A stretch of 64,000 bases of DNA from Bacteroidia bacterium (GTDB lineage Bacteria; Bacteroidota; Bacteroidia; J057): the NCBI GenBank assembly GCA_022760475.1, contig JALEFZ010000045.1, positions 1-64,000 of the forward strand, given 5' to 3'. Shown here in pieces: positions 1 through 64,000 of this stretch. Numbering within the stretch: position 1 is the first letter of the stretch; every line of letters starts with the position of its first letter. Made by a program: the position numbers and the translations under genes. Below the pieces are notes generated by a model. That model was not told where the DNA came from, ran no database searches, and saw only the letters and a program-made list of their open reading frames with translations.

Positions 1-1
1 A

Positions 2-1306
2 AAGAGCAATGAAGTAACAGACATAGTTATTCCAAATGGGGATAGCATACATCTTTTTGTAAACCTTAAATCAGAACTTCGGGACGATTTTGCCGAAGAA
101 TATCTCAACTTCCAAATAGGTGATGAGGTGCAGAAGGTCTTACTCTTTGCCAAAGTGATAGATGCTTATCTCTTTAGGGCGAGGTTCATTCGAACCTTCT
201 CTGCAACAGTTCCGGACTCCATCAGGGGATATTTCTTTGGGAAATCAGGTGTACGCGATACAGTTTTGACTCCCGAGAAGCCTATCGTCTTCGATGGACC
301 TATCATCGTCCCGGATGGCTTTAATTTGACGATACTTCCAGGTACACAAATTTCATTTACCTCTCACAAAATCCTTGCGACCCAGGATACCCTACCTCCG
401 GATACCTTCGCCTTCTTTTCAACCTTAATTGTAGGAGGTACTTTAAATGCAGTTGGTAGCGAAAATGATCCAATTGTTTTTCAGGGGGCACGATTTGACT
501 CCGCCTTCCAGGAAAAACCTGCACAATGGAGAGGAATTCGATTCACTCCCTCTAGTAGGGACAATGTTATGGAGCATTGCCAAGTGAAAAATGCCTTGAT
601 AAGTGTCCAGGTGGATTCCCATGCGGTGAATAACAATCCCAAATTGCTTTTGCGAAGGTCAGAAATTCGCAATTCAGGTGTGTACGGGCTCTATTGCCTG
701 GGATTTGACTTCAGCAATTCTATCAATCAGTTCAGCACACCCACCGTCCTGGCAGAAAACTGTCTGTTTAATACCGCCAAGGAGCGGAACCTCTTCATCA
801 TTGCTGGAGGCAAACATGAATTTAACAATTGTACCTTCGCAAACTATGGCATTGGCTTCTCCAGACGAACGCCACAGATCCTGGTCAGAAACTGGTTCGA
901 AGACTTCTTCAATCCCGGCACAGCAGTCCTTTACCCAACATTTACAACCTTCACCAACTGCGCTATTTATGGATCTGAGGATGATGAGTTTGTGATTGAT
1001 ACCCTTGAAGGAGGTCCTTTTGACAGGTTGATATTGGATCATTGCTTGTTGCCACTTTCTGAAGAAAACGACAGCCTGATCAGGCCTCACCTAGTGGATT
1101 GTCTGGTAAACCTCAACCCAGGCTTCAACAGTTCATTTGAAAGAGATTACAGACCTCAGGAAGGAAGTCCCCTGATTGACGCAGGCAGAGAGTATGAGCC
1201 TGTGATTCAGCAGCGGATTTTATTTGGCGATTTCCGTGGAGCCATGTTCCCTCGAACCCTTCCGATTGACATAGGGGCTTATGAGTTCTATCCCATTGAG
1301 GATTAG
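2..1306 (+). CDS. Secreted right-handed beta-helix protein, 5' end missing
   Basis: The frame is open from the first bases of the window, so the start lies outside; the GTG at 128 is not the true start. About 430 residues are visible. The sequence repeats short strands with Asn/Cys ladders (HCQVKN, RRSEIRN, AENCLFN, NNCTFAN, TNCAIYG), the pattern of a pectate-lyase-like parallel beta-helix. The end reads SPLIDAGREY ... IDIGAYEF, the closing motif common to Bacteroidota choice-of-anchor Q beta-helix proteins. Such proteins are normally exported surface or periplasmic proteins of unknown substrate. No catalytic residues could be assigned. A strong terminator follows directly. The fold is fairly sure; the function is not known. 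Confidence 0.75.
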   Translation, partial: KSNEVTDIVIPNGDSIHLFVNLKSELRDDFAEEYLNFQIGDEVQKVLLFAKVIDAYLFRARFIRTFSATVPDSIRGYFFGKSGVRDTVLTPEKPIVFDGPIIVPDGFNLTILPGTQISFTSHKILATQDTLPPDTFAFFSTLIVGGTLNAVGSENDPIVFQGARFDSAFQEKPAQWRGIRFTPSSRDNVMEHCQVKNALISVQVDSHAVNNNPKLLLRRSEIRNSGVYGLYCLGFDFSNSINQFSTPTVLAENCLFNTAKERNLFIIAGGKHEFNNCTFANYGIGFSRRTPQILVRNWFEDFFNPGTAVLYPTFTTFTNCAIYGSEDDEFVIDTLEGGPFDRLILDHCLLPLSEENDSLIRPHLVDCLVNLNPGFNSSFERDYRPQEGSPLIDAGREYEPVIQQRILFGDFRGAMFPRTLPIDIGAYEFYPIED

Positions 1307-1319
1307 GTATAAACATATT

Positions 1320-1350
1320 AAAGGGGCTTTGGGCCCCTTTACTTTTTATT
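1320..1350 (+). terminator. Rho-independent terminator after the beta-helix gene
   Basis: AAAGGGGC (1320-1327) pairs with GCCCCTTT (1333-1340) over a 5-base loop, followed by ACTTTTTATT. It overlaps the 3' end of the convergent arsM gene and, because A residues precede the stem, may also stop arsM transcription. Confidence 0.85.
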
Positions 1351-2182
1351 CTTTCACAGCCACAATCCCCACACTTTTTACCTTTTTCGCCAGCTTTGCG
1401 GCTTTTCTTCCAGTAGGGTTTATCCCCAATTCTTTGGCCAACTGCTTCAGTTGTGGGTCTGCCAACATCAATTCCAACGGAAATTCTCCTTTCTTCACTA
1501 TTTCAATTCTGCTGAATCCAGCATCCTTGATATAGTTCAGGTACTGATCAATTTTCTCAGCCCCGGAAATACAAGCCAGATGTCCTCCCAGGGAGTTTTT
1601 GATGATGGCTGGCAATTCTGTTTCCAGTAGGACATCACTCACAGCAAGGCGTCCTCCAGGCTTTAGGATTCTGTATGCCTCACGGAAAACCTTAGCCTTA
1701 TGTTGAGAAAGGTTGATGACGCAGTTAGAAATGACATGGTCAGCGATTTCATTTTCAAGGGGGATTTGTTCTATATCTCCTTTAATGAAGCGCACATTTG
1801 AAAAATTTCCTTTGGATGCATTTTTTCTCGCCAAATCAAGCATCTCATCTGCAAGGTCGATGCCCAATACTGCCCCCTTTTCTCCCACTAGTGGAGACAG
1901 AATGAATGCGTCAAAACCCGCTCCTGAACCCAGGTCAACTACTGTTTCTCCCTTATTGATCGCACCGAAAGAGGCAGGATTGCCACAACCTACCCCGAGA
2001 TTTGCCCCATCAGGCGCCTCATTGATCTCGTCCTCCGAATAACCTATTTTTTTACCTATGAGTGTTTTGACCTCGGCAGTCTTGCAGCAAGGAAAAAGAG
2101 TCTGCGCTAAACCCTTTGCCGATATCCGTGCCAATTTTCCATAGTTTTTTACTACTGATTCTTTAAGTGATTCTTGTGTCAT
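1346..2182 (-). CDS. arsM: Arsenite S-adenosylmethionine methyltransferase
   Basis: Catalyses SAM-dependent methylation of As(III), giving methylated arsenicals, in the cytoplasm. It has 278 residues with the class I methyltransferase fold: the glycine loop VDLGSGAGF at 82-90 and the acidic GIDLA at 107-111. The three cysteines that bind arsenic in characterised ArsM enzymes are all present in their usual settings: Cys66 (GVGCGNP), Cys154 (SNCVINL) and Cys204 (HLACISG). There is also a Cys-Cys pair at 32-33, as often seen near the ArsM N-terminus. The Crp/Fnr gene lies 74 bases upstream on the same strand, and a perfect FNR-like palindrome sits between them, so regulation by that protein is likely. 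No arsR, arsC or arsenite efflux gene is nearby. Confidence 0.9.
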   Translation of the reverse strand: MTQESLKESVVKNYGKLARISAKGLAQTLFPCCKTAEVKTLIGKKIGYSEDEINEAPDGANLGVGCGNPASFGAINKGETVVDLGSGAGFDAFILSPLVGEKGAVLGIDLADEMLDLARKNASKGNFSNVRFIKGDIEQIPLENEIADHVISNCVINLSQHKAKVFREAYRILKPGGRLAVSDVLLETELPAIIKNSLGGHLACISGAEKIDQYLNYIKDAGFSRIEIVKKGEFPLELMLADPQLKQLAKELGINPTGRKAAKLAKKVKSVGIVAVKE

Positions 2183-2210
2183 AATAGAATGATTAATTAA
2201 ACAATGACTT

Positions 2211-2218
2211 CAAGATTC
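2211..2218 (-). promoter_or_regulatory. Possible -7 element for arsM
   Basis: On the minus strand this reads GAATCTTG, a 6-of-8 match to the Bacteroidota TAnnTTTG element. A start of transcription just downstream (about 2205) would put the FNR-like palindrome near -41, the usual class II activator position. The match is imperfect, so this is an inference. Confidence 0.3.
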
Positions 2219-2239
2219 ACATTCTGCTTGCTCTAAAAA

Positions 2240-2253
2240 TTGACTTGGGTCAA
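2240..2253 (-). promoter_or_regulatory. FNR-type operator upstream of arsM
   Basis: A perfect 5+5 palindrome, TTGAC-N4-GTCAA, lies 3 bases after the stop codon of the Crp/Fnr gene and about 58 bases upstream of the arsM start. FNR/FixK/DNR-type regulators bind TTGAY-N4-RTCAA. The neighbouring regulator has the matching ExxSR residues in its recognition helix. The site is seen directly; its binding by this regulator is inferred. Confidence 0.65.
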
Positions 2254-2256
2254 GTA

Positions 2257-2829
2257 TCAGTTTTGCGCGATTTTTTTTCTGATTCGACTGAGGGTTTCGG
2301 GGCTGATTTGAAGGTAGGAGGCCAGGTATTGGAGTGGGATTCTATTAAATAGCCCTTTGTTGGATGCTAGAAACTGCAAGTACCTGTCTGTTGCAGAGAG
2401 GTCGTGGATGAACCGTTGATGGTTTGAGGAACTTAAAAACTCATTCTCACTTGCTATACGCCCAAGTTGCTGCCAGAATGGATCGCTTTTGTACAAATTC
2501 TGAATTGCTTCAAAGGAAATTAGAAACAGCTTTGAGTTTTCGATCGCTTGAATGGCTATATCTGAAGGAGATTGGGACAAGAAACTGGAATAGGAGGCTA
2601 GGAAGGTATGTTCTCTGCAAAAACAGGTAGTAACTTCTTTGCCATCATGAAGATAAAAATGTCTGAATAGGCCCTCTTCAATAAAGGCAATTTGTTTGCA
2701 AACCTTTCCCTGGCCAAGGAAGTATTCACCTGCCCTTATGGATTGGATTTTTAAAACAGGGGATAGCTGCTCAAAATGATCAGGCCGATATCCGGGAAAT
2801 TGTTGTAGGAATGATTTGAAGCTGTCCAT
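2257..2829 (-). CDS. Crp/Fnr-family transcription regulator
   Basis: 190 residues: an N-terminal cyclic-nucleotide-binding-like beta-barrel (about 25-120, with AGEYFLGQGK and IEEGLFRHFY) and a C-terminal winged helix (about 145-190) ending in LQISPETLSRIRKKI. The ETLSR stretch has the E..SR arrangement that contacts TTGA half-sites in FNR. The N-terminal cysteine cluster of oxygen-sensing FNR is absent; cysteines occur only at VCKQ and TTCFCRE, so an iron-sulphur sensor is not evident and the signal is unknown. It sits just upstream of arsM on the same strand with an FNR-like palindrome between, which suggests arsM is its target. A role in redox or metal stress is plausible. Confidence 0.85.
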   Translation of the reverse strand: MDSFKSFLQQFPGYRPDHFEQLSPVLKIQSIRAGEYFLGQGKVCKQIAFIEEGLFRHFYLHDGKEVTTCFCREHTFLASYSSFLSQSPSDIAIQAIENSKLFLISFEAIQNLYKSDPFWQQLGRIASENEFLSSSNHQRFIHDLSATDRYLQFLASNKGLFNRIPLQYLASYLQISPETLSRIRKKIAQN

Positions 2830-2864
2830 ATGCCTTTTTCATACGGGCAAATTAATGGAAATGC

Positions 2865-3338
2865 CTACCACTCCCCATAAAAACTTTTGGCTGCTTCCTC
2901 AGCTTCTTTTACGCTAACCCTTTTGCCGTCCACTACACCCGCGATAAAAGCATCTTCAACTCCCATCATTTTGATGTCTTTAAGGAAAGCCTTGGCTTCT
3001 TCAAGCGTGGTAAAAGAGCCTAGCACATAACGGTTCATGTCCCCTGCTTTCCGAATTTTCATGCTAATGAGACTTTCAGAGTAATCATCAAGTTTGAAGT
3101 GTCTGAAAGCGCCGATTTGAACTTCAAAACCCACTTCGATTGCCTGTCCAGCCTCAGCAAGGAGTCTATTGTGCTCCTGACGAAGCCTTTGAAATTGTAC
3201 TTTGGTAGAGTCTAACTGGGTTCTAAGTATGACTTTTTCGCTCTTTTTATCAAAGTACTGACATCCAGAAAGAAAAATCAGAGATAAAAAGAAGAATAAA
3301 ATAGAGGCAAGGTAGCGGGAAATTGACCCAATTTTCAT
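2865..3338 (-). CDS. Lipoprotein with a SPOR-like domain
   Basis: 157 residues. An N-terminal hydrophobic segment ends in the lipobox FLSGC with Cys26, predicting a lipid-anchored protein. A short coiled stretch (about 38-65, LDSTKVQFQRLRQEHNRLL) follows. Residues 70-145 look like one SPOR domain: FEVQIGAF, a helix, RYVLGSFTTLEEAKAFLKDIK and a final AFIAGVVDGKRV. SPOR domains bind glycan strands stripped of stem peptides at division sites. It is divergent from the lipid kinase at 3451 across a 112-base gap, and 35 bases upstream of the Crp/Fnr gene on the same strand, so it may be transcribed with it. Confidence 0.8.
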   Translation of the reverse strand: MKIGSISRYLASILFFFLSLIFLSGCQYFDKKSEKVILRTQLDSTKVQFQRLRQEHNRLLAEAGQAIEVGFEVQIGAFRHFKLDDYSESLISMKIRKAGDMNRYVLGSFTTLEEAKAFLKDIKMMGVEDAFIAGVVDGKRVSVKEAEEAAKSFYGEW

Positions 3339-3450
3339 TTGATAAGTTTGAAGTTCTATACAAATAATGTAATCTGTAGATAAATATTGTGTAGGCAGAG
3401 GAATGCCTTGACATGCGAAAGCTTTATTTTCAATTAAAACAACTTATTGG

Positions 3451-4389
3451 ATGAAAAACGCCTGGTTCCTTGTGGTAAACCCAGTAGCAGGTGGCGGCCT
3501 GAACCTCAACGAATGGAATGGGGTCATTGAAAATTTAGAAAGGCTTGGCATCTCGCATGAAGCAGCAACATCTGAAGCGAAAGAACATATTTACCACCTT
3601 GTTAAAGACGCAATTTACAGGGGATACAGAAATTTTCTTGCTGTAGGTGGAGATGGAACCTTACATGATGTGCTGAATGGTCTTTTAGACCAAGCTGAGG
3701 TCCCTTCTACTGCACTTACCATTACAAGTTTTCCTGTTGGCTCTGGCTGCGATTGGTCTAAAATGTACGGTATCAAAAGGAATGCCGAATCTGCCACCCA
3801 AATGCTCCTGGGAGGAAAATCTGTCCCCCAGGACATAGGCCTTGTTACCTATCAGAAGGATGGGACTGAAAAAAGCAGGTACTTTATCAATGTCGCAGGT
3901 TTGGGCTATGATGCCTTTGTCGTTGAGCAAACCAAAGATCAGGACAGGTCAGGAACTTGGGCACAGTTGGTGTACCTGACAACCGCACTCAACTGCTTGA
4001 GTGAGTATGAGCCTCAACACACACGCGTCTTTTCTTCAAATTTTGAGAAGGAGGGTCGAGCACTATTTACAAATGTAGGCCTGTGCAAGTATAGTGGGGG
4101 AGGCATGAGACTGGTTCCCAAAGCCATGCCACACGACGGCCTCTTTGATGTGACCTTCATGGAAGGTTTGAAATTACCCCAAGTCCTGCTCAACCTTATC
4201 AAACTTTATAATGGGAACCTCTATAAACACAAAAAAGCCCATCATTATCGTGCGGGTGTCGTAAATATCATTGGAAAGGAACCAATCCTCCTGGAGGCAG
4301 ACGGAGAACTTTTGGGGACTACCCCGGCGAGATTCGAACTCATTCCCGGGGCAATACAGGTAAGGGTTCCTTCGTCATACAAGGGATGA
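3451..4389 (+). CDS. Diacylglycerol/lipid kinase, YegS-DgkB family
   Basis: 312 residues, the usual size for the family. It starts with FLVVNPVAGGG (5-15) and carries the nucleotide loop VGGDGTLHDVLNGL at 65-78, the hallmark of the DAGK catalytic domain. Further family features are FPVGSGCDWSK, a C-terminal GLFDVTF region and LEADGELLGTTPARFEL. These enzymes phosphorylate diacylglycerol, sphingoid or other lipid alcohols at the membrane using ATP; the substrate cannot be told from sequence. It is followed 33 bases later by the GrpE-like gene and then the Hsp70 on the same strand, so the three may share a transcript. Confidence 0.9.
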   Translation: MKNAWFLVVNPVAGGGLNLNEWNGVIENLERLGISHEAATSEAKEHIYHLVKDAIYRGYRNFLAVGGDGTLHDVLNGLLDQAEVPSTALTITSFPVGSGCDWSKMYGIKRNAESATQMLLGGKSVPQDIGLVTYQKDGTEKSRYFINVAGLGYDAFVVEQTKDQDRSGTWAQLVYLTTALNCLSEYEPQHTRVFSSNFEKEGRALFTNVGLCKYSGGGMRLVPKAMPHDGLFDVTFMEGLKLPQVLLNLIKLYNGNLYKHKKAHHYRAGVVNIIGKEPILLEADGELLGTTPARFELIPGAIQVRVPSSYKG

Positions 4390-4422
4390 TTATTTCCATG
4401 CATCCATGGAGCAAATCGAATT

Positions 4423-4764
4423 ATGAATATGTTAGATACCAAGTTGCTAAATTCATTCATTGAACTAGCCAATCAGCTTTTTGAAATCGAACACAAACTT
4501 GCAAAAATAAGTGGCACTGAGCGACTCAACAGGAACCTAAGAAGGATGAAGCAGGCACTTGAAAATGCCGGGATTCGTACCCATGACCCTTTGGGAGAAG
4601 AGTGGTCCGAAACCCGTACCGATTGTGAAGCCAGCATCAGTGGAGCATCCGTAGATAACCTGAAAATCGTTGAGGTGATCAAACCCATTCTCAGGTGGGA
4701 AGAAAATGGAGTTCAGCAAATCATCCAACGTGGTGTTGTGATCGTAGGCGAAAAACAAGAATAG
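4423..4764 (+). CDS. Small GrpE-like protein next to Hsp70
   Basis: 113 residues, not assignable to a named family with certainty. Residues 5-49 look like one long amphipathic helix; then comes IRTHDPLGEEW (51-61), TRTDCEASI (65-73) and a short beta-rich end (79-110: KIVEVIKPIL ... IIQRGVVIVGE). This is the order of a shortened GrpE: a helix, then a small beta-domain ending in a hydrophobic strand. The gene lies 72 bases upstream of an atypical Hsp70 on the same strand. GrpE proteins promote ADP release from Hsp70, so a dedicated exchange factor is a reasonable guess. Standard GrpE is longer and has a G-Y...RP signature that is missing here. The coding call is sound; the function is inferred. 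Confidence 0.7.
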   Translation: MNMLDTKLLNSFIELANQLFEIEHKLAKISGTERLNRNLRRMKQALENAGIRTHDPLGEEWSETRTDCEASISGASVDNLKIVEVIKPILRWEENGVQQIIQRGVVIVGEKQE

Positions 4765-4836
4765 GTAGTTGATAGCGCTTATCCTTCAAACATTGCCCAC
4801 AAATTCAAATCATTTTATTAGAACAAAAGAGAATTC

Positions 4837-7332
4837 ATGACCATAAATTTTGGAATAGACCTTGGAACGACCAATTCTGCCATTGCCAAATATGAGCAGG
4901 GAAAAGTCATTATTTTTAGAAATCCAATAGGACAAAAGCAAACCCTTCCCTCAGTCGTAGGAACCAGAAAGGGTAGGAGATTGGTGGGAGAAAAGGCCAG
5001 AGAATATTTGATGCAGGCCCCGGATCAGGTTGCAGCCTCCTTTAAAAGAAAAATGGGGACCTCAGAAAACTTTAAAGTTGGAGATGAGGTATTGAGCCCT
5101 GTGGAGCTTTCTTCATTTGTACTCAAGGAGCTGAAAAACTTTGTCCATAGCGGAGAGCAAGTAGAAGCGGCCATCATTACCATCCCGGCTTCTTTCGACA
5201 CGATACAATCAAATGCCACCAAGGAAGCAGGCTACATGGCTGGTTTTGATCAGGTAGTCCTCCTGCAGGAGCCGATTGCTGCCAGCCTTGCCTATGCCAA
5301 TCAGGATGACAAGTCAGATTTCCAGGATGGAAAATGGTTGGTCTATGACCTTGGAGGAGGAACCTTCGATGTGGCTTTGGTGAGCATCCAGGATGGAGAG
5401 ATGCGTGTCATCGACCACGAGGGGGATAACTTCCTGGGGGGAAATGACTTTGACAGGCAAATCGTAGAAGCCTTTGTCTTGCCTTATTTGGAGAGTCAGG
5501 GAACATTCAACAATCTGCTGGATCAGTCCAGGGCTTCCGATGGCAAATACAATCAATTGTACCAATCCCTGCTTTTAAAAGCCGAAAATGCCAAAATTGA
5601 ACTTTCAGTAGAACCCAGTGCGGAGATCGAATTCGAGACCAGAGATGATGCAGGTGAGATGATTGAAGGGTTTATTACCATCACCCGTGAGCAATTTGAT
5701 TCCATGTTGCAGCCCTTTGTAGGCAAAACGGTAGAGATGATTGCCCAGATGCTTGAAAGAAATAAGCTCAAGCCTAATGAATTAAACTTTGTTCTGATGG
5801 TCGGCGGTTCTACCTACATCCCTTACGTTCGAGAGAAAGTAGGAGAAGCCCTTCAAATTGAGGTGAATACTGAGGTCGACCCTACTACAGCGGTTGCAGC
5901 CGGTGCTGCTTACTATGCAGGTACCAAATCCCTCAAACGCAATGCTGAGTCTGCTTCTGAAACAGTAAAGGAAGATGAAAGTACGCCTAAAGTTAAGGTC
6001 AAAATGGCTTTCCAGAAGGCAACTCAGGAGGAGAAGGAATACTTCGCAGCGAGATTTGAAGGAGAGCTCTCCGGGCTTAGTTATCGAATCACCAGATTGG
6101 ATGGAGGGTTCGATTCAGGCCTAAAACCTCTTTCAGCTAAAATTTCCGAGTTCCTCCCTTTGTTGAAGGATGCCTACAATGAGTTTGAGCTGAAGATCTA
6201 TGACCATCACAACAATCAGGTTCAGTTCGCAATAGATCCTATTGGGATTACCCAGGGAAAATATGCTGTGGTAGGGCAGCCCCTTCCTCAGGACATTTGC
6301 ATGGAAATTGACGACGTGGAAAATGAAACTACAGTATTAGAGGTAGTATTTGAAAAAAATGCCATCCTGCCCCTTCGTAAGACCATTGTCAAGCAGATGA
6401 GCCGCACCATCGCCAAAGGTTCAGAGGAGCGCCTGACCATTTCTATTGTAGAAGGACCAAATACGGCTTTACCAGCTGCGACCCAACCTATAGGATTTAT
6501 CAGTATATCCGGAAAGGACTTGACACGAGACCTCGTAAGAGGGTCTGATGTGGAGGTCACCCTCGATATATCAGAATCACGAGACCTTAAAATTGCGGCA
6601 TATCTGATGATGACAGATCAGGAATTTGAAGATGTTTTTACACCTTCAGTCAGAAAGGTCAATGTATTCAGGTTGCGCGATGAGTTATTGGCCCTCGCCG
6701 AAAAGGTTCGTAAAGAAATTGCAGACCAGGAGAGTCAAGGCAATTATGAAGGTGCCCAAAATCTGGTGGATCTTGAATATGACATCCTTGCATTGGTAGA
6801 TAGGTCAAAGAAACTTCAGGAGAATGACTCAACTGATGAGAAGTTCCAGATTGAAGATGTCAAACGGAAATTGGCTCAAAAAGTAGACGAACTTACCCGA
6901 GATAAATTCATTATTGCAGTCAAAAACGAATACTTCGAGGCCAAAAGAGACATCGAATTTGTAATCGAACACTACGAAGCTCCCCAATCGGAGATTGATA
7001 AGTACAACAAGCTGCTCGAGGAAGAAAAGGTGATCCTGGCTACAAACTCTTCTTTGAGGATCAAAGATTTTATTGGACAAGTTCGAAGGCTCAATTTCCA
7101 GATCCGATGGAAGAATAGCAGGTACATCAAGGATTTGTTTGCCGGATTGTCTTACGGGCGCTTTGGGCCTTTTACAGATCCTAACAGAGCCAATAATCTC
7201 ATTGAAGAAGGAAATAGAGCCATTGCTGATGAAAACTATGATCAACTAAGGGTAGTCATCAATCAGCTCTTTGACCTCTTGCCACCTGTAAAGAGGAAGG
7301 ATATTCACCTTGGAGGTACTGGAATATCTTGA
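4837..7332 (+). CDS. Atypical Hsp70-family chaperone with an inserted domain
   Basis: 831 residues against about 640 for DnaK. The ATPase domain (1-365) is complete: GIDLGTTNS at 6-14, DLGGGTFD at 171-178, MVGGSTYIP at 321-329 and DPTTAVAAGAAYYAG at 348-362. DnaK's substrate domain should follow directly, but here about 100 residues of another, probably beta-rich, domain come first (385-480, with RITRLDGGFDSGL). A region like the DnaK substrate beta-sandwich follows at about 482-600 (RKTIVKQ ... LTISIVEG ... VEVTLDISESRDLKIAA), then a long charged helical tail (605-831). No DnaJ gene is near and the C-terminal EEVD-like tail is absent. It probably works as an ATP-driven chaperone on a special client set, with the gene upstream as partner. 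A strong terminator closes the unit. Confidence 0.9.
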   Translation: MTINFGIDLGTTNSAIAKYEQGKVIIFRNPIGQKQTLPSVVGTRKGRRLVGEKAREYLMQAPDQVAASFKRKMGTSENFKVGDEVLSPVELSSFVLKELKNFVHSGEQVEAAIITIPASFDTIQSNATKEAGYMAGFDQVVLLQEPIAASLAYANQDDKSDFQDGKWLVYDLGGGTFDVALVSIQDGEMRVIDHEGDNFLGGNDFDRQIVEAFVLPYLESQGTFNNLLDQSRASDGKYNQLYQSLLLKAENAKIELSVEPSAEIEFETRDDAGEMIEGFITITREQFDSMLQPFVGKTVEMIAQMLERNKLKPNELNFVLMVGGSTYIPYVREKVGEALQIEVNTEVDPTTAVAAGAAYYAGTKSLKRNAESASETVKEDESTPKVKVKMAFQKATQEEKEYFAARFEGELSGLSYRITRLDGGFDSGLKPLSAKISEFLPLLKDAYNEFELKIYDHHNNQVQFAIDPIGITQGKYAVVGQPLPQDICMEIDDVENETTVLEVVFEKNAILPLRKTIVKQMSRTIAKGSEERLTISIVEGPNTALPAATQPIGFISISGKDLTRDLVRGSDVEVTLDISESRDLKIAAYLMMTDQEFEDVFTPSVRKVNVFRLRDELLALAEKVRKEIADQESQGNYEGAQNLVDLEYDILALVDRSKKLQENDSTDEKFQIEDVKRKLAQKVDELTRDKFIIAVKNEYFEAKRDIEFVIEHYEAPQSEIDKYNKLLEEEKVILATNSSLRIKDFIGQVRRLNFQIRWKNSRYIKDLFAGLSYGRFGPFTDPNRANNLIEEGNRAIADENYDQLRVVINQLFDLLPPVKRKDIHLGGTGIS

Positions 7333-7360
7333 TCTTTAGTGAAATAGGGACAAAAGAATT

Positions 7361-7395
7361 GGGGCTGTCTTACATGACAGCCCCATCATTTTTTG
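7361..7395 (+). terminator. Terminator after the Hsp70 gene
   Basis: GGGGCTGTC (7361-7369) and GACAGCCCC (7376-7384) form a perfect 9-bp stem with a 6-base loop, followed by ATCATTTTTTG. Confidence 0.92.
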
Positions 7396-7419
7396 TGGTA
7401 ATCCAAATACAAATTAAAT

Positions 7420-7611
7420 TCAAGGGAGATCTGAAATGGACTTAATACGATTTCTGAAAAAGGTAAGGCTGCTGCTTTTTTCTACCCCATTTTTGAGGTT
7501 GGGGAATTCGTTGAGAATTGAACGAACTTCCTCATCGTTTAGAGACCTGCTTTTTCCTGTGAAATTGTTGTGAACTGCCCATTTTTGTGCCGACTTTCTT
7601 ATGTAATACAT
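7420..7611 (-). CDS. Small hypothetical protein, 63 residues
   Basis: An isolated short frame with a protein-like composition: it begins MYYIRKSAQKWAVHNN and continues TGKSRSLNDEEVRSILNEFPNL, which looks like a small fold with a helix after a beta hairpin rather than a random frame. No signal peptide, membrane segment or known motif. It faces the Hsp70 terminator and is divergent from the TPR gene across a long spacer. It may be a real small cytoplasmic protein of unknown role; the evidence is composition only. Confidence 0.45.
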   Translation of the reverse strand: MYYIRKSAQKWAVHNNFTGKSRSLNDEEVRSILNEFPNLKNGVEKSSSLTFFRNRIKSISDLP

Positions 7612-8257
7612 AATCCAACAATTAAATTACCTCTAAATACGAAATTACATTCCTCTAATCACATTCATAGAACCTCTGAATCTTACTATACCCTACCCAA
7701 ATTTTATGCTAGATATTTCAGCTTTGGTAAAAATTATAGCCAAGAAGCTGTTGGAATTCAAATAAAGGCTTGTTTTAGAGGCTTTTACCCTGACAAAAAA
7801 AATACAACCGCTTAAATAAGCTCAGGGATGGCTTTTGTGGCATTGCTTTATTTAGGCCAGTGGATATTTGACGAAAATTACTGTATCAAGGTTTAATCAA
7901 ATTTTCAGTATTTTTCCACCATAGATGTTAAAAACTCCTTTTGGAGAAAAGGTAACAATGTTTGGATTTATTGCTTGGGCCACGCATCCCTAAAAGTTCA
8001 GGCTAGTCTTTAGCAAAAAAGTTCTATTGTCAATAAATATTACATTGTCCCCAAACCAATGATCTCTAAGCAGGATTATATCAATTTTACCTACCGTTTG
8101 TACCAATATTAGCTGATTTTTCTACAAATTTGTTTTATGTAACCCAAATTCTCTGAATGCGTAAGCGCAGAAAAGGCAATTTATTCGGACTTTGTCAAAT
8201 TTTCGTATTCGAGTAATTTATTTCTCTCTTGACTTTTTTCTCAAAAACACATTCATA
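7612..8257. other. Intergenic spacer without a recognised gene
   Basis: About 650 bases of AT-rich sequence between a small minus-strand frame and the TPR gene. An 81-codon plus-strand frame at 7570-7815 has no protein-like features. Only short palindromes were seen, for example TGCG-TAAG-CGCA at 8158-8169. It should hold the promoter of the TPR gene, but no clear TAnnTTTG element was found. Confidence 0.6.
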
Positions 8258-11200
8258 ATGAAAAAGATCCTGATTTTAATCTTTCTGCTTGCAGCAATAC
8301 AATCAGGCATATGGGCTCAACTTTCACCTTATCAAGCCTATCTGCCTCTTTATCAGGAAGCTGTGGAGCTGTTCGAAATAGAAAAGTATGGGGCCGCGCA
8401 GAAGAGGCTAGATGCATTCCTTGAGTTTGAAGAAGACCTTAGAGCTAAAGAGGAGAACGACCTCCATGCCAATGCACGTTACCTACAAGCAGTATGTGCA
8501 TATAAGCTCGAGAGGGAAGATGCCATTGAACTGCTGGATAAGTTTGTAAGGGAGTTCCCCGAAAACACCAAAGTCTCCCTCGCTCAATACTACCTTGGGA
8601 AATATTATTTTGAACAAAAACTGTATTCCCAAGCTGTACCTCCCTTTCAGGCAGCCGTACAAAGTAGTGCCTTGAATGTTGACATTTTTAATGAGGTGGT
8701 TTACCTACTTGGATATTCCTACTTCAAAGTCGAAAACTATCCTCAGGCCTTGCGCTACTTTGACATGGGGGCTGAAAAAGAGAATAAGTATCAAGAGGAT
8801 GCGCAGTACTACAGAGCGATTTTGTATTACAAGCAGAAAGATTTCAATAAGGCTTATGAGGCCTTCTCCCCCTTAAAGGAATCCAAGAAGTATGGCAGAG
8901 AAACCAGGGTTTATCTAGCGAATACCCTCCTCAAACTGAAAAAACTGGACGAGTTGTATACCCTTGCTGACGAATTGGTAAGAGGACCTAAGATCAGAAA
9001 AGAAGAAGCTCAGATTTATTATGTGGTAGCAAACGCTTCCTTTGAGAAGGAAGATTTCCCGAAAGCCGTTTCCTACTATGGAGAGTACAAAAAGAATAAA
9101 GGCAAACTTGGCAGGATCGACAACTATAGGTATGGTTACGCCTATTACAAAGGTAAAAACTACAAGGATGCCATTCCTCTATTTCAAAAGGTGATCAAGC
9201 AAACTGCCACAGACACCCTTTCACAAGTTTCTTCCTATTACCTTGGGTTCTCTCTCCTTGAAGAAAATAACCAGGATGCGGCCAAACTTGCTTTTGCCAG
9301 TTCTGCCAGAGAAGGCAAAAATACCATTCCAACCATTACTCAAGACGGACTTTACCAGTACGCCAAGGTTTCTTTTGCCACTGAGTCTTATGACGACGCC
9401 TTGAAGGCTTTACAAAAGCTGATCAAAAACTATCCCAACGCGACTTACAAAGAAGAAGTCAAAACCATGATTGGGGAGGTTTACCTATTTACCCGCAACT
9501 ATCCTGCGGCGATTGATTACTTCGAAGGTATCCAAAGAACCTCATCAAGAGCCAAACTATCCTACCAGACAGTCCTTTATTACTATGGACTGGATCTGTT
9601 TGAGAAGAAAAAATTGAAGCAGGCAGCTTTCAACTTCCAGAAAGCCATTGACAATCCTGCCAAAACAGAATTTACCAGAGGTGCACACTATTGGAAAGGA
9701 GAAACCTATTTCCGTGGCAAAGCCTATGCAAAGGCGGAAGCCGCATTTAAAAAATACCTAAACCTTTCTGGAGTTAGCTCAGATGAATACTACGCCAGAG
9801 GTTTTTATGGCTTGGGATGGACTTATTTCAAGCAGAAATCCTATACCTCAGCCTTGAACAACTTCAAGAGTTTTATCGACAAGGCTGGCGATAATGAAAG
9901 CAGAAAACTGATTGTGGATGCCCATACAAGGGTAGGGGATTGCTATTTCCTGAAGAAAAACTACAAATCTGCCAATACTTATTATCAGAAAGTGATTGAC
10001 TTCAGGTATGCCTATGGAGATTATGCCTATTTCCAGAAAGGACAGGCTTACTACAGACTTCGCAGTTACAAAAGTTCTGTGACGAATTTTGGTAAGTTGG
10101 TAAGTAGCTTCAGAAAAAGCCCTTTCAGGGACAACGCCCTTGACAGGATGTCTGATATCTATGCCAACTGGTTGAGTGATTATCAGAATTCTCTAAAGGC
10201 CTCAAGCAGGCTGGTTAAGGACTATCCCAGAAGCCCACTGGCGGCTGTTGCCTATAACAGAATGGGCTATGCGTCCTTCAAGCTCAATGACAAGCCAAAT
10301 GCTGTTAGGTACTACAAAAAGGTCTTGACCGATTATGGGGCAGACAAGGAAAATGCGCAATTGGCGTTGGATAACCTTAAAGGTTTGGTAAGTGCGAATG
10401 AATTCGACAAAATCCTGAAAGATTACAGGAAGTCAAACCCTAACATGAATGAAAATCTTGCCGAGTTGGTTCTCAATACCGGAAAGGAGAGATTTTTCTC
10501 AGGGAATTATTCTTCTGCAGCCAGCCAGTTCTCTACCTACATCAAGGATTATAAAAATGGTCCTGGTTATATGGAGGCCCTTCTGTACCGAGCAAGGTCA
10601 TACAGAGAGTTAAACGAAAGCAAAAAAGCCCTGGCTGATTACAAGACGATTTATGATGCGACTGTAAAAAATAATTTTACCCTTGAGGCTCTTTTGGAAG
10701 CTGCAGAATTAAGTTTTGAGGAGAAAAACTTCAGCGAAAGCCTTAGCCTATATGAGCGTCTTGAACAAAATTCCAGTGCGGTTCCCAACAGGGTTCAGGC
10801 TTTGTTCGGAATTGCGAGCTCTCAGATGAATCTTAAGAAATATAGTCAGGCCATTGCAGCTTTGGATAAAATCATTGACAACAATGAGGCGGCTGTAGAG
10901 TCCAAGACTCAGGCATATGTTGAAAAGGGTAAGGCGCAATACGCAAGCAAGGATTATCAGGCGGCAATGGAAACATTTGCTCTGGTAGAACAAGATTTCA
11001 AGAATGAATATGGTGCTGAGAGCCAGTTGATGATTGCACAAATTTTCCTCGATCAAGGAATCGCTCTTAAGAAATCTGGTCAGGAAGAGTTGGCCAAGGG
11101 TAAATTTAGCCAGGTGATTGATGCTGTTAAGTATTTTGCTAACCAATACACCACTTATAATTACAGGAAGGCTAAGGTCTTTTTGATTGCAGCTGAAGCC

Positions 11201-11344
11201 TATTATCAAATGGGCAAGGTATTCCAGGCGAAGGGAACACTGGGATCCATCATACGTGAAGCAGCATTCCCAGATATCAAAGAGCAGGCCCAAAAGAGGT
11301 TAGAGGAAATTGAAGCGGAAGAGGCCAAAAATGAAAATAACTAA
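8258..11344 (+). CDS. Large exported tetratricopeptide-repeat protein
   Basis: 1028 residues from the ATG at 8258; this start gives a clean signal peptide (MKKILILIFLLAAIQSGIWAQ), whereas the in-frame ATG at 8192 would add 22 residues before it. The mature protein is almost wholly TPR-type helical hairpins, with repeated blocks such as YYLGKYYFEQKLYSQAVPPFQ, YYRAILYYKQKDFNKAYEAF and YAKVSFATESYDDALKAL. This resembles BamD/YbgF-type periplasmic scaffolds but is much longer. The next gene is an outer-membrane barrel on the same strand, and the pair probably forms one envelope complex. There are no catalytic motifs; the partner and role are unknown. Confidence 0.88.
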   Translation: MKKILILIFLLAAIQSGIWAQLSPYQAYLPLYQEAVELFEIEKYGAAQKRLDAFLEFEEDLRAKEENDLHANARYLQAVCAYKLEREDAIELLDKFVREFPENTKVSLAQYYLGKYYFEQKLYSQAVPPFQAAVQSSALNVDIFNEVVYLLGYSYFKVENYPQALRYFDMGAEKENKYQEDAQYYRAILYYKQKDFNKAYEAFSPLKESKKYGRETRVYLANTLLKLKKLDELYTLADELVRGPKIRKEEAQIYYVVANASFEKEDFPKAVSYYGEYKKNKGKLGRIDNYRYGYAYYKGKNYKDAIPLFQKVIKQTATDTLSQVSSYYLGFSLLEENNQDAAKLAFASSAREGKNTIPTITQDGLYQYAKVSFATESYDDALKALQKLIKNYPNATYKEEVKTMIGEVYLFTRNYPAAIDYFEGIQRTSSRAKLSYQTVLYYYGLDLFEKKKLKQAAFNFQKAIDNPAKTEFTRGAHYWKGETYFRGKAYAKAEAAFKKYLNLSGVSSDEYYARGFYGLGWTYFKQKSYTSALNNFKSFIDKAGDNESRKLIVDAHTRVGDCYFLKKNYKSANTYYQKVIDFRYAYGDYAYFQKGQAYYRLRSYKSSVTNFGKLVSSFRKSPFRDNALDRMSDIYANWLSDYQNSLKASSRLVKDYPRSPLAAVAYNRMGYASFKLNDKPNAVRYYKKVLTDYGADKENAQLALDNLKGLVSANEFDKILKDYRKSNPNMNENLAELVLNTGKERFFSGNYSSAASQFSTYIKDYKNGPGYMEALLYRARSYRELNESKKALADYKTIYDATVKNNFTLEALLEAAELSFEEKNFSESLSLYERLEQNSSAVPNRVQALFGIASSQMNLKKYSQAIAALDKIIDNNEAAVESKTQAYVEKGKAQYASKDYQAAMETFALVEQDFKNEYGAESQLMIAQIFLDQGIALKKSGQEELAKGKFSQVIDAVKYFANQYTTYNYRKAKVFLIAAEAYYQMGKVFQAKGTLGSIIREAAFPDIKEQAQKRLEEIEAEEAKNENN

Positions 11345-11411
11345 CATTCAACAACACTCAAACAACTCAATGTCGTTTAACGTGAGCCTTTATCACAAAA
11401 AATCGCCTTCA

Positions 11412-13094
11412 ATGAAATTCTCAATATATATCACAGCATTTGTTCTGTTTCTTGGGCTTGGCTTTTCAAGTTCATTTGCCCAGGGAGACAACAACCCACT
11501 ACAAGGAAAAGATTCACTTGTACTTGAAAATGAAAGGATCGAGGATGTAATCGACAGCAACAAGCCAACGATCAAAATCAAGTACCAGGAGATTAAGCAA
11601 GGAAAGGATCAGCAAGTGGAATTCAATTCCAAACCTTATAAGGTAGAAGTTGACTTCGAACCCATCGAGCCAAAGATTCTGCCTATTGAAACCCGTAGCA
11701 AAGAAGACTTTACCAACAACTACCTACGGGTAGGGGTGGGAAGGTTCCTGACTCCTGCAGTAGATTTATACATCAACAATGGCCAGGATAAGACGGTAGA
11801 CTACGGGTTCTTGTTTAAACACCTTTCTGCCCACAACGATATTGTGCCTTTGCGAAATTTCCGTCAAGATCAGGGGACGCTTACAGCAAAAGGAATCAGG
11901 GATGACAACGAGTTCAAAGCAAAGTTGTACGTCTACAACACAGCTTATTGGAATTACGCCGGGGATGATACGACACTATTCCCAGGAGAAGCTCAGCCGA
12001 GAGAAGACAGCCTGAGAATGTCATTTACCCGTTTTGCACTTGATGGTCAGGTGGCTTCTGTCTACGACAGAGATAGAGGTTATCACTATGATGTGGGGGC
12101 AGGAATCAAGGGCTTGGGGAGTAGAAGAGGTAACAATGAATTTCACGTCAACCTGACTCCTACTGGAGGATTCTACTTTGGGGAGGATGGAGACCTGAAT
12201 CTTGAAAGTGAGGTTACTTACATCCGAGCCAACATCGCAGATGCAGGGCAGAACAGATTTTTCGTACATCTGAATCCGAGTTTTATTTATCAGAAAGATA
12301 AACTCTCCCTTAAGGCAGGTGTCGATTTTGCTTATTTCACGAACAGTGCTGACTCGATGGGCTTCACCAACCTGGGTCCAGACATTGAGGTTGCCTACCA
12401 GATCTTACCCAATAGCTTGACAGCTCTTGTAGGAGTAACTGCCGGTATGGTCAACAACAACCTCTACGACATGTTCTATGAGAACCCTTATTTGGCCAGA
12501 GAAATTCCTATTCAACCTACCCTGGAAAGACTTCATTTTTATGGTGGCATAAAGGGAAACCTAAATCAGGCTGTGGATTATAGTATCCAGGCATTTCATA
12601 AAAGACGTGAAAATCAATTGATTTATAGAAGTGTTGACAGTGTTTATTTTGAGGCGCTTTATGACTCCTTCACCACCATTTCTGGTCTCCATGCAGAACT
12701 GAACCATGACATTTCCAGCCACATAGTAGCTGGAGCTGCCCTGAACATCAATGTCTATACGACTTCCAATCAGGATTCTATGACTCAAAGATTCTTCCAT
12801 GCAGTACCATTCAGGATAGATGCTTTTGCACAGTATAAGACACTGGAGGATAAACTTACCGCGAGGGCGGACATGAACTTTTATGGTCCAACTCCCTTCT
12901 CAGTGGATGAAAATGGAGAAATTCTTTCTCGTAATGCATTCCTGAATTTGGGGGCTAAGGTTGACTTTCGCCCCATTCCTGCGCTTTCAGTTTATGTTGG
13001 AGTAAACAACCTTCTGAATGGTAGATACCAACGCTGGTTCAATTATCCTGAAAGAGGAATCGACTTTATGGGAGGGCTAACGCTCTCATTTTAA
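11412..13094 (+). CDS. Outer-membrane beta-barrel protein paired with the TPR gene
   Basis: 560 residues from the ATG at 11412, chosen because it starts a signal peptide (MKFSIYITAFVLFLGLGFSSSFAQ). In-frame upstream ATGs at 11310 and 11331 overlap the TPR gene and would bury that signal. After a short acidic linker come alternating polar/aromatic strands (YLRVGVGRFLTPAVDLYINN, DYGFLFKHLSAH, FHVNLTPTGGFYFGEDG) to the end FMGGLTLSF, whose terminal Phe is typical of outer-membrane barrels. No TonB plug domain is seen, so the frequent label 'TonB-dependent receptor' for such proteins is not supported here. It is 67 bases after the TPR stop codon and is probably co-transcribed. Confidence 0.8.
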   Translation: MKFSIYITAFVLFLGLGFSSSFAQGDNNPLQGKDSLVLENERIEDVIDSNKPTIKIKYQEIKQGKDQQVEFNSKPYKVEVDFEPIEPKILPIETRSKEDFTNNYLRVGVGRFLTPAVDLYINNGQDKTVDYGFLFKHLSAHNDIVPLRNFRQDQGTLTAKGIRDDNEFKAKLYVYNTAYWNYAGDDTTLFPGEAQPREDSLRMSFTRFALDGQVASVYDRDRGYHYDVGAGIKGLGSRRGNNEFHVNLTPTGGFYFGEDGDLNLESEVTYIRANIADAGQNRFFVHLNPSFIYQKDKLSLKAGVDFAYFTNSADSMGFTNLGPDIEVAYQILPNSLTALVGVTAGMVNNNLYDMFYENPYLAREIPIQPTLERLHFYGGIKGNLNQAVDYSIQAFHKRRENQLIYRSVDSVYFEALYDSFTTISGLHAELNHDISSHIVAGAALNINVYTTSNQDSMTQRFFHAVPFRIDAFAQYKTLEDKLTARADMNFYGPTPFSVDENGEILSRNAFLNLGAKVDFRPIPALSVYVGVNNLLNGRYQRWFNYPERGIDFMGGLTLSF

Positions 13095-13190
13095 GGCTTG
13101 GAATATCTTGAGTTAATAAAATTTTCATACTTTAGCCCCATCTTGATAGAAAAGATAGCCTTAATGTTTTATTAACTTTTGCATAATCCG

Positions 13191-13198
13191 TATATTTG
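13191..13198 (+). promoter_or_regulatory. Candidate -7 element for the HU/SPOR gene
   Basis: TATATTTG matches the Bacteroidota TAnnTTTG consensus exactly. No good TTG was found at -33. Transcription from here would give a leader of about 80 bases containing the hairpin at 13211-13248. Confidence 0.5.
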
Positions 13199-13210
13199 TA
13201 AATGAAATTG

Positions 13211-13248
13211 GATGCAAAATTTCTTTTAAAATGAAAGAATTTTGCATC
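13211..13248 (+). promoter_or_regulatory. Hairpin in the leader of the HU/SPOR gene
   Basis: GATGCAAAATT (13211-13221) is perfectly complementary to AATTTTGCATC (13238-13248). The inner bases can add CTTT/AAAG with one bulged T and a 7-base loop. There is no T-run after it, so it is not a normal terminator; it ends 35 bases before the start codon. Confidence 0.6.
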
Positions 13249-13283
13249 TGCTTCGTTATAGAGGATAAGCATATCTCTGGGTT

Positions 13284-14501
13284 ATGGGAGTCAACATCGA
13301 TATATATTTGCGAAATGCCTTTAAGGAGCTGGATGCCTTTTCTTTACCGGAAATAGGCACCTTTAGAAAGGTCCACCTTTCTGCCAGGATGGATGAAAAC
13401 CTTCAGAAGGTTTTTCCTCCCCGCATTGAGATTGAGTTTTCGCCCCAGGTTGACACCCGTTTGAATTTTTCGAGGTATTTGACCCAGCAAATCCAGATGC
13501 CACAAGATGAGGCAGATCGGATTGTCAGAGACATTTGCTGGGATATTGAACGTATTGTAAATGAAGAAGGTCAATTTCAGTTGCCTGAGATAGGCACCCT
13601 AGTCAAAAGCCAAAATGGAAGATACCATTTTATGGCTGATCAGAAATCTCAGGAAGTTTTCTCTGGAGATCTTTTTGGACTGGAACCTGTGACACTGACC
13701 AATTTACCTGTTGTAACTGAAGAATATGTATCCCTAGAACACGAAGAAACTAGCATGAACCAACCCATTCCTAAAGAACAAACTCCCCCAAAAAACAAAA
13801 GATCAGGATTTCCTACGCTCGCTGTGTTACTGGCATTGCTAATTGCTGGAACAGGAGCTGTCTTTGTATGGCAGAATCAGTCCCTGACTCGTTCAAGCCT
13901 TCAAGACCAACAATTTCTTTCAGTAATTCCTGCTGAGCCCAAGTTGGATAAATTTCTAGCCGATAATAAGGGAAGTAAAGCATTTGACAAGGAACCCAAT
14001 CAACCGGGTACCAATTCAACCTCCAGATTAAGCGGAGAAAACTCAAAGGGCAATTCTGATAAGAAAGAAGCAACATCCACGGAAGGTAAAAAGGCCAAGG
14101 AAAGCACAGAAAAGAAGGTTGACGCAGATAAATTCATCGCACAGGCAGACAAACAAACCACCAGAGATCTTCAGGGTGGAGGATTGGGGCTTCCTAGAGG
14201 AAAAGGAGATGATGGAAATATCAATGATCTTAAGGTCGACAAAACTACCGCAAGGCTAGCTAAACCTGCATCGACTTTTCATCTCATTACAGGTAGTTTT
14301 GGTCAAGCCAAAACTGCAGAAGTCTATAAAAGCAAATTGCTAAAGCAAGGATACAAGCAAGTAGAAATATTGCATGCACCTGATATTAAAAAATACAGGG
14401 TGTCTGTTTTCAGTTCTAACTCGCCGGAGGAAGTGAAGATTTTCCAAGGAACCCTCAAAGAACAAAGAGGAGTAGAGGGCTGGATTCTTGAAGAAAAATA
14501 A
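13284..14501 (+). CDS. Membrane protein with HU-like domain and C-terminal SPOR domain
   Basis: 405 residues. Residues 1-145 hold a tandem HU/CCDC81-like region: IDIYLRNAF, then LPEIGTFRKV at 21-30 and the repeat-like LPEIGTLVKS at 100-109. After a Pro/Lys linker a single membrane helix (177-196) follows, then a long low-complexity charged linker (about 215-320) and a SPOR domain at 330-405 (FHLITGSF ... YRVSVFSSNSPEEVKIFQ). The likely topology is HU-like part in the cytoplasm and SPOR domain in the periplasm binding denuded peptidoglycan, so the protein could link something inside to the septal wall. Whether the HU-like part binds DNA or protein is unknown. The triple-SPOR gene and PBP1A lie just downstream. 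Confidence 0.88.
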   Translation: MGVNIDIYLRNAFKELDAFSLPEIGTFRKVHLSARMDENLQKVFPPRIEIEFSPQVDTRLNFSRYLTQQIQMPQDEADRIVRDICWDIERIVNEEGQFQLPEIGTLVKSQNGRYHFMADQKSQEVFSGDLFGLEPVTLTNLPVVTEEYVSLEHEETSMNQPIPKEQTPPKNKRSGFPTLAVLLALLIAGTGAVFVWQNQSLTRSSLQDQQFLSVIPAEPKLDKFLADNKGSKAFDKEPNQPGTNSTSRLSGENSKGNSDKKEATSTEGKKAKESTEKKVDADKFIAQADKQTTRDLQGGGLGLPRGKGDDGNINDLKVDKTTARLAKPASTFHLITGSFGQAKTAEVYKSKLLKQGYKQVEILHAPDIKKYRVSVFSSNSPEEVKIFQGTLKEQRGVEGWILEEK

Positions 14502-14527
14502 CCTTTTTGCATTGCCATCGCAGAACT

Positions 14528-14555
14528 AGGAAGCCTTTTTGGCTTCCTTTTTTTT
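14528..14555 (+). terminator. Terminator after the HU/SPOR gene
   Basis: AGGAAGCC (14528-14535) pairs with GGCTTCCT (14541-14548) over a T5 loop, followed by a run of T. Confidence 0.9.
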
Positions 14556-14701
14556 AACCAAAATGCTTATAGTTCGTATGTTTGGAGGAATTCCCGGACT
14601 TTTATCCCTCCATTGAAAATATCAGCTCGAAGAAGTTTGGTATCTATGTAAATTATTATGGAACTAAGTCCTTTTGACGGGAAAATAAACCTGAGCAAGG
14701 A

Positions 14702-14731
14702 TTGTTTGAGTTTTGAAAATTCATATCTTTG
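14702..14731 (+). promoter_or_regulatory. Bacteroidota-type promoter for the triple-SPOR gene
   Basis: TTG at 14702-14704, 19 bases, then TATCTTTG at 14724-14731: both elements of the Bacteroidota promoter (TTG-N19/20-TAnnTTTG) are present with proper spacing. It lies after the preceding terminator, so the gene appears independently transcribed with a leader of about 70 bases. Confidence 0.6.
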
Positions 14732-14809
14732 ATAATCAGCCAAATATTAACTCTATTTATGCACCTATTTAGAAAGCCCAAAGCAATTGCAGTTAGCAAG
14801 AGTCGCCAA

Positions 14810-15688
14810 ATGCCAGAAACCAAAAAGTATATTACCTTCTTTTTCCTATGGCTGTTATTGTCATTAGCCACCTTGTCGATGGCTCAAAATACTTCTTATC
14901 ACCTAATTGCCGGTAGTTTTAAAACACTAAAACCAGCCAACGAATTAGTAGATGTATTGAGTATGAAAGGATTTTCTCCTCAGATCATTTTCCCATCAGA
15001 AAAATCTTCCTATTACAGGGTATCAATTTTTAATTCTGTAGACCGCAATACTGTTAAAAGTTATAAGTCTCAGGTATCAGGAGGGGCAAAATACTGGACA
15101 CTGGCCGTAGATGGGACGCAATCGCGCTCTTCAGTATCTGGCAATCCATCCTTTGAAAATGACCGCAGCATTTTTAGTAATAATTACCATGTGGTGATCG
15201 GTAGTTTTCCAAGCCGTGATGCAGCTTTAAGGTCTCAAGGTGCCAGACAAAACCAGGGTTTTAATGCTTATATCCTTGAGCCTGCCGATGGAAACAGTAC
15301 CTACAGACTGGCTGTATATAGATCTTCCAATAGAAAAGAAGTCGAAACCTATCAAAGACAATTGGTAAGATCTGGAAAGGTTCCCAATGCATGGATTCAT
15401 GAAAGCGGTGCTTCTACAAGTGTCAGCACAGGAACTGGCAGCAGAGTTGTGGGCGGTATGTATCACTTGATCGGAGGGAGCTACAACAAATTTGACGAGG
15501 CGGATGCCTACAAGCAGGAAATGATTGGAAAGGGTTTCAAGGCAATTATCATTTTTCCTAAACCTGGGGTGAGTACCACTTACCGTGTTTCTGTGGCTCG
15601 ATCTGCCGTGAAAAATGATGTGAAATCTGCACAAGCAAAATATAAATCAATGACTAAGAAGGGTTCATGGATTTATTTTGAAAAATAA
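14810..15688 (+). CDS. Exported protein with three SPOR domains
   Basis: 292 residues from the ATG at 14810, which opens a signal peptide (MPETKKYITFFFLWLLLSLA...SMAQ). An upstream in-frame ATG at 14759 would add 17 residues. The mature part is three SPOR-like units in a row: YHLIAGSFKTLKPANELVDVL ... YYRVSIF, YHVVIGSFPSRDAALRSQGA ... YRLAVYRS, and YHLIGGSYNKFDEADAYKQEM ... YRVSVARS, joined by Ser/Thr-rich linkers. SPOR domains bind peptidoglycan glycans lacking stem peptides, found at division sites after amidase action. Three in tandem suggest high-avidity binding or bridging of strands. It lies between the HU/SPOR gene and convergent PBP1A. Confidence 0.88.
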   Translation: MPETKKYITFFFLWLLLSLATLSMAQNTSYHLIAGSFKTLKPANELVDVLSMKGFSPQIIFPSEKSSYYRVSIFNSVDRNTVKSYKSQVSGGAKYWTLAVDGTQSRSSVSGNPSFENDRSIFSNNYHVVIGSFPSRDAALRSQGARQNQGFNAYILEPADGNSTYRLAVYRSSNRKEVETYQRQLVRSGKVPNAWIHESGASTSVSTGTGSRVVGGMYHLIGGSYNKFDEADAYKQEMIGKGFKAIIIFPKPGVSTTYRVSVARSAVKNDVKSAQAKYKSMTKKGSWIYFEK

Positions 15689-15708
15689 GACAACAAGTCT
15701 CGATACTT

Positions 15709-15741
15709 AATTGCCCTTGGTCTTCCTGGGGCAATTTTTAA
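15709..15741. terminator. Terminator between the triple-SPOR gene and PBP1A
   Basis: AATTGCCC (15709-15716) pairs with GGGCAATT (15729-15736), followed by TTTAA. It separates convergent genes and may act on both, although the loop of 12 bases is long. Confidence 0.7.
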
Positions 15742-18056
15742 TTTTGCCCTCCCTGTGGTACCTCCATTATGCCATCGAAATCAGGTTCATCCTCCTTGCC
15801 ATATTTGGATTGCCACCATTCCCTAAAATCTTCCATATTTAAGGGGAATGTGAAGGCAGGACAGTCCAGTTTTTCCTGAAGGGATGGACTTAGAGCAGGG
15901 AAGCGGCTATTTCTAAGAGATTTGAATTCTTCGTCTTTGAGAAGCATTCGCATAAAACTGCCATAAATTGGAAGTGCAGTTGTGGCTCCCTGCCCAGCCA
16001 TCGTCCTGAAGTGAATTCGCTGATCATCGGCACCAACCCAGGCTCCAGCAGCGAGGTTGGGAGTAAGACCAATGAACCAGCCATCGGTCTGTTTCTGAGT
16101 GGTACCGGTTTTTCCAGCCATATCCATGCTCAATTTGTACCTCCTTCGGAGGCTTTTGCCAGTACCTCTATCAATTACCCCTTTCATCATAGATAGAAGC
16201 ATATCTGAATTTTCCCTCTGGATGACCTGAGTCTGAGGCAATGCTTGTGTCGCATCATACAGGATTTCTCCCGAACTGGATTCAATTCTGACGAGGGCTT
16301 GCGGCCTTACCTTTTTCCCTCGATTGGAGATGGTACAGTACGCTCCAATCAAATCTTGAAGGGCAATTTCTGCAGAACCAAGGGCAATAGAAGGTACTTC
16401 CGGAAGTTCATTGGGAATTCCTAACTGTTTGGCCATTCTGCAAACTGCAGAGGCTCCAATTTCCATTACTATCTTTACCGCCACCACATTCACTGAGTGA
16501 GTGAGTGCTCCAGCCATAGAATACTCCCCTCCATACAATTTGTCTGAATTTGAGGGAGACCAATTCTCATAACGGGCATAGGTCTTTTGTTCATTTGACG
16601 TAAATTCACAAGGATCTACTCCGGCTTCAAGAGCTGTGGCATAGACTATAGGCTTGAAAGCTGAGCCAGCTTGCCTGAGTGCCCGCACATGATCAAATTG
16701 ATAATGGCTATGATCTATTCCTCCTACCCACGCACGAATGAAGCCACTTGCAGGGTCCATGGCACAAAAACCAGCCTGGAGTAAAAAGTGGCTGTAAGTC
16801 ATGGAGTCCTTGAGGCTCATCAGGGTATCTAAAGGTCCTTGGAACGAGAATAAACTCAAAGGACGTTTTTTTTCAAAAAGAGAGTCAATTGTTGCTTCAT
16901 CGAGTCCTTCCTGAATCCATCTTTTATAGTAATGGGTGTTTTTTCTCTTCTGGAGATATACTTTTTGAGCGAGTCTGTGTTTCTGCTTTCCTCGCCATTC
17001 CTTGTCAAATTTGGACTGTATCTTTTGCATTTCATCCTCGACCGCCTTCTCTGCATAGGATTGAAGTTTGCTATGGATGGGGGTAATAATCTTAAGCCCA
17101 TCTCGGTACAGGTTCCAATGACTGCTATCCACTTTGGGGTTAGCAGCTATCCAGGCTTCGAGATATTGCCTTAGGTAAGACCTGAAGTAAGGAGCAAGTC
17201 CTTCGTGATGTGAGTAAGCTTGATACTTAAGGATTAGCGGAGTATTCACCAGGGAGTCTGCCAACTGAGATGAAAGGTAGCCGTATTTTTGCATCTGCCT
17301 TATCACCGTATTCCTTCGCCCTCTGGAAGCCTGGGCATTGGTCCTGGGGTTGTATGAGGTGGGTGCTTTGAGCATCCCGACAAGTGTACATGCTTCTTCA
17401 AGGCTCAGTTGTGCACAGCCTTTGCTAAAATATCGCTTAGAAGCAGTTTCTATTCCATATGAATGATCTCCTAAAAAGACCGTATTGAGGTAATGAGTAA
17501 GAATTTCTTCCTTGGAATATACCCGTTCTAATCTTCGGGCAATTTCCATTTCCCTGAATTTATTGAGCATCAGAGATAGTAAGGGGAAGGATTTTCTGGG
17601 AAACCATTGCTTGGCCAATTGTTGGGAAAGGGTACTACCTCCCCCTGCTGAAGCATCTCCACCCAGGAAACCCTTGAAGAATACCCGAAATAAACTTCTT
17701 TCATCGACCCCGCGATGTGAGTAAAATCTTACATCTTCTGTGGCAATGAGTGCTTGTTTTAGTGAAAGGGGAATGTCTTTTTCTGTAATGGGAACCCTGT
17801 CTTCGATGAAGTATTTTCCCAAAAGAATGCCGTCTATGCTGTATACCTCAGAAGCAGCTGCATAAGTATGGGAGGCCAAATCGGCTTTATCGGGCATTGA
17901 GCCTATCAGATTGAAACGAATTCCCAAATCCAAAATGGCTATTCCAAAGAGGCAAAATAAGAGTGAAGCCAGGAATCCAGATATAAGGGGACGTCGCTGG
18001 CAGAAGCCCTTTATCCGGTGTATGGTATTGTTTGTGCCCGATTGTCCCTTTGTCAC
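15738..18056 (-). CDS. Penicillin-binding protein 1A, bifunctional peptidoglycan synthase
   Basis: 772 residues. A membrane helix at about 26-48 is followed by the family 51 glycosyltransferase domain: catalytic Glu107 in ATEDVRFYSHRGVD and GGGSTLSQQLAKQWF at 138-152. The transpeptidase domain has all three motifs: Ser465-x-x-Lys (SAFK), Ser-Val-Asn (521-523) and Lys-Thr-Gly-Thr (649-652). It polymerises lipid II and cross-links stem peptides in the periplasm. Length and order fit class A PBPs (mrcA/ponA type). It lies convergent to the triple-SPOR gene, which fits a shared cell-wall neighbourhood. Confidence 0.95.
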   Translation of the reverse strand: MTKGQSGTNNTIHRIKGFCQRRPLISGFLASLLFCLFGIAILDLGIRFNLIGSMPDKADLASHTYAAASEVYSIDGILLGKYFIEDRVPITEKDIPLSLKQALIATEDVRFYSHRGVDERSLFRVFFKGFLGGDASAGGGSTLSQQLAKQWFPRKSFPLLSLMLNKFREMEIARRLERVYSKEEILTHYLNTVFLGDHSYGIETASKRYFSKGCAQLSLEEACTLVGMLKAPTSYNPRTNAQASRGRRNTVIRQMQKYGYLSSQLADSLVNTPLILKYQAYSHHEGLAPYFRSYLRQYLEAWIAANPKVDSSHWNLYRDGLKIITPIHSKLQSYAEKAVEDEMQKIQSKFDKEWRGKQKHRLAQKVYLQKRKNTHYYKRWIQEGLDEATIDSLFEKKRPLSLFSFQGPLDTLMSLKDSMTYSHFLLQAGFCAMDPASGFIRAWVGGIDHSHYQFDHVRALRQAGSAFKPIVYATALEAGVDPCEFTSNEQKTYARYENWSPSNSDKLYGGEYSMAGALTHSVNVVAVKIVMEIGASAVCRMAKQLGIPNELPEVPSIALGSAEIALQDLIGAYCTISNRGKKVRPQALVRIESSSGEILYDATQALPQTQVIQRENSDMLLSMMKGVIDRGTGKSLRRRYKLSMDMAGKTGTTQKQTDGWFIGLTPNLAAGAWVGADDQRIHFRTMAGQGATTALPIYGSFMRMLLKDEEFKSLRNSRFPALSPSLQEKLDCPAFTFPLNMEDFREWWQSKYGKEDEPDFDGIMEVPQGGQN

Positions 18057-18180
18057 TTCTCCTCTTTTTACAAATCTAACAAAATCTTCCTATAAGATGA
18101 TTCATTCCCTGTAAGAATCCTGTTTTGATCGATCTGACTATATGATAATAGATCGTTATTTTTCGAAAAACAGCAATATT

Positions 18181-18717
18181 ATGAAATTAAAATATTTAGT
18201 ACTTTTAATTTTAGCTTCTACCTCGTTTTCATGTATCAAGCACAAAGACGCATTAAAAGAGAAACACCCAGAAGAGAGTCAGTTTTTATTAAGGAAAATT
18301 CATTTTCAATCAGAAGGGTGTAAGTTAGAAGAAGAAGGGGTGTGTATTGAGATTGAAAGCTGTTATCCAGAGATGCTGTTTGGACCCGTAGACCTCCAAA
18401 AGCGAGTAAACAGAGAGATAGACAGGACATTAGGGAAAATGCTGCTTCAAACTTTCCCATACTTATCCTCACAGACTCCTTCTTTTCAAATTGAAGAACT
18501 GGTTAACCTTTACAATTACAAAAATAATCTCGAAGGAGATACTGTCCTTAGCCAAAAGGTAGGGCTTTATGGTTCATGGAAGGAGCAGGAAACAGATTAT
18601 TGGGTTTTTAAACTGGAAGTTTGGGTAAAAAACGATGGAGAAGCTCCCTTGGTCCAACAAAGATTGATTAGCCTTGACAAATCCAATGCGCGCATCATTG
18701 CAAGTCGCCAAATTTAA
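18181..18717 (+). CDS. Hypothetical lipoprotein
   Basis: 178 residues from the ATG at 18181. An in-frame ATG at 18142 would place 13 polar residues before the signal and is disfavoured. The N-terminus MKLKYLVLLI ends in the lipobox STSFSC with Cys18. The rest has no motif I recognise: a cysteine pair near CKLEEEGVCIEIESC, an acidic mixed alpha/beta body, and a conserved-looking YWVFKLEVWVKNDGEAPLVQQRL near the end. It is probably anchored in the outer membrane or periplasmic face. Divergent from PBP1A across about 125 bases. Function unknown. Confidence 0.7.
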   Translation: MKLKYLVLLILASTSFSCIKHKDALKEKHPEESQFLLRKIHFQSEGCKLEEEGVCIEIESCYPEMLFGPVDLQKRVNREIDRTLGKMLLQTFPYLSSQTPSFQIEELVNLYNYKNNLEGDTVLSQKVGLYGSWKEQETDYWVFKLEVWVKNDGEAPLVQQRLISLDKSNARIIASRQI

Positions 18718-18882
18718 TATTGCATTGTTTTTATATATGGGGAATATTATATTTAGCTATTAGATTATCTGCTGACATTAATTATAAAAAGCCAAAACTA
18801 AGTGGCAGGTTTCATGTTTCTAGCTTATAGAGCATAGCTCTGTACGTGCATCTATGCTAGGGTATTAATTTCGGAATCTGAT

Positions 18883-19242
18883 ATGAAATGGAATTTGGGA
18901 ATAGCTTTATTGATTTTTTTATCTGCTTGTCAAGCCCAAACTCAAAGTGATGACTGGAAGACCAAGGTAAAATTCAACCTAGAGCTCATGAGTGAAAACG
19001 CTACTGAAAGAAGTTTGTTGGGGTATGGCTTTTGTATTCCAAACCAACCTGTTCTTGTAGAGCAATTAAGGCAAATTCACACAGATCTCGAGGTGGTGGA
19101 TCATCCGGAGAAAACCTGTGACTCTACCCATTATTACTGCCAATTCCATCCAGTCCAGCCTGCGCACATCGCACATCTTGAAAAGATTGCCAAGCTATCT
19201 TATGTAAAAGAAATACATCCTGTATGGCGTGAGAATCCTTGA
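18883..19242 (+). CDS. Small hypothetical lipoprotein
   Basis: 119 residues with a signal ending in the lipobox FLSAC (Cys16). The mature part has three more cysteines (GFCIPN, EKTCDST, YYCQFH) that may form disulphides, and a C-terminal helix (HIAHLEKIAKLSYVKEIHPVW). No known family recognised. It ends 6 bases before the convergent glycosyltransferase. Function unknown; exported location is likely. Confidence 0.65.
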   Translation: MKWNLGIALLIFLSACQAQTQSDDWKTKVKFNLELMSENATERSLLGYGFCIPNQPVLVEQLRQIHTDLEVVDHPEKTCDSTHYYCQFHPVQPAHIAHLEKIAKLSYVKEIHPVWRENP

Positions 19243-19248
19243 TAGGAG

Positions 19249-20277
19249 TTATTTTTTCCAGACCTCAGACCATGTCTTTTTTCCTTTACCAAAATATTGC
19301 CAAACGATGCTTTGATTGAGGAATCCTTTTTTAGGAAAGGCTTTCGGAGCGACGGGATAAATCTCTCTACGCCTTTTTCGCCAGAAACCCAATTTCCCAT
19401 AAAAGGCAAAATGCCCCTTCAAAATGGCTCCAATGGTCTTAAAATCTCCTTTTAGCAGGGTAGAAAGTCCCCATATCCCATCCAGTACCATTCTTATAAA
19501 GAGGTGTGAAAATACCTTTCCTTTTGGGAGGTTTTTAAACAGGAGTGTTAAGCCATTCCTTACATTGAGAAAAGTTTTGCGTGGATTACCTTGTGGCAAG
19601 GTTCCTCCCCCCACGTGGTAAACAATGCTCCCGGGATGACAACCTATATCGTAGCCATGGTTCAATGCTCTCCAGCAGAAGTCTATTTCTTCCATATGCG
19701 CAAAGAAAGCAGCTTCGAACAATCCGATTTGATCTACAACGGATTTGCGTAGCATCATGGCAGCGCCAGTAGCCCAAAACACCTCCATGGGTTCTTCATA
19801 TTGGCCTTCATCCAACTCAAGTGTATCAAAGATCCTACCCCTGCAAAATGGATACCCATACTTATCCAGGAAGCCACCTGATGCGCCTGCATATTCGAAA
19901 TGATCTTTTTGGTGGAATGCCCTGATCTTGGGCTGACATGCAGCCATATTGGGATTGGCCTCCATCATTTCAACCAATGGTTCAATCCAGTCAGGCGCTA
20001 CTTCTACATCACTATTCAGCAAAATTAGGTATGGACTGTCAATATGCGGCAGGGCTTGGTTATTGCCTTCAGCAAATCCATAGTTTTCTGGCAATTCAAG
20101 CACTTCTACCTCAGGAAATTTTTCTTTGGTAAAGGATACACTATCATCGGTTGAACCATTGTCTACAACCAGGATTCTCTTGTCTTGATAGGTAGATTTT
20201 ATGACTGAAGGAAGAAACTGATCCAGGTACGACCTGCCGTTCCAGTTCAGGATAACGATGCTTACCTGCTTCATCAA
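19249..20277 (-). CDS. Family 2 glycosyltransferase
   Basis: 342 residues. The N-terminal GT-A domain opens with VSIVILNWNGRSYLDQFLPS, then VVDNGSTDDSV, LLNSDVEVAP (the DxD-like metal site) and, further on, ATGAAMMLRKSV and HMEEIDFCWRA, typical of the rhamnosyltransferase-like subgroup. Such enzymes transfer a sugar from a nucleotide donor, usually in polysaccharide or LPS assembly. Donor and acceptor are unknown. It is the last gene of a minus-strand run after ybaB (46-base gap). An alternative start is the next codon, also ATG. Confidence 0.9.
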   Translation of the reverse strand: MMKQVSIVILNWNGRSYLDQFLPSVIKSTYQDKRILVVDNGSTDDSVSFTKEKFPEVEVLELPENYGFAEGNNQALPHIDSPYLILLNSDVEVAPDWIEPLVEMMEANPNMAACQPKIRAFHQKDHFEYAGASGGFLDKYGYPFCRGRIFDTLELDEGQYEEPMEVFWATGAAMMLRKSVVDQIGLFEAAFFAHMEEIDFCWRALNHGYDIGCHPGSIVYHVGGGTLPQGNPRKTFLNVRNGLTLLFKNLPKGKVFSHLFIRMVLDGIWGLSTLLKGDFKTIGAILKGHFAFYGKLGFWRKRRREIYPVAPKAFPKKGFLNQSIVWQYFGKGKKTWSEVWKK

Positions 20278-20323
20278 TTAATGGATCGCTTGCTTGTTTT
20301 ATTCAATTGTAAGGAATTTGTGA

Positions 20324-20662
20324 TTAGCCAAGACCAAATTTGCTTAGGTCCATACCAGGAATATTAGGTAGCATTCCCTTGGTGGCATTCTCCATTTTCT
20401 GGCGTCCCGCTTCCTCTGCTTTATCCAGTGCCTTGTTTACGGCAGCTGTGATGAGGTCTGCCATGATTTCCGGATCGTCCTTATCAATGATGATGGGGTC
20501 AATTTCAATTTTCATGACCTTTCGATTGCCATTTGCCTTGACCCTGACCATACCCCCGCCAGCTTCAGCTTCCACAACAACCTGGTCAAGAGATTCCCTC
20601 ACTTCCTTCAGGCGATTTTGCATCTCCTGGAACTTTCCCATCATATCCGGTAGGTTAAACAT
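20324..20662 (-). CDS. YbaB/EbfC nucleoid-associated protein
   Basis: 112 residues, the normal family size. It has the N-terminal amphipathic helix (FQEMQNRLKEVRESLDQVVVEAEAGGGMVRVKANG), the central strand region (KVMKIEIDP) and the helix DLITAAVNKALDKAEEAGRQKM. YbaB-type proteins form tweezer-like dimers that bind DNA; the gene usually accompanies dnaX and recR, which are not in this window. Here it follows the acyltransferase by 61 bases in the uvrA run. Confidence 0.92.
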   Translation of the reverse strand: MFNLPDMMGKFQEMQNRLKEVRESLDQVVVEAEAGGGMVRVKANGNRKVMKIEIDPIIIDKDDPEIMADLITAAVNKALDKAEEAGRQKMENATKGMLPNIPGMDLSKFGLG

Positions 20663-20723
20663 ATACTTTTTTCTTTGATAAATCTGGCAATGAATATAAT
20701 AGAATGTAAGCTAAGGAACCAAT

Positions 20724-21686
20724 TTAGGCCTTCTTTGTTAGACTTGGTGATAGCTTGTCTTTAGGCGCAGGAGGTCTTTTCCAACGTTTATGCGTCCAGA
20801 GCCAATAAGCTGGGTCTTGTTTGATCATTCGCTCAAAGTAACCAACCTGTAGATCGGTATACCTGTAAACATTTTCCTGAGAAAATGGGAGAAACTCTTC
20901 CAGAGGTAATTGATGGTAGGTCAAGGAGTAGTGGCCACGGCGAACTTTTTTTACCTCAATAAAGAATACTGGTAATTCTAGTTCCAGGCTATATTTGGCA
21001 GTACTGGTAAAAAATGCAGTAGGCTTTCCCAAAAACTTTGTGAAGTAAGCACGTTGAGATTTTTGTGGGGATTGATCTGCTAAGACGACAATGAAATTGC
21101 CCTTGGAAGTATATTTACGAATGTTGCGGACGTAGTCCTTTCGAGCGAGTAACAAGCCCCCCCTCCTTGCTCGGCTATAGTGAATCAGCCGATTTAGGGT
21201 ATCACTTTTTTGAGGGGTGTAAACGCAGTGGCCTTGTTTGACACCAGCTGCCATGATGTCCATTCTGGCTCCCCACAATTCAAAATTTCCATAATGTCCT
21301 GCAAGTAGGAAGGCTCCTCCTTCCAACTCGATAAACTCCTGCCAGACCTCTGGATTTTCAATGCTGACGCGCTTCTCGACCTGTTTATTGCTCAAACTAA
21401 CAGCCTTGATGGTCTCTACCAGCACATCGCAGAGGTGCCGATAAAATGAACTCATGATGGCCTCATTTTCCTCTTGAGTGTTTTCAGGAAATGATGTTGA
21501 AATATTCTTCCAAACCACCTTCCGTCTGTATTTAATCAAATGGAAAAACAATAGGTACAATCCATCACTAATCAGATACCATATTGGGAATGGTAGCAAG
21601 CTGATAAGATAAAGGAACCCAAATAAGGTGTAATACTTTATGCCTTTCCAGAGTCTGGAAAGGCTCGAAACCTTAGCCCTGCTCAA
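20724..21686 (-). CDS. Lipid A biosynthesis acyltransferase, LpxL/HtrB family
   Basis: 320 residues. A membrane segment near 17-45 anchors the protein; the catalytic HxxxxE motif appears in LLAGHYGNFELWG, followed by the second family block LLARKDYVRNIRKYTSKGNFIVVLADQSPQ. It transfers an acyl chain from acyl-ACP to a lipid A precursor at the inner membrane. The start codon overlaps the stop of the GWxTD gene by 4 bases (ATGA type), so the two are likely translationally coupled. Confidence 0.92.
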   Translation of the reverse strand: MSRAKVSSLSRLWKGIKYYTLFGFLYLISLLPFPIWYLISDGLYLLFFHLIKYRRKVVWKNISTSFPENTQEENEAIMSSFYRHLCDVLVETIKAVSLSNKQVEKRVSIENPEVWQEFIELEGGAFLLAGHYGNFELWGARMDIMAAGVKQGHCVYTPQKSDTLNRLIHYSRARRGGLLLARKDYVRNIRKYTSKGNFIVVLADQSPQKSQRAYFTKFLGKPTAFFTSTAKYSLELELPVFFIEVKKVRRGHYSLTYHQLPLEEFLPFSQENVYRYTDLQVGYFERMIKQDPAYWLWTHKRWKRPPAPKDKLSPSLTKKA

Positions 21687-23221
21687 TTGTCGTCAAGATC
21701 AAGTTTGGGATTATAGATGGTTCGATCACTCTCGTAGTCCAGGAGGTCAGAAGTTTGTCCCTTGTTTCTGCTATCCAGAAGGGTTCGCCACCTGGGGTTA
21801 TTGATCTCACCATACTTGTTTGAGTGCAACAATTGGTACTCATTCGTAGCAAGATCAGGATCATAGAATACAAAAAGGACGCTATTCTGAGGTCCCAATT
21901 TATTGTAACGCCAGATTTCGTAGGGGATCATCCCGGATTGGGAGGGATGGCGATCTACGTGGTTGGGAATGCCATGGGTCAACAACACTCGTCCCCTGTC
22001 GGTTTGCCAGCCTTCTTTCAAGGCAGATTTAAACTCCTGGTTGACATACTTTAATGCCATCAAGTGGCCGTTCCATAGTGCCCTTACTGTTTTGTCTGAA
22101 GATTTTCTCCTCTCAAAATAGCTGAAAATGAAGTTTTTCTTTTGCTGATAGTTTTCCAGAACTTTTATAAAGTTTCTTTCATCTATGGTAGCCTGATACC
22201 TCAGTGTTTGAAGGTAATATTCCAGTTCTTCTTCAGTATAAGAATTAAATACATCTACATCTGAATTGGAAGCTATGGTATTGCGATCATAGGTAGATGC
22301 GATGCTTGAGTTGTAGACATAGAACTTTTGCCTAAAAGTTTTCATTGGCCTACCCTGAGCAAATACTTCAATTTGCAGGTAGTAAATATTGGATGGAAGA
22401 TTTTCTATGGGGATTTCTTCTTTGAAAACATTGATAATTCCTGCCACGCTAGGCTTATCCTTGCTTTGATAATTGAAAAGGCGGTTGTCTCCTTGGTAAA
22501 TTACACTTCGCATGGTGATGTTAGCCTTTTCCCCAAATACCTGATTGGCGTTGTATATTTCCATGTAGAATGAGAGCGCCTTTTCATTGATGAAGGTCTG
22601 ATTGGTAACCATAGGGATGATATTAGCCCTACGAGCCGTAGCCACACGCTTTTTGGTACTGTTAGGTTGAATTTCACCAGCTGACCATTTCACATCAGAG
22701 AAGGCCAGCTTCTCAGAAACCAGGGCTTCCACATTAAACTCTCTGATTGCCTGAGATTTGATCAAGGAGAGCGAGAAACTATCTACAGCTGTAGCATTGA
22801 TTAGGTATTTCCCTGCTTCAACTCTAAGTGTATGAACATTTAAAAGGTTTGCCTTTTGTCTTGAATTCAAAGTAGTATCCTGGATTTTTCTTTCAGGTGG
22901 CAGCTGAAGGTTGTACCTGTCTCGGTCTACCTGTATGGTATCTCCATTTTCGAGTTTGAAGAGCCTGAGATCAATATGGACCTTTGCCTGATAGGAATTT
23001 GGAGCTTCCTCAATGAAAGAGAGGCTATTTCCAGCGACAGCAATTTGAATCTCAACAAAAGGAGATCCAGAGAGTGTATTGTCATTTCCAGAATTCGAGC
23101 CAGCTTCGATAAATGGGAAATTAAACCTGCATACATCCAGGAAAAGCCCAGGCCCTCCGTTGGGGTTTTGACCAAAAACAAGTCCCCCAAGTAGAATTAT
23201 AAAAAGCGCTACTTTTTTCAT
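21683..23221 (-). CDS. Exported GWxTD-domain protein
   Basis: 512 residues from the ATG at 23221, which starts a signal peptide (MKKVALFIILLGGLVFGQ); a longer frame from 23314 runs back into uvrA and lacks sense as a signal. The C-terminal part has the name-giving motif GWQTDRGRVLLTHGIP at 404-419 followed by YEIWRYNKL and VLFVFYDPD. The front half is beta-rich. GWxTD proteins are widespread in Bacteroidota and Acidobacteria, but the molecular role is unknown. It lies 67 bases after uvrA and overlaps the acyltransferase, which suggests an envelope task. Confidence 0.88.
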   Translation of the reverse strand: MKKVALFIILLGGLVFGQNPNGGPGLFLDVCRFNFPFIEAGSNSGNDNTLSGSPFVEIQIAVAGNSLSFIEEAPNSYQAKVHIDLRLFKLENGDTIQVDRDRYNLQLPPERKIQDTTLNSRQKANLLNVHTLRVEAGKYLINATAVDSFSLSLIKSQAIREFNVEALVSEKLAFSDVKWSAGEIQPNSTKKRVATARRANIIPMVTNQTFINEKALSFYMEIYNANQVFGEKANITMRSVIYQGDNRLFNYQSKDKPSVAGIINVFKEEIPIENLPSNIYYLQIEVFAQGRPMKTFRQKFYVYNSSIASTYDRNTIASNSDVDVFNSYTEEELEYYLQTLRYQATIDERNFIKVLENYQQKKNFIFSYFERRKSSDKTVRALWNGHLMALKYVNQEFKSALKEGWQTDRGRVLLTHGIPNHVDRHPSQSGMIPYEIWRYNKLGPQNSVLFVFYDPDLATNEYQLLHSNKYGEINNPRWRTLLDSRNKGQTSDLLDYESDRTIYNPKLDLDDN

Positions 23222-23288
23222 AATGTCTTTTGAATTAAATAAAAATAAGGAATTTGGGTGAATTCCTCTATTCAGGACTTGCCATCTT

Positions 23289-26066
23289 TCAGGAGTTTTT
23301 AATTCCTTCTCCAAGTTTTTCCTTCAAATATTTGGCTGTGTAGGATTCTTTGACATCTAGCAATCCTTCGGGTACGCCCTGATAAAGCAGGCGCCCACCC
23401 CCTTTACCCCCTTCGGGTCCCATGTCAATGAGGTAGTCTGCACATTTGATTACATCCAGATTATGCTCAATAACTAGCACTGTATTGCCCCTTTCAATCA
23501 GTTCATTTATCGCAGCAAGTAGCTTCTTGATATCCTCAAAATGAAGTCCGGTTGTAGGTTCGTCAAATATATAAAAAGCATTTTCTGCTTGAGAGCCTTG
23601 CGCAAGGAAGAATGCCAACTTCATCCTTTGGGCTTCACCGCCAGATAGGGTAGAAGTAGATTGCCCCATTCTCAGGTATCCCAAACCCACCCTGTCAAGG
23701 ATCTCAAGTTTATTGACGATTTTCTTTTCGTTCTTGAAAAAGTCAATGCCCTCAGCGATGGTCATATTTAATACGTCATCAATGTTTTTTCCATTGTATT
23801 CAACTTCCAAAACATGCTTCTTGAACCTTTTTCCGTGACAAACCTCGCACAGCAACTTGACATCAGGAAGAAATTGCATTTCAACAGTTACATAGCCCTC
23901 GCCCAGGCAATTGTCGCAGCGGCCTCCATCAATATTGAATGAGAAATGTCCAGGCTTAAGGCCTTTGATAACAGATAGCTGCTGCTTGGAATATAGTTCA
24001 CGAATGTGATCGTAGGCCTTGATATAAGTTACGGGATTTGATCTCGCAGAGCGTCCCACAGGGCTTTGGTCGACCATTTCTACACGTTTGATCTGGTCGA
24101 TATCTCCTGCCAATTCCTTCAATGCCCCACCTTTATCTGAAAAGTCTCCCAAATGTCTTTTGAGTGCTGGAAAAAGAATCCTTTGAATTAGGGTACTCTT
24201 TCCCGAACCACTCACACCAGTGACCAGTGTCAAGCCATAAAGTGGAATGTCAACATCGACTCCCTGTAAGTTGTGCATCCTTGCCCCTCGAAGCTCAATA
24301 CGGTTTCGAATAGGTCTTCTTTGTTTGGGAAGTGAAATTTCGTCCCTACCTGAAAGGTATTTTCCCGTTTTGGTATCCGCCTTCAGGATTTTCTTAAAGT
24401 CTCCATTGAAGGTTACTTCCCCACCCAGTTCTCCTGCGCCCGGTCCCATATCAATGAGTTGATCCGCAGCTTTCATCACAGCCTCGTCATGCTCTACCAC
24501 GACTACCGTATTTCCCTGATCTCTAAGAGATGTCAGGATTGAAATAAGTCGATCTGTATCTCTAGAGTGTAGTCCAATGCTGGGTTCATCCAGGATATAC
24601 ATCGAGCCTACGAGGCCACTACCTAAAGAGGTTGCCAGCCTGATTCGTTGCATTTCCCCACCAGAAAGGGTATTGATCTTGCGATTCAGCGTCAGGTATT
24701 CTACTCCTACTTTCACCAAATAATTCAACCTTGAAGAGATTTCGTCTATCAGCCTTCCTGCTATCAATTGATCTACATCATCCAGCTTTAGGCTGGAAAT
24801 GACATCTGCCAGTTCATTTAGTTGAAGGAAAAGGAAATCTGATATAGAGTAACCATCAATTCTTACGTAGTTGGCATCCTTCCTTATCCTACTCCCTTTA
24901 CAATCAGGGCAGGTCGTGTATCCTCTGAATCGGGCAATCATGACCCGATACTGAATTTTGTGTTTTTGAGTCTCAAGAAATTTGAAGAAACGATTGATAC
25001 CCCAGGTAGAACCGATTCCATTCCAAAGCATATCCTTTTCCTCTTCGCTGAGGTGTTCGTAGCTTCTATGAATGGGGAAGTCTGTTTTTCTGGCGGCTTT
25101 GAGCCAGTTTTGAAGGTACTCATTCATGACCTCCCCACGCCAGGGAGCGACTGCACCTTCAAATACAGACATACCTGGATCTGGGATGACTAGGTTTTGA
25201 TCAATCCCAAGTACCCTTCCAAATCCTTCACAGGTTTTGCAAGCACCATAAGGATTGTTGAAACTGAATAAGTTGACAGATGGCGGTTCGAAGACCATGC
25301 CATCTGCTTCAAATTTTTCTGAAAAGTGCTTCGGAGGATTATCATTGACCACGATCAGGCAATTGCCCTGGCCTTCTTGATATGCTGTTTGAATGGAATC
25401 AGCCAATCTGCTCCTGAGATTTTGGACATCATCTTTTCTTACAATGGTTCTATCGATAAGCAAAACCATTGTTTGGGCTTTAGGAAGCTTCTTACTGGCG
25501 AGTTCATCTTCGATATCCGTAATCTCACCATCCTTCCAAATCCTGGAGAAGCCCTTTTGTAGGGTAATCTCCAATTCCGCTCTGTATCCCTTAGACCTTA
25601 CCTTTATTTCTGAAAGGATATTGATCTTACTCCCTTCTTCCTGATCCAGAATGAAGTCAACTATGTCTGTGACACTATCTCGAGTTACCAATTTTCCCGA
25701 AACAGGAGAGTAGGTCTTTCCTGCCCTCGCAAACAGCAATTTCAGGAAATCATAAATCTCTGTAGTGGTGCCTACTGTGGATCTAGGGTTGGAAGTGCTT
25801 ACCTTTTGTTGGATGGCAATAGCAGGAGCAATGCCCTGGATGTAATCTACCTCGGGTTTATCCATCCGCTCTAAAAATTGCCTGGCATAAGAACTCAGAC
25901 TTTCTACGTATCTTCTTTGCCCCTCTGCATACAAGGTATCGAAGGCGAGAGAGGATTTTCCTGACCCACTGACTCCTGTTACTACTACCAGTTTGTCTCG
26001 TTCTATTTTTACCGAGACATTTTTGAGGTTATTGACCCTGGCATTTTTGATGTAAATGTGCCCCAT
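23289..26066 (-). CDS. uvrA: UvrABC excinuclease subunit A
   Basis: 925 residues. Two ABC ATPase halves are clear: Walker [14 protein letters not shown] near 33 and [12 protein letters not shown] near 620, signatures [12 protein letters not shown] and [12 protein letters not shown], and Walker [11 protein letters not shown] and [10 protein letters not shown]. Both zinc modules are present (CKTCEGFG ... CPDCKG and CDNCLGEG ... CEVCHG). UvrA scans DNA for bulky lesions and loads UvrB in nucleotide excision repair. It heads a minus-strand run whose later genes are envelope-related, so the coupling looks incidental. An 800-base spacer lies upstream. Confidence 0.98.
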
Positions 26067-26865
26067 CTATTTAACTAAAAATATGTACAGACTAACAGTA
26101 TGGAATAGAGATAGTTTTAAAAAACGGGTTTAACCGCTGTAGGGGATGTCCGGAAGATTAGTGAAAATGAAATCAGTCCTTGGCAAACCCATCTTTGTCT
26201 ACTGCTCCATTGTTGCCCGGTAGATTTATCGATCAGATTAGAAAATAATTGAAACGCATCAAAGGTAAGGAAAAATTTCATCCGAGCTTTAAGTGTGGAT
26301 ATGTCCTTTGTCTGATATGATGTGCCTTACATAATAGGACAGTTTGTCTAATTTTAGGTACAAGTGTCTGGAAATTCAAAAAAACAGCTCCCCTTTAATT
26401 CTGCAAGGCAATCAGGTCTTTGAATCTTTGCTTTGTCATTTTTATGATAAATGAAGAAATATATTTATTTCGTTGAAAATCAATTATTTAGTTCGGTGTT
26501 GATTCCTTCTTACCTTACACAATAACAAAATTTATTTTTCGTTTTCACGAACTTTTTAGGAATATGTTGTATAACTGCTCAATTTAATTCGACCATTTAA
26601 TCCTACCCATTAACGGTTAAAACATAAATAATTACGATTCGAGCAGGTAAAATCATGACTTTGGCACTTTTTATGCTTCCTATAAGGGCAGATGGCCTTT
26701 GTGTAAGTTATTTGTAATTAAACATGCAATAATTTAACTTAGGTCCACACTGAGGTCTATACAGATACGATACGATTACTTGTAGCTTTTTGGTACCATT
26801 TCCTTAAGCCACTCACTCACTCATTTATTTCTCGCTGGGTTTGGTACACCCTCAAAAAAATTTGT
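26067..26865. other. Long intergenic leader between uvrA and the ECF sigma gene
   Basis: About 800 AT-rich bases with no frame above 60 codons and no tRNA- or riboswitch-like fold that I could see. It must carry the divergent promoters of uvrA and the sigma factor. One specific element stands out: a sigma-54-like site at 26662-26676. A short CACT repeat lies near 26811. No perfect TAnnTTTG element was found on the plus strand. Confidence 0.6.
26662..26676 (+). promoter_or_regulatory. Sigma-54-type promoter candidate before the ECF sigma gene
   Basis: TGGCAC-TTTTT-ATGC. The consensus is TGGCAC-N5-TTGC; the -24 box is perfect, the -12 box has one mismatch, and the invariant GG and GC are 10 bases apart as required. 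The predicted leader is about 180 bases. Confidence 0.45.
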
Positions 26866-27471
26866 ATGGATAATTCGCTCATGAAAAAAGCGCAAGACAG
26901 GGACCTCATCAAAGCTTTTATGTCAGGTAATGACTGTTGTTTTAATGAATTGCTGACTCGCTACAAATCAAAGGTTTTCACCACCATTTATTTGATTGTC
27001 AAAGACAGAGAGATCGCTGAAGACCTCTTCCAGGAGGTAATGATCAAGGTCGTTCGTATGATACGCTCAGGAAAATACAATGAAGAAGGTAAATTCCTGC
27101 CCTGGGTAGTCAGAATCGCTCGAAATCTTGCAATTGACCACTTCAGAAAAGTTCAACGTAACCCTATCCAAAACGAATCTGCAGACTACGACATTTTCAA
27201 CTCCATTCAGAGAGCTGAGCCAAGTTCGGAAGAGCAGATAATAAAAGAGGAAAATGCTCGTTATATTCGTAGCTTAATTCAGGAGCTCCCCGACAAGCAA
27301 CGAGAGGTTCTCGTTATGCGTACATATGGGGAACTTAGCTTTAAGGAAATAGCGGATATCACTGATGTGAGCATTAATACAGCGCTGGGTAGGATGCGTT
27401 ATGCCTTACTCAACCTAAAAAAGCTCGCTCAGGAGTCTGGAAAGTCCCGGGCATATGAGGAAACCAAATAA
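26866..27471 (+). CDS. ECF-type RNA polymerase sigma factor
   Basis: 201 residues. Region 2 spans about 25-95 (FNELLTRYKSKVFTTIYLIVKDREIAEDLFQEVMIKV and FLPWVVRIARNLAIDHFRK); region 4 spans about 138-188 (LPDKQREVLVMRTYGELSFKEIADITDVSINTALGRMRYAL) with its helix-turn-helix. There is no region 1 or 3, so it is an extracytoplasmic-function sigma factor. It directs RNA polymerase to a special promoter set. The next gene overlaps it by 17 bases and encodes a membrane protein that probably holds it inactive. The signal is unknown. Confidence 0.94.
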   Translation: MDNSLMKKAQDRDLIKAFMSGNDCCFNELLTRYKSKVFTTIYLIVKDREIAEDLFQEVMIKVVRMIRSGKYNEEGKFLPWVVRIARNLAIDHFRKVQRNPIQNESADYDIFNSIQRAEPSSEEQIIKEENARYIRSLIQELPDKQREVLVMRTYGELSFKEIADITDVSINTALGRMRYALLNLKKLAQESGKSRAYEETK

Positions 27472-27979
27472 GGAAAAAAATATCTTACGCTTTGTTTTCG
27501 ATGAAATGCAAGAAATCGAAGCAAGCAACTTTTTATCTGAGCTCTGTTCTGATGACGAATTATGGGATAAGTACGAGGAATGGGAAGGAGCCATTGATGA
27601 GATGAAAGAAGCAGAAGCTGGCCCTTCTGAAGCTTCGCTCAACAAAATCATGGCTTTCGTAGAAGAGACGAATCCTAATAAACAAGCATCAAAGCAACAA
27701 GACAAACACAAAGGATGGCTGAGCAGTCTTTTTTCAGGAGCCAATTTGCATGGCATGCTTGCAGCAGCTATGCTGGTTTTTGTCCTGGCAGGTGTGGCAG
27801 GTTCAGTTTATAAGGTTAAGCGTTCGCAAAACCTTAGCCCTGACAGGAATAATGTTAGCCAGAAAATCACTCCGGCAGTACAGGATCCTTCTTTACAATG
27901 GGAGCCTGTAAAGATAAACGAAGGATTGGAAGACGTCAGGACTGGAATTGAAAATCTGATGAAAAAAGATCAGCTTTGA
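27455..27979 (+). CDS. Probable membrane anti-sigma factor
   Basis: 174 residues. The N-terminal 95 residues are acidic, helical and presumably cytoplasmic (FDEMQEIEASNFLSELCSDDELWDKYEEW), then one membrane helix at about 99-118 (HGMLAAAMLVFVLAGVAGSVY), then about 55 periplasmic residues. This layout and the 17-base overlap with the sigma gene are the usual signs of an anti-sigma factor; no zinc HxxxCxxC motif of the ZAS class is present. The start overlaps the sigma gene end, so coupled translation is likely. Confidence 0.75.
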   Translation: MRKPNKEKNILRFVFDEMQEIEASNFLSELCSDDELWDKYEEWEGAIDEMKEAEAGPSEASLNKIMAFVEETNPNKQASKQQDKHKGWLSSLFSGANLHGMLAAAMLVFVLAGVAGSVYKVKRSQNLSPDRNNVSQKITPAVQDPSLQWEPVKINEGLEDVRTGIENLMKKDQL

Positions 27980-28010
27980 TTTTAAAGAAATTTAATAGCC
28001 CCTCAAAATG

Positions 28011-28040
28011 AGGCCTGCCAACTTTGGTAGGCCTTTTTTT
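28011..28040 (+). terminator. Terminator after the sigma/anti-sigma pair
   Basis: AGGCCTGCC (28011-28019) pairs with GGTAGGCCT (28026-28034), with one G-U pair, followed by a T-run. It touches the end of the convergent oxidoreductase gene. Confidence 0.9.
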
Positions 28041-29025
28041 ATGTATGTGTAGGTTTTGTGGTACTTATCTCTTCCACAATCAGATGCGCCACCTCCAATG
28101 CCCTGTAGGCATCCTTAATGCCCACACGTATAGGGCCTCCATAAAGAACCGAAGCTGCGAATTCTTTTAGTTCCAGTTCGATAGAGTTAACGGGGCTTAC
28201 TACTGGATGTGCAATGTTGACATACCTTGTTCCCTGGCCATTTGCAATGGGAATGGAGGGAAATGGCAATCCTTCTTGAGCTTCGGTAGAAATTTCATAT
28301 GCCTCGACCCTCTTTTCCAGGAAGTCGACCGAGAGATAGGCATCTTTCTGGAACATCCTGAGTTTTCGCATGTTTTTCATAGAAACTCGGCTTGCCGTAA
28401 GGTTGGCAACTGCATTGTTTTCAAACTCTATTCTGGCATTGGTAATGTCAGGGCTATCACTCACGACAGCTACTCCTGAAGCAGATATTCTTTTTACAGG
28501 AGAAGAAATCAAACTCAAAACGATATCAAGGTCATGAATCATCAAATCGAGCACTACGGATACATCGGTTCCACGGGGATTATACACCGCAAGTCGATGT
28601 CCCTCTATGAACATGGGGGAAAGTTTCCTCTCGGATATAGCTAAAAAAGCAGGATTAAAACGCTCAACATGGCCTACTTGAATGACTAAATGGGGGTGCT
28701 TTACTGCAAACCTGAGAAGCTCCAACCCTTCTTGAAGGTTTTCAGTTAAAGGTTTTTCTATGAAAATATGTTTTCCAGCTTTCAAAGCCTTGATAGCTGA
28801 AGCATAATGGTCTATGGTGGGAACCACGATATCCAATGCATCGACTTCTTCCAGGAGACTTTCCATAGAAGAAAAGGCCTTCAGCCCGAATTCATTGGAC
28901 ACTTTTGCAGAAGTTTCACGATTTACATCATAGAAACCAACCAAATTAAATGATGGTATCCCTTTCAGTAGTTTAATGTGTATTTTTCCCAGATGACCTG
29001 CTCCAAGAACCCCAATATTTACCAT
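28039..29025 (-). CDS. Gfo/Idh/MocA-family NAD(P)-dependent oxidoreductase
   Basis: 328 residues. The Rossmann loop GVLGAGHLGKIH (5-16) is followed by DALDIVVPTIDH, IFIEKPLT with the family Glu-Lys-Pro at 90-92, and the substrate-domain residues LDLMIHDLDIVLSL (His164, Asp165). These enzymes oxidise or reduce sugars or sugar nucleotides. The HRLAVYNPRGTDVSVVLDLMIHDLD block resembles GnnA-type UDP-GlcNAc 3-dehydrogenases that feed lipid A synthesis, but no GnnB aminotransferase or lpxA is close, so the substrate stays open. It is divergent from the DUF4349 lipoprotein. Confidence 0.88.
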   Translation of the reverse strand: MVNIGVLGAGHLGKIHIKLLKGIPSFNLVGFYDVNRETSAKVSNEFGLKAFSSMESLLEEVDALDIVVPTIDHYASAIKALKAGKHIFIEKPLTENLQEGLELLRFAVKHPHLVIQVGHVERFNPAFLAISERKLSPMFIEGHRLAVYNPRGTDVSVVLDLMIHDLDIVLSLISSPVKRISASGVAVVSDSPDITNARIEFENNAVANLTASRVSMKNMRKLRMFQKDAYLSVDFLEKRVEAYEISTEAQEGLPFPSIPIANGQGTRYVNIAHPVVSPVNSIELELKEFAASVLYGGPIRVGIKDAYRALEVAHLIVEEISTTKPTHT

Positions 29026-29129
29026 AGACAGCGCAAAGATTTTCAGGCGAAACTAATACAAGTTTGAAAGATTTTTTCATTGAATTCAAATATCCTTTGC
29101 TATAATTTCTTCCATTCAACAACAGCAAT

Positions 29130-29834
29130 ATGAAATTCAACATCAAACCAATCCTTCTGCTTTCAGTTTTCTTTTCCCTTTCTGCTTGTGGAACTTTCAA
29201 ATCATATGATGAGGCAGTTTCAAGCTCTACAATCAAAACCGAATTAGGCGTATCTGAAGCAGATGGATCTTTATATGGCCAAGGCCTACATGAGAAGTTA
29301 AATCCAAGGAAGATTGTTTATTCTGCTTTTCTAAGTATGGAAGTGAAGGAACCAGAAATGATTTCTGAGAAGCTAGGTGTAATTGCAAATTCTTATAAGG
29401 GCTATGTTGCCAGCACGGGTAATAGGCGAGTTGTCATTCGCATACCCTTCGAAAAATTTGAAAATGCCCTTGAAGAAGTTAATAAACTTGGAGAAATCGA
29501 AGACAAGGTAGTAAAAGGACAGGATGTTACGGAAGATTTTTTAGATCTTGAAATCCGTTTGGAAAATGCTCAGAAGGCTAGAAAGCGGTATTTGGAACTG
29601 CTCGACAAGGCTCAAAATGTGGAAGAGGCATTGAAGGTCGAGAAGGAACTGGAGCGTTTAAATAGAGAAATTGATCTGCTAAAAGGGAAAATCAACCGCC
29701 TTTCTAACCTAAGTAGTTTCGCCACCATTACAGTTAACTTCATTGACCTGGAGGAGCAACCCAAGCCTGGCCCATTGGGCTATATCTTTGTAGGTTTATA
29801 CAAAGGGGTAAAGTGGCTATTCATTAGAAATTAA
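29130..29834 (+). CDS. DUF4349 lipoprotein
   Basis: 234 residues. The signal ends in FFSLSAC with lipobox Cys20. The body follows the DUF4349 plan: an N-terminal beta-alpha part (KIVYSAFLSMEVKEPEMISEKL ... YVASTGNRRVVIRIPFEKFENAL), a long coiled coil (about 125-195: FLDLEIRLENAQKARKRYLELL ... VEKELERLNREIDLLKGKI), a strand SFATITVNFID, and a short hydrophobic C-terminal stretch (LGYIFVGLYKGVKWLFI) that could sit on a membrane. The family is common and of unknown function. A strong terminator follows. Confidence 0.88.
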   Translation: MKFNIKPILLLSVFFSLSACGTFKSYDEAVSSSTIKTELGVSEADGSLYGQGLHEKLNPRKIVYSAFLSMEVKEPEMISEKLGVIANSYKGYVASTGNRRVVIRIPFEKFENALEEVNKLGEIEDKVVKGQDVTEDFLDLEIRLENAQKARKRYLELLDKAQNVEEALKVEKELERLNREIDLLKGKINRLSNLSSFATITVNFIDLEEQPKPGPLGYIFVGLYKGVKWLFIRN

Positions 29835-29854
29835 CATTAGACTTATATCTGTTA

Positions 29855-29892
29855 AAGCCTTGCATCGGCTCTGCTGTGCAGGGCTTTTTTTA
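29855..29892 (+). terminator. Terminator after the DUF4349 gene
   Basis: AAGCCTTGCA (29855-29864) pairs with TGCAGGGCTT (29877-29886), one G-U pair, 12-base loop, then TTTTT. Confidence 0.88.
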
Positions 29893-29962
29893 TCTGTAAA
29901 TATACTGTAAATACTTATGTATATATAAATTCTATTATTCGAAATGTTTGTATGTTAGACAT

Positions 29963-29970
29963 TATCTTTG
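29963..29970 (+). promoter_or_regulatory. Possible -7 element for the hybrid kinase
   Basis: TATCTTTG fits TAnnTTTG, but no TTG lies at the right distance upstream. It would give a leader of about 155 bases in an otherwise featureless spacer. Confidence 0.35.
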
Positions 29971-30130
29971 TCTTTTTTTTTGAGTTGCATTAATCTATTT
30001 TTAATCTGGCAAGAATGTACATTTGGATGTTCCTTATGCTCAAAAAACTTAGGTATAGGTTTAAGCGTCCTTTTGTATCATTCCTACCCGAGCTGATCAA
30101 AAGAAAGCAGCTACAATAATTTTCAGCTAC

Positions 30131-33100
30131 ATGATAAATTCATTTTTTGATACCATTGGCTCTTTTTCCAAGCCATTTGTCCTGATTGATTTAGAGGGGA
30201 ATCTACTTCGTCATAATAGGGGGTTTGAGGAAATATTCCACAAGGTAATTTCAGGAAATAATATACTCAACTGCCTTAAGCAGGTAATGTGCAATGAAGA
30301 TTTGACAGAGTTTGCCAGGTTCAAATCCAATTTAGATCAAAAGGAAAATTTTTATCAAAGAATAGCCTTGGGGGGGGAGTCAGATAAAAGGATTGTACAA
30401 ATTGAGGCAGCTTATCAAAATGAAAGGTATAAAGAAAAGGAAGTCTTCATCCTAAGTTTGGAAATAGTAAAAGAGTTAAATCCCGATCTGAAGCACCTCT
30501 CTGACTCCAATAAAGTGGTTGAGGTAAGCCAGGCAGAACTAAAAAGGAGAGAATTTTTACTGGAAGAAACCCAAAAGATTACAAAAGCTGGGGGGTGGGA
30601 GTTGGATGTAAATACTGGACATACCATCTGGACAGAAGAAGTGTACCACATCCATGAGGTTCCCTTGGATTTTGATCATAACAAAGAAAATGGCATTGAG
30701 TTTTATCATCATGAAGATAAACCCCTCTTGATCGCTGCCCTTGAGAATTCGATTGCCCAAAAGACCAGGTTTGATGTGGTTCTCAGATTTATCACAGCAA
30801 AAGGGAAACTGTTAAGGGTGAGGGTAACGGGACACCCCATTATGGAGGAAGGAAAGGTTAGCAAGCTAATTGGTATTTTCCAGGATGTTTCCAAGCAATA
30901 TAAGATAGAGGAAGAGCTGAAAAATATGACGGAACGCTTTCAGCTTGCAGCTAAGGCAGCGGATATGGGAGTTTGGGATTTCTATCCACAAAGAAATGAG
31001 TTGATATGGGATGAGACGATGTACGAACTCTACGAGGTTAAAAAGTCTGACTTTTCGGGCGCCTATGAAGCATGGGCGACAAGCTTGCATCCTGAATCTC
31101 TGACCAAAGCCCAGGAGGAGCTAGGATTGGCTTTAAGTGGGGTAAAAGACTTTAGTACTGAGTTTTCAATTATGCTGCCCAATGGAGGAACTAAAATAAT
31201 TGGTGCTGAGGCGGTCATCAAGCGCAATGAGAAAGGAGAGGCCATCAGGATGATTGGTGTCAATTATGATATTACTGAGAAGAAGAAGCAAATTGGCGAA
31301 TTGTCACTTCTACATTCTGTGGTGGAGTCTGCTGCAGATGCAATTCTAATTACCAGTCCCTCCTTAGAGGATCATAGAATTTTATATTCCAACCCAGCTC
31401 ATGAAAAGGTGACTGGATATAGTGCAGAGGAGATTTTTGGAAAAGATCCAAGAATGTTTTCAGGTCCATCGACCTCAAAAACTGAGTTGGACCGGATCGA
31501 GGAAGCCGTGAAGAAGAGAGAGATGATAGAGGTCGAGTTGCTTAACTATAGGAAATCCGGTGAACCATTCTGGATCAATATGATATTTACCTATGTTCGA
31601 AATGAACAAAATGAGGTTACTCACCTGGTTTCCATTCAAAGGGATGTTACAGACAAGAAGAATGCAGAGTTGGAATTGGTCAAAGCCAAGGAACTCGCTG
31701 AGGAGGCCTCCCGTGCCAAGTCTGAATTCCTTTCCGTAATGAGCCATGAGATCAGGACACCACTTAATGCAGTAATAGGTGTCTGTGGCTTACTGGATAC
31801 CACCACTAAACTTGATTTTGAGCAGAAAGATTTGGTGAAAACCATACGTCAAGGTGGGGAGACGCTTTTGTCGGTGATCAACGAAGTTCTTGATTTTTCA
31901 AAGATTGAAGCAGGTAAAATTGAACTGGAGGAGATCGAGTTTGACCTGGCATCGCCCGTAGAGGATGTGATGGATCTATTACGTAATCAGGCCTTTTCGA
32001 AAAGGCTTGAATTGTTGTATGAAATTGAGCCAGAATGCGAATATAAGGTAAGAGGGGATATAGGTCGTTTGAGACAGATATTGATGAATCTGGTTGGCAA
32101 TGCAATTAAATTTACCTCAGAGGGAGAGGTTATCATTTATACAAAATGCATAGAAGATGAGGCAGGTTTCTTACGTGCGGAGTTTGAAGTCAGGGATTCT
32201 GGAATAGGTATTCCTGAAAACAAATTGAATCGACTATTTCGTGCCTTTAGCCAGGTGGATGCATCGACTACCAGGGAATATGGTGGAACAGGGCTTGGGC
32301 TTGCCATAGTCAAGAAGTTAGTCAATCTCATGGGAGGTGATGTGCGTGTAGAAAGTGAGGTCGGAAAGGGGACTTCGTTTTTCTTTGATGTATTACTGGA
32401 GAAAGTGGGGAGTTCTGAGAGAAAACTTGCCATCCATGAGGCTTACAAGGGCAAAAAGTTGCTACTAGTTGATGACAATAAGACAAGTTTAGCCATCCTG
32501 AAATCAAAATTTGAAATGATGGGCTTTACAGTATCTGCCTTTCACAAGTCCTCGGAATTGTTGGAGAATCTACAAAAAGAAAAAACATTGGCCTGGGATT
32601 TGGCCATTATAGATTCCTGTATGCCCGAGATGAGTGGAGAAAAGCTCATCCAAAATTTACAGAAAAAAGAAGGTCTGGAAGCTCTTCCTTTTCTTTTGAT
32701 GACATCGGAAGAAAAACAACGAGGTAATGGTCAGTTGATGAAAGTAGGTGGAGTGCTGAGAAAGCCGGTTAAGCCGGAAGGCTTGAACCATCACCTTACA
32801 AGAATTCTTAAAACTGGCCTTGCCACAAGGTCAGAGCTCAAGTCTCCACATACTTCCAGTCAAATAGGAGATTTCTCTACCTTATCTGTTTTATTGGTGG
32901 AGGATAATCTGGTAAATCAAAAGGTTGCCAGAAAGATCCTGGAAAAATATAATGTACAGGTTGAGGTTGCAGGCAATGGAGTAGAGGGCTGTGAATCCGT
33001 GAACCGAAGGTATTTCGATCTTGTGTTTATGGACATGCAGATGCCTGTACTTGATGGAGTAGGTGCTACTAAAAAGATTCGTGCAAGAGGTGAAAATGTC

Positions 33101-33283
33101 CATCAGCCAACCATCATTGCCATGACTGCCAATACCTCTGTCCAGGACAAGGAAAAATGCCTCAATGCTGGTATGGATGACTTTTTAACCAAACCCATTT
33201 CACTAAATAGCGTAGGTAGAATACTGGAGAAATGGAGTGAAATTTTACTTAAGTCAGATGGTATGGTCATAGAAAAAAGATGA
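30131..33283 (+). CDS. Soluble hybrid histidine kinase with multiple PAS and two receiver domains
   Basis: About 1050 residues, no signal or membrane helix, so probably cytoplasmic. Domains in order: PAS-like units at about 1-115, 145-255, 270-383 and 392-508; HisKA with His539 (SHEIRTPLNAVIG); HATPase with N-box MNLVGNAIKF near 651-660, RDSGIGIP and GGTGLGLA; receiver 1 at about 774-885 with Asp827; receiver 2 at about 917-1030 with Asp967 (MDMQMP). The fourth PAS resembles LOV in layout, but the flavin cysteine motif is replaced by GKDPRMFSG, so it is not a blue-light sensor. No HPt or output regulator is adjacent, so it is an orphan whose phosphate target must be elsewhere. Confidence 0.95.
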   Translation: MINSFFDTIGSFSKPFVLIDLEGNLLRHNRGFEEIFHKVISGNNILNCLKQVMCNEDLTEFARFKSNLDQKENFYQRIALGGESDKRIVQIEAAYQNERYKEKEVFILSLEIVKELNPDLKHLSDSNKVVEVSQAELKRREFLLEETQKITKAGGWELDVNTGHTIWTEEVYHIHEVPLDFDHNKENGIEFYHHEDKPLLIAALENSIAQKTRFDVVLRFITAKGKLLRVRVTGHPIMEEGKVSKLIGIFQDVSKQYKIEEELKNMTERFQLAAKAADMGVWDFYPQRNELIWDETMYELYEVKKSDFSGAYEAWATSLHPESLTKAQEELGLALSGVKDFSTEFSIMLPNGGTKIIGAEAVIKRNEKGEAIRMIGVNYDITEKKKQIGELSLLHSVVESAADAILITSPSLEDHRILYSNPAHEKVTGYSAEEIFGKDPRMFSGPSTSKTELDRIEEAVKKREMIEVELLNYRKSGEPFWINMIFTYVRNEQNEVTHLVSIQRDVTDKKNAELELVKAKELAEEASRAKSEFLSVMSHEIRTPLNAVIGVCGLLDTTTKLDFEQKDLVKTIRQGGETLLSVINEVLDFSKIEAGKIELEEIEFDLASPVEDVMDLLRNQAFSKRLELLYEIEPECEYKVRGDIGRLRQILMNLVGNAIKFTSEGEVIIYTKCIEDEAGFLRAEFEVRDSGIGIPENKLNRLFRAFSQVDASTTREYGGTGLGLAIVKKLVNLMGGDVRVESEVGKGTSFFFDVLLEKVGSSERKLAIHEAYKGKKLLLVDDNKTSLAILKSKFEMMGFTVSAFHKSSELLENLQKEKTLAWDLAIIDSCMPEMSGEKLIQNLQKKEGLEALPFLLMTSEEKQRGNGQLMKVGGVLRKPVKPEGLNHHLTRILKTGLATRSELKSPHTSSQIGDFSTLSVLLVEDNLVNQKVARKILEKYNVQVEVAGNGVEGCESVNRRYFDLVFMDMQMPVLDGVGATKKIRARGENVHQPTIIAMTANTSVQDKEKCLNAGMDDFLTKPISLNSVGRILEKWSEILLKSDGMVIEKR

Positions 33284-33313
33284 TATTCCCATGAATACAA
33301 TAGATCTTGCTGG

Positions 33314-33341
33314 ATCAGTTTTGTGAAAGACTGATTTTGCC
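33314..33341 (+). terminator. Weak terminator after the hybrid kinase
   Basis: ATCAGT (33314-33319) pairs with ACTGAT (33330-33335), extendable by TTT/AAA with a bulge, followed by TTTTG. The T-run is short. Confidence 0.4.
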
Positions 33342-33563
33342 TCTGAATGATCAAAATAGTTAAAAAGATTTATTGCTGAAATACATCGAAAAATTAACGA
33401 TCCACCAGGATTAGGGTCATTTTATCCTCCATTTCTTCTTCAAAAAAGACCAATTCGCTTATCGAGCAGCAGGCGCAAGCTTCGTCTGCTATGAAATTTT
33501 CCCCTCAATTTTTTCTGTTCAAAACATGGTCTTATTTTTACCCAAAATGATTGATCCCAAAAC

Positions 33564-36191
33564 ATGGAGATTGCAAAAAAGTATTCCCCTAAAGACATTG
33601 AAGACAAGTGGTATGAGGCATGGATAAATGCCAAGGTCTTTAAATCGACTCCCGACGAAAGAGAGTCATACACCATCGTGATACCTCCTCCAAATGTAAC
33701 CGGAGTCCTTCACATGGGACATATGCTTAATAATACCATCCAGGATGTCCTTATCCGTCGTGCACGGATGAAAGGCTTTAATGCTTGCTGGGTACCTGGA
33801 ACTGATCATGCGTCTATTGCTACTGAGGCAAAAGTCGTAAGGATGCTGCGAGAGCAAGGGATCAAAAAATCTGACCTAAGCCGAGATGAATTCCTTGGAC
33901 ATGCCTTTGAGTGGAAAGAAAAGTACGGTGGAATCATCCTGAAACAACTTAGAAAGTTAGGTGCCAGTTGCGATTGGGATCGCACGTCTTTTACCATGGA
34001 CCCTGAATATTCCAAGTCTGTAATCCAGGTATTCGTCGACTTGTACAACAAGGGGTATATATACCGTGCCAATCGCATGGTAAACTGGGATCCTGTTGCC
34101 AAAACTGCGCTTTCAGATGAGGAAGTAATCTTTAAAGAGAAAGATGGACTCTTGTACCATGTCAGGTATGAGGTAGAGGGAATGGAAGGAGAGTACCTGA
34201 CCATTGCAACTACCAGACCTGAAACCATACTGGCAGATACAGCAGTTGCTGTCCATCCGGATGATGAGCGCTATAAGCACTTACACGGTAAAAAAGCCAT
34301 TATACCCATTGTAAATAGAGCGGTTCCCATCATTACGGATGATTATGTGGAGATGGAATTTGGAACGGGTGCCTTGAAAGTTACCCCAGCACATGATGTA
34401 AATGACTATGAAATTGGTCAGAGGCATGAGTTAGAGGTAATCGAATGTCTGAACGATGATGGAACCATCTCTGACAACTTTCCTTCCTACAAAGGCATGG
34501 ACAGGTTTAAGGTACGTAAACAGATTGCCAAAGACCTGGATGCCTCAGGACACTTGGTGGAGAAGAAGCAGTACAAAAATTCAGTGGGGCACTCAGAAAG
34601 AACTGATGCAGTCATTGAGCCAAGGTTATCCTTGCAGTGGTGGCTGGATATGAAGAAGGTTTCAGGCCCGGCACTAGATGCGGTTAACAATGGGGATGTT
34701 GAATTGGTTCCTGCCAAGTTTATCAATACCTACCGCCATTGGATGGAAAATGTAAAGGACTGGTGTCTCTCCCGTCAGTTGTGGTGGGGGCATCAAATCC
34801 CGGCTTATTACATCAAAGGTACCAATGAACACGTAGTTGCAGAGAGCGCAGAGGCTGCCCTGGAGTTGGCAAAGGCCAAAACAGGGAAAAAGTCACTGAC
34901 GATGGCGGACTTGAAGCAGGATGAAGATGTCCTGGATACCTGGGCTTCTTCCTGGCTTTGGCCGATATCTGTATTCAAGGGACTTACTCAGCCTGAAAAC
35001 GAGGATATCAAGTATTACTATCCGACTGATGTACTGGTTACGGCTCCTGAGATCCTGTTTTTCTGGGTAGCCAGGATGATCATTTCGGGTATGGAATACA
35101 TGGGAGAGCGTCCATTCAAGCATGTTTACCTTACGGGTATTGTAAGGGATAAGCAGCGTAGGAAGATGTCCAAGTCATTGGGCAACTCTCCTGATCCCCT
35201 GGATCTGATTGCAGAAAACGGCGCAGATGGTGTTCGATTCGGCATGCTATTTTCCTCTCCCGCTGGGAATGACCTCTTATTTGACGAGAGTCAGGTCGAG
35301 CAAGGGAGAAACTTCGCCAATAAGATCTGGAATGCCTTCCGCTTCCTTAAATCATTGGAGCTATCCGAAGCCGAACCAAGCCGCAGAGAAGCCTTGGCCA
35401 TCGAATGGCTGAAAAATAGGGTGCTGGAAGTAGGGGTAGAGATAGAGGAATACTATGACAAGTTCCGTTTGTCTGACGCCCTGAGGAGCATTTACAAGCT
35501 GATCTGGGATGACTATTGTTCCTGGTTTCTTGAAATGATCAAACCCAATTATGGCGATCCAATTTCCAAAAAGGTATTAGACAGTGCCATCGATATCTTC
35601 GAAGATCTTCTGAAAATCCTTCATCCGTTTATGCCATTCCTGACTGAGGAGTTGTATCATGAGGTTAGAGATAGGGAAGAAGAGGACTTTATCTGTGTGA
35701 CTCAGATGCCTGATTTCCAGTTTGAAGCTAAATCCATACTTCAGGAGATGGAACTGATCAAGGAAGTTATTAGTGCTGTGAGGAACTTCAGGGCCTCCAA
35801 ACAGATTTCTCCCAAGGAAAGCATTGAGCTGTATATCAGTACACCAGAAGAAAAAGTCTTCGAGACCTATTCCGAAATTCTGGTACAGCTACTCAATACT
35901 TCAAAGATTGAATTCGTAAGTGAGAAAGTTTCCGGAGCGGGTTCCATCAGGGTTAAGAATCACGAGTTCTATATTCCTTTATTGAATGTAGATGTGGAGG
36001 CAGAAAAGGATAAAATCCTGAAAGAAATTGAGTATACAGAAGGCTTTTTGAAGTCAGTCATGAAAAAGCTGTCTAATGAGCGTTTCGTTTCAAATGCACC
36101 TGAGAAGGTTGTTAACCTGGAGAAGAAAAAACAATCTGACGCAGAGGAAAAGTTGAGCTTACTCCGTAAAAGTCTGGAAGAACTGGGCTAG
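33564..36191 (+). CDS. valS: Valyl-tRNA synthetase
   Basis: 875 residues, normal length. The class I signatures are His-Met-Gly-His at 50-53 (PPPNVTGVLHMGHML) and KMSKS at 534-538 (RRKMSKSLGNSPDPL). The editing domain has TTRPETILADTAVAVHPDD. The C-terminus is the valyl-specific coiled coil (ILKEIEYTEGFLKSVMKKLSNERFVSNAPEKVV). It charges tRNA-Val with valine and hydrolyses Thr-tRNA-Val. A single-gene unit with a strong terminator; no T-box leader was seen. Confidence 0.98.
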   Translation: MEIAKKYSPKDIEDKWYEAWINAKVFKSTPDERESYTIVIPPPNVTGVLHMGHMLNNTIQDVLIRRARMKGFNACWVPGTDHASIATEAKVVRMLREQGIKKSDLSRDEFLGHAFEWKEKYGGIILKQLRKLGASCDWDRTSFTMDPEYSKSVIQVFVDLYNKGYIYRANRMVNWDPVAKTALSDEEVIFKEKDGLLYHVRYEVEGMEGEYLTIATTRPETILADTAVAVHPDDERYKHLHGKKAIIPIVNRAVPIITDDYVEMEFGTGALKVTPAHDVNDYEIGQRHELEVIECLNDDGTISDNFPSYKGMDRFKVRKQIAKDLDASGHLVEKKQYKNSVGHSERTDAVIEPRLSLQWWLDMKKVSGPALDAVNNGDVELVPAKFINTYRHWMENVKDWCLSRQLWWGHQIPAYYIKGTNEHVVAESAEAALELAKAKTGKKSLTMADLKQDEDVLDTWASSWLWPISVFKGLTQPENEDIKYYYPTDVLVTAPEILFFWVARMIISGMEYMGERPFKHVYLTGIVRDKQRRKMSKSLGNSPDPLDLIAENGADGVRFGMLFSSPAGNDLLFDESQVEQGRNFANKIWNAFRFLKSLELSEAEPSRREALAIEWLKNRVLEVGVEIEEYYDKFRLSDALRSIYKLIWDDYCSWFLEMIKPNYGDPISKKVLDSAIDIFEDLLKILHPFMPFLTEELYHEVRDREEEDFICVTQMPDFQFEAKSILQEMELIKEVISAVRNFRASKQISPKESIELYISTPEEKVFETYSEILVQLLNTSKIEFVSEKVSGAGSIRVKNHEFYIPLLNVDVEAEKDKILKEIEYTEGFLKSVMKKLSNERFVSNAPEKVVNLEKKKQSDAEEKLSLLRKSLEELG

Positions 36192-36220
36192 CGTTTTTTG
36201 CGTTCTCGATTGAAATTTAT

Positions 36221-36268
36221 ATGCCTTTCTTTTGGCGGAGCATTCCGCTGGAAGAAAGGCTATTTTTT
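36221..36268 (+). terminator. Strong terminator after valS
   Basis: GCCTTTCTT (36223-36231) pairs with AAGAAAGGC (36252-36260), with an inner GCGGA/TCCGC stem and a 4-base loop, followed by TATTTTTTTC. Confidence 0.93.
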
Positions 36269-36428
36269 TCATTAGCAGGAAGGCAAACTTATAAAAAGAG
36301 GGATTTAAGAGAGCAAAAGCAAACCACTAAGAATCACATATGGACATTCACCCTTAAAGCCAGAGTTGGCCAATTTCATTGATATTTAGATTAATTCATA
36401 TATTGGTATAAGTTCTAAGCCCAATAAA

Positions 36429-38219
36429 ATGAAAAACCTCCTTACCTATTGCCTCCTTTCTCTTTGTGTAATTGCTGCTCAAGCACAGTGGATTGACTCC
36501 GTCAGGCTTACTCCTACAAACCTATTAGACTGTGTTCCCTTCACAGTTACTGCCCACTGTACAGAGGGCTGCATCAACAGTGTAATCAACGGTTCTACCA
36601 TTTCCGTTTCAGGGAGTACTATTACCATGGACATCAGCGTAACGCCTTTGCCCATTTGTTTGGGAGCCATTACCTTCTTTAGCGAAAGTCAAAACCTCAC
36701 GGTTACTGCAGGAACCTATACCCTGAATGTCAACTATGTGAGAGGGGGAAGCGTTACCAATACAATTACCAGATCCCTTGTCGTAGGAAGCTGCTGCCCT
36801 GCTGATCCGAGCTTTACACAAAACATAAGTGGAAATATTTGTAATGGGGACAGTATCATGTTTTCTGCCTCATCTCTTACCCAAAACTCATATAGATGGA
36901 AGGTGAATGGCGATTCTGTAGGAGCTACCACCGAATTGAATTATACTTTTTCCCCTTCCGGCCAATATACCGTTACCTTGATTACCTCTGACGGAACCTG
37001 TGATGATTCTTCTTCTGTGAATGTCAATGTGGGTGATTATCCCAGCATTGTTTTGGATTCAATCATAGACGAAGACTGTGCGGCTGCCAATAATGGGAAA
37101 GTAAATATATCTGTATCAGGAGGCATCCCCCCTTATAGCTTTCAGTGGGAAAATGGGGTCTTGCTTCAGAATCAAACCCTTGCACCTGGAGGTCCCATCT
37201 GGGTAGAAGTGAGGGACAACTACGGCTGTGCCAGTAGAGATACTTTTGTCGTCGGCACAGGCAATGGTGTAACAGCCGATTTCTCCTTCAAAGACAGATT
37301 TGTCCTATGTATAGACGATTCCCTTGACCTGACCAACCTTAGTAGTGGAGGAAACAGTTTCCAATGGTACCAAAATGGAGCTTTGCTTTCGGTCTTGAGA
37401 GACCTGAGGGTTGCCTACGACAGCGCAGGAGTTTATGAAATGCGCTTGATAGCCATAGAGGGGGCATGTAGAGATACTGCTTCGGAGACCCTTACAGCCA
37501 TTGAACCTGGAACTTTGTCTGCAAATGTTACCAATCCTTCCTGCCCAGGTTTGGCAAATGGTGAAATTGACCTAACCCTCACCGGAGGCTTAAGCCCTTA
37601 TGCTTATTCGTGGAACATCGGTTCTGGAATGGAGGACCTTACCATGTTGGATTCCGGGACTTATTCTGTACTTATAACCGATTCTGCGCTTTGCCGAGTT
37701 CAGGACACCTTTAGGCTTGATTTGTTGAGCAATGGAATTATGGGTGATCTTTCTTTTACCCGCCCCAATGATACAGTATATTTTCGGGACTTGTCAGATT
37801 CTACAGCAGTGAGTTGGTCATGGGATTTTGGAGATGGGAGTACAAGCAGCTTGCAAAACCCTGCTCATGTCTATGAAGAGACCCAGGAATTTATGGCTTG
37901 CCTTACTGTAACGGATGCGGCTGGTTGTATGGATACCGTCTGTACAACAGTAAATTACACCGTTGGAATTGAGGAAGAGTTGAGCGATGGAATTAATATT
38001 TTTCCTAATCCATTCCAAGATCAACTGAGGATCTCGTTTGAAAACAACTTGGGAGAATTCAAACTTAGTCTGTACGACCTTCAAGGGAAGTTGCACATAA
38101 GCCGTAGCCTGAATGGGGTGGAAAATATCCTTGATTTGACCAAATTTCAGAAGGGTGTGTATATAATGAAACTTGAAGGAAAATCCTGGACTCGTTCCAA
38201 GGTCATTATTAAGCAATAG
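36429..38219 (+). CDS. T9SS-secreted surface protein with PKD and SprB repeats, type A sorting tail
   Basis: 596 residues. Signal peptide MKNLLTYCLLSLCVIAAQAQ; then two PKD-like modules (near 135-200 and 285-355) alternating with two SprB-type repeats (near 205-275, and 365-430 with NPSCPGLANGEIDLTLTGGLSPYAYSW). A third PKD has the canonical WDFGDGSTSSLQNPAHVY. The last about 80 residues (INIFPNPFQDQLRISF ... YDLQGKL ... KGVYIMKLEGKSWTRSKVIIKQ) form a type A T9SS sorting domain, so the protein should pass the outer membrane by T9SS and be cut and attached. The role is probably adhesive. Many cysteines may pair outside the cell. Confidence 0.93.
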   Translation: MKNLLTYCLLSLCVIAAQAQWIDSVRLTPTNLLDCVPFTVTAHCTEGCINSVINGSTISVSGSTITMDISVTPLPICLGAITFFSESQNLTVTAGTYTLNVNYVRGGSVTNTITRSLVVGSCCPADPSFTQNISGNICNGDSIMFSASSLTQNSYRWKVNGDSVGATTELNYTFSPSGQYTVTLITSDGTCDDSSSVNVNVGDYPSIVLDSIIDEDCAAANNGKVNISVSGGIPPYSFQWENGVLLQNQTLAPGGPIWVEVRDNYGCASRDTFVVGTGNGVTADFSFKDRFVLCIDDSLDLTNLSSGGNSFQWYQNGALLSVLRDLRVAYDSAGVYEMRLIAIEGACRDTASETLTAIEPGTLSANVTNPSCPGLANGEIDLTLTGGLSPYAYSWNIGSGMEDLTMLDSGTYSVLITDSALCRVQDTFRLDLLSNGIMGDLSFTRPNDTVYFRDLSDSTAVSWSWDFGDGSTSSLQNPAHVYEETQEFMACLTVTDAAGCMDTVCTTVNYTVGIEEELSDGINIFPNPFQDQLRISFENNLGEFKLSLYDLQGKLHISRSLNGVENILDLTKFQKGVYIMKLEGKSWTRSKVIIKQ

Positions 38220-38299
38220 TTAACAAAATTGGATTTGGAGGCAAATTTCATTTTTGAGAATTATATTGAGATTATTATCCATCCATACCACTTGCTTGA

Positions 38300-38794
38300 A
38301 TGAATCCCCTTAGTGAAATCATTCTTCTAGGAGACACTCGTCTTCATGAGGCCTGCTCAGAGGTTAAAGAGGAAGAGCTTCCTTCCTTGTTGCCCGTGAT
38401 CAAAAAAATGCATGGCCTTATTCTGGAATTCAGGAAAGTTTATGGCTTTGGGAGGGCCATAGCTGCTCCTCAAATTGGTGTCCTTAAACGAATGATCGTT
38501 AAAAACTTGCCGGGTGACATTGCTCAGGTTTATTTTAACCCCAGGATCACAGGCTTTAGCAAAGAAAGGATGGAATTGTGGGACAATTGTATGTCGTTTC
38601 CTAACCTCTACGTAAAATTAGAAAGGAGCAAATGGATTAAAATGTCATATAGGGACATTACCTGGAACCTAAAGGAGGTTACCCTGGATGGAGATGATTC
38701 AGAACTTCTTCAACATGAGATTGACCACCTGGATGGAATTTTATCCATTGACAGGGCAGGAGGGAGCCATGACATGAAGTGGGTCTTCAATTAA
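38300..38794 (+). CDS. Divergent peptide-deformylase-family protein
   Basis: 164 residues. Metal and catalytic residues are kept: Gln58 in AIAAPQIG, Cys97 in the motif 2 position, and His139/Glu140/His143 in LLQHEIDHLDG. But motif 1, usually GxGLAAxQ, reads GRAIAAPQ, and motif 2, usually EGCLS, reads DNCMS. Canonical enzymes remove formyl from new N-terminal methionine using Fe2+. The retained ligands suggest an active hydrolase, but the changed motifs line the substrate cleft and may alter the target, as in type III-like paralogues. No fmt gene lies next to it, as is common for the housekeeping def. Its stop overlaps the stop of the convergent gene. Confidence 0.8.
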   Translation: MNPLSEIILLGDTRLHEACSEVKEEELPSLLPVIKKMHGLILEFRKVYGFGRAIAAPQIGVLKRMIVKNLPGDIAQVYFNPRITGFSKERMELWDNCMSFPNLYVKLERSKWIKMSYRDITWNLKEVTLDGDDSELLQHEIDHLDGILSIDRAGGSHDMKWVFN

Positions 38795-39504
38795 TTTCTT
38801 CCGCAGGAAAAATTACCTTCTTTCCCGAGGTCCATCCACCAGGCTGAAAAGCTACTTGCCAGAAACTTGCCTGTACCTGATTTGGCAGAGTAGAAATCAA
38901 AATACTTTTTGCTGACTTTGTCATTTATTTTATCTAGACAAATGTGGGATCTGTGTAGGACCTTATTGTCCTTGGGAGAAATGATCAGAAAGTCAAAATT
39001 TGCGACTTCAATGGGAATCCTTTCTGTAACCATCCTGTTTGACTGGATGTAGACAGATCTATGTATCCTGCTTTTGAGTTGGTACTTTTCCAGGTACAAT
39101 ACATAGTCCAGGTTCTTCAATTCTTCATAATCCCCATAGAGTTTTTGCTCACTGCTATCATAGGCTGCTCTAAAAATCAAGCCGTATTTAGGGATGGCAT
39201 TCATGAAATATGCCGTATCGGTATTCAAAATGTTAGGAAGTTCCTTTTCCAGCAAAATACCCAATTGGATAATGATTTCATTTTTGAATTTACCCGTGTA
39301 TGACCTATCCTCATCACCTTGCTTTAGAAATTGGGCATATTTCAGGTTAAATACAGGGTCTAATGAGAAATTTTTACCGGAGATATAAAAACCAACCTTC
39401 TTGTTTTTCAACATTTCTGTCTGTTGACCCATGACAGGGCAAAAGGTAAAGGCCAACATGACTATAAGAAGTAGTCCGGTAGAGAAGACTCTGGAAATTA
39501 GCAT
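38791..39504 (-). CDS. Exported protein of unknown function
   Basis: 237 residues with a signal peptide (MLISRVFSTGLLLIVMLAFTFCPVMGQ). The body is mixed and Lys/Tyr-rich, with NKKVGFYISGKNFSLDPVF near the start, a central IPKYGLIFRAAYDSSEQKLYGDYEELKNLDYVLYLEKY and a repeated Lys-Tyr-Phe-Asp-Phe area. No known domain recognised. It follows the lipoprotein gene at 40235 by 23 bases and is probably co-transcribed. It could serve in the periplasm or be a soluble secreted protein. Confidence 0.7.
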   Translation of the reverse strand: MLISRVFSTGLLLIVMLAFTFCPVMGQQTEMLKNKKVGFYISGKNFSLDPVFNLKYAQFLKQGDEDRSYTGKFKNEIIIQLGILLEKELPNILNTDTAYFMNAIPKYGLIFRAAYDSSEQKLYGDYEELKNLDYVLYLEKYQLKSRIHRSVYIQSNRMVTERIPIEVANFDFLIISPKDNKVLHRSHICLDKINDKVSKKYFDFYSAKSGTGKFLASSFSAWWMDLGKEGNFSCGRN

Positions 39505-39527
39505 AGGATTTTTGGGTTTGGCTGGGT

Positions 39528-40235
39528 TTAGTTATGTTCTACGATCTCTTCATAATGAATCATGCTCTCAGAGTCATTGAATGGATCACCTCCTCCTGAG
39601 TTAAAGATAAGCCTCCTGTCGTATTTTTTTATCAAGCCTATATCAGGGGCATAGATTTCATAAGAGTAAATATTGAAAATTCCTTCCCGTCTTTCGCGTA
39701 GTACCATGACACATTGCTCATAGCTCTTCCCTCGAATGGAAACTGTGGTATCAATGCTCTGATAAGTAAATAACTGGTCGTCAAGATTATTGAACAGATT
39801 ACCATTCCAAACTACAGATGTAAATACAGGAAAGCGCAAGACCATGGTCCTATTATTGTCTTCGATTCTCTCCGCAAAATAGCTTGTCCCGTCCAAGGGC
39901 TCTACAAATTGGGTGAATACCTGTGAAGGGGTGAATTGGTATTCTGTTCCAAATTCTTCTGGCGAAGTATAGCTTTCTACCCTTACAACAGTTCTTCCCC
40001 GAAGATCTGTTGTGGTATCTCCAATTTCTTCTTTTTTGAAAAATTTGTCTACAATGGGAAAGTTAATGCCATCGGTGGTAAAGGTAGTATCCTCAACATA
40101 CATGATTCTAAATTTGCCTTTTTCATTTGGGAAAATGCGATAAGTATGTTCAGGGATAATGGATTGAGACCTGTTACAGGCCATAAATAGCAAGGTAGCT
40201 GAAAGAATTAGGACAGGAAATATGAATCTTGGCAT
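39528..40235 (-). CDS. Hypothetical lipoprotein
   Basis: 235 residues with the lipobox LLFMAC (Cys20). The mature part is beta-rich, with many Tyr/Phe-ending strands (YRIFPNEKGKFRIMYVEDTTF, TVVRVESYTSPEEF, LRFPVFTSVVWNGNLF, IYSYEIYAPDIGLIKKYDRR), the look of a lipocalin-like or beta-propeller-like periplasmic fold. No family could be named. It is the first gene of a two-gene minus-strand unit with 38791-39504. Confidence 0.72.
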   Translation of the reverse strand: MPRFIFPVLILSATLLFMACNRSQSIIPEHTYRIFPNEKGKFRIMYVEDTTFTTDGINFPIVDKFFKKEEIGDTTTDLRGRTVVRVESYTSPEEFGTEYQFTPSQVFTQFVEPLDGTSYFAERIEDNNRTMVLRFPVFTSVVWNGNLFNNLDDQLFTYQSIDTTVSIRGKSYEQCVMVLRERREGIFNIYSYEIYAPDIGLIKKYDRRLIFNSGGGDPFNDSESMIHYEEIVEHN

Positions 40236-40359
40236 GAAGTATTCGTTCTTTTACAATATTCGGAATGTTGTGCCTCTTTCTCAATTTGAAATCCTACTTC
40301 ATATAACGTAGGATTGGTGGTATTCGTGTTAACTCAATCAGGTGGCTTTATATAGCAAA

Positions 40360-40389
40360 ATGCTGCAACAATAAAAAAGGTTGCAGCAT
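40360..40389 (-). terminator. Terminator after the gliding-type T9SS cargo gene
   Basis: ATGCTGCAAC (40360-40369) and GTTGCAGCAT (40380-40389) form a perfect 10-bp stem. Read on the minus strand it is followed by TTTGC. It sits just past the stop of the gene at 40423. Confidence 0.8.
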
Positions 40390-40422
40390 TCGCAAAAAAA
40401 CTTTGAACTTAAGTGGTCAGAA

Positions 40423-42720
40423 TTACCTCACAAGGGTAACCGTACCAAGTTCCTCTATCTTTTTCCCTCCCGGTAAATCTGCTTCCAGTCGGTAGATATA
40501 TACACCTTCAGGGGCAGGGCTACCACTTCTCAGATTTCCATCCCAGGAATTCGAAGGGTCATTGGATTCAAAAATTGAAACACCCCATTTGTTATAAATG
40601 GCCAGGGTGAAATTTTGTAGTGAAGTCCCTTTGATTTCAAAGAAATCATTGAATCCATCCTGGTTAGGCGTGAAAGCACTGGCAGCAAAGCTCTGTCCAT
40701 CAGCCGTAACCACATATGGCCCTAGCAGAAGTGAGTCAATACAACTGCTGTCAGCATTGATTGCCTTAAGTTGGACGAAGTAACTTCCTGTATCTGCATA
40801 GGTGTGGCTAGGGTTGAATTCTCCAGATTGGTTTCCATCTCCAAAGTCCCAGAAATAGGAAGCACCGCCTTCGGAATTATTCAGAAAGCGGAAGGTCGCA
40901 CTGCTCAATACAACCGGATCAAGGGTATCGGGAGTAGCTCGGAAGTTGGCTCGGATGAAGTCTTCTGATTCTATGACCACAAAACTCCTTCGGAGACATC
41001 CCTCTTCATCAATCACTTCCAGGTTATACACCCCTTCACTAAGTCTACTTACTGATGGGCCTCTTTGAATGGGATCAGTTTCCCAGGTATAAGAAACATT
41101 GCCCCTTGCCCCAGAAACAATAGCTTCAGCCGTACCATCTTCTCTACCAAAGCAGCTTTCATCTGTATGAGTTACCTCAAGGGTGAATCCCGGCTCATCA
41201 ATGACCCTGATGGTATCTGTGATCACGCAGTTAAAGCTGTCTCTTACATTAATGGTATAAACTCCTTCTCCAAGATTTTGGGCGATGGATGAGGATTGTT
41301 GTGGATTGGTTGTCCAGGAATAAATGTAAGGCTGGCTTCCTCCCTGGATGCTAATGCTTGCCTGACCGTTGTTAAGCTCGCAGTAACTGTCTCTGACACT
41401 TAGGTCTGCAATGCTCAAAGGCTCGTTCCCAGGCATGTCAAATGTTCTGATCTGTACACAAGAGTCTGCATCGGTTACAATTACGTTATAGCTTGATCCT
41501 CTCAGTAGATTGTAGGCATATTGAGATGTATCATTGAAGAGTGGTGGGTTTACTGACCAGTCATATAAGAAAGGGGCAGTCCCCTGACTTACGTTTACCC
41601 TCGCTATTCCTTCTCCAAGGCCACAGTTATCTTGTTGTAGGATATCTACCGTAAAAATAGGGCCAGGCCTTGACGTTACCAGTCCATTGATCATGGCGGT
41701 ACAACCATTGGTATCCAGGACGGTAAGCAAATAAGTACCTGCGGCGAGGCTATCAATGGTGCGGGTGGAATCTCCCGTCTCCCAAATGTACCTGTAAGGC
41801 TGGGTACCTCCTAGAGCTGTTCCGGTCAGGGTTCCATCAGGCGAGGTACAACCTTCGGCTGGAGTGGTAAGGAAACCTGCTGTAAGTGTGTCAGGTTCAG
41901 TTACAGTAAATGAATTCAGGTAAATACATCCAGGACCTCCGCCGTCCTCAACCCTTACGAAGTAAGTTCCTTGCTGCAAACCTGTTACAAGGGTATCCAT
42001 ACCCAGGACAGTGGAATCTGAATCCAGCCAGGATATAGAGTAATTCGAATTACCTCCTCTCGGTCTCACGACTGCCTGGGCATCGTTTTGTCCAAAGCAA
42101 CTGACATTATCAAAGTCAAAGCCTACATTGAATCCATTATTGGTGGAATCTACTATTGCCAGCCAATTAAACTGGCAGCCTTCATCATCTGTAATGGTAA
42201 GCAAATAGCTTCCTGTAGAAAGCCCCGTGGCGATTTGGCCTGTTTGATTACCCGTATTGGCATCCCATTGGTAGCTGAATGGTGGAACCCCACCGGTGAT
42301 ATTGCCTACCAATAAGCCTGCCGTACCATTGCCATTAAGACAAGTATCAGGAGTCGTAAAACCTGTCCCTTCAAAAGTTGAGATGAAGGGAACAAAAATC
42401 GCATCACTTGCAAGACATCCATTGGTATCACGAACCTGAACAGTATAAATCTGTCCTCCATTCAATCCTGTAATGGTATCGTTGTTGATGGTTGGATCTG
42501 CTGACCAAATAAATGTCAGGGGACCTGTACCGTTGTGGTTTACAAAGGCAACACCACCCTTACCACATGTATCTGCCTGAAGCAGGGTGATGGTGGCTGC
42601 CGAAACACAATTTACCTTATCAGGGGACATTGGGGTTTTGTCCTCAACGTGATTGGCTTGTGTAAAGTTGATATTTAAGAAAATGCCCAGGATGAGGCTT
42701 AATAGTGTAGCGTATCTCAT
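40423..42720 (-). CDS. T9SS surface protein with seven SprB-like repeats and gliding-type C-terminus
   Basis: 765 residues from the ATG at 42720, which opens the signal peptide MRYATLLSLILGIFLNINFTQA; an upstream in-frame ATG adds nine polar residues. The protein is seven consecutive SprB-type repeats of about 75 residues, each with a leading Cys, a Gly-rich turn, a Tyr-x-Trp strand and an ending Thr-Asp-x-x-Gly-Cys. A PKD module follows (YFWDFGDGNQSGEFNPSHTY), then the gliding-motility-associated C-terminal domain (FTPNQDGFNDFF, LAIYNKWGVSIFES, EGVYIYRLEA). This tail is the type B T9SS signal. Members include SprB-like adhesins moved along the cell in gliding. No gld genes are in the window. 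Confidence 0.94.
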   Translation of the reverse strand: MRYATLLSLILGIFLNINFTQANHVEDKTPMSPDKVNCVSAATITLLQADTCGKGGVAFVNHNGTGPLTFIWSADPTINNDTITGLNGGQIYTVQVRDTNGCLASDAIFVPFISTFEGTGFTTPDTCLNGNGTAGLLVGNITGGVPPFSYQWDANTGNQTGQIATGLSTGSYLLTITDDEGCQFNWLAIVDSTNNGFNVGFDFDNVSCFGQNDAQAVVRPRGGNSNYSISWLDSDSTVLGMDTLVTGLQQGTYFVRVEDGGGPGCIYLNSFTVTEPDTLTAGFLTTPAEGCTSPDGTLTGTALGGTQPYRYIWETGDSTRTIDSLAAGTYLLTVLDTNGCTAMINGLVTSRPGPIFTVDILQQDNCGLGEGIARVNVSQGTAPFLYDWSVNPPLFNDTSQYAYNLLRGSSYNVIVTDADSCVQIRTFDMPGNEPLSIADLSVRDSYCELNNGQASISIQGGSQPYIYSWTTNPQQSSSIAQNLGEGVYTINVRDSFNCVITDTIRVIDEPGFTLEVTHTDESCFGREDGTAEAIVSGARGNVSYTWETDPIQRGPSVSRLSEGVYNLEVIDEEGCLRRSFVVIESEDFIRANFRATPDTLDPVVLSSATFRFLNNSEGGASYFWDFGDGNQSGEFNPSHTYADTGSYFVQLKAINADSSCIDSLLLGPYVVTADGQSFAASAFTPNQDGFNDFFEIKGTSLQNFTLAIYNKWGVSIFESNDPSNSWDGNLRSGSPAPEGVYIYRLEADLPGGKKIEELGTVTLVR

Positions 42721-43010
42721 ACTCAGTTTATGTTCTCCGGGATCCAAGTTTGCTATAATGACCAGACAGGTTATTCCCTACATGCTTGACGAAGGCATTT
42801 GACCCGTCTTTCCTCTCTTATATGTCCTAAAGCAGAGCTTTCCCTAGTAAATTACTTCCAAATCTAATAAATTCCTTTCAGCTCTTGGTGCGAAAAATCC
42901 GACCTTTTGATTATTAACTTGTTTGAGCCAAATTTTATTTTTTGGGAATCCATTCAAACTTGGTCTTATTTGTTCTCTCCTTTTATTTGAAATAGAAGCG
43001 AAACACTAAG

Positions 43011-43397
43011 ATGGAACTAGGAAGACACATGTTGTTAGAATTTGTCGGGGCAGACAAAGAAAGGCTAAATGACGAGGAAGTAATCAGAAATATGATGGTG
43101 GAGGCAGCCGAAATGATCCATGCTACGATCTTGCATCAACACTTTCACCGCTTTTATCCTCAGGGAATTACAGGAATTTTAGCTATAGCCGAAAGCCACC
43201 TTAGCATACATACATGGCCTGAACACGCCTATGCAGCTGTAGATATTTTTACTTGCGGAGATACCTCCAAACTTGAATCAGCCGCAACATTTATCCAACA
43301 TGCTTTAAAAGCCTCCAAGATGCATACAGCTTCCTTTCAGAGAGGAACTGCTCCCATACAAATGATAATGAAGAAAAATGTAAAAAGTGATTTGTAA
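43011..43397 (+). CDS. speH: S-adenosylmethionine decarboxylase proenzyme
   Basis: 128 residues, the prokaryotic class 1B size. The cleavage site ESHLS (61-65) makes the pyruvoyl group from Ser62, and His67 and Cys82 are the conserved processing and catalytic residues (ESHLSIHTWPEHAYAAVDIFTCG, 61-83). It decarboxylates SAM, giving the aminopropyl donor for spermidine. No spermidine synthase gene is adjacent. Also named speD. Divergent from the T9SS cargo gene; its stop lies 6 bases from the convergent lipoprotein stop. Confidence 0.96.
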   Translation: MELGRHMLLEFVGADKERLNDEEVIRNMMVEAAEMIHATILHQHFHRFYPQGITGILAIAESHLSIHTWPEHAYAAVDIFTCGDTSKLESAATFIQHALKASKMHTASFQRGTAPIQMIMKKNVKSDL

Positions 43398-43403
43398 AAA
43401 AAA

Positions 43404-43910
43404 TTATCTAAGGACTTCAATGTAGTCTGTAAATACAGCCTCCTCATTGCCGTTGATAGGGGTTGCTAAATTCCCATCCCTATCGTAAAATTTAATTTGG
43501 TATCGGACTTGTTCTGAACTGGCAAAAACGGAAAACAATGTTGTGAAATCAATTTTGACTGTTACCTCTCCTTGGATAGAAGGGTTTCTGGTATCCTGGG
43601 TTAGGTTCGGGATACGGTAATTGTAGATGAATTTCGAAGAATCCTGATTGGGGAAGTCGTTGATGCGCGAATCAATAAGGGTGAGGTTTACAATATTAGG
43701 ATCATCTTCAGGGGTAGCTCCTATATTTCCATCTCCATCTTCAAATCTGAATTGTACAATGATTGAATCCCTGAGGTTTTTTACTGTACCTGGGGATATA
43801 CTGATTACTTCTATTCTTGGTTCAACCGGAAATAGAGGTTCCCTGTTGCAGGCTGCAAAAAGCAGTACAAGACCAAGGCATAAGGAAAGGCTGGTTAAAA
43901 TTCTTCGCAT
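43404..43910 (-). CDS. Hypothetical lipoprotein with calcium-like loop
   Basis: 168 residues; the signal ends in LLFAAC (lipobox Cys21). The mature protein is a beta-rich Ig-like domain: RIEVISISPGTVKNLRDSIIVQFRFEDGDGNIG, with the Asp-Gly-Asp-Gly-Asn loop seen in calcium-binding turns, and a final VRYQIKFYDRDGNLATP. It is a common Bacteroidota lipoprotein type without a known role. Convergent with speH; a 319-base spacer separates it from pyruvate carboxylase. Confidence 0.78.
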   Translation of the reverse strand: MRRILTSLSLCLGLVLLFAACNREPLFPVEPRIEVISISPGTVKNLRDSIIVQFRFEDGDGNIGATPEDDPNIVNLTLIDSRINDFPNQDSSKFIYNYRIPNLTQDTRNPSIQGEVTVKIDFTTLFSVFASSEQVRYQIKFYDRDGNLATPINGNEEAVFTDYIEVLR

Positions 43911-44229
43911 CTCATCAACTATTAAAACAATATACGATAGATGTTAAAATATCTCAATACTTCTGTGCAGAGATGTTAAGCTTGCGACAAAATAGATTGA
44001 AGCTAATGGTGGATAGTGGTACGCCGACTACCTGGAAAACGGCTCATGGAACAAAAAGTTTATCATATTAAAGAAGGCATGAAATGGATATTTCCATAAA
44101 GAAAACCGCGGCATTCCGTGGTTTTGTGAAAGAGAAGCCTGTGAGATTTAAAAAAATTGAAAAAATGCCCAAATGACCCTGCATATCTCTAAGAAAATTA
44201 CTATTCTATTGAGCTGATATCATCTCTCT
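43911..44229. other. Intergenic spacer before pyruvate carboxylase
   Basis: About 320 bases holding the divergent promoters of the lipoprotein and pyc. It contains one 10-bp hairpin (44102-44125). A plus-strand frame at 43817-44071 looks spurious. No tRNA or riboswitch was recognised. Confidence 0.5.
44102..44125. repeat. Isolated hairpin in the pyc upstream region
   Basis: AAAACCGCGG (44102-44111) pairs with CCGTGGTTTT (44116-44125) with one G-U pair and a 4-base loop. A and T flanks resemble a bidirectional terminator, but no gene ends nearby; it could end a small RNA or be a leader structure of pyc. Confidence 0.5.
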
Positions 44230-47200
44230 ATGAAAAAGTTCAAAAAAGTATTGGTAGCTAATCGTGGTGAAATAGCTATACGAATTTTACGTGCCTTGTC
44301 TGAATTGAGAATCCAGACCGTTGCGGTTTATTCTTACGAAGACAGGTACTCCCTACACCGATACAAGGCGGACGAAGCCTACATGATTGGTGATGAGTCT
44401 GAGCCATTAAAACCCTATTTGGACATTGAAGGCATTATTGCGGTGGCTAAGAGAAAGGATGTAGATGCCATTCACCCAGGGTATGGTTTTCTTTCAGAGA
44501 ATGTCCAATTCGCTCGAAGGTGTAAGGAGGAAGGTTTGGTTTTTATTGGTCCAAAACCTGAGGTGATGGAAAGGTTGGGCGATAAGGTACGAGCCAAAGA
44601 AGTAGCCAAGGAAGTCGGCGTACCCTTGATTCCGGACAGTCAGGCAAGTTTAGACTCCCTTACCGTTGCACTTACAGAAGCCGGAAGAATTGGATATCCC
44701 GTCATGCTCAAGGCGGCAGCTGGAGGTGGGGGTAGGGGAATGCGGGTCATCCGCAATGAGGAAGAAATGAGTAAGTCATTTTTTGAAGCCAGAAATGAGG
44801 CAAAAACTGCCTTTGGAGATGACACCGTTTTCCTGGAAAAATTTATTGAAGATCCGAAGCACATTGAGGTGCAAATACTAGGAGACAACCATGGAAATAT
44901 CGTTCACCTTCACGAACGAGATTGTTCAGTGCAGCGACGATTCCAAAAAGTTGTGGAGGTGGCACCCTCTACACTTCCGGAGGAAGTAAAGACCAAGATC
45001 CATGGATATGCCATGAGCCTTGCCCGTCATGTCTCATACAATAATGCAGGTACTGCCGAATTTCTGGTAGATAAGTACCACAACATCTACTTCATTGAGG
45101 TTAACCCAAGGATACAGGTTGAACATACCATCACAGAAGAAATTACCGGGATCGATATTGTAAGAAGCCAGATCCTTATTGCTGCAGGAGTAGAACTACC
45201 TGCGCCTTCTATTTTCATCAGGTCTCAAGAAGATATAGAAATCAATGGCTTTGCCGTCCAATGTCGCATTACCACTGAGGACCCTGCGAATAATTTCCAG
45301 CCGGACTATGGAACTATCCTCGCATATAGGAATGCAGGTGGATTCGGGATTCGTCTCGATGAAGGTTCTTCTTATCCAGGTGCCAAAATATCTCCATTTT
45401 TTGACTCCATGTTGGTAAAAGTGTCAGCATGGGGGAGAACATTGAAGGGTGCTTCTCAGCGCATGAGGAGGACATTAAGGGAGTTTCGAATCAGAGGTGT
45501 GAAGGACAACATTCCCTTCCTGCTCAATGTAATGAATCATGATAAGTTTGTCAGAGGAGATGCTACAGTAGGATTTATCCAGAATCATCCTGAATTACTA
45601 GAGATTAGACGTAGCAGGGACCGGGCTACCAAGACCCTACGGTATTTGGGCAACGTGGCTGTAAATGGCAATCGCAGCGTAAAAAATAAATTTGATCCCA
45701 AAAAGGAATTTCGTAAGCCTGTCATTCCATTTGAAGACAGGAACCCACCTTATCCCAAAGGAACCAAAGACCTGCTGAATGAGATGGGGCGGGAGAAATT
45801 TGTGGAATGGATGAAGAACGAAAAAAGAATTCTTTTGACAGATACCACATTTAGAGACAGCCACCAGTCTTTGTTGGCGACACGCATGCGTACCATTGAC
45901 ATGTATAACATTTCCGAAACCTTCGCCCGTAGGCATCCTGGGTTATTTTCGATGGAAGTTTGGGGAGGAGCAACGTTTGATGTTTGTCTTCGATTTTTGA
46001 AGGAAGATCCGTGGGAGCGCCTTGCGATTTTTAGAAAGAAAATCCCCAATATACTACTTCAAATGCTCCTTCGAGGATCAAATGCGGTAGGTTATACGGC
46101 TTATCCTGACAACCTCGTAGAGAAATTCATAGAAAAAGCGGCGGAAACTGGTATAGATGTCTTTAGGATATTCGACTCTCTCAATTGGCTGGAAGCCATG
46201 AAAGTGTCTATCAGGACTGTCCGTGAGCGCACCAATTCACTGGCAGAGGCCTGTATATGCTATACAGGGGATATCCTTGATCCTTCCAAGAGCAAATACG
46301 ACCTGCAATATTACCTTGACCTTGCCAGGAGACTGGAAGATGAGGGCGCGCATATTCTTGCCATCAAGGACATGGCTGGTTTGTTGAAACCTTTGGCTGC
46401 GGAAAAACTCATTGGAGAACTCAAGCAAGTGGTGGACATGCCCATTCATTTGCATTCTCATGATACATCCGGAAACCAGTTGACTACCTACCTAAAAGCC
46501 CTGGAGGCCAATGTAGATGTGGTTGACCTGGCTATTTCTTCCATGTCAGGATTGACCTCTCAACCCAACATGAACTCGTTCGTGGCGATGATCGAAGGCC
46601 ATGAAAGGGAAAGCGGAGTGAATCTTGAAAGCCTGAATGAGTTTGCTAACTATTGGGAAGTGGTGAGGGAGTATTATTACCCCTTTGAGTCAGAATTGAA
46701 GGCGAGTACGGCAGAAATTTATCAAAACGAAATTCCTGGAGGGCAGTATTCCAACTTGTTGCCACAGGCCAGGTCTCTTGGTCTTGAAGATAAATTTGAG
46801 CAGATCAAAAAGAATTACGCCATTGTCAATAAGATGTTTGGTGAGATTGTGAAGGTTACGCCTTCTTCCAAGGTAGTAGGAGATATGGCTTTGTTCATGA
46901 CGTCAAATGGATATACTGAGCAGGACATCATGGAAAAGGGAGATTCCATCTCCTTCCCTGACTCCGTCAAAGCCTTTTTCCGCGGGGATCTTGGGCAGCC
47001 TTATCAGGGCTTTCCGAAGGAATTGCAGAAGATCGTCCTTAAAGACGAAACACCTTATACAGACAGGCCAAATGCACATCTGGCACCAGTAGATTTTGAC
47101 AGAGAATTTGAGGTCTTCAAGCAGGATTTCCCTGATTCAAGGATGAAGTTTACCGATTTCCTCTCATCGAAGCTGTATCCCAAGGTCTTCCAGGCATACT

Positions 47201-47670
47201 ATGATCACCTTCAGAACTTTGATGAGGTCATGAAGTTACCCACCCATGCCTTCTTCTACCCACTCAAGTCAGATGAGGAAATCCTCATCAGGATTGATCC
47301 TGGAAAGAAATTATTGGTAGAGTACCTGTACATGCTTGAACCCGATGAAAATGGGATGCGAATTGTGTATTTCCGCTTGAATGGCCAGACCCGTTCGGTC
47401 TCGATCCGCGACAATAATATCGAAGTTCAGCGCGTGGTGAACCGGAAAGTATCTGAACCCAATGACATTGGAGCACCGATTCAGGGAAAACTAACTAGAA
47501 TCATGGTTGAAGAAGGAGAAGAGGTCAAGAAGAATCAAGCTCTCTTTGTCCTGGAAGCGATGAAGATGGAGTCTACAATTACGGCAAGCAAAGCCGGAAA
47601 GGTCAAAAAGATCATCCTCGAAGAGGGAATCATGGTCGAGCCGGAAGATGCCGTCTTGGAGATGGAGTAG
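44230..47670 (+). CDS. pyc: Pyruvate carboxylase
   Basis: 1146 residues, the normal length for the single-chain enzyme. The N-terminal biotin carboxylase part has VLVANRGEIAIRILRA (8-23), the ATP loop KAAAGGGGRGMR and EVNPRIQVEHTITEE. The carboxyltransferase domain starts near 535 with LLTDTTFRDSHQSLLATRMR. The C-terminal biotinyl domain carries EAMKMES with biotin on Lys1112. It converts pyruvate and bicarbonate to oxaloacetate, refilling the citric-acid cycle and feeding gluconeogenesis. Monocistronic; a long palindrome follows. Confidence 0.98.
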   Translation: MKKFKKVLVANRGEIAIRILRALSELRIQTVAVYSYEDRYSLHRYKADEAYMIGDESEPLKPYLDIEGIIAVAKRKDVDAIHPGYGFLSENVQFARRCKEEGLVFIGPKPEVMERLGDKVRAKEVAKEVGVPLIPDSQASLDSLTVALTEAGRIGYPVMLKAAAGGGGRGMRVIRNEEEMSKSFFEARNEAKTAFGDDTVFLEKFIEDPKHIEVQILGDNHGNIVHLHERDCSVQRRFQKVVEVAPSTLPEEVKTKIHGYAMSLARHVSYNNAGTAEFLVDKYHNIYFIEVNPRIQVEHTITEEITGIDIVRSQILIAAGVELPAPSIFIRSQEDIEINGFAVQCRITTEDPANNFQPDYGTILAYRNAGGFGIRLDEGSSYPGAKISPFFDSMLVKVSAWGRTLKGASQRMRRTLREFRIRGVKDNIPFLLNVMNHDKFVRGDATVGFIQNHPELLEIRRSRDRATKTLRYLGNVAVNGNRSVKNKFDPKKEFRKPVIPFEDRNPPYPKGTKDLLNEMGREKFVEWMKNEKRILLTDTTFRDSHQSLLATRMRTIDMYNISETFARRHPGLFSMEVWGGATFDVCLRFLKEDPWERLAIFRKKIPNILLQMLLRGSNAVGYTAYPDNLVEKFIEKAAETGIDVFRIFDSLNWLEAMKVSIRTVRERTNSLAEACICYTGDILDPSKSKYDLQYYLDLARRLEDEGAHILAIKDMAGLLKPLAAEKLIGELKQVVDMPIHLHSHDTSGNQLTTYLKALEANVDVVDLAISSMSGLTSQPNMNSFVAMIEGHERESGVNLESLNEFANYWEVVREYYYPFESELKASTAEIYQNEIPGGQYSNLLPQARSLGLEDKFEQIKKNYAIVNKMFGEIVKVTPSSKVVGDMALFMTSNGYTEQDIMEKGDSISFPDSVKAFFRGDLGQPYQGFPKELQKIVLKDETPYTDRPNAHLAPVDFDREFEVFKQDFPDSRMKFTDFLSSKLYPKVFQAYYDHLQNFDEVMKLPTHAFFYPLKSDEEILIRIDPGKKLLVEYLYMLEPDENGMRIVYFRLNGQTRSVSIRDNNIEVQRVVNRKVSEPNDIGAPIQGKLTRIMVEEGEEVKKNQALFVLEAMKMESTITASKAGKVKKIILEEGIMVEPEDAVLEME

Positions 47671-47682
47671 GTCTGATGATGA

Positions 47683-47720
47683 TTTATAAAGGGATGAAAA
47701 TTTTTTCACCCCTTTATAAA
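47683..47720. terminator. Long near-perfect palindrome, probable bidirectional terminator
   Basis: TTTATAAAGGG (47683-47693) and CCCTTTATAAA (47710-47720) are perfectly complementary, and between them TGAAAA pairs with TTTTCA across a single A/C mismatch, so nearly all 38 bases pair. It lies between convergent pyc and the SIMPL gene. Confidence 0.7.
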
Positions 47721-47733
47721 TCCGCCTTGTAAC

Positions 47734-48732
47734 TTAAAACTCAAGTTTTTTCATGCCGCCATTTGGCAAGATCAAGAAGACCTCCTTCTTTGGCTCTGCC
47801 TTGATAATCGGTTGAGGCTTGGGTTTCTTATCCTCAAGGAAAAACCTCACATTCAGGCTATAGGTATATTGAATAACCGGCTCTACGATTTCAGGATTGA
47901 TCACAATGTCATACTTTCTGCTTGGAACCGGGCGGTAATATTGGGCTGTAGATTTGGTGACCTTTTTGATCTCAGATTTCGCCCTTGCTTCCAGCGAATA
48001 ATTCGCAAAGGCCTGGTAGGAAGTATATCTTTCTACTGGAAAGAAGGCCTGATCACCCTCCGAAATAATCCTTCTTTTCTCACTTAGATCTACTCCAAGG
48101 TCCTGGTAGAACTTTATTTTTTCTTTGATTAGACCTGCTGCTCGACTTCTGAGGGTGTCGTAAATGGCTTCAGTATTTTCTACGAAGTAGTCTACCTTGA
48201 CAAGGTCATAAACTTCATTTTTGGCACAAATGCTCAGGATTTTGTCCAAGGCTTCATGATCGATATACCTAATGTGAAGGTTCTTTTTTAGTTCAAAACC
48301 TCTTGGGACTTCTGTATAGGTATTTTTGCTGAATATTTTTTTAGAAACCTCATATTCATAAACAGGTACCAGTGAAATCATGTCTACATAAACCCGGGTC
48401 TTTGAGAGTTCTAGCTTTTGGATTCCATCTTTGATTTTATTGATCCTGTCATTCATCAATTTATCTGTCTCTTCGATGCTTTCACCCACCTGGGTCAGAC
48501 TGAATACAGCCACATAACTGCTTGCTGTGGTGTTGTACATGGCATTTACGCTCAGTGTGATTTCCTTGTCGTTACTTACTCGGACGATCTTTGGCAATTC
48601 GGGTTTTCTGTTGATAGATCTGGCTTGGTAGTTGGCATTTCCAAGGCTCTGGGCTTCTGCGCTGAGGGTACAGATCAAACAAAGAAGGGCTGCTATTCCA
48701 ATTTTAATTCTCATGGGATTTTTTGATTTCAT
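47734..48732 (-). CDS. Exported SIMPL-domain (DUF541) protein
   Basis: 332 residues from the ATG at 48732. An upstream ATG (48747) and a downstream one (48714) are also possible; all keep the signal peptide ending TLSAEAQ. The mature part has the SIMPL pattern: VSNDKEITLSVNAMYNTTASSYVAVFSLTQVGESIEET, then KLMNDRINKIKDGIQKLELSKTRVYVDMISLVPVYEYEV and a second half with KEKIKFYQDLGVDL. SIMPL proteins are periplasmic or outer-membrane proteins of unclear role. The C-terminal tail is basic with a Gly-Gly-Met-Lys-Lys end. A terminator separates it from the next upstream gene. Confidence 0.75.
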   Translation of the reverse strand: MKSKNPMRIKIGIAALLCLICTLSAEAQSLGNANYQARSINRKPELPKIVRVSNDKEITLSVNAMYNTTASSYVAVFSLTQVGESIEETDKLMNDRINKIKDGIQKLELSKTRVYVDMISLVPVYEYEVSKKIFSKNTYTEVPRGFELKKNLHIRYIDHEALDKILSICAKNEVYDLVKVDYFVENTEAIYDTLRSRAAGLIKEKIKFYQDLGVDLSEKRRIISEGDQAFFPVERYTSYQAFANYSLEARAKSEIKKVTKSTAQYYRPVPSRKYDIVINPEIVEPVIQYTYSLNVRFFLEDKKPKPQPIIKAEPKKEVFLILPNGGMKKLEF

Positions 48733-48773
48733 GTTTACTGAGCCCATTCTAGCCCTGATCTATAAATTGAAAA

Positions 48774-48803
48774 AGCCAAAGTGGGTAGGAAACCACTTTG
48801 GCT
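48774..48803 (-). terminator. Terminator after the exported amidotransferase-like gene
   Basis: AGCCAAAGTGG (48774-48784) and CCACTTTGGCT (48793-48803) make a perfect 11-bp stem with an 8-base loop; on the minus strand TTTTC follows. Confidence 0.9.
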
Positions 48804-48837
48804 GGGTAGGTTAAACTTTTGAGTCCCTGAGAGAAAA

Positions 48838-50097
48838 TCAGGTTTTTCTCTTTTTCTTTCTAGCAGCTGGGAAAAGGATGTTATTTAATATTAGCCTATA
48901 TCCTGGAGAACTTGGGTGCAAGGATAGGTCTGTTGGATCTTCTCCTACAAAATGCCTGTAGTCTTCTGGGTCATGGCCTCCATAGAAGGTCCACATGCCT
49001 TGTCCAAGGTTGCCGTGGATATATCTCGCCTCATCAAAGGCCTTGAGTTGGCCCATGATCAATACATCCTTTTTCAAAACCGACTTTTTGAATGAAGTGG
49101 TTTGCCCCATAAAGCCCTTTACGGTTTTCGTATGGTTTTGGCAAAGCATGGTTGGAACAGGGTCCCATTTAGCTGAAAACTCGAAAAGTGTAAAGTAATC
49201 CATAGACTCCGGGACACGGCGTCCTCCTTCATTGGAGTCGATGTTGGAAAACTCATAGGTATAGGGATTTCTGACCAACTGGAATTTTTCGAAGGCCAAG
49301 GATTTTTCATAGTCTAGTTTGGACTGTGCGCTGGGGTCAGATGGGTCTCCATCGTACATATGATCACAGATATCTACACCTTCAGCTGCTAGGGCGATAT
49401 CATAGGAGTCCGTGGCTGAACACATGGCGAAGAGGAAACCTCCTTTAGAGCAAAATTCCTTGATAGTTTTGGAAACGGCCAGCTTCATTTGACTTACTTT
49501 TTTGAAGCCGTATACCTGAGCGGTTGCTTCTTGGGATTTTACATCATCCTTGAACCACTGGGCATTTCGGTAGGTCCCATAAAACTTTCCGTACTGCCCT
49601 GTAAAGTCTTCATGGTGAAGGTGTAACCAGTCGTAATCGCTCAGTTTGCCATCCAGTACTTCTGGGTCATAAACCACTTCGTAGGGGATTTGCGCATAGG
49701 TAAGGGCCATGGTTACGGCATCGTCCCAGGGTTGTTTATTTTTCGGAGAATAGACTGCCACTTTAGGAGCCTTTTCTAATTTGACTGCATCCATATTCAC
49801 GGATTCTGAGCTTACATAAGCCAGGATCTCCGAAGATTTGGCATCGCTGATTCTTTCGTATTTTACATTTCTGATTTGTAGTTCAGTCTCAAAAATGGAG
49901 GTATATTTAAACATAAAACTTCCTCCTCTATAATTTAGCAACCAGTCTACATCCACCTGATATTCCAGTACCCAATAGGCGATCCCGTATGCTTTTAGGT
50001 GCTCAGATTGGCTGTAATCCATCGGAATAAGAAGGTAATCCGCCCTGCTGATGAAAAAAGATCCCATCAGACTCAAAAACAACATCCATCTTTTCAT
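48838..50097 (-). CDS. Exported amidotransferase-like protein, often misnamed asparagine synthetase B
   Basis: 419 residues with a signal peptide (MKRWMLFLSLMGSFFISRA), so not cytoplasmic. Residues about 110-240 look like a class I glutamine-amidotransferase-type fold: KVAVYSPKNKQPWDDAVTMALTYAQIPYEVVYDPEVLDGKLSDYDWLHL, then FCSKGGFLFAMCSATDSYDIAL with a possible nucleophile Cys. Databases call this family asparagine synthetase B, but it lacks the N-terminal Cys and the AMP-forming synthase domain of AsnB, so that name is not supported by the sequence. The C-terminus is very basic (AARKKKRKT). It lies upstream of the SIMPL gene, separated by a terminator. Substrate unknown. Confidence 0.75.
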   Translation of the reverse strand: MKRWMLFLSLMGSFFISRADYLLIPMDYSQSEHLKAYGIAYWVLEYQVDVDWLLNYRGGSFMFKYTSIFETELQIRNVKYERISDAKSSEILAYVSSESVNMDAVKLEKAPKVAVYSPKNKQPWDDAVTMALTYAQIPYEVVYDPEVLDGKLSDYDWLHLHHEDFTGQYGKFYGTYRNAQWFKDDVKSQEATAQVYGFKKVSQMKLAVSKTIKEFCSKGGFLFAMCSATDSYDIALAAEGVDICDHMYDGDPSDPSAQSKLDYEKSLAFEKFQLVRNPYTYEFSNIDSNEGGRRVPESMDYFTLFEFSAKWDPVPTMLCQNHTKTVKGFMGQTTSFKKSVLKKDVLIMGQLKAFDEARYIHGNLGQGMWTFYGGHDPEDYRHFVGEDPTDLSLHPSSPGYRLILNNILFPAARKKKRKT

Positions 50098-50274
50098 AGA
50101 GAATAATTTACTTTTTGCCCGATTGGGCCTTAATCCTATATATTTTATTAAACCTAATTTTGCGCTTATAGGTTAGGCTTAATATAATTATTTTCGTAAA
50201 AGTAAGCAGTCCCAAACGATTTGAATCTTGTTAAATTGAGTGGTGATTTGTTGCTTCTTTATTAATTTGTCTCC

Positions 50275-51540
50275 ATGAATACCATCAAATATATCCTTGA
50301 AGGCCTAAAAATGTCATTCAAGGCGATCGGTTCTAACAGTTTGAGGGCGGTACTTACCATGATGGGGGTAGCCACAGGTATTTTTGCTATCACTGGCATC
50401 CTTACCATGGTAAATTCCCTTCAAAACTCAATTACATCAAATCTCTCTGCACTAGGGAATACCACCATCTTCGTCCATCATTGGCCTTGGGCTGAAAACA
50501 GGAATGACTGGTATAAATTTATTGGAAGACCCAAAGTGAGTTATAGGGATTTCCAAAAATTGAGTTCTAAGCTGGAAAATGTACAGGCAGTAGGCTATGA
50601 GGTAAGTGCCAGGGGCCAGACCATCCAGGCTGAAGGCAGATCTGCTTCGATGATTAATGTGGTAGGTATCACAAAGGATCAAGGCAAGGTTAAAGACCTT
50701 AGTTTCAATGAGGGCAGGTTTTTTACTGATCTGGAAACCCACCTGGGAAAAAATGTATGTATTCTTGGTTCCAGCATTGCAGAAGCCCTGTACCCAAAGC
50801 AGCCTGCTGTGGGCAAATATGTCCGAGTGGGCAAGCGCAGGCTGATGGTAATTGGGGTTCAGGAAAAACAAGGTGGAAGCTTTTTTCCCGGTATGCCTTC
50901 GGAAGATGACAGGGTATATGTCCCATATAATGCTATGCGGAATATGTACAATTTGAATAAGCGTGGTATAGATAAAGTCATTGTAATCAAAGCCCGACAA
51001 TACGAAGACCTGCCTCAGGTGGAGGAGTCAACCATTGCCTTGATGAGGGCATCCAGGGGCTTGAAACCCAGAATGGAGGATAATTTTGCCATAAATAAGC
51101 AGGAAGCCCTGATGAATCGCTTTGAGTCAATCTTCGGTTATCTCGAAACTGGAGGCTGGGTAATAAGTATTTTCTCCATTTTGATTGGTGGTTTCAGCAT
51201 TGGAAACATCATGTATATCTCAGTGAAAGAACGGACCAATGAAATCGGAGTCCAGATGGCGCTGGGGTCTAGCCGGGACTTTGTTCTATTCCAGTTTTTG
51301 ATGGAAGCCATCATGCTCTGTATGATCGGAGGATTGATAGGTATTCTCATTACCCTGGGGTTGGGCACATTGATTCAAATAGGCCTTTCACAGACTGATT
51401 TGGCCTTTGAAGTAAGTTTTGCCTTAAAAGATCTTGGTATTGGCCTATTTGTCGCTTTTATTATCGGTCTGGTTGCAGGTTTGGTTCCAGCCTCTATGGC
51501 TGCCCGCCTCGATCCGGTTGTTGCCATTCGTCAATCCTAA
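50275..51540 (+). CDS. ABC transporter permease, FtsX/MacB type
   Basis: 421 residues. One N-terminal membrane helix (about 23-45, LRAVLTMMGVATGIFAITGILTM), a large periplasmic MacB-like domain (about 50-280, with VQAVGYEVSARGQTIQAEG and LGKNVCILGSSIAEALYP) and a C-terminal FtsX domain with three helices (from about 290, GGWVISIFSILIGGFSIGNIMYISVKERTNEIGVQMALGSS). Such permeases work with a LolD/MacB-type ATPase in lipoprotein or peptide export. No ATPase gene is adjacent. metF follows 22 bases later on the same strand. Confidence 0.92.
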   Translation: MNTIKYILEGLKMSFKAIGSNSLRAVLTMMGVATGIFAITGILTMVNSLQNSITSNLSALGNTTIFVHHWPWAENRNDWYKFIGRPKVSYRDFQKLSSKLENVQAVGYEVSARGQTIQAEGRSASMINVVGITKDQGKVKDLSFNEGRFFTDLETHLGKNVCILGSSIAEALYPKQPAVGKYVRVGKRRLMVIGVQEKQGGSFFPGMPSEDDRVYVPYNAMRNMYNLNKRGIDKVIVIKARQYEDLPQVEESTIALMRASRGLKPRMEDNFAINKQEALMNRFESIFGYLETGGWVISIFSILIGGFSIGNIMYISVKERTNEIGVQMALGSSRDFVLFQFLMEAIMLCMIGGLIGILITLGLGTLIQIGLSQTDLAFEVSFALKDLGIGLFVAFIIGLVAGLVPASMAARLDPVVAIRQS

Positions 51541-51562
51541 CATATCATAATAATCAACTTAC

Positions 51563-52519
51563 ATGCACGTAGTTGAACACCTGATTAATTCCAAAAATCC
51601 AACTGTAAGCCTGGAAATCATTCCTCCCAAAAGAGGTCGAAATATCCAGAAACTTCACGATGCCATAGAATCTGTCATTCCATTTAATCCTCCATTCATT
51701 GACGTCACCAGTCATGCTGCGGAAGTGATTTGGGAAGAAATGCCAGACGGCTCATTTAAAAAGAAGGTAAAGAGAAAAAGCCCCGGCACCTTTGGGCTTT
51801 GTGCAGCGATCAAGTACAAGTATAACCTGGAGCCGGTACCGCATATGCTCTGTGGGGGCTTTACCCGCGAGGAAACGGAAGATGCCCTCATTGAATTAAA
51901 TTACCTGGGTATTGAAAATGTCTTGGCCATCCGCGGGGATAAAAACAACATTCGTCAGATTCCTAATGACCGGTCTACCAACTCCTACGCACTGGATCTG
52001 GTAAAGCAAATTGATGGAATGAATCATGGCTATTACCTGGATGAACTTATAGATGCAGCCAAAACTAACTTTTGCGTTGGGGTGGCTTGTTATCCCGAAA
52101 AGCATTTTGAGTGTCCCAACCCCGAGTTTGGCCTGAAAATTCTGAAGGAAAAGGAAGATGCGGGTGCCCATTATGCGGTATCTCAAATGTTTTATGACAC
52201 CAACAAATTCATAGAATACGTCCAGGCTGCAAGGGATTACGGCATTAAAATGCCAATCATTCCAGGTATGAAAATCATGACCAGCAAACGTCAATTGACG
52301 AAATTGCCTTCGGTATTCCACGTTGACATTCCGATGGAACTAACCGAAAGGATGTTTGCGGCAAAGGATAGAAAAGATGAGATTCAGGTGGGCATTGATT
52401 GGGCTATCAAGCAATCCGTCCAGTTGTTGGAGGCAGGATTCCCTTACTTGCATTTCTACATCATGAGTAATACAAGCCCATTTTTGAGGATGATGGAGCA
52501 ATTAAAAGTCAAGATCTAA
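51563..52519 (+). CDS. metF: 5,10-methylenetetrahydrofolate reductase
   Basis: 318 residues, typical bacterial length. It has SLEIIPPKRGRN near the start (the catalytic-Glu block), DVTSHAAEV, VPHMLCGGFTREE, NVLAIRGDKN (flavin-binding), and VGVACYPEKHFECPN ... GAHYAVSQMFYDTNKFIEYV. It reduces methylene-THF to methyl-THF with FAD and NADH for methionine synthesis. The usual FEFFPPK is LEIIPPK here. It is 22 bases after the permease; no SAM riboswitch was seen. Confidence 0.95.
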   Translation: MHVVEHLINSKNPTVSLEIIPPKRGRNIQKLHDAIESVIPFNPPFIDVTSHAAEVIWEEMPDGSFKKKVKRKSPGTFGLCAAIKYKYNLEPVPHMLCGGFTREETEDALIELNYLGIENVLAIRGDKNNIRQIPNDRSTNSYALDLVKQIDGMNHGYYLDELIDAAKTNFCVGVACYPEKHFECPNPEFGLKILKEKEDAGAHYAVSQMFYDTNKFIEYVQAARDYGIKMPIIPGMKIMTSKRQLTKLPSVFHVDIPMELTERMFAAKDRKDEIQVGIDWAIKQSVQLLEAGFPYLHFYIMSNTSPFLRMMEQLKVKI

Positions 52520-52596
52520 AAATGCGATCTTGTCAATATTCAGACATTTTTCCCTTGAAGACAGGACTAAATTTGTATCAATAAATTATAACTGGT

Positions 52597-52878
52597 ATGA
52601 AAGCAATTTGGAATGGAAAAGTTATCGCAGAAAGTGATAATACAGTCGTGGTAGAAAACAACCATTACTTTCCAGTAGACTCTGTAAATAAAGATTTTCT
52701 TGTTGAAAGCGAACTTCAAACTGTTTGCCCATGGAAAGGGACTGCCAATTATCATCACCTAAAGGTTGATGGTAAGGTAAACCAGGATGCCATGTGGCAT
52801 TATAAAACTCCTTCAGTTGCCGCCCAGAAAATCAAAGATCATGTAGCTTTTTGGAGAGGGGTTGAGATTGTTGACTAA
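52597..52878 (+). CDS. DUF427 protein, single domain
   Basis: 93 residues and a full single DUF427 domain: MKAIWNGKVIAESDNTVVVENNHYFPVDSV, then TVCPWKGTANYHHLKVDGK and the final AQKIKDHVAFWRGVEIVD. It keeps the family Cys-Pro-Trp-Lys-Gly and Tyr motifs. The family is small, cytoplasmic and of unknown function. It is likely co-transcribed with metF (77-base gap) and closed by a strong terminator. Confidence 0.92.
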   Translation: MKAIWNGKVIAESDNTVVVENNHYFPVDSVNKDFLVESELQTVCPWKGTANYHHLKVDGKVNQDAMWHYKTPSVAAQKIKDHVAFWRGVEIVD

Positions 52879-52899
52879 TGAAAAACGAAGTTGATTCAT

Positions 52900-52942
52900 A
52901 AAATTGGGGAGTTGGCAAACAAGCCGCTCCCCAATTTTGTTT
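52900..52942 (+). terminator. Terminator after the first DUF427 gene
   Basis: AAAATTGGGGAG (52900-52911) and CTCCCCAATTTT (52927-52938) form a perfect 12-bp stem, followed by GTTTC. Confidence 0.9.
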
Positions 52943-52954
52943 CAGGGATAAAAA

Positions 52955-53458
52955 ATGGCCAAATCAATCAAAAGAATTCCTCCAGGCCCAGGACAAGAGT
53001 CTGTCTGGGATTATCCAAGACCTCCTCGCCTTGAGCCTGTCAGCACCCATCTCAGGGTGATTCACCAGGGTGAAATCATTGCAGATACCAATAGGGCCTA
53101 TCGGGTACTAGAAACCTCTCACCCGCCGGTTTACTATATTTCCTCGGAGGATATGAAGAAGGAATTTATTCATTTACATCCTGGGGCATCCAGCTTTTGC
53201 GAATTCAAAGGAAGGGCTGTATATCATAACTTGGAAATTGGAAATACAAGGATTTTGAAATTCGCTTGGAGTTATCCCAACCCAAGTCAAGAATTTGCAG
53301 CAATCAAGGATTATTTGGCAATTTACGCCTCGAAGGTGGATGAATGCTGGGTAGGTGATGAAAAGGTACAAGCCCAAGAGGGTGATTTCTATGGAGGATG
53401 GATAACAAGTAAGGTTGTTGGGCCATTCAAAGGAGGAGCCGGAACCTGGGGCTGGTAA
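52955..53458 (+). CDS. DUF427 protein, longer variant
   Basis: 167 residues. The DUF427 core lies at about 25-135: LRVIHQGEIIADTNRAYRVLETSHPPVYYISSEDMKKEFIHL, CEFKGRAVYHNLEIG and AIKDYLAIYASKVDECWVGDEKV. It has an extended N-terminus (PGPGQESVWDYPRPPRLEP) and a Gly/Trp-rich C-terminus (GAGTWGW). The Cys-Pro-Trp of the first copy is Cys-Glu-Phe here, so it is a diverged type rather than a duplicate. Function unknown. It begins 17 bases after the terminator of the previous gene and almost abuts the DUF554 gene. Confidence 0.9.
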   Translation: MAKSIKRIPPGPGQESVWDYPRPPRLEPVSTHLRVIHQGEIIADTNRAYRVLETSHPPVYYISSEDMKKEFIHLHPGASSFCEFKGRAVYHNLEIGNTRILKFAWSYPNPSQEFAAIKDYLAIYASKVDECWVGDEKVQAQEGDFYGGWITSKVVGPFKGGAGTWGW

Positions 53459-53468
53459 AAAGATAACA

Positions 53469-54161
53469 ATGATAGGAACCTGGATCAATGCAGCAAGCAT
53501 CCTTTTGGGAGGACTGCTAGGGCTTTTGATAAAAAATAGCCTCCAAAAACGCTACACCGAGATCGTGTTTCAGGCCTTGGGGCTGTTTACGATCTTGCTA
53601 GGTGTAAAACTTGGCCTGAAAGGAACGGAAGTATTGGTGGTTATTTTATCGTTGGTATTTGGGGCAGTAATGGGGGAGGCCATGAAGTTGGACGAGCGGG
53701 TAAGGAACATAGGTACACTTATCTCTGAAAGACTTAATCTTGGTTCTGAAGGTTTTACAAAAGGATTTGCGACGGCTTTGCTATTGTTTTGTATCGGACC
53801 CATGTCTACCCTTGGGGCATTGGATGATGGTTTGGGTATATCCAGAGACCTCCTGATGACCAAATCTACCCTGGATGGAATCTCATCTATGGTTTTATCC
53901 GCGGCTTTTGGGCCAGGGGTGATATTTTCGATTATTCCCCTGCTGATTCTTCAAGGGGGAACCTCTTTGTTGGCGGAGCAACTGGCTCCTTTCCTCTCTG
54001 AGGACAGTCAGGTTTTGGATCAATTATCTTCTGTGGGGGGAGTGATGCTAATAGGTATCGGGATAAATATTCTTGAAATCAAGCAACTAAGGGTCATGAA
54101 TCTTTTTCCTGCCCTCCTGTTTGTTTTTCTTTTTTCTGCTTTGTTGCCCTATTTGAGCTAA
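53469..54161 (+). CDS. DUF554 membrane protein
   Basis: 230 residues from the ATG at 53469; a longer frame from 53415 overlaps the DUF427 gene and adds no membrane residues. It has the family layout of about six to seven helices, starting MIGTWINAASILLGGLLGLLIK, with FTKGFATALLLFCIGPMSTLGALDDGL (conserved) and IPLLILQGGTSLLAEQLAPF. It resembles E. coli YqgA, a membrane protein of unknown transport activity. It is 10 bases after the DUF427 stop. Confidence 0.9.
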   Translation: MIGTWINAASILLGGLLGLLIKNSLQKRYTEIVFQALGLFTILLGVKLGLKGTEVLVVILSLVFGAVMGEAMKLDERVRNIGTLISERLNLGSEGFTKGFATALLLFCIGPMSTLGALDDGLGISRDLLMTKSTLDGISSMVLSAAFGPGVIFSIIPLLILQGGTSLLAEQLAPFLSEDSQVLDQLSSVGGVMLIGIGINILEIKQLRVMNLFPALLFVFLFSALLPYLS

Positions 54162-54221
54162 AAACATTCAAAAAGAGACAAAAATCTCCTATTTCACTCC
54201 ATTTTTTGTAAACTAGTCTAT

Positions 54222-56642
54222 ATGAATTCAGAGGTGAAAAATGAAGGAGATAGCTCAAGTAGGAGGCCTATAGAATGGCTAATCATTGGAGGATTTGCCT
54301 TGGCTAGTCTTTTTGTGATCATCTTTTCTGTGATGTCATACAGACAAGTCTGGTCTCTCATTGATGTCGAAAAAAATCCTGATGCCTCCTACAAGTATAT
54401 CAACTATGTAAATTTTGTATTTGAAACCTATGATAAGGCGTCTATGGCGCTGAAGAATGAGGCATTATTTGCAGAAAAAAGGGACCTTGCCTCATGGGTA
54501 GAACTGAGCCAAGTAAGGCAGGAGCTTGTGCGATTGGATAGTGTCCCGAAGGGAACATCGGATTCCATCGTCAAAAAAATTGTCATACTGAAAAATGACC
54601 TTTATCAGCGCTATAATATCCTCGAGGAAGTTCAAAAGTTGGCCGAGCCCATTGGTGAACCTTCTGCAGCCAGGTTAAAGGATAAAATCAATTGGGAAGA
54701 TCAGGCCAAACTTCAAGAGCTGTTTCAGTCTCTAAGAATGGACAAATTTGATCCCTTGGATCCTGAAGAAGACCTGGGATTGGATAGTACCTCCTATGAA
54801 GGGGTTTTTCCTGAATTGCTAAGCTACACCCAACTGGCAGCGGAGCGATCCCAGAGGATTGCCGAATTGTTTAAAAAGGAAAAAATACTAGAAGCCACAG
54901 ACAATCAGATAAAGTCAGGGCTGGAAACCTATCTCAACAAAACAAGCAAAGGAAAGTCAAACAATGCTTTTAACAATGCGGGGAATGTCAGTACGGCTAT
55001 TGGCTTTTCCAGTGTCTTGGTAATCGTATTTTGTATAGCGATCCTCATAAAGATTATTCGGGATGTAGAAAGAAACCGTCAGTTGGAAGAAGAGTTAAAG
55101 CGCCAAAAGCTCCGAGCAGAAGAGTTGGCCAAGGCCAAGGAGGAATTTCTGGCCAATATGAGCCATGAAATGCGAACTCCAATGAATGCCATCATTGGAT
55201 TTTCCAGCCAACTAGCTGAGACCTCATTGAACACCAAGCAGGATTCTCTTTTGAAGCCAATCAGACATTCGGCGGATTTTTTGCTTGCCCTCATCAATGA
55301 TATTTTGGACTATTCCAAGTTGGAAGCAGGGAAACTGGAACTGGGTAGTGAGCATTTCAGGTTGAAGCGTGTCGTCAATGAGGTTGGGCAATTGTTTCTG
55401 CCCAAGTCTAATGAAAAAGGCATTGAGCTGATCATAGATATAGCTGATAATGTTCCTGAGGTTGTCGTTGGAGATGAGCTGAAGCTCAAGCAAATGTTGA
55501 TGAATCTGGGTGGAAATGCCGTCAAGTTTACAGACCGTGGAAGCGTTACCATCAGGGTTGAGTCGCTCAATAAGGATGCCCGTCCACATCAGGTTCTATT
55601 TCAGGTGATCGACACGGGTATTGGGATACCGATGGAGCAACAGGATCGCATATTCAAGGATTTTATCCAGGTAGATAGCAGCAATACCCGCAGATATGGC
55701 GGAACAGGTCTGGGGCTTTCTATTACCAAAAAACTGGCCGAACTTCATGGAGGGGAGATCCAATTGGAGAGCAAGGAAGGCAAGGGGACCAAGGTAATGC
55801 TATTATTGAATTATGATGGAGGAGATCCTGCCAAAATCTACGAAAAGGATGAGAATCCTGTTTTAGCCCATCCCGAACTGGCCGGGAAGCGGGTTCTTTT
55901 GGCAGATGATGAACCTTATAACAGGATGTTGGTAAGGGGAATCCTTGAGAGCTGGAAAATGGAAGTTACCTCCGCTGTGAATGGGAAAGAGGTATTGGAA
56001 GCTTTACAGCCTCCTGAATTATATTCAGTATTGTTGATGGATTTACAAATGCCCGAACTGGATGGGGTAGGAGCAAGTCGAAAAATTAGAGAAGAAATGG
56101 GATTGGATATTCCTATTTTGGCTCTAACAGCTACTTCATCACCCAGGGAGCAACAAAAGGCCATTGAGGCTGGAATGCAAAAGGTGATGCTCAAACCATT
56201 CAAAGCCCAGGAATTGCATGATGTGCTTTTGAGTCTCATGAACATCCAGGCAAGAAAGAAAAAAATTATCCCAGGTATTCCCAAACTTAATAAATCTGAT
56301 GAAAATCCATTCCCAGATCTTTATAAAGTTACCCGAGGTGATAAGGGAATGATGAGGAAAATGCTTGAGCAATACCTGAGCCTGAGCCAATCCAATTACA
56401 AGGGTTTGATGGAGGCTTATGAGGAAAAAGATTCCAAGAAACTGGCGCTTATTTCACACAGGATGATCCCCGCCAATAGGCATCTGGGCTTTCATTCCAT
56501 AGTCAACAACCTCAAGCGCATAGAAGAATTGGGAGAAAAAGAATTGTTTACCCCTGAATTGGATCAACTGCTTGGAGAATTGGAGTCCTGGCTGGATTCA
56601 AGCAAGGAAAAAGTAAACAAGGTGTTGGAGGAATCCATTTAA
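54222..56642 (+). CDS. Membrane hybrid histidine kinase with receiver and HPt
   Basis: 806 residues. Two membrane helices (about 16-40 and 258-279) flank a mainly helical periplasmic sensor of about 215 residues. Then come HisKA with His315 (NMSHEMRTPMNAIIG), HATPase (MNLGGNAVKF, DTGIGIP, GGTGLGLS), a receiver at about 555-670 with Asp607 (LMDLQMP), and a C-terminal HPt domain with His746 (LISHRMIPANRHLG). All four elements of a phosphorelay are in one chain, so phosphate can pass on to a separate regulator. The gene 42 bases downstream is an NtrC-type activator, the obvious partner. The signal is unknown; it must act at the outer face. Confidence 0.95.
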   Translation: MNSEVKNEGDSSSRRPIEWLIIGGFALASLFVIIFSVMSYRQVWSLIDVEKNPDASYKYINYVNFVFETYDKASMALKNEALFAEKRDLASWVELSQVRQELVRLDSVPKGTSDSIVKKIVILKNDLYQRYNILEEVQKLAEPIGEPSAARLKDKINWEDQAKLQELFQSLRMDKFDPLDPEEDLGLDSTSYEGVFPELLSYTQLAAERSQRIAELFKKEKILEATDNQIKSGLETYLNKTSKGKSNNAFNNAGNVSTAIGFSSVLVIVFCIAILIKIIRDVERNRQLEEELKRQKLRAEELAKAKEEFLANMSHEMRTPMNAIIGFSSQLAETSLNTKQDSLLKPIRHSADFLLALINDILDYSKLEAGKLELGSEHFRLKRVVNEVGQLFLPKSNEKGIELIIDIADNVPEVVVGDELKLKQMLMNLGGNAVKFTDRGSVTIRVESLNKDARPHQVLFQVIDTGIGIPMEQQDRIFKDFIQVDSSNTRRYGGTGLGLSITKKLAELHGGEIQLESKEGKGTKVMLLLNYDGGDPAKIYEKDENPVLAHPELAGKRVLLADDEPYNRMLVRGILESWKMEVTSAVNGKEVLEALQPPELYSVLLMDLQMPELDGVGASRKIREEMGLDIPILALTATSSPREQQKAIEAGMQKVMLKPFKAQELHDVLLSLMNIQARKKKIIPGIPKLNKSDENPFPDLYKVTRGDKGMMRKMLEQYLSLSQSNYKGLMEAYEEKDSKKLALISHRMIPANRHLGFHSIVNNLKRIEELGEKELFTPELDQLLGELESWLDSSKEKVNKVLEESI

Positions 56643-56684
56643 TTCCATTCGATTTTTATATATTTCTACGAATTACCCGAATAA

Positions 56685-58031
56685 ATGACGACTGACAAAA
56701 ATTTGATCTATGTGGTAGAGGACGATGAATGGTACCGCGGTTTGCTTGGCTATCATTTGGAGATGAATCCTGACAACCAGATTGAACAATTTCCTGACGC
56801 CAAATCAGTCCTGGGAAACCTGCACAAGGGTCCTGGCATCATTACCCTGGATTACAAACTTCCTGATATGGAAGGGGTTGAAGTCTTGAAAAAGATCAAA
56901 GAATACAATCCTGAAATTGAAGTGATTGTCATTTCTGAGCAAGGGGATATCGAAACGGCGGTTCAGTTATTGAAGGAGGGAGCATATGATTACATCGCAA
57001 AGGCAGATGACATTCGGGATAAGCTGCTCAATACAGTCAATCACATTAGGAAAAACCAGTCCCTTCAGACTAGAATTACCAGTTTGCAGGAGGAGGTAGA
57101 GCAGAAATACGACTTCGAAACGACCATTATCGGTCAAAGCCCTGCGATTAAACGGGTTTTTTCCATGATAGAGAAGGCCATAAAGACCAATATTACGGTT
57201 ACCGTAACGGGTGAAACAGGAACTGGTAAAGAGGTTGTAGCCAAGGCTATTCACTTCAATTCCAAGCGTGCCAAGCAGCCTTTCGTTGCAGTGAATATGG
57301 CCGCTATTCCTAGTGAATTGATCGAGAGTGAGCTTTTTGGCCATGAAAAGGGAGCCTTTACAGGAGCAAACCAGCGTAGAATAGGGAAATTCGAAGAAGC
57401 GAATCAAGGGACCCTCTTTCTTGATGAGATCGGGGAGATGGACATTACCTTCCAGGCAAAATTGCTTAGGGCATTGCAAGAAAGGGAGGTCGTACGAATT
57501 GGTTCTAACAAACCTGTGAAATTTGATGCACGGATCATCGTTGCTACGAATAGAAACCTTCTGGAAGAGGTCAAAAATGGAAATTTCAGGGAAGACTTGT
57601 ATTACCGACTCTTCGGTTTGCCGATAGAGCTACCTCCCTTGAGGAATAGGGGCAATGACATCATCCTATTGGCGAAATTCTTCCTCAACAACTTTTCCAA
57701 GGAAAACGACTTACCTCAGATGACTTTCAGCCTGGATGCCCAGCAGAAGCTATTGGCCTACCCTTACCCAGGAAATATCCGTGAGTTGAAATCTGTAGTT
57801 GAACTGGCGGCAGTCATGGCCAGCGAGGCTGAAATCCCTGCGGATGCCATCAGTTTCTCAAATTTTGACCCCATGGCGAATGTCATTGCAGAGGAAATGA
57901 CCATGGAGGAGTACAAACACCGAATCGTGGAATTGTTTCTTCAGAAATATGACAACAACATCAAATTGGTCGCAGAAAAACTGGATATTGGCCACTCAAC
58001 CATTTACAGGATGTTGAAAGAGAAGAAGTAA
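56685..58031 (+). CDS. Sigma-54-dependent response regulator, NtrC family
   Basis: 448 residues. Receiver domain 1-120 with Asp56 (ITLDYKLPDMEG); AAA+ ATPase from about 147 with Walker A GETGTGKE (176-183), the sigma-54 contact loop GAFTGA (223-228) and Walker B TLFLDEIGEMD; and a C-terminal Fis-type helix-turn-helix (NIKLVAEKLDIGHSTIYRMLKEKK). It activates sigma-54 promoters after phosphorylation. It sits 42 bases after the hybrid kinase, almost certainly in one operon. Its targets are unknown; the window has one sigma-54-like site, before the ECF gene. Confidence 0.96.
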   Translation: MTTDKNLIYVVEDDEWYRGLLGYHLEMNPDNQIEQFPDAKSVLGNLHKGPGIITLDYKLPDMEGVEVLKKIKEYNPEIEVIVISEQGDIETAVQLLKEGAYDYIAKADDIRDKLLNTVNHIRKNQSLQTRITSLQEEVEQKYDFETTIIGQSPAIKRVFSMIEKAIKTNITVTVTGETGTGKEVVAKAIHFNSKRAKQPFVAVNMAAIPSELIESELFGHEKGAFTGANQRRIGKFEEANQGTLFLDEIGEMDITFQAKLLRALQEREVVRIGSNKPVKFDARIIVATNRNLLEEVKNGNFREDLYYRLFGLPIELPPLRNRGNDIILLAKFFLNNFSKENDLPQMTFSLDAQQKLLAYPYPGNIRELKSVVELAAVMASEAEIPADAISFSNFDPMANVIAEEMTMEEYKHRIVELFLQKYDNNIKLVAEKLDIGHSTIYRMLKEKK

Positions 58032-58087
58032 GCCAATAACCTTAAGATCCTGCCTATAAACTCCAAAATCTAAAATTAAACAGCTTC

Positions 58088-59233
58088 TTATTCCTTTTCA
58101 GAGGTAAATTCATAAGCCAGGCTGAAGATAAAGGTATTTTTGAGAGGGTGGTTGAAGACAATCGGCAGCCAATAAGACATGTCCATGCTCAAGCCTTTGT
58201 GCTTTGTACCTATACCATAGGTTGCGATTTGCCGTTGCCCTTGTGAATGACTTTCTCTAAAGAAGCCTTGACGCAAAAAGACGATGTCTTTGATGCTATA
58301 CTCCATACCAAAGTTATGAATGTACTCTGCCCTTTCTTCAAAGAGCTTGCTGTCAGTAAAGCTGATAAAAGTTGCTTGAAGGGGGGAGAGCCTTGATCTA
58401 CGCCCATTTGAGGGTACCAATAATTTTTGAATTTCATGGGTTAAGCGAATGCTGTTTTGAGCCCCTAATTGAATTTTAAGCGCCCAGCCCAAACGGAGGT
58501 TTGTGGGGAGGTAATCCTTGATGCTATCGCGGGTACTATAAACCATGCGTGTACCCAGGTTTGAGAGGTGGATACCACCTGAAAAATTAAGTGGTACCCT
58601 AGGAAATTTCTTAAGGTTAATGTCTTTTTGATACCTCATGGAAATGTCTCCTGCCCAATTCCTGGTAAATTCCCTATCCCACTGGACCCCAAATGAAGGA
58701 ACCCTTCGGACGGAAATCCACCTGAGACTGGCGCCAACTCCAAAATGACGGTTTATCTTATAAGCAAGGCTTAGGTCGCTGGCAAGGCGAAGGTTTTTAT
58801 CCAGGTCAAGGACATTATCAGGGAGACCGAATTGGAAGTCTCCATTGTCCAAACTTCTAAATGAAGTCCCCAAAGTAAACTGAGAATCCAGTCTGGTGTA
58901 GGTTGAAAAGTAGAGAAAATTGACTTGAGGGATAGCCAAAGCCCTAAGCCATGGAGAATAGGTCAGTGAGACACCAAATTCTTCGCTTGAAAAAGCCAAT
59001 CCCGCTGGATTATAATAGGAAGCCAGGGCATCGTTTGCGGTCGCTACTCCAGCATTGCCCATGCCTGTATTTGCTGCACCAGGTGGGATCAGCAGGTAAG
59101 AAGCTGCAGTGTAGATGCTTTCCTGTTTCAGAATCTGACCTGCAAAGTTTATGTTGGAAGATGGTTGTGCAGAAAGTTTGTTTAAAAAAAGAATGGCCAG
59201 TAGAACAGGAATAAATCTGTATTGGGGCTTCAT
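58088..59233 (-). CDS. PorV/PorQ-family outer-membrane protein, copy 2
   Basis: 381 residues; signal peptide MKPQYRFIPVLLAILFLNKLSAQ. The mature N-terminus has the family block AASYLLIPPGAANTGMGNAGVATANDALASYYNPAGLAF, a FadL-like barrel start. A barrel of about 14 strands follows, ending FIFSLAYEFTSEKE. PorV and PorQ are T9SS outer-membrane components that carry or anchor cargo tails. It is a tandem paralogue of the next gene, about 117 bases apart, with matching blocks along nearly all its length. It faces the NtrC-type regulator tail to tail. Confidence 0.85.
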   Translation of the reverse strand: MKPQYRFIPVLLAILFLNKLSAQPSSNINFAGQILKQESIYTAASYLLIPPGAANTGMGNAGVATANDALASYYNPAGLAFSSEEFGVSLTYSPWLRALAIPQVNFLYFSTYTRLDSQFTLGTSFRSLDNGDFQFGLPDNVLDLDKNLRLASDLSLAYKINRHFGVGASLRWISVRRVPSFGVQWDREFTRNWAGDISMRYQKDINLKKFPRVPLNFSGGIHLSNLGTRMVYSTRDSIKDYLPTNLRLGWALKIQLGAQNSIRLTHEIQKLLVPSNGRRSRLSPLQATFISFTDSKLFEERAEYIHNFGMEYSIKDIVFLRQGFFRESHSQGQRQIATYGIGTKHKGLSMDMSYWLPIVFNHPLKNTFIFSLAYEFTSEKE

Positions 59234-59350
59234 TTAGCTTTATTTTACTGATTATAATGGAATGTCAAGCTGCGAAAAATCCCATAATGTTGCCATTTCA
59301 AAAGTAGACCTGATATTTCCTTCGAATGCTAATGTGTTGGTGGAGTTGGT

Positions 59351-60517
59351 CTATTCTTTCCCTAACTCTTCCTGATCCATGGAAGAAAAATCATATCCAA
59401 TGCTAAACATGAAAGTATTTTCCAAGGGATGGTTGTCCATTATGGGTAGCCAATAGGACATGTCAAGTGAAATACCATCAAACTTTGCCCCTGCGCCAAA
59501 GGTGAGCAGCTGACGTGCTCCCCTGGATACGCTCTCTCCAAAATACCCCTGGCGAATAAAAAAGGCATCTCTGAAGTTAAACTCCAAACCAGCACTCAGT
59601 ATGAATTCTTCTCTTTGGCCGAAAGGAGCATTATCCCCATCTGAGAATTCGCTAAACATGCCTTCAACCGGAGACAAGTCTGACTGACGTCCTTCTGAGG
59701 GAACCAATAGCTTTTGAATTTCATTGGTAATTGTGAGGCTATTTTTAGAACCAAAGTCACATTGAAGTGCCCAACCCAGCCTTAGGTTTGTTGGTAAGTA
59801 ATCCCTGATAGTATCCAAAACGCTGTAAACCATCCGAGGCCCCATGTTGGAAATGTGAAGGCCAGCAGAGAAGTTTAGGGGAACAGAAGGGATTTTTTTG
59901 ACTACAAAATCTTTTTTGTACCTCATGGAAAGGTCTCCCGCCAATGTCCGTGTGAATCCCCTTTCCCATCTGACTCCATTTGAAACAATTCTCCATGCGC
60001 CCAGGAATCGTACACTTGCTCCAATGCTCAGGTTGTTGTGAACTCGATATGCAAGGCTCACATCACTGGCCACTCGAAGGTCTTTATCCATGTCCAACAA
60101 AACTGCTTGGATGGCATCCAGTTCTCCACGATCAAGCCCCCTGAGGGATAGACCAAGGGAAAATTGAGAGTCTATGCGGGTATAGGTTGAAAAATATAAA
60201 AAATTGATACCAGGAATAATCGTTGACCGTAGCCAGGGAGAAAAGGTAAATGAGGTGCCGAATTTTTCATCTGCAAAGGCAAGACCTGAAGGGTTATAAT
60301 AGGAGGCAAGGGCGTCATTAGCAGTCGCTACACCGGTATTGCCCATGGCGGTGTGTGCTGCGCCTGTGGGGATCATCAGGAAAGAAGCGGCTGTGTAAAT
60401 CGCCTCCTGACTTAAATCCTGTCCTGCGAAATTAATTGGAAAAAAATCCTGTGCTTTGAGGCAAAAAGGGGAAAGCCACAAAAACTGTAGAAGAAAAATG
60501 GTGATTCGTACCTGCAT
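59351..60517 (-). CDS. PorV/PorQ-family outer-membrane protein, copy 1
   Basis: 388 residues; signal peptide MQVRITIFLLQFLWLSPFCLKAQ. It shares with the copy at 58088 long blocks such as GVATANDALASYYNP, NFLYFSTYTR, DYLPTNLRLGWAL, EIQKLLVPS, and LDMSYWLPI. Loops differ, so the pair has diverged in surface parts while keeping the barrel. Expected place: outer membrane, as T9SS cargo-handling or related barrel. It lies 74 bases after the TonB receptor on the same strand and may be co-transcribed. Confidence 0.85.
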   Translation of the reverse strand: MQVRITIFLLQFLWLSPFCLKAQDFFPINFAGQDLSQEAIYTAASFLMIPTGAAHTAMGNTGVATANDALASYYNPSGLAFADEKFGTSFTFSPWLRSTIIPGINFLYFSTYTRIDSQFSLGLSLRGLDRGELDAIQAVLLDMDKDLRVASDVSLAYRVHNNLSIGASVRFLGAWRIVSNGVRWERGFTRTLAGDLSMRYKKDFVVKKIPSVPLNFSAGLHISNMGPRMVYSVLDTIRDYLPTNLRLGWALQCDFGSKNSLTITNEIQKLLVPSEGRQSDLSPVEGMFSEFSDGDNAPFGQREEFILSAGLEFNFRDAFFIRQGYFGESVSRGARQLLTFGAGAKFDGISLDMSYWLPIMDNHPLENTFMFSIGYDFSSMDQEELGKE

Positions 60518-60591
60518 TTAAATGGTGTTTCCCAAATGTAGCTTTGGATTCTCTTTCAATCCATGCAATAAAATTTGAATCCAAAAAAAAA

Positions 60592-63252
60592 TCACCAAGT
60601 AAACTTGACCGAAAAATTGGGAATGCGGGATAGCATGACTTTGTCTACCAAATACAGACCACGTTCATCTTCGGGGACATCTTCATCCCAGTAATCCCTG
60701 AAAAACTGCCTGGATAATTGATTTTCTCTGTTGAAAATATTGAGTATGGAGAGGCCCATGCTAATTTTTCGATTGCTATGCTTCTTGGAAACCCATTCGT
60801 AGAAGAGACTCAAGTCCACCCTGTGGTATGGAGCCAGTCTTTCTTCCATTGGAGGCCCATATTGTGGAATACTTACCCAAAAATTATTATCAGGTTCCTC
60901 AATGAGGCTATCTGTACGTCCGATTACATCAGTATAGGGCCTTCCAGTTCTGAAATTCCATGATAGGGAAATGTGTACAGGATCAAGGTCTAGAAGCCCT
61001 GTGAGGGTCAGGCGGTGGCGTTGGTCAATGGGGGAGGGGAATCTTTCGTCCAGGAATTCGTCAAATTCGTAGTTGTTGCTGCTTAGGGTATAAGAAGCCC
61101 ATGTTCTGAATTTCCTCCATCTTTTCTTCACCAGGACATCCAGGCCAGTAATGTAGGAATCTCCATTGATGAAATATTCCTCTTCAGCTGAAACGAAGGA
61201 GGTATTTCTTGCCGTAAGTCCAGTATTTCTCTTTCGATAGGCTTCAATGTCAACGAGCCATCCCTTTTTGTCATACTTCAGGCCAATGCTACTCTGAAAG
61301 CCTGTAATTGCGGGTACAGTCCCGCCATCTGCAATGACCCATATTTGTTGGTTGATAAATTCTTCTGTGAAGTCCCACTGGATGATTTGATTGACAAATT
61401 GATGGTAGATGCCCGAATGAGCTTTGAGGTGGAGGTGCGGAGTGATCAAATAATCAAAGCTGACCCTTGGATCAAAGTAAAGGTCATTGGTAAAGGTATG
61501 AATAGTCGTTCGGAAACTTGTCTCCAACCACCATCTATCCCTTGTGTGCCTTCGGTAAGCAAATACACTTGCGAGGATAGACGGCTGGGTAAATTGCTCT
61601 ACATCAGGCTCCTCAAAATCAAGGTGATCGTAGGCCATGCGGTACCTGACTTCCTGAATGGCAGCCTGACCTCCTAATTTCCATTCTGTGCGTTCATTTT
61701 TCTTCCAAATGTATTCATGTGTCAGCCTCAGGTCGACCAATGAGTTCTGAACTTCGATACTTGTGAAGTCCAGGCTGTCTTCAGGCCTATAGAGCTCAAA
61801 ATTGTAATATGACTGATAATCTGACAATGTTAGCCCTGTATGAACTTTTAGCTTCTTCCCATCGTCATAGTCCCAATGGATTCCCAAACCAAAATTTCTT
61901 TGGAAGACACTGTCCCAAGCACCCAATTCTTCAGAAGGTAATTCGCTCAGGTAAGTGATTTCATTTCTGGAGAAATGATGGATCAGTGAAAAGGTATTTT
62001 TCTTCCCTGCTTTGTGAAGGAGTTTTCCATTGAAGTCAGAAAAATTGAAAGTGTTTTCAAAGAAAAAATCGGGATCTTCTTCTTCCTCCGCTGCATCTAT
62101 TTGCTCACCAATTCGGGTACTTTGAAAGACTCTTTGTTCCAAACCCCGAAAAGTGGGGGAGTTGATGTGGTCCACAATGGAAGATCGGCCTGAGAGAAAG
62201 ATGCCTGTTTTGCCTTTGTTCATGGGACTTTTGAAGAAAAATCCTGCATGGGTCAGGTTCAGACTAAGGCCTCTCTCTACCTTTTCCGGGATCTTTTCAC
62301 CTTGTGATAATTGGATCAGTCCGGAGACCCTTCCTGATTCGGTGGCGTCGTATCCAGACCTGAAAATTTGAGCTTCTGCGATACCGGAAGGATTCAATGC
62401 TGAAATCATATCGAAGAAGTGCCCAAGTTTGAAAAGAGGAATGCCATCCAGGGTAACCAGCGTTTGGTCGGTATTTCCTCCTCTGACCTGTATGCCGGAG
62501 GCACTACCTTCCGAACTGCTGATTCCAGGAATATACTGGGTCAGTTGAAACAAATCTGTTTCAGTTAGACCTGGAAGCGTACGGATCTTTTTCGGCTGAA
62601 GTTTAATGGCTTGGCCCTGCTGACTGATGCCATCTGTCAGGTATTCTGAAATGGTTATTGCCTCGATGGAGGTTTCCGCCCTTTCCAGTTGGATGGGTTC
62701 ACAAGGGCGACTCGTCAGTTGTCCAAAAGGGACAAGTCTTTTTTCAAATCCCAAATAAGAAATCTCAACAATGCTGTCCTTGGGGTAATTACCCTGGAGG
62801 TAGAATGAGCCATCTTTTTTGCAGACAGTGCCAAAGGGCGTACCACGAAGCCTCAAGGTAGCATAGGGCAAATGGTCTCCACTTTTTTTGTCTATGATCC
62901 AACCACAAATGAAGGGAGCCTTTTCAATGGCTACGACCTTCTTTTTTATAAGTACAAATTTACCTTGAAGAATTTCGTAGCTGAGGTCAGTCTCGGCAAG
63001 GATCAAGTCCATGGCTTCTTCAAGTGGTTGCTTGTCAATGACCACACTGACCTTATGAGCAGCAACAATTTCTCTTGTATAGGAAAAGAAGATCCTATAT
63101 TTCTTGTGCATTTTTTTGAACACCTGCTCCAGGGACACCTCTTCAAATGACTCATTGATGATCAAGTCATCATATAGCTGAAGGACTCCTTTTGAGAGTC
63201 CCCAGTTTATGACAAATACCAAGCAAAGGAATATGGGTATCCTTTTGTTCAT
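60592..63252 (-). CDS. TonB-dependent receptor with STN signalling domain
   Basis: 886 residues. Signal peptide (1-20); STN (secretin/TonB N-terminal) domain at about 30-105; carboxypeptidase-regulatory-like beta-sandwich at about 113-195 (FICGWIIDKKSGDHLPYATLRLRGTPFGTV); plug at about 215-320 (GLTETDLFQLTQYIPGISSSEGSASGIQVRGGNTDQTLVTLDGIPL); and a 22-strand barrel to the end, SVKFTW. The STN part marks a transducer that talks to an anti-sigma factor when ligand binds. FecR lies 26 bases upstream in the same direction, so the two form the usual FecA/FecR-type surface-signalling unit. Ligand unknown; the order lacks a SusD partner. Confidence 0.95.
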   Translation of the reverse strand: MNKRIPIFLCLVFVINWGLSKGVLQLYDDLIINESFEEVSLEQVFKKMHKKYRIFFSYTREIVAAHKVSVVIDKQPLEEAMDLILAETDLSYEILQGKFVLIKKKVVAIEKAPFICGWIIDKKSGDHLPYATLRLRGTPFGTVCKKDGSFYLQGNYPKDSIVEISYLGFEKRLVPFGQLTSRPCEPIQLERAETSIEAITISEYLTDGISQQGQAIKLQPKKIRTLPGLTETDLFQLTQYIPGISSSEGSASGIQVRGGNTDQTLVTLDGIPLFKLGHFFDMISALNPSGIAEAQIFRSGYDATESGRVSGLIQLSQGEKIPEKVERGLSLNLTHAGFFFKSPMNKGKTGIFLSGRSSIVDHINSPTFRGLEQRVFQSTRIGEQIDAAEEEEDPDFFFENTFNFSDFNGKLLHKAGKKNTFSLIHHFSRNEITYLSELPSEELGAWDSVFQRNFGLGIHWDYDDGKKLKVHTGLTLSDYQSYYNFELYRPEDSLDFTSIEVQNSLVDLRLTHEYIWKKNERTEWKLGGQAAIQEVRYRMAYDHLDFEEPDVEQFTQPSILASVFAYRRHTRDRWWLETSFRTTIHTFTNDLYFDPRVSFDYLITPHLHLKAHSGIYHQFVNQIIQWDFTEEFINQQIWVIADGGTVPAITGFQSSIGLKYDKKGWLVDIEAYRKRNTGLTARNTSFVSAEEEYFINGDSYITGLDVLVKKRWRKFRTWASYTLSSNNYEFDEFLDERFPSPIDQRHRLTLTGLLDLDPVHISLSWNFRTGRPYTDVIGRTDSLIEEPDNNFWVSIPQYGPPMEERLAPYHRVDLSLFYEWVSKKHSNRKISMGLSILNIFNRENQLSRQFFRDYWDEDVPEDERGLYLVDKVMLSRIPNFSVKFTW

Positions 63253-63278
63253 AGTGGGTAGTTATTCTTCCAAATGCT

Positions 63279-64000
63279 CTACTTTTTATAAATGTGAATG
63301 TTATTGTTTTTCCCTAAGTCTGAACTATCTATCCTCAAACTCTGGTTGAAATTTCGTCCTACATAGAGGGAGCCGAAGGTGATTTTCAGGGCATCAGGGA
63401 TAGAACTCTCATGAGGGATAGAGGTAACCTGTTCGCCACGGTCATTCTCAAGCCCATCGTGAAGAATTATGTCAACATCATAATGTTTTTCAAACTCATT
63501 TACAATTTGTTTCAACGTCATGGAATCGAGCTTGGTCGCACCCAGGAGCCATTCTTGTCCCGTATTTTCTGAAGGTACCTTTCGTAGGGCAGAATCTATC
63601 GGGATTTGCCTCTGTGGAATAGGACGATACCATGTACCTGCAGTCAGGATTTTCTTCTCAAATCCTTTCCCCGAAACCTCGACCTTTCCTTCAAAACATT
63701 CCACCTGGAAAAAGTCATCACGGGCTACAACATTAAACTTAGTACCCAGAACCTTCACCTTACCCTTATCCGAATTTACAATAAAATCCTTGCCTTTTTT
63801 TACTTCAAAATATGCTTCACCCTCAAGTTTTACAGCCCGGTTTGTTCCCCATTCAGCCCCATCATATTCCAGTTTTGAGGACTTGTTTAAGGCAAAGGTA
63901 GAACCATCAGGGAAGTTTCCTGCGATGGGCTTTTCATCCATCTTGACTTCGTAGGCAGCTAATACCTCTTCTTTTCCATTGTTTTCAAATGGGAAAACGA
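63279..64000 (-). CDS. FecR-family anti-sigma/transducer, 5' end missing
   Basis: The frame continues to the window edge, so the ATG at 63941 is internal and the N-terminal cytoplasmic and membrane parts are outside the window. About 240 residues are visible. The FecR core runs DGSTFALNKSSKLEYDG, VKLEGEAYFEVKKGKDFIVNSDKGKVKVLGTKFNVVARDD and VECFEGKVEV, followed by the Bacteroidota FecR C-terminal domain (DSMTLKQIVNEFEKHYDVDI). These membrane proteins relay the signal from the STN receptor to an ECF sigma factor. That sigma gene would be expected just past the window. Confidence 0.93.
   Translation of the reverse strand, partial: VFPFENNGKEEVLAAYEVKMDEKPIAGNFPDGSTFALNKSSKLEYDGAEWGTNRAVKLEGEAYFEVKKGKDFIVNSDKGKVKVLGTKFNVVARDDFFQVECFEGKVEVSGKGFEKKILTAGTWYRPIPQRQIPIDSALRKVPSENTGQEWLLGATKLDSMTLKQIVNEFEKHYDVDIILHDGLENDRGEQVTSIPHESSIPDALKITFGSLYVGRNFNQSLRIDSSDLGKNNNIHIYKK

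Follow-up and report, generated by a model that had tools for sequence, protein, structure and literature searches.

A small GrpE-like protein is encoded beside a divergent Hsp70 in Bacteroidota, and a third conserved family suggests a specialised chaperone system

Does the atypical Hsp70 encoded near the start of this stretch of Bacteroidia DNA have a GrpE-type partner of its own? An earlier note, made from the letters of the window (the whole stretch of 64,000 nucleotides analysed here), proposed as much because a 113-residue open reading frame, read as having the helix-then-beta order of GrpE, lies 72 bases upstream of the Hsp70 frame. The coordinates that it gave for both frames are correct, and they are listed with the other features in Table 1. 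We refer to the small protein as mini-GrpE. The source genome of the window comprises 6.9 Mb in 96 contigs and, going by its nearest relatives, is a Bacteroidota genome that probably falls near the Saprospiraceae.

Homologues of mini-GrpE with 34–55% identity occur in 10 relatives and at 80 public genome loci, which indicates that the frame is a real gene rather than a chance ORF. Specifically, a search of 100 genomes found mini-GrpE in 10 besides the source genome (11 including the window's own copy), and a species-level genome collection yielded the 80 loci, mostly from Chitinophagaceae, Saprospiraceae, Cytophagales and Flavobacteriaceae; 83 non-redundant mini-GrpE loci made up the set used for neighbourhood analysis. 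The spread is patchy, with mini-GrpE present in 13 of 295 genomes sampled across the class. As the earlier note had said, the protein is much shorter than GrpE, given that the open frames of canonical GrpE in the relatives span 169–255 aa. The mini-GrpE gene is apparently broken by an insertion in one genome (G170; L151:6733-8349) and has a stop codon within it in another (G473; L225); the module seems to be decaying in some lineages.

Table 1. Features of the mini-GrpE/Hsp70 locus and the third-family gene of the same genome
Feature	Position	Strand	Details
YegS/DagK-type lipid kinase	3451-4389	same strand as mini-GrpE	TIGR00147, 4e-44
mini-GrpE gene	4423..4764	+	113 aa; putative dedicated nucleotide exchange factor
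mini-GrpE layout	residues 3-26 and 33-48 (helices), 51-110 (beta-domain)		AlphaFold2 prediction
Divergent Hsp70	4837..7332	+	831 aa; PF00012, 1e-76
Hsp70 ATPase domain	4849..5931 (residues 5-365)	+	PF00012, 1e-76
V141-L-L-Q144-E-P-I147	5257..5277	+	occupies the positions of R167, N170 and T173, used for J-docking in DnaK
Stretch similar to the substrate-binding beta domain of Hsp70	6346..6618 (residues ~504-594)	+	profile-profile comparison
Third-family gene, outside the window	G000:C22:4404-5321		306 aa; unlinked to the pair

We examined whether mini-GrpE is related to GrpE by predicted structure and by sequence. AlphaFold2, run on an alignment of 68 members, gave a model with a pLDDT of 90.9 and a pTM of 0.81, and the GrpE-like fold anticipated in the earlier note was what the prediction returned. 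The beta-domain ends in a hydrophobic strand, as had been described, but the one long helix thought to precede it is two helices in the model. In a Foldseek search against the PDB, the 12 best matches were all GrpE or GrpEL1, with TM scores of up to 0.63; the E-values were modest (best 1.2e-2), the top probabilities were 0.98–1.00, and no other fold came close. VIA-align superposed mini-GrpE on E. coli GrpE (1dkg_B, residues 81–195) with a Z of 10.6 and an rmsd of 3.7 Å over 105 residues, compared with a Z of 5.7 for the best non-GrpE row, and the beta-domain keeps the GrpE topology along its full length. The alignment starts at GrpE residue 81, and the N-terminal ~80 residues of GrpE (the long paired helix and the disordered tail) are missing.

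At the level of sequence, PF01025 did not match mini-GrpE at E ≤ 10, the best E-value among the NCBIfam GrpE models was 0.048 (far below cut-off), and hmmsearch of the mini-GrpE family against PDB sequences did not find GrpE. The G-Y/R-P signature is absent, as the earlier note had observed: all 68 sequences have the invariant P88 and Q102 at the equivalent positions, G-Y having become K/R-P and R-(P/A)-A having become Q-K/R-A/G. Because a family-model match, the signature and the N-terminal half are all absent, mini-GrpE lies outside the GrpE family as presently defined. The direct profile-profile comparison with GrpE was weak (P 2e-4 with 11 sequences; P 1.8e-3 with 68), although its score exceeded those of 200 out of 200 shuffles; homology at the sequence level therefore depends on a bridge between the two families.

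Such a bridge is provided by a second subtype of the module (type II), found at four loci (L155, L156, L157 and L159) that encode membrane-anchored GrpE-like proteins of 212–313 residues. Their C-terminal ~110 residues resemble both mini-GrpE and GrpE, and the N-terminal part holds a hydrophobic segment and is coiled-coil-like; the accompanying Hsp70 is ~845 aa long. Run against a mixed set with a cut-off of E ≤ 1e-3, a profile of these four proteins (A7) detected 36 mini-GrpEs, 5 canonical GrpEs and none of 3,679 background ORFs, and across the 295 whole genomes it found the four type II proteins, two mini-GrpEs and one canonical GrpE (G026:C88). With hhalign, A7 matched mini-GrpE at P 9e-10 and GrpE at P 2.5e-6, far above shuffled profiles. 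Since this profile matches both families, we regard mini-GrpE as a distant homologue of GrpE or, taking the modelled structure together with the profiles, as a divergent GrpE relative with a predicted GrpE fold. It shares with GrpE (PF01025) the two helices and the beta-domain, homology through the bridging subfamily and an Hsp70 partner; it differs in its length of 113 aa, the lack of the long N-terminal helix and tail, the changed signature, the lack of a Pfam match and the position of its gene next to that of its Hsp70, in a host that keeps a normal GrpE.

The gene pairing proved to be widespread. In 80 of the 83 loci, the gene directly downstream of mini-GrpE, in the same orientation, encodes an Hsp70 of one ~830-residue subfamily; the gap between the two genes has a median of 16 nt and ranges from −41 to 441 in these 80 loci, so the pairing that the earlier note had read from a single locus recurs in other genomes. 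In the remaining three loci, the Hsp70 gene lies 4.5 kb away (one locus) or none is nearby (two loci). The source genome separately encodes an ordinary DnaK, DnaJ and GrpE, which makes the mini-GrpE/Hsp70 set an additional machine rather than the host's only one. We also noted a TerB-like gene directly or shortly 3′ of the Hsp70 gene in 12 type I loci, one of which (L067:5116-5607) was confirmed by the Pfam TerB model. Related Hsp70s of ~810 aa occur at L152, L153 and L154 (in G068, G253 and G201, respectively), each with a divergently oriented neighbour of ~525–580 aa, and mini-GrpE was not detected beside these three, which weighs against a dedicated partnership.

The Hsp70 itself is atypical, in agreement with the earlier description: the ATPase domain (residues 5–365) is readily recognised, and no convincing family match was found beyond it. 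The equivalents of DnaK D8, T11, K70, P143, E171 and T199 are conserved in the subfamily. R167 of DnaK has a role in J-docking (PMC7289447, PMC8215388): it forms a bond with D35 from the HPD motif of DnaJ, whose H33 touches L391 in the linker (reviewed in PMC8215388). In the Hsp70 subfamily, 69 of 72 members have V, L, F, I or Y in place of R167, 71 of 72 have Q in place of N170, and all 72 have I or V in place of T173; the DnaKs of the relatives have R, N and T at these three positions in 28 out of 28 cases. The position of DnaK R151 is S, A or T in the subfamily, and the hydrophobic interdomain linker motif of DnaK is absent. Further along the chain, residues ~504–594 aligned with the substrate-binding beta domain over 83 columns (P 7e-4), with a score of 34.8 compared with ≤19.6 in 30 shuffles; a search of the C-terminal half against PDB sequences gave no match, this region included.

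Clustering of the neighbourhoods revealed a further conserved gene located 5′ of mini-GrpE, 3′ of the Hsp70 gene or divergently from the pair. This third family is linked by profile in 55 of the 83 loci, and 12 further loci from Flavobacteriaceae have a possible relative divergently upstream, bringing the linked loci to 67 of 83. At the Flavobacterium loci L120–L130, one to four tandem genes of ~280 aa are divergent from the pair and may represent an expanded form of the third family, judging from a profile match of P 2.3e-3. In the genome studied here, the third-family gene lies elsewhere, unlinked to the pair (Table 1). When 15 genomes were searched, the third family was present in 11 out of 11 with mini-GrpE and in none of the four that lack it. 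Among the 295 class genomes, in counts that leave out marginal matches near the E-value limit, all 13 with mini-GrpE also encode the Hsp70 subfamily and the third family, and the third family occurs alone in one genome (G060). A hydrophobic segment was found in 47 of the 55 long members; the third protein of the source genome has one at its C terminus that falls below the threshold used for this family-wide count. A CFI-box C-terminal domain (NF041770) ends third-family proteins at one type I locus (L020:7700-9118) and one type II locus (L159:1110-2750), pointing to a common ancestry of the two module types in their third component too.

We then considered whether the third family could take the part of a J-protein. 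A J-domain consists of helices I, II, III and IV in this order, with an HPD loop. The AlphaFold2 model of the first 295 residues of one member (pLDDT 93.7) contains helices at residues 6–9 and 17–33, a beta-hairpin at 38–47, helices at 48–59 and 61–72 and then a long helical domain; it thus has the J-domain helix order, with a beta-hairpin at the position of the HPD loop. The family matched the J-domain profile at P 2.7e-3 through helices I and II only, a weak score that nevertheless exceeded those of 200 out of 200 shuffles. No HPD was found within the first 60 residues of any of 42 third-family sequences, and Pfam gave no J-domain match and nothing above cut-off for five representatives. The fold-search lists for the model contained no J-domain, the listed matches being dominated by the helical part, and comparison of the third protein with PDB sequences and folds returned generic helical matches only. 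Relative to DnaJ-type proteins, the third family is similar in the helix order of its model and in the weak match to helices I and II; it differs in having a beta-hairpin instead of HPD and an extended helical domain, with a membrane segment in many members and TPR or CFI-box domains in some. On the strength of the model and the profile, we consider a J-like nature plausible but unproven. A rewired interface would be expected to show just this pattern, with HPD lost from the third family and R167, N170 and T173 lost from the Hsp70 at the same time; complete loss of J-regulation would explain the pattern equally well.

Taken together, the fold and the gene pairing lead us to infer an exchange role for mini-GrpE, and the pair is probably central to a second, dedicated Hsp70 machine, in which both the exchange and the J-like roles are assigned by inference. 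In such a machine, mini-GrpE would open the ATPase lobes of its own Hsp70 and speed the release of ADP in place of the housekeeping GrpE. The third protein would most likely recruit the Hsp70 to membrane-located clients; less certainly, its HPD-less helical hairpin may dock on the Hsp70 surface without the usual J-docking residues and supply the J-like step that triggers hydrolysis. At type II loci, the GrpE-like protein carries the membrane segment instead. We put forward only tentatively the fuller reading of a parallel machine whose parts have all co-diverged, with exchange by mini-GrpE and with a membrane-anchored, J-like activator that would operate without R167, HPD or the linker.

That the third protein is not J-like at all, and is instead a membrane scaffold, a sensor or an Hsp70 client while the ATPase is stimulated by other means, is a serious possibility. 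It would account for HPD being found in none of 42 sequences, for the lack of Pfam matches above cut-off and for fold-search lists that hold no J-domain, as well as for the beta-hairpin in place of the HPD loop; it sits less easily with helices ordered and spaced as in a J-domain, with a profile score above all 200 shuffles, with the parallel loss of the HPD-docking residues from the Hsp70 and with one copy in which the J-like region is fused to TPR repeats.

Because the GrpE signature is replaced and the N-terminal half is missing, binding of mini-GrpE to the Hsp70 could differ from that of GrpE or be non-productive. A reading in which mini-GrpE has a GrpE fold but performs no exchange, and is instead a regulator or adaptor that, for example, keeps the Hsp70 in a single state or connects it with the third protein, strikes us as rather unlikely. 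The invariant P88 and Q102, the missing ~80 residues and a type II equivalent that is membrane anchored with a coiled coil would suit it, but GrpE topology is kept over the whole beta-domain, and the intact ATPase residues of the Hsp70 imply a working motor on which an exchange factor could act.

The nearest reported arrangement is that of the GAP1-N2 conflict loci of Actinobacteria and Firmicutes, which contain HSP70-GrpE-DnaJ sets and GTPases (Kaur et al. 2020, PMC7159879). There too, an additional Hsp70 is grouped in a single neighbourhood with a GrpE and a J component of its own, but the loci belong to other phyla and have named GrpE and DnaJ domains, and no recurring GTPase gene appeared among the clustered neighbours here. 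Their existence is one reason to ask whether our module serves in conflict or phage defence instead of housekeeping or envelope protein quality control. Its patchy occurrence (13 of 295 class genomes) points the same way, as does a copy from Pseudomonas hygromyciniae, whose conjugative plasmid pSDM007 carries the three genes next to one another (L220:6821-11801), the J-like region of the third protein being preceded there by fused TPR-like repeats at the N terminus; this contiguity of the genes argues for a transferable functional unit. The plasmid module is located near phosphoadenosine phosphosulfate reductase family genes. A kinase-AAA fusion of a type II locus also matches the PADLOC kinase and IetA models. 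We nonetheless judge a conflict role unlikely, given that PADLOC models recognised none of the three core proteins of type I, that there was no match among 50,697 phage records and that the neighbours look ordinary both in the window and at the unlinked third gene. Regarding the type II loci themselves, three of the four have a conserved partner gene upstream, whose product starts with NPYRIAGIL in L156 and L159; at these two loci, genes for kinase-type, TerB-like and DUF6804-type proteins follow, the kinase being a Pkinase-AAA fusion in L159. We found no description of type II modules.

By far the least probable reading is the three-gene unit with the preceding lipid kinase that the earlier note had also raised: the kinase gene, in the same orientation as that of mini-GrpE, ends 33 bases before it, and this order recurs in one relative, but the kinase adjoins the pair in only 2 of the 83 loci (the window and L066), and it was rejected as a member on that count.

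The occurrence of the three genes together across many Bacteroidota and on a plasmid suggests that the mini-GrpE/Hsp70 pair and the third family form a specialised chaperone system, for which we found no description in the open-access literature, although one may exist elsewhere. Second, specialised Hsp70s beside DnaK are known from HscA and HscC, which, according to a review, have specialised J-domain partners and need no exchange factor, the latter having been explained by their few clients (PMC8215388). The Hsp70 described here differs from both in having a dedicated GrpE-type partner and in being without the J-docking residues. It combines specialisation and a retained partner of the GrpE type with the loss of the residues that J-proteins use to act on DnaK. 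Should the third family be the activator, the system would be a natural case in which J-protein/Hsp70 coupling has been rebuilt without HPD, and several protein families that are unnamed in current libraries would gain a function.
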